This document shows positions 1-20,842 of a stretch of 20,842 nt of DNA, piece after piece. The translations under genes and the position numbers were made by a program. How positions within the stretch are numbered: the stretch's first letter is position 1; each line of letters starts with the position of its first letter. This DNA comes from a virus. The DNA lies in IMG/VR virus record IMGVR_UViG_3300032116_001561, positions 1 through 20,842 of that record, one strand, 5' to 3'. Under the pieces are notes generated by a model. The model saw only the letters and a list, made by a program, of their open reading frames with translations. It was not told the origin of the DNA and made no database searches.

Positions 1-2
1 TG

Positions 3-599
3 TTGGCCGAACCATTCATGCGCACCAAGTACAGCGACGAGCAACTCCATGACCACATCATCGAACTGATGGCCGAGTGGCAACGAGCCATCGAACCACT
101 GACGGGTGATGTGGTGGCCGTTGAGAAGGAGTTCGAGTTCGTGCTCGATGAGTTCATGGACGAACGCCTCGGTCGCATCACTGTCGTTGGTGCTGGCACC
201 ATCGACCTCGTCACAACTACTGGCCTGTGGGATTGGAAGACAGCAGGCCGCAAGTACAGCGCCAAAGAGAAGCAGTCACAAGCGATTCAGCCCACGATGT
301 ACGCATCAGCCGCTGTCGCTTTGGGCTGGCTGGAGTACCCAGTCCAGTTCAACTATGGCGTATTGGTTCGTAGCGGTCGGGCGCAAGTGTTGCCCGTCCA
401 CCGCAACGAAAGCCACACCGACTGGCTACGAGAGATTGTTCGTCCGCTTGTGCGGACATCACTCTTGGTCGGTACTGACACATCATGGGCCAAGAACGAC
501 ACGCACTATCTGTGCTCCGATACTTGGTGCCCGTGGTGGTCAATCTGCAAGGGTAGTAAACTGTCACCCAATGACATCACGCCAGGAGGCGAATCATGA
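3..599 (+). CDS. Cas4/RecB-like PD-(D/E)XK nuclease, 5' end cut by window
   Basis: Probable DNA exonuclease or end-processing nuclease of the PD-(D/E)XK superfamily. In the visible 198 residues, glutamates E41/E43 are followed by GTIDLV (D68), then WDWKTA (D77-x-K79), which fits the metal-binding core. QPTMY at 96-100 fits the QxxxY motif of Cas4/RecB nucleases. Near the C-terminus lie C171, C176 and C182 (CX4CX5C), where Cas4 and AddB enzymes carry three of the four cysteines that bind a 4Fe-4S cluster. The fourth is normally N-terminal and may lie off the window. The frame is open to base 1 and the TTG at base 3 is not a convincing start, so the gene is probably longer. It overlaps the next gene by ATGA. 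Place in the operon suggests recombination or replication. Fold is fairly sure; polarity and iron-sulfur cluster are inferred. Confidence 0.85.
   Translation: MAEPFMRTKYSDEQLHDHIIELMAEWQRAIEPLTGDVVAVEKEFEFVLDEFMDERLGRITVVGAGTIDLVTTTGLWDWKTAGRKYSAKEKQSQAIQPTMYASAAVALGWLEYPVQFNYGVLVRSGRAQVLPVHRNESHTDWLREIVRPLVRTSLLVGTDTSWAKNDTHYLCSDTWCPWWSICKGSKLSPNDITPGGES
584..589 (+). promoter_or_regulatory. Strong ribosome binding site
   Basis: AGGAGG lies six bases before the ATG at 596, inside the end of the nuclease gene. It supports the ATG at 596 as the start of the 145-residue protein. Confidence 0.75.
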
Positions 600-1033
600 T
601 TAGCAAGGACCAGTCAATCGTCATGCAGGTAGCCGCGAAGGTTGCGGCTCAACTGTGTGTCAAGTCAGATAATATGGAAGCAACGCTTGCCGACTGGGAA
701 GTGGCGTTCAACTTTGTGAACGACAAACTCCAGACGGCTAACGGCGTCGAGATGGTCAAGTCTGCGTTCCCCGGAACGACAGAGGTGACCTCCGCTCCCC
801 GCCCGCAGTTCACGGTGACTACCACCTCGACGAGTGGGGGCGACCTCACCGTTGCCGGCAAGCAACACGGCGACCTGCCGAAGTGGTTGCTGTCGGCGTG
901 CGCCAAGGCTGGCGTGTCCCGAGTGTGGGACAACCGTGACACCGCCATTGGAACCAAGCGTCCGTGGTTCAAGCAGGCCGATGCCCCCGAGGGTGCTGAA
1001 CCTGCTGCCTTCTGGCCTCCCAAGGGAGCCTGA
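596..1033 (+). CDS. Unknown small protein with zinc-ribbon-like C-terminus lacking cysteines
   Basis: 145 residues. Not firmly recognised. The N-terminal half is mostly helical, followed by a Thr/Ser-rich linker near 70-85. The C-terminal part (about 94-143) runs WLLSACAKAG, VWDNRD, RPWFKQAD and FWPP. In many phage replication proteins a C-terminal zinc ribbon has the order C-x2-C, WDNR, P-x-FKC, C, WP. Here the same landmarks occur but the zinc cysteines appear lost, so this may be a metal-free version of that domain. The start ATG overlaps the nuclease stop (ATGA) and has AGGAGG before it; the stop shares one base with the helicase start. Setting between a nuclease and a helicase suggests a nucleic-acid-binding accessory protein, perhaps single-strand binding. 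That role is inference. Confidence 0.78.
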   Translation: MISKDQSIVMQVAAKVAAQLCVKSDNMEATLADWEVAFNFVNDKLQTANGVEMVKSAFPGTTEVTSAPRPQFTVTTTSTSGGDLTVAGKQHGDLPKWLLSACAKAGVSRVWDNRDTAIGTKRPWFKQADAPEGAEPAAFWPPKGA

Positions 1034-2082
1034 TGACTGTTCAAGCCGAAGACCTAGCGTCTCGGTGGGCTGCGTTGGGGAGGGGCGAAGAGCCTCTCCC
1101 CTCTGCTCCTTTGGAACAGAAGCATCACCACTACTACCGTCCACTGGACGAAGCGGCGCACGAGTTTGTGCGCTGGGCGCAGTCACCGCATGAGCGCATC
1201 TACACCGGCTTTGGCGCACTCGACAATCAGATGCGAGGCATCGCCCCCGGCGAGATGACACTGCTCATTGGCTACTCACACTCGGGCAAGACGCTCACCC
1301 TGTTGGAGATGCTTCGTGCCAACAAGACAAAGAACATTGTGTACTTCGTCCCAGACGAACCACGCACTCTTGTTCTCATCAAGTTGGCCTGCGTTGTCCA
1401 CGGCGTGAATGCCTACGACCTTGAGCGTGCTGTGGCACAGGACGACAACAACGCCATCGACCTGTTGCGCCAGACCGCAACCGACTACTTCCCCAACCTC
1501 GCTGTCTTTGACCAACCGATGTCGCTGTCGGACATGGAAAAGGCAATGGGCGAGGTGTGCGATGTGTGGGGGAACAAGCCCGACCTCGTTGTGTTCGACT
1601 ACCTCGAACTGCTCCAAGGGGGAGGCGAAGATGTCCCGTCCAAGGCCAACACGCTGAAGGCGTGGGGCCGACGACACGATGTCCCCTTGCTTGTTCTCCA
1701 TCAGACATCTCGTTCGTCCGGAGCCGATGGTCGACGCATGACCATCTCATCTGGTTCGTTCGGTGGCGAGCAACAGGCCACACACATCATCGGTGTCCGT
1801 CGCAAGCGATTCGAAATCGAATCCCAGATTCGTGAACTCGAAGCCAAGTTGGATAAGTCCAGTGTCTCCGAGCGCATGATGGAACAACTCGATGCCCTCC
1901 GCTATGACGCGCGCATCCATGCCCACACGCTCACGCTCAACCTCGTGAAGAACAAGCGACCCGCTGGCACCCTGCTCGATGACATCGACTTCGAGATTGA
2001 ACAGGGAACTGGTAGGCTGACTCCACTGCGTGATGGCGAACTGCCCTCGCAGTTTCTGAGAGAGGTGCGTGGTGATTTCTGA
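1033..2082 (+). CDS. RecA/DnaB-fold ATPase, probable replicative helicase
   Basis: 349 residues. A RecA-fold motor of the DnaB/KaiC type, expected to unwind DNA at the phage fork. TGFGALDNQMRGIAPGEM (58-75) is the usual lead-in. Walker A is GYSHSGKT (80-87, K86/T87). VPDEP (107-111) holds E109 at the place of the DnaB catalytic glutamate. Walker B is LVVFDY (185-190, D189). LVLHQTSR (220-227) fits the sensor motif, and GGEQQATHIIGVRRKR (244-259) fits the DnaB motif with a terminal arginine pair. A coiled segment (262-290) follows. The ~55-residue N-terminus is too short for the DnaB N-terminal domain, as in many compact phage helicases. The ATG at 1033 overlaps the previous TGA by one base. 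A RadA/RecA-like recombinase role is the alternative, but the neighbouring primase favours helicase. Confidence 0.9.
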   Translation: MTVQAEDLASRWAALGRGEEPLPSAPLEQKHHHYYRPLDEAAHEFVRWAQSPHERIYTGFGALDNQMRGIAPGEMTLLIGYSHSGKTLTLLEMLRANKTKNIVYFVPDEPRTLVLIKLACVVHGVNAYDLERAVAQDDNNAIDLLRQTATDYFPNLAVFDQPMSLSDMEKAMGEVCDVWGNKPDLVVFDYLELLQGGGEDVPSKANTLKAWGRRHDVPLLVLHQTSRSSGADGRRMTISSGSFGGEQQATHIIGVRRKRFEIESQIRELEAKLDKSSVSERMMEQLDALRYDARIHAHTLTLNLVKNKRPAGTLLDDIDFEIEQGTGRLTPLRDGELPSQFLREVRGDF

Positions 2083-2971
2083 GCAACTCGTAGACGACTT
2101 CGTCACCCTGTTCAGGGGTCGAGGTGACTGCTACGGGTCGTGGGAAGGCGGCTGTGTTCGTGAGCCACTCACGCGCCAGCACTTCCGTGAGCACCTGAAC
2201 GATGGTCCGCACATCGGCGTGTACCCGTGCGTCACCAAAGATGGCAAGACCATGTGCGTCTGGGGCTGTACCGACATTGACTACGATGGGCCACAGGACG
2301 CATGGCTACTTCATGATGCGTTCAACGAAGTGGGCATCGTGTCGTGGGTCGAACAGACGCGGCGCGGTTATCATGTCTGGGTGTTCACCGATGAACTCAT
2401 CGATGCTCGAACCATGCGGCGCATGTTCCTCGCCGCACATGTCGTGACTGAACTCAACCCGAAGGAAGTCAACCCCAAGCAGGAGACACTGGCCATCGGC
2501 CAGGTCGGCAACTATGTCCGTCTCCCGTACCCCAAGGTTGGCTCGGGCCAGCGAGTCATGGTCGACAAAGAGGGGAACCCAATCCCCCTGGATTCATTCC
2601 TCTACAACGCCATGAGTCGCCGTGTACCGAGCGACATCATCACAGCGGTGGCTAACATGTACACGCCACCCAAACAGCAAGTCGTTGAATATGGTGCACC
2701 CAACCCCGACCTGTGGTCTAGTATTTCACAACTGACCACCGTTGGTCGGGCCATCTTTCGTGATGGCCCGCTGGCTGGTCGGGACAGGTCAACCACTCTC
2801 ACACACCTTGCTTACGAATGCAAGAAGTCAAACCTAAACCCAGCCGATGCGCTGCGAATACTGGAGGATGCTGATTTACGATGGGGAAAGTACCTGGTAA
2901 GAGGGCAGTCGGGCGTGCAAGAACTGGAGAAGTTGCTGGTTCGAGCATACGGTCCCATTCAATCTTCATAG
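2069..2971 (+). CDS. AEP-superfamily DNA primase, TOTE-type
   Basis: 300 residues. Probable primase or primase-polymerase of the archaeo-eukaryotic superfamily, making primers for phage replication. GCTDIDYD (66-73) carries the metal-binding D69/D71 pair. VEQTRRGYHVWVF (94-106) fits the conserved basic-Gly-His-Trp block, with H102. PKQETLAIGQVGNYVRLPY (136-154) fits the PKQ, GN, RLP block typical of primases in TOTE conflict systems. The C-terminal part (about 235-297), with THLAYECKKSN and ALRILEDADLRWGKY, looks like a small helical primase-C-terminal domain. The start is GTG (2069 or the next codon, 2072), overlapping the helicase end by 14 bases or slightly less. The last 91 bases overlap RusA in another frame. 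No TOTE helicase or nuclease domain is fused. Confident on family; primase versus polymerase activity is open. Confidence 0.86.
   Translation: MVISEQLVDDFVTLFRGRGDCYGSWEGGCVREPLTRQHFREHLNDGPHIGVYPCVTKDGKTMCVWGCTDIDYDGPQDAWLLHDAFNEVGIVSWVEQTRRGYHVWVFTDELIDARTMRRMFLAAHVVTELNPKEVNPKQETLAIGQVGNYVRLPYPKVGSGQRVMVDKEGNPIPLDSFLYNAMSRRVPSDIITAVANMYTPPKQQVVEYGAPNPDLWSSISQLTTVGRAIFRDGPLAGRDRSTTLTHLAYECKKSNLNPADALRILEDADLRWGKYLVRGQSGVQELEKLLVRAYGPIQSS
2747..2770 (+). repeat. Perfect 9-bp inverted repeat inside the primase gene
   Basis: CGGGCCATC (2747-2755) and GATGGCCCG (2762-2770) are exact reverse complements around a 6-base loop TTTCGT. It is fully coding (R-A-I-F-R-D-G-P). No T-run follows on either strand, so it is not an ordinary terminator. 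It could be an RNA hairpin or chance. Confidence 0.5.
2863..2867 (+). promoter_or_regulatory. Ribosome binding site deciding the RusA start
   Basis: GGAGG lies 13 bases before the ATG at 2881, inside the primase gene. Spacing is long but it is the only clear site. No ATG, GTG or TTG occurs in this frame between 2884 and the conserved RusA core, which favours 2881. Confidence 0.5.
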
Positions 2972-3294
2972 AGGGCAAGCCCAAAGCCAAGGACCGACCA
3001 CGCGTCGTACAGCGTGGCGGTCGAGTGATTGCCTACACCCCCAAGGAGACGCTCAACGCAGAGCGGGCAATTGCTGAGGCATGGGATGGCCCCATGTTTG
3101 AAGGAGAAGTTGCTGTCCACATTGTCGTTGACACCGAGGGCACGGCGGTCATCGTCGAAAGGGTTGACCTTGAGACGAAGAGCAAGTTGCGTGGTGACAT
3201 CGACAACTACATCAAGACAATCCTTGATGCGCTCAACGGCGTGGCGTGGAGAGATGACAGCCAGGTAGTCAAGGTGACGGGAATTAAAGCATGA
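2881..3294 (+). CDS. rusA: RusA-family Holliday-junction resolvase
   Basis: 137 residues, close to the usual RusA size. It would cut four-way junctions made during replication and recombination, as a dimer. The core begins SIFIEGKPKAKDRPRV (27-42), then AYTPKE (51-56), and GDIDNYIKTILDALNG (105-120) with D106, D108 and K112, matching the catalytic Asp-x-Asp-Asn and Lys of E. coli RusA. WRDDSQVVKV (123-132) supplies the further acidic residues. The first ~25 residues are Arg/Lys/Gly-rich and are encoded by DNA that also codes for the primase C-terminus (91-base overlap). No other usual start codon lies before the core, so this extension is probably real. The end overlaps the next gene as ATGA. 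Confidence 0.9.
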   Translation: MGKVPGKRAVGRARTGEVAGSSIRSHSIFIEGKPKAKDRPRVVQRGGRVIAYTPKETLNAERAIAEAWDGPMFEGEVAVHIVVDTEGTAVIVERVDLETKSKLRGDIDNYIKTILDALNGVAWRDDSQVVKVTGIKA

Positions 3295-3719
3295 ATGCAT
3301 ACGACATTCCCGCACCGAACTGGAAGGCAGACCTTGAGTATGGCAAGGTGGGCGAGGCGCTGGTCGAAAGATTCCTCGACGACATCTCGTCGGGTCATCT
3401 CGAAGTCAAGACGGACCGCTACCGCAACGGACGCATGGTTCTCGAAGTTGAACAGAACCCCCGTGGCCGTGGCTGGAAACCCTCGGGTGTCATGGTCACG
3501 GAAGCCAAGTGGTGGGTGTACCAGTACAATCTCGACGGAGCGTTCACGGTTGTGTCTGTCGCTCGCATCAAGCGATACATCGCCATCCACGCCGACAACA
3601 TGGAACTGCGAGTGTTCGGTTCCCGTGGTGATAACGTGGCTCGTGGCTATCTTCTGATGCCAGAGCAAGTCACCGACTTGCTCATCAATCCGGACTACGA
3701 CGATGCCGCTGAATCCTGA
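3291..3719 (+). CDS. PD-(D/E)XK nuclease-like protein
   Basis: 142 residues. Probable small endonuclease-fold protein. A helix with E16 and E22 (EYGKVGEALVERF) precedes HLEVKTD (36-42; E38-x-K40 with D42), then RMVLEVE (48-54). A Gly-rich turn leads to SGVMVTEAKWWVYQYN (65-80). This order (helix Glu, strand E-V-K-x-D, strand ending in E, then a block ending in a Trp-Trp/Tyr strand) matches short phage proteins often listed as Holliday-junction-resolvase-like or PD-(D/E)XK proteins. Its exact catalytic set is unsure because only part of the usual D...(E/D)xK spacing can be placed. It overlaps rusA by ATGA and the next gene by 17 bases. Substrate unknown; a recombination or DNA-processing role is inferred from context. 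Confidence 0.7.
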   Translation: MNAYDIPAPNWKADLEYGKVGEALVERFLDDISSGHLEVKTDRYRNGRMVLEVEQNPRGRGWKPSGVMVTEAKWWVYQYNLDGAFTVVSVARIKRYIAIHADNMELRVFGSRGDNVARGYLLMPEQVTDLLINPDYDDAAES

Positions 3720-4470
3720 CCTCGTACCCGCAAAGCCACAGACCGAAGGGGAGTGGCTGCTCCAATGGGGCGACCACATTACGGACGGCAACCGCCAGCA
3801 CATTCTCGCTGTACAGGAGGCGGTCGAATCGCTCGACGAAACCTCTCGCATGTGTGTCGAGGCCGTGTTCTACGAAGGCATTTCGTATAGTACACTGGGC
3901 AAGCGCATCGGTGTGTCCAAGCCACACGCCTGGCGATTGGCTCGCAAGGCCATGGCAGAACTACAGCGCAAGTTATCAATCGACCACTCAATCAATCTGA
4001 GGTACAAGATGTTTGATTACTGGGAAGACGCAGCCGAAGCAATCGTCGACGAGTGGCATTCGTTGTGCGGACCGGAACGCGCCAACCTCCAACACCTCAA
4101 CGCATACCGAAAGACAATCGCCAAGTCGGTGCGTGAGCAGAAAGAAATTCCTCGGCTCGACATTATCGATGTCGCGCACCATGCCATCGGCCAACTCAAG
4201 TCACTCAAGCAGTGGAGCAAAGAGGGTATGGTCGAGTTGCTTGTCCGCAAGCAACGAGACTATGGACACTCGAACATCATGGAGTTCGGTCATGTTGGCA
4301 TTGCCATTCGTCTGTGTGACAAACTGGCACGGCTGGATACGCTATTGAATAACGGGGCTACGCCACAGAACGAGTCACTACTCGACACATGGATGGACCT
4401 CGTCGGTTATGCTGTCATCTCGGAGATGCTGGCAATGGACACTTTCGAACTGGAGTTGAAAGATGAATGA
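3703..4470 (+). CDS. Fusion: sigma-region-4-like HTH plus DUF1599 (Nmad1-type) domain
   Basis: 255 residues. Two domains are visible. Residues about 42-92 form a helix-turn-helix like sigma-70 region 4: SLDETSRMCVEAVF, then ISYSTLGKRIGVSKPHAWRL, then ARKAMAELQRKL. Residues about 172-245 resemble DUF1599, also called nucleotide modification associated domain 1: KQRDYGHSN, then GHVGIAIRLCDKLARLDTLL, then LLDTWMDLVGYAVIS. Between them is a helical linker. DUF1599 proteins occur in phages, some with base-modification genes; their reaction is not established. The HTH suggests DNA binding or an RNA-polymerase contact, so this could be a regulator that senses a nucleotide, or a targeted modification factor; both ideas are inference. 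No base-modification enzyme is visible nearby. The start ATG (3703) overlaps the previous gene by 17 bases. Confidence 0.82.
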   Translation: MPLNPDLVPAKPQTEGEWLLQWGDHITDGNRQHILAVQEAVESLDETSRMCVEAVFYEGISYSTLGKRIGVSKPHAWRLARKAMAELQRKLSIDHSINLRYKMFDYWEDAAEAIVDEWHSLCGPERANLQHLNAYRKTIAKSVREQKEIPRLDIIDVAHHAIGQLKSLKQWSKEGMVELLVRKQRDYGHSNIMEFGHVGIAIRLCDKLARLDTLLNNGATPQNESLLDTWMDLVGYAVISEMLAMDTFELELKDE

Positions 4471-4651
4471 AGAACCCACGCTTGATGTAATCGACATCAC
4501 CCTCACGCACATTGCCGCTCTTGCTTTGGCGACGTGGATTTATTTGATTAGCAAGGACAGCGAAGCATCGGAAATCATTTCTACTGCTGCAGCAAAGATT
4601 CATGCCGAGATGTCCGGTGCCGAGGCGGAGCAGACAGATGACAAAGGCTGA
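4463..4651 (+). CDS. Small hypothetical protein, possible membrane helix
   Basis: 62 residues, not recognised. Residues 9-30 (VIDITLTHIAALALATWIYL) are mostly hydrophobic and could span a membrane once or form a buried helix; the rest is acidic and helical. The ATG overlaps the previous stop by 8 bases and GGAG lies just upstream, which supports translation. Position at the end of the operon gives no clear role. A holin-like role is conceivable because the M15 peptidase gene is close, but that gene is on the other strand and this protein is shorter than most holins, so I do not claim it. Confidence 0.6.
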   Translation: MNEEPTLDVIDITLTHIAALALATWIYLISKDSEASEIISTAAAKIHAEMSGAEAEQTDDKG

Positions 4652-4796
4652 CTATGCGGAACTTACAAAACTGCTCAAGAAAATCCACCGACAAATGGAA
4701 GTCGACGGACTGCCCAAAGCATGGCGACGAAATATTGAAGACGCAATTGTCACCGTGGGTAGAGTTCACGTCGAAGTGGCGAAGGCAAAGCAGTGA
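4638..4796 (+). CDS. Small basic hypothetical protein
   Basis: 52 residues from the ATG at 4638 (a longer reading from 4602 is possible but adds a Pro/Arg-rich stretch and has a poorer start). The chosen start overlaps the previous gene by 14 bases and has GAGGCGGAG upstream. The protein is helical and basic (ADYAELTKLLKKIHRQMEV, then AWRRNIEDAIVTV). Not recognised. Stop overlaps the next GTG start (GTGA). It could bind nucleic acid or another operon product; there is no direct evidence. Confidence 0.55.
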   Translation: MTKADYAELTKLLKKIHRQMEVDGLPKAWRRNIEDAIVTVGRVHVEVAKAKQ

Positions 4797-5038
4797 GCGA
4801 CTTCGAGGGAATTGACCCCAACGACATAGCCGACCTACAGGCTCGAGCCGAGAAGATTGTGCGTGACGCCGACACCTTCTATGAGGTGAGCCTCATGGTG
4901 TCGCATCCAGGCGCAGTCGAATTCATGGAAATGTACGAAGACGCATGCAATGGGAGCATGTCGTCGCTCCTCGAACTAATGGGGTTGATTCACATTCTCG
5001 CAAGGTCTTTGACCATTGCGATGAATGATGGTCAGTAA
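4793..5038 (+). CDS. Small acidic hypothetical protein, last gene of plus-strand operon
   Basis: 81 residues, starting with GTG that overlaps the previous TGA. Acidic N-terminal half (SDFEGIDPNDIADLQ) and a mostly helical C-terminal half with a hydrophobic run (SLLELMGLIHILARSLTIAM, 57-76) that looks more like a buried helix than a signal. Not recognised. Its last 7 bases overlap the end of the M15 peptidase gene on the opposite strand, so transcription of both operons must meet here. Confidence 0.62.
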   Translation: MSDFEGIDPNDIADLQARAEKIVRDADTFYEVSLMVSHPGAVEFMEMYEDACNGSMSSLLELMGLIHILARSLTIAMNDGQ

Positions 5039-5520
5039 GGCAACTGCCCCTTGGCCGGCGACAGCAGGCACTCGAACACGGCATCGAAGTAGCCTGCGTC
5101 GTCTGCCACCTCGGGAGAAATCTCCACATGAATCCACTTGCCACCCGGCGCACCAGCCATCGTCTTCTTCTTGTAGATAGACCAGTCGTTTCGGTCGCAA
5201 CGCCAGCCCCGGCCAAACGGGCCGGGGTAATAGTCGGCAATGTACTCAATGCCTAGCGCCTCGTTGTGGCGCACCAAGAAATCCATGAGGCCACAAGCGT
5301 CCTCGTAGTTCTTGAACCCAATGTCGAAAGCCCGCCCCGTTCCGTGGACGCTGGGCTTCCCTTCCTTGCCCCGCATGTCACGCACATTCCATGAGCCAAG
5401 ATTGCGGAACTTGCCAGCGTTCAGGAACATAATCCACTGAATCAGTTTGCTCGTCCCCTGTCGACGCCCCTTGGCGTTGCCATCAAAGCCCGTGTACTTG
5501 CGGTTCTTCTTACCGAACAT
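5032..5520 (-). CDS. M15-type zinc peptidase, probable endolysin or virion-linked wall hydrolase
   Basis: 162 residues. Probable zinc peptidase cutting peptidoglycan peptides, either for lysis or as a virion enzyme at entry. SVHGTGRAFDIGF (57-69) gives H59 and D66 with the spacing of M15 zinc ligands (SxHxxGxAxD). WIHVEIS (129-135) gives the second histidine, H131, followed by E133. The ExxH pair of VanX-type enzymes is not present (K128 stands there), so it fits the H-x-D/E type of M15 better. There is no signal peptide, membrane segment or cell-wall-binding domain. The N-terminus is basic. The ATG at 5520 shares one base with the giant gene's TAA (TAATG), so it is coupled to the virion operon. 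No holin is recognisable beside it. Confidence 0.82.
   Translation of the reverse strand: MFGKKNRKYTGFDGNAKGRRQGTSKLIQWIMFLNAGKFRNLGSWNVRDMRGKEGKPSVHGTGRAFDIGFKNYEDACGLMDFLVRHNEALGIEYIADYYPGPFGRGWRCDRNDWSIYKKKTMAGAPGGKWIHVEISPEVADDAGYFDAVFECLLSPAKGQLPY
5207..5227. repeat. All-GC 8-bp hairpin near the convergence of the two operons
   Basis: CCCCGGCC (5207-5214) and GGCCGGGG (5220-5227) are exact reverse complements with loop AAACG. It lies inside the M15 gene, about 170 bases past the last plus-strand stop. There is no T-run on either side, so it is not a standard intrinsic terminator, but it is very stable and could slow transcripts from either direction. Confidence 0.5.
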
Positions 5521-8500
5521 TACTCACCTTCTCGCTTTCTGCGACGCAACTCTGCTTCAATCATCGAATCAGTGACCTCGCGCACGGGGATGCCGAAGTA
5601 ACTTGCCCAGTTACTGCGACGACGCTCCTTGTTGTAATCATCTTCGCCAGACAAACGACTGAGTTGCGCCAACGGCGGAACGAGGTTGTTCATTGCGTAG
5701 TTGAATCTGTCGGTCGTGCCCATGCTGCCGTCTGGCAATTCCTTTGACTGGCCCAACAGAACCGCCAAAGCGGATACTGCCGGGGAAAACGCACCACCCG
5801 TAACTTCCTGCGCCTTTTCGCTGAACTGCGTGTCGGTGTACATTTTGCGCTTTGCGAAGACTGCTTCGAGCGGCACGCGAAGACCAGGGTTGACATAAGA
5901 GGTCAGCCGCATTGGGTCGGCCAGTTCGGACAATTGCTGATTCAGTTTATTGAATCCGAAGTCGGGGTTTACGTACAGGCCATCGGCAATCTTCACGCCA
6001 CCCGATTCGCGCAACCACTTGGGCACGACTTCGCCCTCGTCTTCTTCGGCACGAATTGAGTTCGTCACTCTCTGGTACATGAGGTAAGCACGAGGATTCT
6101 CGTACTGGTTCACAATCTGCATTGGCAGGTTGCGCGACATCCAGAACCAGAATGGGACGAACTGACGCATCACCGTGTCCGCCGGTGTCGTCGTGCTGTA
6201 GTCAAACAAGAATCGCTTGACCCTGGCTGTCGCATCGTTGAAGTCTCCGCCCTTCACAACGGTGTCCCAGGCGAGCATAAAGCGAGCCGAACCTTCCGAT
6301 ACTTCATTGGCCTTTCGGAAAGCATTGACGTATCCATTGTCAACCAGCCACTTGCGCTTGGGATTAAACATCCTCAACGCTTCCGTAGCGCGACCGTATC
6401 CTGATGCGTCCATTGCTGCGATAGCGGTAGTCACGCGCGGGTCTTGCTTGGCAAGCCATCCCGCTTCGTCGCCAGTCTTGACCGCTCCACGCCAAGCCCT
6501 GTACAGGCGTAGTCCCTCGGTCATGTTTCCGATATCAGCACCACCAGCAATGCACATGAATGTATTGCCCATGCTGTTTCGAACAACGAATCCAGGCGTC
6601 GATACTGCGTATGCCTTAAAGAATCCGGTGTACTTGCTGAGGAACTTGCTGAGTGCCCTGGCAAATTCGGGAACCTGGAGACGCGACATGTTTACATACA
6701 TGTCGCTTAGCCACTTCTCCGCCTGGTATGAGGGCATGCCGTATGCTTGCAGGCTAACAAATCCCTTGGCCTTGTCGACCTCCTTGACAATTCGTTGACC
6801 GACAGTACCATCTGCGAGACCAGCGTTGAACTTCTGAAGGAACTGTTCCTGGTTTGTCGACGACATAAACTCATATTCGAGATTAGCCAGGTCGGTGCGA
6901 AGCCTGGTCATAATGTCAATCTGGTCGGCGCTGCTCTGGGGTAGCAGGTCATCGATGATTGAATCGGCCTCGTCCAACCATGCGAGCACATCACCAACAA
7001 ACGCCATGTCGTTGTCAGTACGCTTCAGGAATTTCTCAATGTCTCCCATGAGAGTAGCCAACCGCTCACGGTTGGCGTGCAACTTGGGGATAATTGTTTC
7101 GGCGTACTCAGCCGCGCTCATCGCAAACAATTCAGCACTATCGAACTTGGCCATTGCATCAACCTGCGTCTTGCCGGCTTTCACCAAACGCTTCTGAGCA
7201 TCCTTGGCCGCCGACTTCAATGGCTTAGCGAGAGCCTTCTGCTCTTTGGCCCAAGCCTTCTTGGTCTTCTCGAGTTCTCCAGCGAGGTCTTCCTTCTGGT
7301 CGGCAATTGCGGCGACAGCCCGCTTGCGCAAACTAACCTCAAGACCCAGTGTCATGCGGCCAGTCGCCATATCGAAGTTGGGTTCGAGTTCCTTGGAGTA
7401 GTAAATCGCCTGGTCTGCAAGTCTCTTGATTTCAGCGGCATTGGCCGCATCATCAGCACCACGAACAAGCATTGTGCCCGATGGACCAACCGGCCCCTTC
7501 TCAATCGGACGCAGTTCCAGAATCTCGTCACGAATTTTTTCTATTGCCTCAGTTGGTTTCAGCCGCTTCGAGCGGCTTCCCTGGATTGGGTTCACAAGTT
7601 GGTCGTAGCGAGCCATGACATCGTACTCAATGTCATCACCAAGACGAGAAGTCATCTGCTCCATCGTTTGAACCATCTTGGTAGCAATGCCTTCGGCAAC
7701 ACCAAGTTTGCCGCGTGCATCAGTATCCAGTTTGTCTGCCTGTTCGCGCATACGAGCGGCAAGGTCGGCAGCCGCCTCCTTTGACTTCACGATTTCACGA
7801 TACTTCGCAGCCTGTGCCGTGCGCTCGAGTTCATCGACCTTGTCGAGAACCTTCTTGTCCACCGACTGGCTCCACACCCTTTCGAGGTGACCTCTACGAG
7901 CCGTGGTCTGCCACGGCGATGAATTGCGGGGCAACCTGGAAATACCACCAGTCAATTCGTCAATGGTGAAATCACCATTCTTCAATCCCTGGTTGATGAA
8001 GTGCGCCTTCATTAGGGCCGAGCGTTGCACATCGGGCTGCGAAGCACGAATCAACATCTGAATACGGTTGCGATATTCCGTTAGGCGCTTAATCTCCGCA
8101 TCAATTGTCGGCTTGACTATTGCCTCGAAGAAACTGACCTTCGAACCGGCGGCACTCACGAACTCCAACGGCCTGTCTCCGTAGGTTGTCGAAGGACGCG
8201 AGAGCCAGCGCTCCAACAGAGCGCGTGTTTCATCTGACATCTGCTGCTCGCGCAACAACTTCTTGACGGCATTGCCAATGCGGCCGTTTGTTCTGTTGTA
8301 TTCAAGTTCAAGCAAGTAGGTATCGACTCGACGGCCTTCGGCTGCCAGTCTCTCTACGCCAGCGGTGTCACCAGCGGTAAGGAACAATGATTCAATTTCC
8401 TCTGCGCTGAACTGAATATCACTACCATCGCGCTGGACAAAGCGCGATGCGTCAATACGTCTAGACAGTTTGACATTCGCTTCTTCAATACTCTTGCTTA

Positions 8501-11500
8501 GTTCATCAATCTCAACCTGCTTGGCGGCCCGCAACTTAGCGGCTGTCTCGTCCGTGATACTGCCAACGCCACCCTGAATATTGTTTTTTTCAATAACCAA
8601 CTTGGTGCGTTGATTCTCAAGAGAACGAACGTACTTCCGTAGTTCTTCCTTTCCTTCGCTCAGAATTGGGACGATGTTTTCGGTCTGACTTACCGATTCG
8701 GTATTACGTCCCAATCTATCCAGGTCGTCGTATATCTTATTGATTTCGGCTTGATACTTCTTCTCCGAAATCTTTCTGCTCGTGCGCATCGCATCGAGTT
8801 CATCGATGCGCTTGTAGAACTTCTCAATAGTCTTTTTGTTGCGGACATTCTTGGCGGCGTCTGGCACAAACTGCCCGCCGTCACGTTTAGTTGTTCCGCG
8901 AGCAAGCGACCAATACTTCTGGCCCACATTACCTGGCTTTACATCATCAGTAATCTGACCACGCGAAGTGACCGGAACCCACTTGCTGTTCTCATCTCGC
9001 CTAATAAAGATTTCAATACCCGTGTCGAATAATTCACGAGCCTTGGTCACATGAGTTCTGACCAGAGGAATCTTTACCCCACCCTCGCTGGCTACGTCAG
9101 CGAGCATCATGATTACATCGTTCAATCCACGACGCTCAACCGCCGCCAAATAATCTGGAGAGTTCTTGATTTCAAAAATGCTGCGCACAACATCGCGCAC
9201 CTTTGACAAGTCTTCTTGCGTCATCCCTTCGCGTTGTGCTTTTGTCAGCGGCATCCGCGGCCTTTGGCCAGCAGGGATGCCGAGTGTTTCCGCAAGCAAC
9301 TCCAACTCCGACAATTCGGTCTGCTGCTTTTCGAGAGCCTGCTTGGCCGCAGCACTTGCTTCGTCGGCAAGTCTTACGGCAGCAACTGCTTCTTCAAGTT
9401 GGGCGGCTGTTGCTCGCAGCGATGCTCCAAGTGAAGATGGAACATTTACGTTCCACTGACGAGAGCCGAACACCGCCTTGTCGTATGGGTCAATAAACGG
9501 GTCTGCCGCACGCTGGAGCCACAAAACATTACGACGCGTTGACCTGTTGTCACCCCCGACTGACTTGATTGTTTCAGCCAACCACGACGACAGTTCTTCC
9601 ATCGAAGCATTTGGTCCATAGCGCTCGACCGTAACCCACTTATTGCCAATCTTGCGCTTGACACCAGGCTCGGACTTGACAATAATTTCTAGTTGTTCCT
9701 TGATTATAGGAAGCCCAGTATTGCGCTTTGCTCCAGGAAATACAGCCTGGTACCAATCGCGCAATTCCTCTATCATTTCTTTGCGCATCGACTGGGCGAC
9801 ATCGAGATTAGTCGCTTTGAGTTCCTTGAACTCTACGGTACTACTTCTGAGTCCACCAAACTGATTCAACTTGCGAAGAAGTCTAGGCGCATCAGCATTG
9901 CCTCGCGCCTTTGCAACAGCACGGGAAATGGCTGGAGTCTTAATTGCTTCTTCAATTGCCTCGTATGCCTTAGCCGGGCTGTCGTATTCGCCGTTGAGAA
10001 TCTTGTACTGAATATCCCTGAGAGCGCTCCAGGCATTGGCCTGGCTTTCGGATACGGAACCAATGCGGTCCAGGAAATCACGAGCAACGCGATTGTAAAT
10101 TTCTTGGACAACACCAAGACCCGGCACCATATTGGCCGATGCATATACATCGACAGTTGCGGCAATGCGCTTTTCAACATCAGCAACAAACCACAACTTT
10201 GTCAACAGGTCTTGCAATTGGTCGGACGAGTCGGAGCGGACAACATCCGCTACGTCTCGGACACCCCCAATCAATTTGCCACGCTTGTTTATTTCAGTAC
10301 CAAAGTACTGAACGGGGATGTCCGGGAATTCGCGTGCGATTTCTGCATCGAGTGCTTGCAACTGGCCACGAAGAGAATTCTCCCTGGCCTCGCGCTTCAC
10401 TACTTCAACAAGAGATTTCTTGATTGCATTGGCATCAAAATAATTACCAATTGCTTTTACGCTCTGAATCGCCGACCCAAGCGCATCGCCTTCGCGCAAA
10501 GCCTTTTCAGCAAGTTCTTCACGGAACTCCGCACTATCTTCAAAGCCCAGAATCCTGGCCTGCAGCCGGTCACGCGCTCCCTTGCCCGCATCAACCGGGC
10601 GCTTTTCCTTACCGATGTCAACAATCTTCCCACCACGCCGAGCACCGCGTGACTTCTGCGTCGGCACGGTGATGCTGTCGGTGATTGTCCCCCTGGTAAT
10701 TCCTTCGATATATGAATCAACATCGTCGTTGTCACCATAGCGAATCAGCCATTCAACATCATCGACCATGTTCGACATGTCAATAGTGAGCGACTTCTCA
10801 ATGGCCTTCGAGCCAATCTTGCCAGTCGTGTCGTATCCAACCGTGACGGTAATTGACTTGGAGTTTTCAAAGTTCGAACCGATGCCCTTGAGAATCTTCA
10901 TGATGTCGTCGACATCCAATTCCCTGGGCACTCCCTGGAATCCCGCATCTTCAGCGAGACCAAGAAGTCCATCGAAGTAGTGGCGTACTGCCATGTACTC
11001 GGGCCGAACCAGCAGTTCGGCCAATCTGTCCATAGGCTGAGCAATCTTTGCGTCAGCAATTGCGCGCCCCATGACGGTATCGGCGTTCAGGAATTCGTTG
11101 GCAAGCCTGCGAGAAGCAACATACTCTCTGATGCCAACGGCAAGCGAACGCTCCGCTGAAATCAAATTAGAGCGTCGTGCCGCAATTGTCGCCGCACGAC
11201 GACCCTTGAATCGGCTTTCGTTGAGACTCCTATGGATTCTGTCTGCGTCTGCGGCTTTTCTCATTACGCCGTTGGGTCCAAACAGCGACTCCCACATTTC
11301 GGGCTGAGATGTACGCAGGCGAGGGTTGGCGGAAGCAACCCACAGCAATGCCTGACGCATCTCCCCAACTGTGGCATTGCCACGGATTGATGATTCAACT
11401 ATTTCGGCAACCCGCTTCTCGCTCATATTCTTGAGCGAATCGACAGTAATGCTGTTGTCGGGGTTTGCTACCTTCCACCATGATTCTTTGGAGGCGGCAA

Positions 11501-13661
11501 TAAGCGCCTCGACTCGCTTACCCTCAACATCGACGGGTACGCCGGTCGATACCGCTTCCTTCAATTCCCTAGCAAGATTGGTAATTGCGTCGCTACCAGA
11601 GAATGAACCCTCGTTCATAATCTTGTCGAGGTTTTCCTGAATGAATGCCCCGACTTTGCCAATCTCCTCTTCAATGTTGAATAGACGCTGGGCATCGGCC
11701 TCTGCGCGCACAAGCGCACGCTGGACATCTTCGAGCCGAGCCTGCGGCTCGGTGAGTGCGGCGCGTGCAAATTCAAGGCGAGCGACGACAGCCTCGTAAT
11801 CGGATTCAAGGGAACGAATTACATCGGGCACTTCTTCATACAAGGCAGACAAACGATTGCTGTGTTCGAGCATGTCCGCAATAGCATCATCAAGGAGGAT
11901 GCCCGCGTCGTAGATTCCAGCAGCAGTCAAAGCCTGCTTGTTCACGGCAGACAAAGCCTCACGGGCTTTGCTTGCCGCAGAAGAAATTGCGGCAGTGCGG
12001 CGTTCGGTAGCCAACTTCAGCGCCTTCTTGGCGTCCTTCAATACCTGTGGGTCTGACTTCTTGAGTACATCGGACAGGGGCTGGAAAACGCCCTTCTCGA
12101 CCAGATACTGCTTTCGCGCAATCAAGCCCATCTGCTCTGCGTACGAACCAACATACTTCTGCATGACCGTTGCTGCGTTTGTTTCAAAGAACTCACCCTT
12201 GAAACCAGCATCGTTGGCAATCTTATTCAGCCTGTCGACGGTAATTGGCCCATCAATATCCTTGAGGGGAACCCCGAAGAACTCATCGTCGAGTGTCATT
12301 CTGTGCTTGAACGAACCAGCATTATCGAGGGGGTTGAACAGAATCTCCCTCAATGCCGATGTGTTCTTTGTGTTCTTGCTCGTCACATAGAACAGAGCAT
12401 CGTCCGTCATCATGTGAGGGAAATAGTTCTTGACCCTGCTGGCTTCGTAAGCCGGGTCAACGGCCTTGGCCGCAGTATCAATATCATTCCAAAGCACATC
12501 AAACCAATCGCGCAACTTGCCGGCAACGCGCTGTTCAACTGTCGTCGCAAGACCTGTCACGGGGTCGACAAACGGAAGTTCTCCTTCAAGAATCTTCCGC
12601 ACATTGGGCGTTGCCGCCCTGAAATCCTTTTCACCGACTTCCTTGATGAGTCCGTCAACAAGGGCAGAAGCCTTGCGCGATGCTGCGCCAACGGCCTTGC
12701 GTCTGGTGTTGTCCGATACAACCATGTGTAGATATTTTGCAGCGCGTTCAGTCGGTGCCGTGCCACGAGCCAGAGCCTTTCTAGCATCCGCAACATCGTC
12801 GGGCGTAAATACATCTGCTGCACGCTTGAACAAGTGGTCGCCAGACCACGTGCGCATAGAAGCAAGCGAGCCTTCAAGGGCCTGGCCAGTTCTTGTGAAT
12901 CCAACGCGACGACCCATGAAGTAGACGCCGGCTCGGTCCATTCCAAGCGTCTCGAACACTTCATCTTTCTGGTCCGCCAATGCTGAACGACCATAGCGGT
13001 ACGCCCTCTTTGCGAGGTCCGCATCACCAGTCTTTTCGAGAACGCGAACGGCAAGAGCCTCACGTCCCGAACGCCCAGTAACTGGATTAAATCCAATGCG
13101 TGCAGCACGCTTCGACAACTGTTCGGCAGTTTCGCCAGCGACTTCACTGCCAATACGGAGCGCTCGACTGCCACCAAATGTAACGTACGTCAGGGGGTCG
13201 GTGACAATGTCACCAACAAAACCTAGCGCTCTGTTGCCCCACCTACCCCAGAAACTGTCATCCGAGAACACATCACCGAATACTGTTCCCCATCCAAATG
13301 TCGGGTCAGTTATTTGCTTGCCAAGGTCATTCCACGAAGCATTGGTGTTTGGGTCACTGTCGAGTGCATCAGCAATTTCCTGAGCAACAGAAGGAATAAC
13401 GCGACCGGGCAAGGAGATAATCTCTCCAGCCTTGCCAACCACCTTGCCGACAGGACTCTCAAGAATGTCCTGGAGGACACCCATGAGTCCACCGGCTTCC
13501 TTGCTCTTGGGCTTGTCAGCACCAAGCGACCAACTCTCCGTCTTCGTCGGAGGTGGTAGCCGCATGACATCACTGCGACGAACAACAGCGGGTGTAGTCC
13601 TCTGCCCTCCTGTCGCCGTAGTCCTGGGATTTGCGTTTAGGATTTCCTCCCAAGTCGCCAC
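5520..13661 (-). CDS. Giant internal virion / ejection-type protein (2713 residues)
   Basis: Probably carried in the capsid and injected with the DNA; role inferred from position after capsid, adaptor and nozzle genes and from sequence style. Starts with GTG at 13661, overlapping the previous TAG by one base, with GGAGG nine bases upstream. Residues 1-560 include a hydrophobic Gly-rich part (about 135-165, GNRALGFVGDIVTDPLTYVT) and KNYFPHM near 415, a pattern of large phage polyvalent proteins. About 560-2250 is long helical, coiled-coil-like sequence rich in Glu, Lys, Ala and Arg (for example near 640-670, 1440, 1950-1990 and 2120-2170). About 2260-2713 is compact: STPGFVVRNSMGNTF (near 2350), then FLFDYSTTTPAD and FVPFWFWMSRNLPMQIV (near 2485-2515), a signature of the C-termini of such proteins. 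No polymerase or lysozyme motif found. Spot GC content is lower mid-gene. Confidence 0.85.
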   Translation of the reverse strand: MATWEEILNANPRTTATGGQRTTPAVVRRSDVMRLPPPTKTESWSLGADKPKSKEAGGLMGVLQDILESPVGKVVGKAGEIISLPGRVIPSVAQEIADALDSDPNTNASWNDLGKQITDPTFGWGTVFGDVFSDDSFWGRWGNRALGFVGDIVTDPLTYVTFGGSRALRIGSEVAGETAEQLSKRAARIGFNPVTGRSGREALAVRVLEKTGDADLAKRAYRYGRSALADQKDEVFETLGMDRAGVYFMGRRVGFTRTGQALEGSLASMRTWSGDHLFKRAADVFTPDDVADARKALARGTAPTERAAKYLHMVVSDNTRRKAVGAASRKASALVDGLIKEVGEKDFRAATPNVRKILEGELPFVDPVTGLATTVEQRVAGKLRDWFDVLWNDIDTAAKAVDPAYEASRVKNYFPHMMTDDALFYVTSKNTKNTSALREILFNPLDNAGSFKHRMTLDDEFFGVPLKDIDGPITVDRLNKIANDAGFKGEFFETNAATVMQKYVGSYAEQMGLIARKQYLVEKGVFQPLSDVLKKSDPQVLKDAKKALKLATERRTAAISSAASKAREALSAVNKQALTAAGIYDAGILLDDAIADMLEHSNRLSALYEEVPDVIRSLESDYEAVVARLEFARAALTEPQARLEDVQRALVRAEADAQRLFNIEEEIGKVGAFIQENLDKIMNEGSFSGSDAITNLARELKEAVSTGVPVDVEGKRVEALIAASKESWWKVANPDNSITVDSLKNMSEKRVAEIVESSIRGNATVGEMRQALLWVASANPRLRTSQPEMWESLFGPNGVMRKAADADRIHRSLNESRFKGRRAATIAARRSNLISAERSLAVGIREYVASRRLANEFLNADTVMGRAIADAKIAQPMDRLAELLVRPEYMAVRHYFDGLLGLAEDAGFQGVPRELDVDDIMKILKGIGSNFENSKSITVTVGYDTTGKIGSKAIEKSLTIDMSNMVDDVEWLIRYGDNDDVDSYIEGITRGTITDSITVPTQKSRGARRGGKIVDIGKEKRPVDAGKGARDRLQARILGFEDSAEFREELAEKALREGDALGSAIQSVKAIGNYFDANAIKKSLVEVVKREARENSLRGQLQALDAEIAREFPDIPVQYFGTEINKRGKLIGGVRDVADVVRSDSSDQLQDLLTKLWFVADVEKRIAATVDVYASANMVPGLGVVQEIYNRVARDFLDRIGSVSESQANAWSALRDIQYKILNGEYDSPAKAYEAIEEAIKTPAISRAVAKARGNADAPRLLRKLNQFGGLRSSTVEFKELKATNLDVAQSMRKEMIEELRDWYQAVFPGAKRNTGLPIIKEQLEIIVKSEPGVKRKIGNKWVTVERYGPNASMEELSSWLAETIKSVGGDNRSTRRNVLWLQRAADPFIDPYDKAVFGSRQWNVNVPSSLGASLRATAAQLEEAVAAVRLADEASAAAKQALEKQQTELSELELLAETLGIPAGQRPRMPLTKAQREGMTQEDLSKVRDVVRSIFEIKNSPDYLAAVERRGLNDVIMMLADVASEGGVKIPLVRTHVTKARELFDTGIEIFIRRDENSKWVPVTSRGQITDDVKPGNVGQKYWSLARGTTKRDGGQFVPDAAKNVRNKKTIEKFYKRIDELDAMRTSRKISEKKYQAEINKIYDDLDRLGRNTESVSQTENIVPILSEGKEELRKYVRSLENQRTKLVIEKNNIQGGVGSITDETAAKLRAAKQVEIDELSKSIEEANVKLSRRIDASRFVQRDGSDIQFSAEEIESLFLTAGDTAGVERLAAEGRRVDTYLLELEYNRTNGRIGNAVKKLLREQQMSDETRALLERWLSRPSTTYGDRPLEFVSAAGSKVSFFEAIVKPTIDAEIKRLTEYRNRIQMLIRASQPDVQRSALMKAHFINQGLKNGDFTIDELTGGISRLPRNSSPWQTTARRGHLERVWSQSVDKKVLDKVDELERTAQAAKYREIVKSKEAAADLAARMREQADKLDTDARGKLGVAEGIATKMVQTMEQMTSRLGDDIEYDVMARYDQLVNPIQGSRSKRLKPTEAIEKIRDEILELRPIEKGPVGPSGTMLVRGADDAANAAEIKRLADQAIYYSKELEPNFDMATGRMTLGLEVSLRKRAVAAIADQKEDLAGELEKTKKAWAKEQKALAKPLKSAAKDAQKRLVKAGKTQVDAMAKFDSAELFAMSAAEYAETIIPKLHANRERLATLMGDIEKFLKRTDNDMAFVGDVLAWLDEADSIIDDLLPQSSADQIDIMTRLRTDLANLEYEFMSSTNQEQFLQKFNAGLADGTVGQRIVKEVDKAKGFVSLQAYGMPSYQAEKWLSDMYVNMSRLQVPEFARALSKFLSKYTGFFKAYAVSTPGFVVRNSMGNTFMCIAGGADIGNMTEGLRLYRAWRGAVKTGDEAGWLAKQDPRVTTAIAAMDASGYGRATEALRMFNPKRKWLVDNGYVNAFRKANEVSEGSARFMLAWDTVVKGGDFNDATARVKRFLFDYSTTTPADTVMRQFVPFWFWMSRNLPMQIVNQYENPRAYLMYQRVTNSIRAEEDEGEVVPKWLRESGGVKIADGLYVNPDFGFNKLNQQLSELADPMRLTSYVNPGLRVPLEAVFAKRKMYTDTQFSEKAQEVTGGAFSPAVSALAVLLGQSKELPDGSMGTTDRFNYAMNNLVPPLAQLSRLSGEDDYNKERRRSNWASYFGIPVREVTDSMIEAELRRRKREGE

Positions 13662-15079
13662 TACTGCATTCCTCCAGCAATCATGTTGGCCATTGTGTCA
13701 ATCTCTTGGTCCGAAAGAACTCGCGGTGCTGGACGAGTTGCTTTTGGCTTTTCAGGAGCCGGCATGGCAGCGAGTGCCGCCAACTGCGGCATACGCTGCA
13801 ACCACTGCAAAGCAGGGACTGTTCCCCTCTGTTGGGCTTCTAACATTTTGGCCGCAACTTGCGCTTCAGCATTTGCGGCAACTTCCTTCTTCCTCTGGCG
13901 CTCTTCGCCCATACCCTTGGCTGTGTAATAAGCAGCCTGCCTGGCCCAGTAGTCCTGCGACTTCTGCTCCTGCGTCGGTTGCTTTGTCGAAGATTTGACT
14001 TCAGTTCTTGTTGTGGGCCTGCCGCCAGGTGCGGTAGTTTCGAGATAAGACTTGCCCGCTTCATACACAATTTTTCCGCTATTGGGAAGTTTGATTTCCT
14101 GGCGGTATTTTCCGGGATTGTATTTTCTGTCAGCGGATTCATTGCGCAATTGAGATATTTCTGTATCACTCAACGGTTGAGAAATGGCCTTGAGTTTGCC
14201 GTTTGAGTCGTACCTATACGCCTTTGTCTTTCCCTCTTCCTGGCGAAGAATTACATTGAATCCATTGATGGTTCCAAGTTCTTCGTAACCAAGTTGACGC
14301 GTCGTCTGTGGCATGCTGAACTGGGTGAGGGCGCGCTGGTACGCGTCTTCGATATCCTTCCAGCCGCGGGTCTTCCAGCCTGATTCAACAATCTCCTGGT
14401 CGCGCTCATACGCTTCCATCTGCGGGCGCAACTGCTCCTGCAGTTTCGCCGCCTGGTCCACGGTCGCCATATCTGGAATGGTTCGCCAGAACTCAGGTTC
14501 CGACAACGGACCCTTCCATCCCATAGCACGAAGATTCTCTCTGGCCTTTTCGCCAAGGAGAGGCTTCATCAGCATCCCAGTTGACTCGTCAATAAAGTAT
14601 TCTCCAGTTTGCCGCTTCTCTTCGACAATCTGGTAGTTGCTCCACACCTTCTCAAACTTCTCGAGTTCACTCTGCATGCTGTCGTACAACGACATGCGGG
14701 CAGAGGATGTCTCGGGGTCGGCGTCCAGTAGTTTTGCCTTCAGCCTACGGACATAACCGCTGGCGGTGTTGACGCCATTCATAATGTCGCTCATGCCCTG
14801 GAGCAATTCCTGTTCACCAGCGGCTGACGCGCGATTGAGCATTGACTCATAATCGTATTCATTCGCATCGCCAACCGGTTCATGCGTGGCATTGCGAATC
14901 TGCATCAACAGCATGTCGGGCGTAATCAAACCTGAGTTGTACATGAAGACGGGGTCAAACGTCATCATGCCAGCATCCTGCACGAGATTCAATTGCGATG
15001 CCGCGCTTGGCATTAATGGCAGGCCGTAGGTACCGTAGCCCATCATGTACGCAAGCATTGCCTCTTCTTCGGGTGTCAT
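13661..15079 (-). CDS. Probable internal virion protein
   Basis: 472 residues from the ATG at 15079, whose ATGA overlaps the upstream stop. A TTG four codons earlier is less likely. Not matched to a named family. The N-terminus is Met-rich (MTPEEEAMLAYMMGYGTYG), then come helical segments rich in Gln/Glu (about 95-145 and 210-260), a short beta-like stretch (GFNVILRQEEGKTKAYRYD, near 270-290), and a Lys/Gln/Ala-rich tail with PAPEKPKATRPAPR before the final LSDQEIDTMANMIAGGM. Placed directly before the giant gene, it is likely part of the same ejected or core complex. Could instead be a head-interior assembly factor. It ends with TAG that overlaps the giant gene's GTG. Confidence 0.75.
   Translation of the reverse strand: MTPEEEAMLAYMMGYGTYGLPLMPSAASQLNLVQDAGMMTFDPVFMYNSGLITPDMLLMQIRNATHEPVGDANEYDYESMLNRASAAGEQELLQGMSDIMNGVNTASGYVRRLKAKLLDADPETSSARMSLYDSMQSELEKFEKVWSNYQIVEEKRQTGEYFIDESTGMLMKPLLGEKARENLRAMGWKGPLSEPEFWRTIPDMATVDQAAKLQEQLRPQMEAYERDQEIVESGWKTRGWKDIEDAYQRALTQFSMPQTTRQLGYEELGTINGFNVILRQEEGKTKAYRYDSNGKLKAISQPLSDTEISQLRNESADRKYNPGKYRQEIKLPNSGKIVYEAGKSYLETTAPGGRPTTRTEVKSSTKQPTQEQKSQDYWARQAAYYTAKGMGEERQRKKEVAANAEAQVAAKMLEAQQRGTVPALQWLQRMPQLAALAAMPAPEKPKATRPAPRVLSDQEIDTMANMIAGGMQ
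13671..13675 (-). promoter_or_regulatory. Ribosome binding site for the giant gene
   Basis: Reads GGAGG on the minus strand, nine bases before the GTG at 13661. It decides a GTG start and supports translation of the giant protein in its own right as well as by stop-start coupling. Confidence 0.65.
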
Positions 15080-16026
15080 GCCGTCGCCCAACGATTCGTA
15101 TTTGTCTTCGCCAGCGCTGCCTCAATCAATTTAAGAATTGATTCTGGCGCAACATTCTGTCCGCTAAAGATATTAGAAATTTGACTAGCGATATTGTTGC
15201 GCATATTCAACTGATTCTGGAGATTCTGTTGCTGCAATCCAGTTACAGCACCAATACGCTCCTTCTCCAAGCCAAGGCGAAGCATGTTCAAGTTCTGTTC
15301 CAGGTCTTGCTGAGCGCCTGTGCGAATCAACCCAATGTCGGCCAACCTCGACAGGTTTGCCTGCTCCTGCGAGGTGGTCATAATATTGGCCATATTTCTG
15401 ACCGCCTGCTGGTAGGCGTCGGCTTCGGCCTGCGACAACTGTTGGGCTGCAGCCGACTGGCCACCGGACAGACCGGCGGCAGCCATGTACTCAGCAAGAG
15501 GGTCTGCGGCGACACGGGGGGCAGCAATCTGTAGATTGGCGTAAGCATTGGCTCGGTTGTACGGGTCGGCTTCCATGCGGCCAATAGCCGCATTGATATT
15601 TTCCTGCGACACGCCGTACTGGCGCTGGAGTTCGGCAAGGGCATCGGCATACATCTTGCTCAATGTGTCCACATTGGAAGACTGCGCTGCTGGTGCCGTT
15701 GGTTGCGGAACTCTGATTTCTGGTGCACTGCCCCCGCCTGTCGTCGTGCCTCCACCTGATGTCTGGCCTCCACCCTGACCGGATGGAGTACCCGATGTTT
15801 GGCCGCCCATCCAGAATGAAGCGGGCACGTTTCTAATTGCCTCCATTGTGCGTTCATATTGGGTCAATGGCAATTGGCTTTGACCCCGACTGCCAGCGCC
15901 AGTGCCAGTGATGGCAGAACGCTGTTCGCCCCAAGGTTGCGAAATAGTGCGCCCAGCGGCAATTTGCTGACGCGCCAGTGCACTTCCTTCCATTGCATCT
16001 GCACTTCCGGTTCTACGAACTGCCAT
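15076..16026 (-). CDS. Probable internal virion protein with Gly/Ser/Thr linker
   Basis: 316 residues. The ATG at 16026 is chosen over a TTG at 16032 because GGGGAG sits six bases before it. After a basic N-terminus (MAVRRTGSADAMEGSALARQ) there is a long Gly/Ser/Thr/Pro-rich linker (about 74-118), then helical Ala/Gln-rich repeats (about 120-290; YADALAELQRQYGVSQENI, then LAEYMAAAGLSGGQSAAAQQ, then LRLGLEKERIGAVTGLQQQN). The C-terminus is Asn/Gln-rich and helical. No catalytic motif. Such Gln/Ala helical proteins with a flexible linker, lying between nozzle and giant protein, are typical of ejected internal proteins; that is inference. Not homologous to anything I can name. Confidence 0.74.
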   Translation of the reverse strand: MAVRRTGSADAMEGSALARQQIAAGRTISQPWGEQRSAITGTGAGSRGQSQLPLTQYERTMEAIRNVPASFWMGGQTSGTPSGQGGGQTSGGGTTTGGGSAPEIRVPQPTAPAAQSSNVDTLSKMYADALAELQRQYGVSQENINAAIGRMEADPYNRANAYANLQIAAPRVAADPLAEYMAAAGLSGGQSAAAQQLSQAEADAYQQAVRNMANIMTTSQEQANLSRLADIGLIRTGAQQDLEQNLNMLRLGLEKERIGAVTGLQQQNLQNQLNMRNNIASQISNIFSGQNVAPESILKLIEAALAKTNTNRWATA

Positions 16027-16028
16027 AA

Positions 16029-16463
16029 TCAACTCCCCAAGAACGGGCCAAAGCCACTCAGGGCCGCTGCCGCTTCAATAATTCGACGTTCCTTTTCGCG
16101 GTTAATCTCCTGCATTAATGCGTCATATTCCGCTACGGCGGCCGCGTCCTGCAGATTCAACTCCTGCAACTTCTGACCCATCTCAGTCAGGACATCCTGC
16201 TTCTGTCGCTGCCATCCAGCGCCATACTCGCCAAGTCCACGCTCACGGATTCCAGACGAGGTCAAACCGCGCTGAGCATATGAAGCGCCCAGTTTGCCCA
16301 GACCTTTGGTTCCCGCCACGTCAATGTCCATTGCCTGGCGGTTACCCCTTTGCTGGGAAAGGAAGCGGGCATAGGAGTTCATGGCCAGCGTGGCGTCCCG
16401 CTTCTGGGCAGCGGGGCGCTGCTGTCCACTCCACCATAGTCCTAGGTCCGTATATGCAGCCAT
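16029..16463 (-). CDS. Small probable internal virion protein
   Basis: 144 residues from the ATG at 16463 (GTG at 16466 is the next choice). Its ribosome site AAAGGG lies in the right arm of a hairpin. Mostly helical and basic in the first half (QQRPAAQKRDATLAMNSYAR), then a Gly-rich stretch (GLGKLGASYAQRGLTSSGIR) and a Glu/Lys helix (AEYDALMQEINREKERRIIE), ending GFGPFLGS. Not recognised. Its place and its resemblance in make-up to the next two proteins suggest the same internal-protein group. Its stop lies two bases before the next ATG. Confidence 0.7.
   Translation of the reverse strand: MAAYTDLGLWWSGQQRPAAQKRDATLAMNSYARFLSQQRGNRQAMDIDVAGTKGLGKLGASYAQRGLTSSGIRERGLGEYGAGWQRQKQDVLTEMGQKLQELNLQDAAAVAEYDALMQEINREKERRIIEAAAALSGFGPFLGS
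16033..16038 (-). promoter_or_regulatory. Ribosome binding site fixing the start at 16026
   Basis: GGGGAG on the minus strand, six bases before ATG 16026. It overlaps the end of the previous gene and rules against the TTG at 16032. Confidence 0.65.
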
Positions 16464-16471
16464 CACTAATA

Positions 16472-16498
16472 CCCTTTATCGTTTCACGAGGTAAAGGG
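16472..16498 (-). promoter_or_regulatory. Hairpin holding a ribosome binding site between two genes
   Basis: On the minus strand CCCTTTACC pairs with GATAAAGGG (nine pairs, one G-U) around a nine-base loop. The loop contains the stop codon of the 121-residue gene, and the right arm contains AAAGGG, the likely ribosome site of the next gene (ATG 16463). A ribosome finishing the upstream gene would open it, so this looks like a coupling device. Seen in sequence; function inferred. Confidence 0.5.
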
Positions 16499-16849
16499 CA
16501 CGAAATGAACGCAAACCTCAACATTGTGGTTGGTCCTGTCCTGCCCTGACTTGGTCAAAAAATGAATGTCAATAGTCGTAGCGTCAAAACTGTGGAGGTG
16601 GAATGGCCCCATATCGTGGGGGGCGGAGTCCACATAGTGCTCCGTGACGGTGACGGCCTCGGGTTCAAACCCGCAATTATGGGTAATGACCAGACGCCCA
16701 TTTGCGTCTGTCGTTCCCGTATAACGGCCCCAGAAACCGATGTGAGTCTTGAAGTACTCGTTAAGTGCCCCGAGAATCCACCGCAATGGGCGGGCATTTT
16801 CCCCGGTCAAAAACTGCGCTGTCGGTGCGGTGAATAGTTTGCGAGGCAT
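16484..16849 (-). CDS. Small beta-rich protein, possible tail-fibre or nozzle-tip piece
   Basis: 121 residues, not recognised with certainty. After a helical start (KLFTAPTAQFLTGENARPLR) the rest looks beta-rich: TGTTDANGRLVITHNCGFEP, EAVTVTEHYVDSAP and TTIDIHFLTKSGQ. The pattern of a Gly-Thr turn, T-D-A-N-G, strand, T-H-x-x-G-F-x-P, strand is common in short C-terminal domains of phage tail or fibre proteins. Lying directly after the nozzle-like gene fits a small fibre, tip or plug protein. It starts with ATG overlapping the nozzle gene's TAA by one base (TAATG), with only a weak GGG upstream, so translation is probably coupled. No long receptor-binding fibre is seen in the window. Confidence 0.7.
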   Translation of the reverse strand: MPRKLFTAPTAQFLTGENARPLRWILGALNEYFKTHIGFWGRYTGTTDANGRLVITHNCGFEPEAVTVTEHYVDSAPHDMGPFHLHSFDATTIDIHFLTKSGQDRTNHNVEVCVHFVPFTS

Positions 16850-18498
16850 TATGCCCTGACCCGACGAGGATTGAACTTGAACGAGATGGAGTTTATTCCC
16901 CAGGGGTTTGAACCATTGGTAGAAATCTTCAACTGCACGCTGTTAGCCAGACCAAGATTATTTCCCTTGGCCAAGTCCGAACCAAGGTCGGGGGATACCC
17001 ACGACTCGTAGCCGCCACCAATCTCGCGGGCATCTAGCGCCACCGAGAATGACCTATCTGTCGTCGCGCGATTCCAGTTGTGGTAAACCTCGACATCAAT
17101 AGTGGTGTTGTGTCCGAGTTGGCGAACGACCATCTCTGGTCGTCGCCAGAACTTCTTGGCCGACGATGCGTCGGCATCCTGCCACCGCGTGTAATAGTAA
17201 GCGTCGAATGTGTGCTCGGTCCCACGAATAGTATCGGTGTGAATATCCTGCTTATTGATTTCAATAATTGCCGGTTGATAAACGTGGGCGAATACAGGCA
17301 CTCGTCTACCCGTGGATTGAATAAAATCAATGCCAGGTCCCAATCCGTAGCCATCCCCAGTTACATACTTCGTCCAGGCTCCGCCCTCACGAATGGTCTG
17401 GTCCCATACAAACGAAGCGGTTGGTGTCGTGGCTCTCGTGTTGCCGCCGTACTTCGTGTCCGCGTTGTCGTAGGTAATTGTGGACTGGTTGTATGTTTCA
17501 ATATCTTGAGGGTCCACGCCCAGAGGTAGGGATACAAAGATGCGCCGGCCAACCCAAGAAACATAAACTCCACCCATCGAAGTTTCGGTGATTTCGCCCG
17601 TCTGGAGGAGCGGGCGAAGTGGAACAAACAAATCAGTAAAAGCGGTTCCGTTGTAAACAAACAGCCCATCGGGCCACGAGAAGAAGAACACGCCTTGTTC
17701 CGTGACGGCGACACATTGGGCATTGACCGCACCAATCTCCGTTGTCAATGGCACCAACTGGAATGTCTCTTCGTCGTACCCCATGAGTGCGTAGACAGCA
17801 CGCTTCTTGAAGATAAGCAATTGGTCGCCAAATGGAATGATGGCGGTAATGCCAGAGCCACCACCAGTCACGTCGATGTAATCCAGTTCGCGCCAAGACT
17901 CAGCAAATCCTGGATGTGAAAATCGGATTCTGTTCGGGTAGGACGTGCTGTTCTCGTTGGTATCAGCGACCCACAGCCTGTCGAGGTGTGTTGCGACGAG
18001 ATTCGCCTTGGGCATGTGCGTTCCAGTTGGCGATGCGTACGAATCCTGCCAAGCGCCAGTAGCGCTTGCGGTCAGGCTTGTGGTTGTAGTTCCACTCCAC
18101 TTCTTGCCAACATTGCTGTGACCACACGCAATATAGACCAGCGAACTCGAGCCAACTGCCCATGGTGCGAACGATGCGCCGTACGGGTTGTCGGTGTTGC
18201 TGATGGAAGACGAAATTATACCGTCTGCCGTCCAGAATACTTTGTCGTTGGCTGCAATCATCAGGTGCTTGTATGCGCCGTCCCATCCGAACAACCGCCT
18301 GGGCGTAAACGCACCAGCGGTTGCACCACCAACCGCCGCTGTCGAATAATCAATGATTCCGCCACGCGAGGAGAATCCGCCGCGCGGGTCAACGTCGACA
18401 TTCTGCATGTCTGGCGATTCATTGTTGGCCAACTGGAATGCGTCGGCTCGGTAGTTCAACCCACCAGTGAAGTCATTGACAGCGATTGTTTGAATCAT
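16849..18498 (-). CDS. Tail nozzle / tail tube B-like protein
   Basis: 549 residues. Probable lower tail-tube (nozzle) protein of a short-tailed phage, comparable in place to T7 gp12 or P22 gp10. The N-terminus IQTIAVNDFTGGLNYRAD, then NNESPDMQNVDVDPRGGF and RGGI (about 2-50) is the usual opening of this group: a Gly-Gly-Leu-Asn motif, an acidic Asn-val-asp step, and an Arg-Gly. Many beta-strand blocks follow with Trp/Tyr/Asp turns, as in a beta-propeller (DGAYKHLMIAANDKVFWTAD, DRLWVADTNEN, GDQLLIFKKRAVYALMGYDE). The C-terminus is beta-rich and basic (SFKFNPRRVRA). Start ATG overlaps the adaptor gene's TGA by one base; no strong ribosome site, so coupled. Family by pattern; no database match was run. 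Confidence 0.8.
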   Translation of the reverse strand: MIQTIAVNDFTGGLNYRADAFQLANNESPDMQNVDVDPRGGFSSRGGIIDYSTAAVGGATAGAFTPRRLFGWDGAYKHLMIAANDKVFWTADGIISSSISNTDNPYGASFAPWAVGSSSLVYIACGHSNVGKKWSGTTTTSLTASATGAWQDSYASPTGTHMPKANLVATHLDRLWVADTNENSTSYPNRIRFSHPGFAESWRELDYIDVTGGGSGITAIIPFGDQLLIFKKRAVYALMGYDEETFQLVPLTTEIGAVNAQCVAVTEQGVFFFSWPDGLFVYNGTAFTDLFVPLRPLLQTGEITETSMGGVYVSWVGRRIFVSLPLGVDPQDIETYNQSTITYDNADTKYGGNTRATTPTASFVWDQTIREGGAWTKYVTGDGYGLGPGIDFIQSTGRRVPVFAHVYQPAIIEINKQDIHTDTIRGTEHTFDAYYYTRWQDADASSAKKFWRRPEMVVRQLGHNTTIDVEVYHNWNRATTDRSFSVALDAREIGGGYESWVSPDLGSDLAKGNNLGLANSVQLKISTNGSNPWGINSISFKFNPRRVRA

Positions 18499-19178
18499 CA
18501 GTAATAGACGGGGTACTGCCAGCCATCTTGCGTCTCGTGGAATCGAGAGCCGCTGAGAATCAGCGGGCGATGAGAAGAAGGACGCATAATGTCGCTAGCC
18601 ACAAGGCGAACGGCTTCATCAAAAGAGTTGCGATAGAACGTAGCGAGTTCAACATCCTCCTGAAGTTGGTAGACCTGGGCAACAACATAGTAAACAATTG
18701 CCTGGTGCAAACGGTCGTCAGCGTCAACCGCTGTCGACGTATTGGCCGTCCAGTCAACTGGCTTGCGATAGCCGCGCAGCGACAGCGCATACACGGCGTT
18801 GGGCTTGGGCCACAGATGAATCCGACTTTCCCAGATGGAGAAGTGCAGGGGCCGACCAGTCAGGTCGGACGAACCGTTCCACACGGCCTCGGCATCCTCA
18901 TGGGCAATCAAGGTCAATCGCTGCCCACCATTGGTAGTGTCGACAACCGAAGTAATTTCCAGCGCATCTCCAGTCCCAATGGACGAGATGAGGTACTCTC
19001 TCTGGTCAGCGACGGTGGACAGCGAGTATGACTTCTGGAAAAACGGCCAGCGGCGTTCGAGCGCAATCATGCGCTCGTAGCCGTCCTTGGCATACATGTC
19101 TAGCAGGTCATTGGGCAGGTCCGTGGTGTCCATGTCTGTGATGGTTCGGACCTTGGACCGAATGTCACTCAGGTTCAT
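18498..19178 (-). CDS. Head-tail adaptor / tail tube A-like protein
   Basis: 226 residues. Probable adaptor that joins the portal to the nozzle in a short-tailed phage, in the place of T7 gp11. The N-terminal helical part (NLSDIRSKVRTITDMDTTDL, LPNDLLDMYAKDGYERMIAL, ERRWPFFQKSYSLST) followed by beta segments (QREYLISSIGTGDALEITSV, HFSIWESRIHLWPKP, YALSLRGYRKPVDW) and a final helical segment (HQAIVYYVVAQVYQLQEDVE) is typical of this class. The C-terminus is aromatic-rich (GWQYPVYY). The ATG at 19178 has AAGGAG upstream and overlaps the previous gene by 14 bases. Confident on class by order and length. Confidence 0.78.
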   Translation of the reverse strand: MNLSDIRSKVRTITDMDTTDLPNDLLDMYAKDGYERMIALERRWPFFQKSYSLSTVADQREYLISSIGTGDALEITSVVDTTNGGQRLTLIAHEDAEAVWNGSSDLTGRPLHFSIWESRIHLWPKPNAVYALSLRGYRKPVDWTANTSTAVDADDRLHQAIVYYVVAQVYQLQEDVELATFYRNSFDEAVRLVASDIMRPSSHRPLILSGSRFHETQDGWQYPVYY

Positions 19179-19395
19179 TCAGTTGCTCCTTGGCCATGCT
19201 GCGCAGATGGCCGATGCAGTATTCGGTTCCCTTTGCCCTTGGCCCATCGCAGGTTTCGTTGTTGGCAATACAGCGCGTGTGACCGATGTATGGCATGCCA
19301 CCAGCGGGGGCAGGCCGAGCATCAGCCGTAGCGTAGGGGCGCGACCCGACCGTTGCCGGTGTGCCGTGGTAAGAGTAAACAGGTGTTCCAGCCAT
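19165..19395 (-). CDS. Small Cys/His protein, possible zinc-binding
   Basis: 76 residues from ATG 19395 (GTG at 19398 is the other option). N-terminal half is Pro/Gly/Ala/Tyr-rich and likely flexible. C-terminal half has CIANNETC, then YCIGHL: C-x6-C-x10-C-x2-H, the pattern of small zinc-binding modules seen in short phage proteins. Zinc binding is inferred. No strong ribosome site: the start codon itself is in a hairpin. Role unknown; position between a basic protein and the adaptor suggests a minor head or connector factor. Confidence 0.66.
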   Translation of the reverse strand: MAGTPVYSYHGTPATVGSRPYATADARPAPAGGMPYIGHTRCIANNETCDGPRAKGTEYCIGHLRSMAKEQLNEPE

Positions 19396-19410
19396 CACTA
19401 AAAGGCTGGA
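19387..19410 (-). promoter_or_regulatory. Hairpin over the start codon of the small Cys/His gene
   Basis: Minus strand TCCAGCC pairs with GGCTGGA (seven pairs) around a ten-base loop; the ATG at 19395 spans the loop and the stem edge. It may limit initiation of that gene. Seen in sequence; function inferred. No T-run, so not a terminator. Confidence 0.42.
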
Positions 19411-19417
19411 GCGTTAC

Positions 19418-19699
19418 TCAGCGAGCGTACTTATTGCGCTGGGCGTTGCGCGGCTTGGGTGCCTTGGGCCCTTCGGAGCCAATCTTCTTGGCCGCAGCGC
19501 GATTCAACTGCCCAACTCGCTTGGCAGCAACGGCCTTGCGCGTCCGGATTCCTGCTCGACCAGATGTGGAAACATCCTGGGCGGTGTAATAATCTCCGAC
19601 TGCCTTGAGTTTTCTCCCTGCGATGCGGGTATTCATCGTATCAGCGGTGCTGCTACGGCTGGGGCGCTTCTTGGGGCTGGGCTTGGGTGAGGGGGGCAT
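19418..19699 (-). CDS. Small, very basic protein after capsid gene
   Basis: 93 residues, rich in Lys/Arg/Ala/Pro/Ser (PPSPKPSPKKRPSRSSTAD, RAGIRTRKAVAAKRVGQ, KAPKPRNAQRNKYAR). Likely disordered at both ends with a short helical centre. Net charge is strongly positive, so binding to packaged DNA or to capsid acid patches is plausible; a head-interior DNA-binding role is inference. ATG 19699 is preceded by AAAGGA at good distance and sits just after the terminator-like hairpin downstream of the capsid gene, so it may have its own translation but depends on read-through. Not recognised. Confidence 0.66.
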   Translation of the reverse strand: MPPSPKPSPKKRPSRSSTADTMNTRIAGRKLKAVGDYYTAQDVSTSGRAGIRTRKAVAAKRVGQLNRAAAKKIGSEGPKAPKPRNAQRNKYAR

Positions 19700-19704
19700 A
19701 TTGT

Positions 19705-19710
19705 TCCTTT
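19705..19710 (-). promoter_or_regulatory. Ribosome binding site for the basic protein
   Basis: AAAGGA on the minus strand, five bases before ATG 19699. Confidence 0.55.
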
Positions 19711-19713
19711 CTC

Positions 19714-19752
19714 AAAGAAGGGGTGGCCCGCCGCCCTACGGCAGACCACCCC
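19714..19752 (-). terminator. Terminator-like hairpin after the capsid gene
   Basis: Minus strand GGGGTGG pairs with CCACCCC (19752-19746 with 19726-19720), with an inner GCCG/CGGC stem, followed by TTCTTT. The 84-base gap between the capsid stop and the next gene is the longest in the window and holds little else. Likely a partial terminator that lets the capsid transcript be more abundant than downstream ones. Confidence 0.62.
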
Positions 19753-19783
19753 CTCCTGTTTGTGCCCTGTAATGGGCGGGCTA

Positions 19784-20725
19784 TCAGGCGGTAGCGTCGG
19801 TGATGACACCCTGCTTGGCGGCGTTGCGGACCGTCAAGTTGCCGTAGCACATGATGAGCGCGTAGCGGGCGTCCATGTTCTCGGGACGGACGAAGTCCGT
19901 GTTCGAGAACCACTTGCCCGAGTGACCCACCAGGGTGAGGTACTTGCTGTTGAGGAAGTACATGTAGCCAGCGGGGCAGTGCACGTCATACGCCACGGGA
20001 GCAGCCTTGAACAGCAGGTTCTGGAAGCCAGCGTCTGCGGTCTTGGTGTCGGTGTAGCGCAACTGCGGCTGCAGGAGCGACTCATACTTCTCGAACAGGG
20101 TCTGGGTGGTCAGCACCATGTCGGGGTGGTCGTTGCCAACCGAGGTGGTGTTGTACGCCGTGGTCATCTTGCCGAGCGTGAGAGCGCCAGCGTTGGCGTT
20201 CACGTACGAGCGCCAGAACTCGTTGCCCGAGGTGGCGCGGTTGATGCCACCAACGGTTCCGACCGACGACACGAGGTTGCCGAGGCCGTTCCAGTTCTTG
20301 CCCGAGTTGCCGGTGCCATTGCTGAAAAACATCTGGTTGAAGCCTTCACGCATCGACTCCTCGGCCTGCATGACCTTGGCTTCGAGCAGGTTGAGGACAG
20401 CGGCTTCGCCGTTGTTCTTCGCCTCTTCAATTCCCGAGATGGCGATGGACACAGCGTACTGCTTCCAATCGTACTCAGCGGCGGTGATGCCTTCCTGGGC
20501 GGTCAACGACAGGGTGTCGTAGCCCGAGTAGGAGGCGACGGTCGAGTTCTGACCGTAGATGAGCGGCTCAACAATCTTCGTACCGCCATCCAGCATGCGG
20601 ATGCGACCCTTATCCATGAGGAAGTAGGTCAGCGGACGAGCCGTGAACACGTTGTCGGTCAACTGCTTGCGGTAGTTCGCAAGAGTCGTTGAGAGAAGCG
20701 CGTCGAATGAAGCGTTTCCAGCCAT
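19784..20725 (-). CDS. Major capsid protein, probable HK97 fold
   Basis: 313 residues. Probable shell protein. N-terminal helix (SFDALLSTTLANYRKQLTDN) then VFTARPLTYFLMDKGRIRML, GGTKIVEPLIYGQN and YSGYDTLSL, the order of short phage capsid proteins with a DN-x-F-x3-PL and GYD signature. A long spine-like helix (AAVLNLLEAKVMQAEESMRE) precedes FFSNGTGNSGKNWNGLGNLV, also typical. The C-terminal part is beta-rich (YDVHCPAGYMYFLNSKY, LTVRNAAKQGVI). Length is normal for a minimal capsid protein with no added domain. ATG 20725 has AAGGAG eight bases upstream, the strongest site in the right arm, as expected for the most abundant protein. The stop is TGA followed in frame by TAG. It sits directly after the scaffold-like gene. 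Confidence 0.88.
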   Translation of the reverse strand: MAGNASFDALLSTTLANYRKQLTDNVFTARPLTYFLMDKGRIRMLDGGTKIVEPLIYGQNSTVASYSGYDTLSLTAQEGITAAEYDWKQYAVSIAISGIEEAKNNGEAAVLNLLEAKVMQAEESMREGFNQMFFSNGTGNSGKNWNGLGNLVSSVGTVGGINRATSGNEFWRSYVNANAGALTLGKMTTAYNTTSVGNDHPDMVLTTQTLFEKYESLLQPQLRYTDTKTADAGFQNLLFKAAPVAYDVHCPAGYMYFLNSKYLTLVGHSGKWFSNTDFVRPENMDARYALIMCYGNLTVRNAAKQGVITDATA

Positions 20726-20733
20726 TGTAGTTA

Positions 20734-20739
20734 CTCCTT
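20734..20739 (-). promoter_or_regulatory. Strong ribosome binding site of the capsid gene
   Basis: AAGGAG on the minus strand, eight bases before ATG 20725, in the 15-base gap after the scaffold-like gene. Confidence 0.75.
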
Positions 20740-20740
20740 G

Positions 20741-20842
20741 TTAGTTGGAGACGCCGTACTGCTTTTTGGCGGCAGCCCAGGCGTCTGAGACAGAACGGAT
20801 GGCTCCAACTTCTTCCTTCGCTGCTTTGGCAGAGGAACCGCT
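20741..20842 (-). CDS. C-terminal end of a probable scaffold protein, cut by window
   Basis: Only the last 33 codons are present (stop TAA at 20741-20743). They read as a helical Ala/Lys/Glu tail: AKAAKEEVGAIRSVSDAWAA, then AKKQYGVSN. The frame is open to the window edge. A gene directly before the capsid gene with a charged helical C-terminus is typical of a capsid-assembly scaffold, whose C-terminal basic helix contacts the shell protein. Known by position and style only; the main body lies outside the window. Confidence 0.6.
   Translation of the reverse strand, partial: SGSSAKAAKEEVGAIRSVSDAWAAAKKQYGVSN

Follow-up and report, generated by a model that had tools for sequence, protein, structure and literature searches.

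A conserved fusion of a sigma-region-4-like helix-turn-helix and a DUF1599 unit in small freshwater phages

What might a phage protein do that joins, in a single chain, a DNA-binding helix-turn-helix (HTH) resembling that of sigma factors with DUF1599, a domain for which, to our knowledge, no reaction is known? Such a protein is encoded at positions 3703–4470 (+ strand) of the window, i.e., the entire 20,842-nt stretch of viral DNA analysed here, in a frame of 255 aa with zero internal stops. The N-terminal half harbors a sigma-70 region 4 HTH (residues 41–88; 3823–3966, + strand), which matched the Pfam family PF04545 (Sigma70_r4) with E=1.7e-6 and 27.9 bits, above the cut-off of 24.1. The C-terminal half contains the DUF1599 core (residues 183–240; 4249–4422, + strand), also called Nmad1, a name that Iyer et al. 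reportedly introduced in 2013. Here, the match to PF07659 (E=3.3e-4, 21.4 bits) stayed below the cut-off of 25, phrog_1485 of the PHROG database matched residues 176–245 with E=1e-14, and the PF07659 cut-off was passed in three related fused contigs (L029, L038, L041). Both Pfam families were matched at E≤0.1 by 25 of 25 fused relatives (alignment A3). No match to sigma region 2 (PF04542) was found by Pfam, and the stretch N-terminal to the HTH is only about 40 residues long; because region 2 is lacking, the protein is not a complete sigma factor.

The fusion is not peculiar to this one contig. A first IMG/VR scan recovered full-length relatives at 100, 75, and 54% identity, and alignment-based scans raised the number to 63 distinct fused proteins, with identity down to about 30%. 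A chimera, an assembly error or a frameshift artefact is therefore excluded. Thus, the search for the same fusion in other phages was successful, and the first-pass annotation of this DNA was right in describing a single intact frame that combines a sigma-region-4-like HTH with DUF1599. All 63 proteins occupy one gene slot in a lineage of 36–40 kb podovirus-like contigs, and their carriers constitute a group of small freshwater phages. A 37-kb contig with an identical gene matches the entire window and represents a podovirus-like phage, since P22/SU10-type portal and adaptor genes are present. Searches at the nucleotide level against the phage collection identified no relative, and the four loci found in bacterial genomes all encode DUF1599 without the HTH. 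The best match in the viral structure library was UniProt A0A6J5QFU4 (252 columns, E=1e-14, 38% identity), a 273-aa protein of an uncultured Caudovirales phage that shows the same fusion with nearly full-length structural similarity, while its entry label, “Clostridium phage phiCTP1, Gp74”, names neither domain. Literature searches found no functional study of A0A6J5QFU4. Hence, the fusion is already deposited in public databases without a description and, as far as our searches reach, was previously undescribed. It is real and conserved, and it is valuable as a starting point for work on an orphan domain family rather than as a solved mechanism.

Gene order was constant among the loci compared, beginning with a PDDEXK nuclease, a small protein, a DnaB-type helicase, an archaeo-eukaryotic primase (AEP) and RusA, followed by a phrog_13596 protein, the HTH(-DUF1599) gene, small genes and a convergent gene on the late strand. 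In many relatives, the phrog_13596 gene immediately precedes that of the HTH protein; in the window it lies at 3291–3719 (+ strand; E=1.6e-25) and overlaps the start of the fusion by 17 nt. Three observations concern other genes of this region. The primase at 2069–2971 of the window matched an AEP-TOTE domain (E=2.7e-17) and partially a CRISPR-associated PrimPol model. The start of RusA lies inside the 3′ end of the primase gene, with an overlap of 91 nt. On the strand of the structural genes, a single frame of 2713 aa (5520–13661, − strand) is very large, given a phage genome of about 37 kb.

Structure predictions were made for the whole protein and for its C-terminal part. The AlphaFold model of the full protein reached a mean pLDDT of 84, and residues 96–255 were modelled as an all-helical fold with a pLDDT of 92.9 and a pTM of 0.89. 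In Foldseek searches, the HTH model matched solved sigma region-4 domains with TM scores, normalised to the target, of about 0.75–0.8, in agreement with the earlier assignment of this half; the sigma factors among the solved structures were found for the HTH only. For the C-terminal unit, there was no convincing match among the 50 Foldseek PDB matches listed, and no sequence relative was found in the PDB. A full-length likeness to GntR/FadR-type regulators was weak and not significant (2di3, prob 0.63, rmsd 11) and was rejected. The model, together with the separate downstream gene in the split loci L245, L252, L253, and L261 described below, delimits a C-terminal all-helical unit of approximately residues 98–255 (3994–4467, + strand), which comprises a W-x-x-A helical part and the DUF1599 core. 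The core is thus just one part of this unit.

Which residues of the unit are under constraint was evident from 139 distinct proteins (63 fused and 76 stand-alone). K183, Y187, G188, R203, K207, R210, E224, D228, D232, and Y236 were 100% conserved, and D186 and D206 were conserved at 99–100%, each missed only once. These positions make up the three segments of the core, K183 to DYG188, R203/D206/K207/R210 and E224/D228/D232/Y236; R203, K207, and R210 are predicted to lie on one helix and E224, D228, D232, and Y236 on another, with one-turn spacing. All invariant residues shared with stand-alone DUF1599 proteins (PF07659, phrog_1485) are kept in the fused forms, and the fused DUF1599 has therefore retained its site. 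The fused forms differ from the stand-alone ones in the signature KQxDYGHxN and in the covalently attached HTH, with Q184 and H189 invariant in the former and rare in the latter.

The invariant charged set resembles, by our inference, a phosphate/metal-binding or catalytic site. This K/R and D/E set would suit a bifunctional protein in which DUF1599 acts as a nucleotide-metabolism enzyme, e.g., a MazG-like NTP/dNTP hydrolase, and the HTH only tethers it or is co-expressed with it, with no signalling between the halves. That a great many phages encode DUF1599 by itself, as a single-domain protein, and that it was repeatedly split from the HTH into a gene of its own would fit as well. MazG-type all-alpha NTP pyrophosphohydrolases are likewise all-helical with a charged conserved site, a parallel that is an analogy only, but they carry the EExxE motif, which the fused protein lacks, and no fold or profile match was detected. 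In a motif scan, the EExxE...ExxD metal motif was absent from the fused protein and inconsistent across the DUF1599 family, and MazG-family entries were absent from the 50 Foldseek PDB matches listed. Alignments by hhalign gave no match to MazG, either for the E. coli protein or for an alignment of 7 MazG members, or to a phage dUTPase; kinship to MazG was neither found nor properly excluded by them, because the MazG-vs-dUTPase control at this depth was negative too. We consider such a bifunctional enzyme unlikely, also since it leaves the proximity of DUF1599 to sigma-like genes elsewhere (see below) unexplained.

The comparison of related loci separates the two halves of the protein. An HTH-only form of 100–163 aa occupies the same slot at 32 loci; DUF1599 was absent from 14 of the 14 HTH-only contigs searched, and exactly one copy was present in 6 of the 6 fused contigs searched. 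At six further loci, the HTH and DUF1599 are encoded by separate, coupled genes. The junction in L245, L246, and L252 is GGAGATTAAATG, a stop followed immediately by a start, the split pair of L261 overlaps by GTGA, and the downstream starts of L253 and L262 lie at the junction as well. Recoding across the split was considered and rejected: in L245, TAA is followed directly by ATG and preceded by GGAG, which therefore constitutes an ordinary coupled start. The HTH and DUF1599 genes of MW202803, a more distant podovirus, are overlapping neighbors located after primase and RusA. In a primase tree of 84 rows, the split forms appeared in three separate places and the HTH-only forms were grouped in one part, requiring 2–3 changes. 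On the simplest reading of these sequences, the fusion would be the common state of the lineage, from which DUF1599 was repeatedly split off or lost; an ancestral fusion is not proven, as the root of the tree is uncertain. The HTH-only relatives identify the HTH as the constant part, and the split neighboring genes suggest that DUF1599 works together with gene-control proteins of the phage. Separately, we observed a conserved frame of 58 aa and a further overlapping frame after the HTH gene at HTH-only loci (L049:4778–5219, L066:5203–5650, and others).

The coupled pairs would also suit a two-subunit complex, in which the DUF1599 unit served the HTH as a protein-interaction or oligomerisation module that binds RNA polymerase or replication proteins and needs no small ligand. 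The all-helical fold and the position of the gene in a replication module, beside primase, DnaB helicase and RusA, are in line with this. However, conservation is centred on the invariant polar and charged set, which is common to the stand-alone proteins of unrelated phages and resembles a ligand or catalytic site more than a variable interface, and we hold a pure interaction module to be a little more doubtful still than the enzyme discussed above.

The HTH-only relatives bear equally on the second proposal of the first-pass annotation, a DNA-targeted modification factor, in which the HTH would direct the protein to DNA and DUF1599 would contribute to making a modified base or installing it. 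The Pfam family name, “nucleotide modification associated domain 1”, and methyltransferases among the neighbors of some stand-alone DUF1599 genes speak for it. Yet close relatives in the same lineage dispense with DUF1599 altogether, and, as had been noted for the window, no partner base-modification enzyme was recognised there or in the matching 37-kb contig with its 37 called proteins (PHROG, best 25 of 41 families). This proposal is therefore disfavored, and we regard it as highly improbable. A role in a defence system was rejected as well, with no PADLOC match.

Very many phages outside this lineage encode DUF1599 as a stand-alone protein of approximately 90–190 aa; one IMG/VR scan yielded 425 confirmed relatives. 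PF04545 was found within 2 kb of stand-alone DUF1599 in 19 of 30 representative records vs 5.9 expected under random placement, and in 7 of 15 vs 1.3 expected (p ~1.5e-4) when restricted to contigs of at least 30 kb, in a test that treats the records as independent, which the sampled phages are not. This proximity could partly stem from shared replication/regulation modules. The order of neighbors around DUF1599 varied among the sampled phages: one large group has the order primase, DUF1599, sigma-like gene; in Geobacillus phage PT9.1, DUF1599 adjoins an ArpU-family gene; in crAss-like phages, it is located away from any sigma gene and has polynucleotide kinase neighbors. In a Streptococcus agalactiae phage, DUF1599 lies beside VRR-NUC and primase/polymerase genes, with ArpU about 4–5 kb away (PMC10221047). 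MT836088 (H4) was rejected as a relative; it is an ordinary sigma factor that matches the HTH only. At L118:5240–5575, a short HNH endonuclease frame, perhaps a homing insert, was observed between DUF1599 and the next genes.

Because the HTH is constant and genes for such HTHs recur as fusion partners, coupled genes or near neighbors of DUF1599, our preferred reading is a regulator of phage transcription to which DUF1599 is attached as an effector module; we give this reading an even chance of being correct. It ranks before the bifunctional enzyme, followed by the pure interaction module and, last, base modification. The lone region-4-type HTH would contact a −35-like promoter element, RNA polymerase or both, and the all-helical DUF1599 unit would act as an effector that controls or assists the HTH. 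DUF1599 may tune the HTH through a nucleotide or a similar phosphorylated ligand, which it would bind and perhaps also hydrolyse, e.g., in a phage transcription switch that is coupled to the nucleotide pool during replication. Promoter binding, the ligand and the direction of control are what we infer here. None of the other proteins among the 37 called on the 37-kb contig was recognised as a transcription factor. The initial idea of a regulator reading a nucleotide signal is hence supported on its regulator side, by the region-4 fold match and by the association of DUF1599 with sigma/HTH genes; its nucleotide part is compatible with the data and stays presumptive.

Some findings argue against this reading. 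DUF1599 also occurs away from sigma genes, and the fused protein, like the HTH-only forms, is acidic (pI 4.8–6), whereas the late regulators described in PMC13123087 are small and basic. Late activators of the ArpU/RinA type likewise possess a region-4-like HTH without region 2 and are encoded near the end of the early operon; they are basic, whereas the fused protein is acidic and carries the extra C-terminal DUF1599 unit. No significant Pfam or PHROG match to the ArpU/RinA family was found in the fused protein (phrog_36 at 0.053).

The series of fused, split but coupled, and HTH-only forms links DUF1599 to a DNA-binding transcription module, in a compact protein that offers clean comparisons. 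If this link holds, it would indicate a class of phage transcription regulators under ligand control. More generally, and only as a tentative proposal that is rather unlikely to apply in full, DUF1599 could be a nucleotide-sensing effector of transcription in tailed phages, which partners sigma-like regulators as a fused, coupled or neighboring protein and switches transcription by a nucleotide signal. For most DUF1599 members, “nucleotide modification associated” would then be a misleading family name.

A further observation relates to the contig matching the window, outside the window itself. At L083:8988–11306, a gene for a class-II glutamine amidotransferase (GATase_4, E=1.5e-5) adjoins a weak match to Amidoligase_2 (E=0.004), and the two perhaps form a peptide- or amide-modifying pair.
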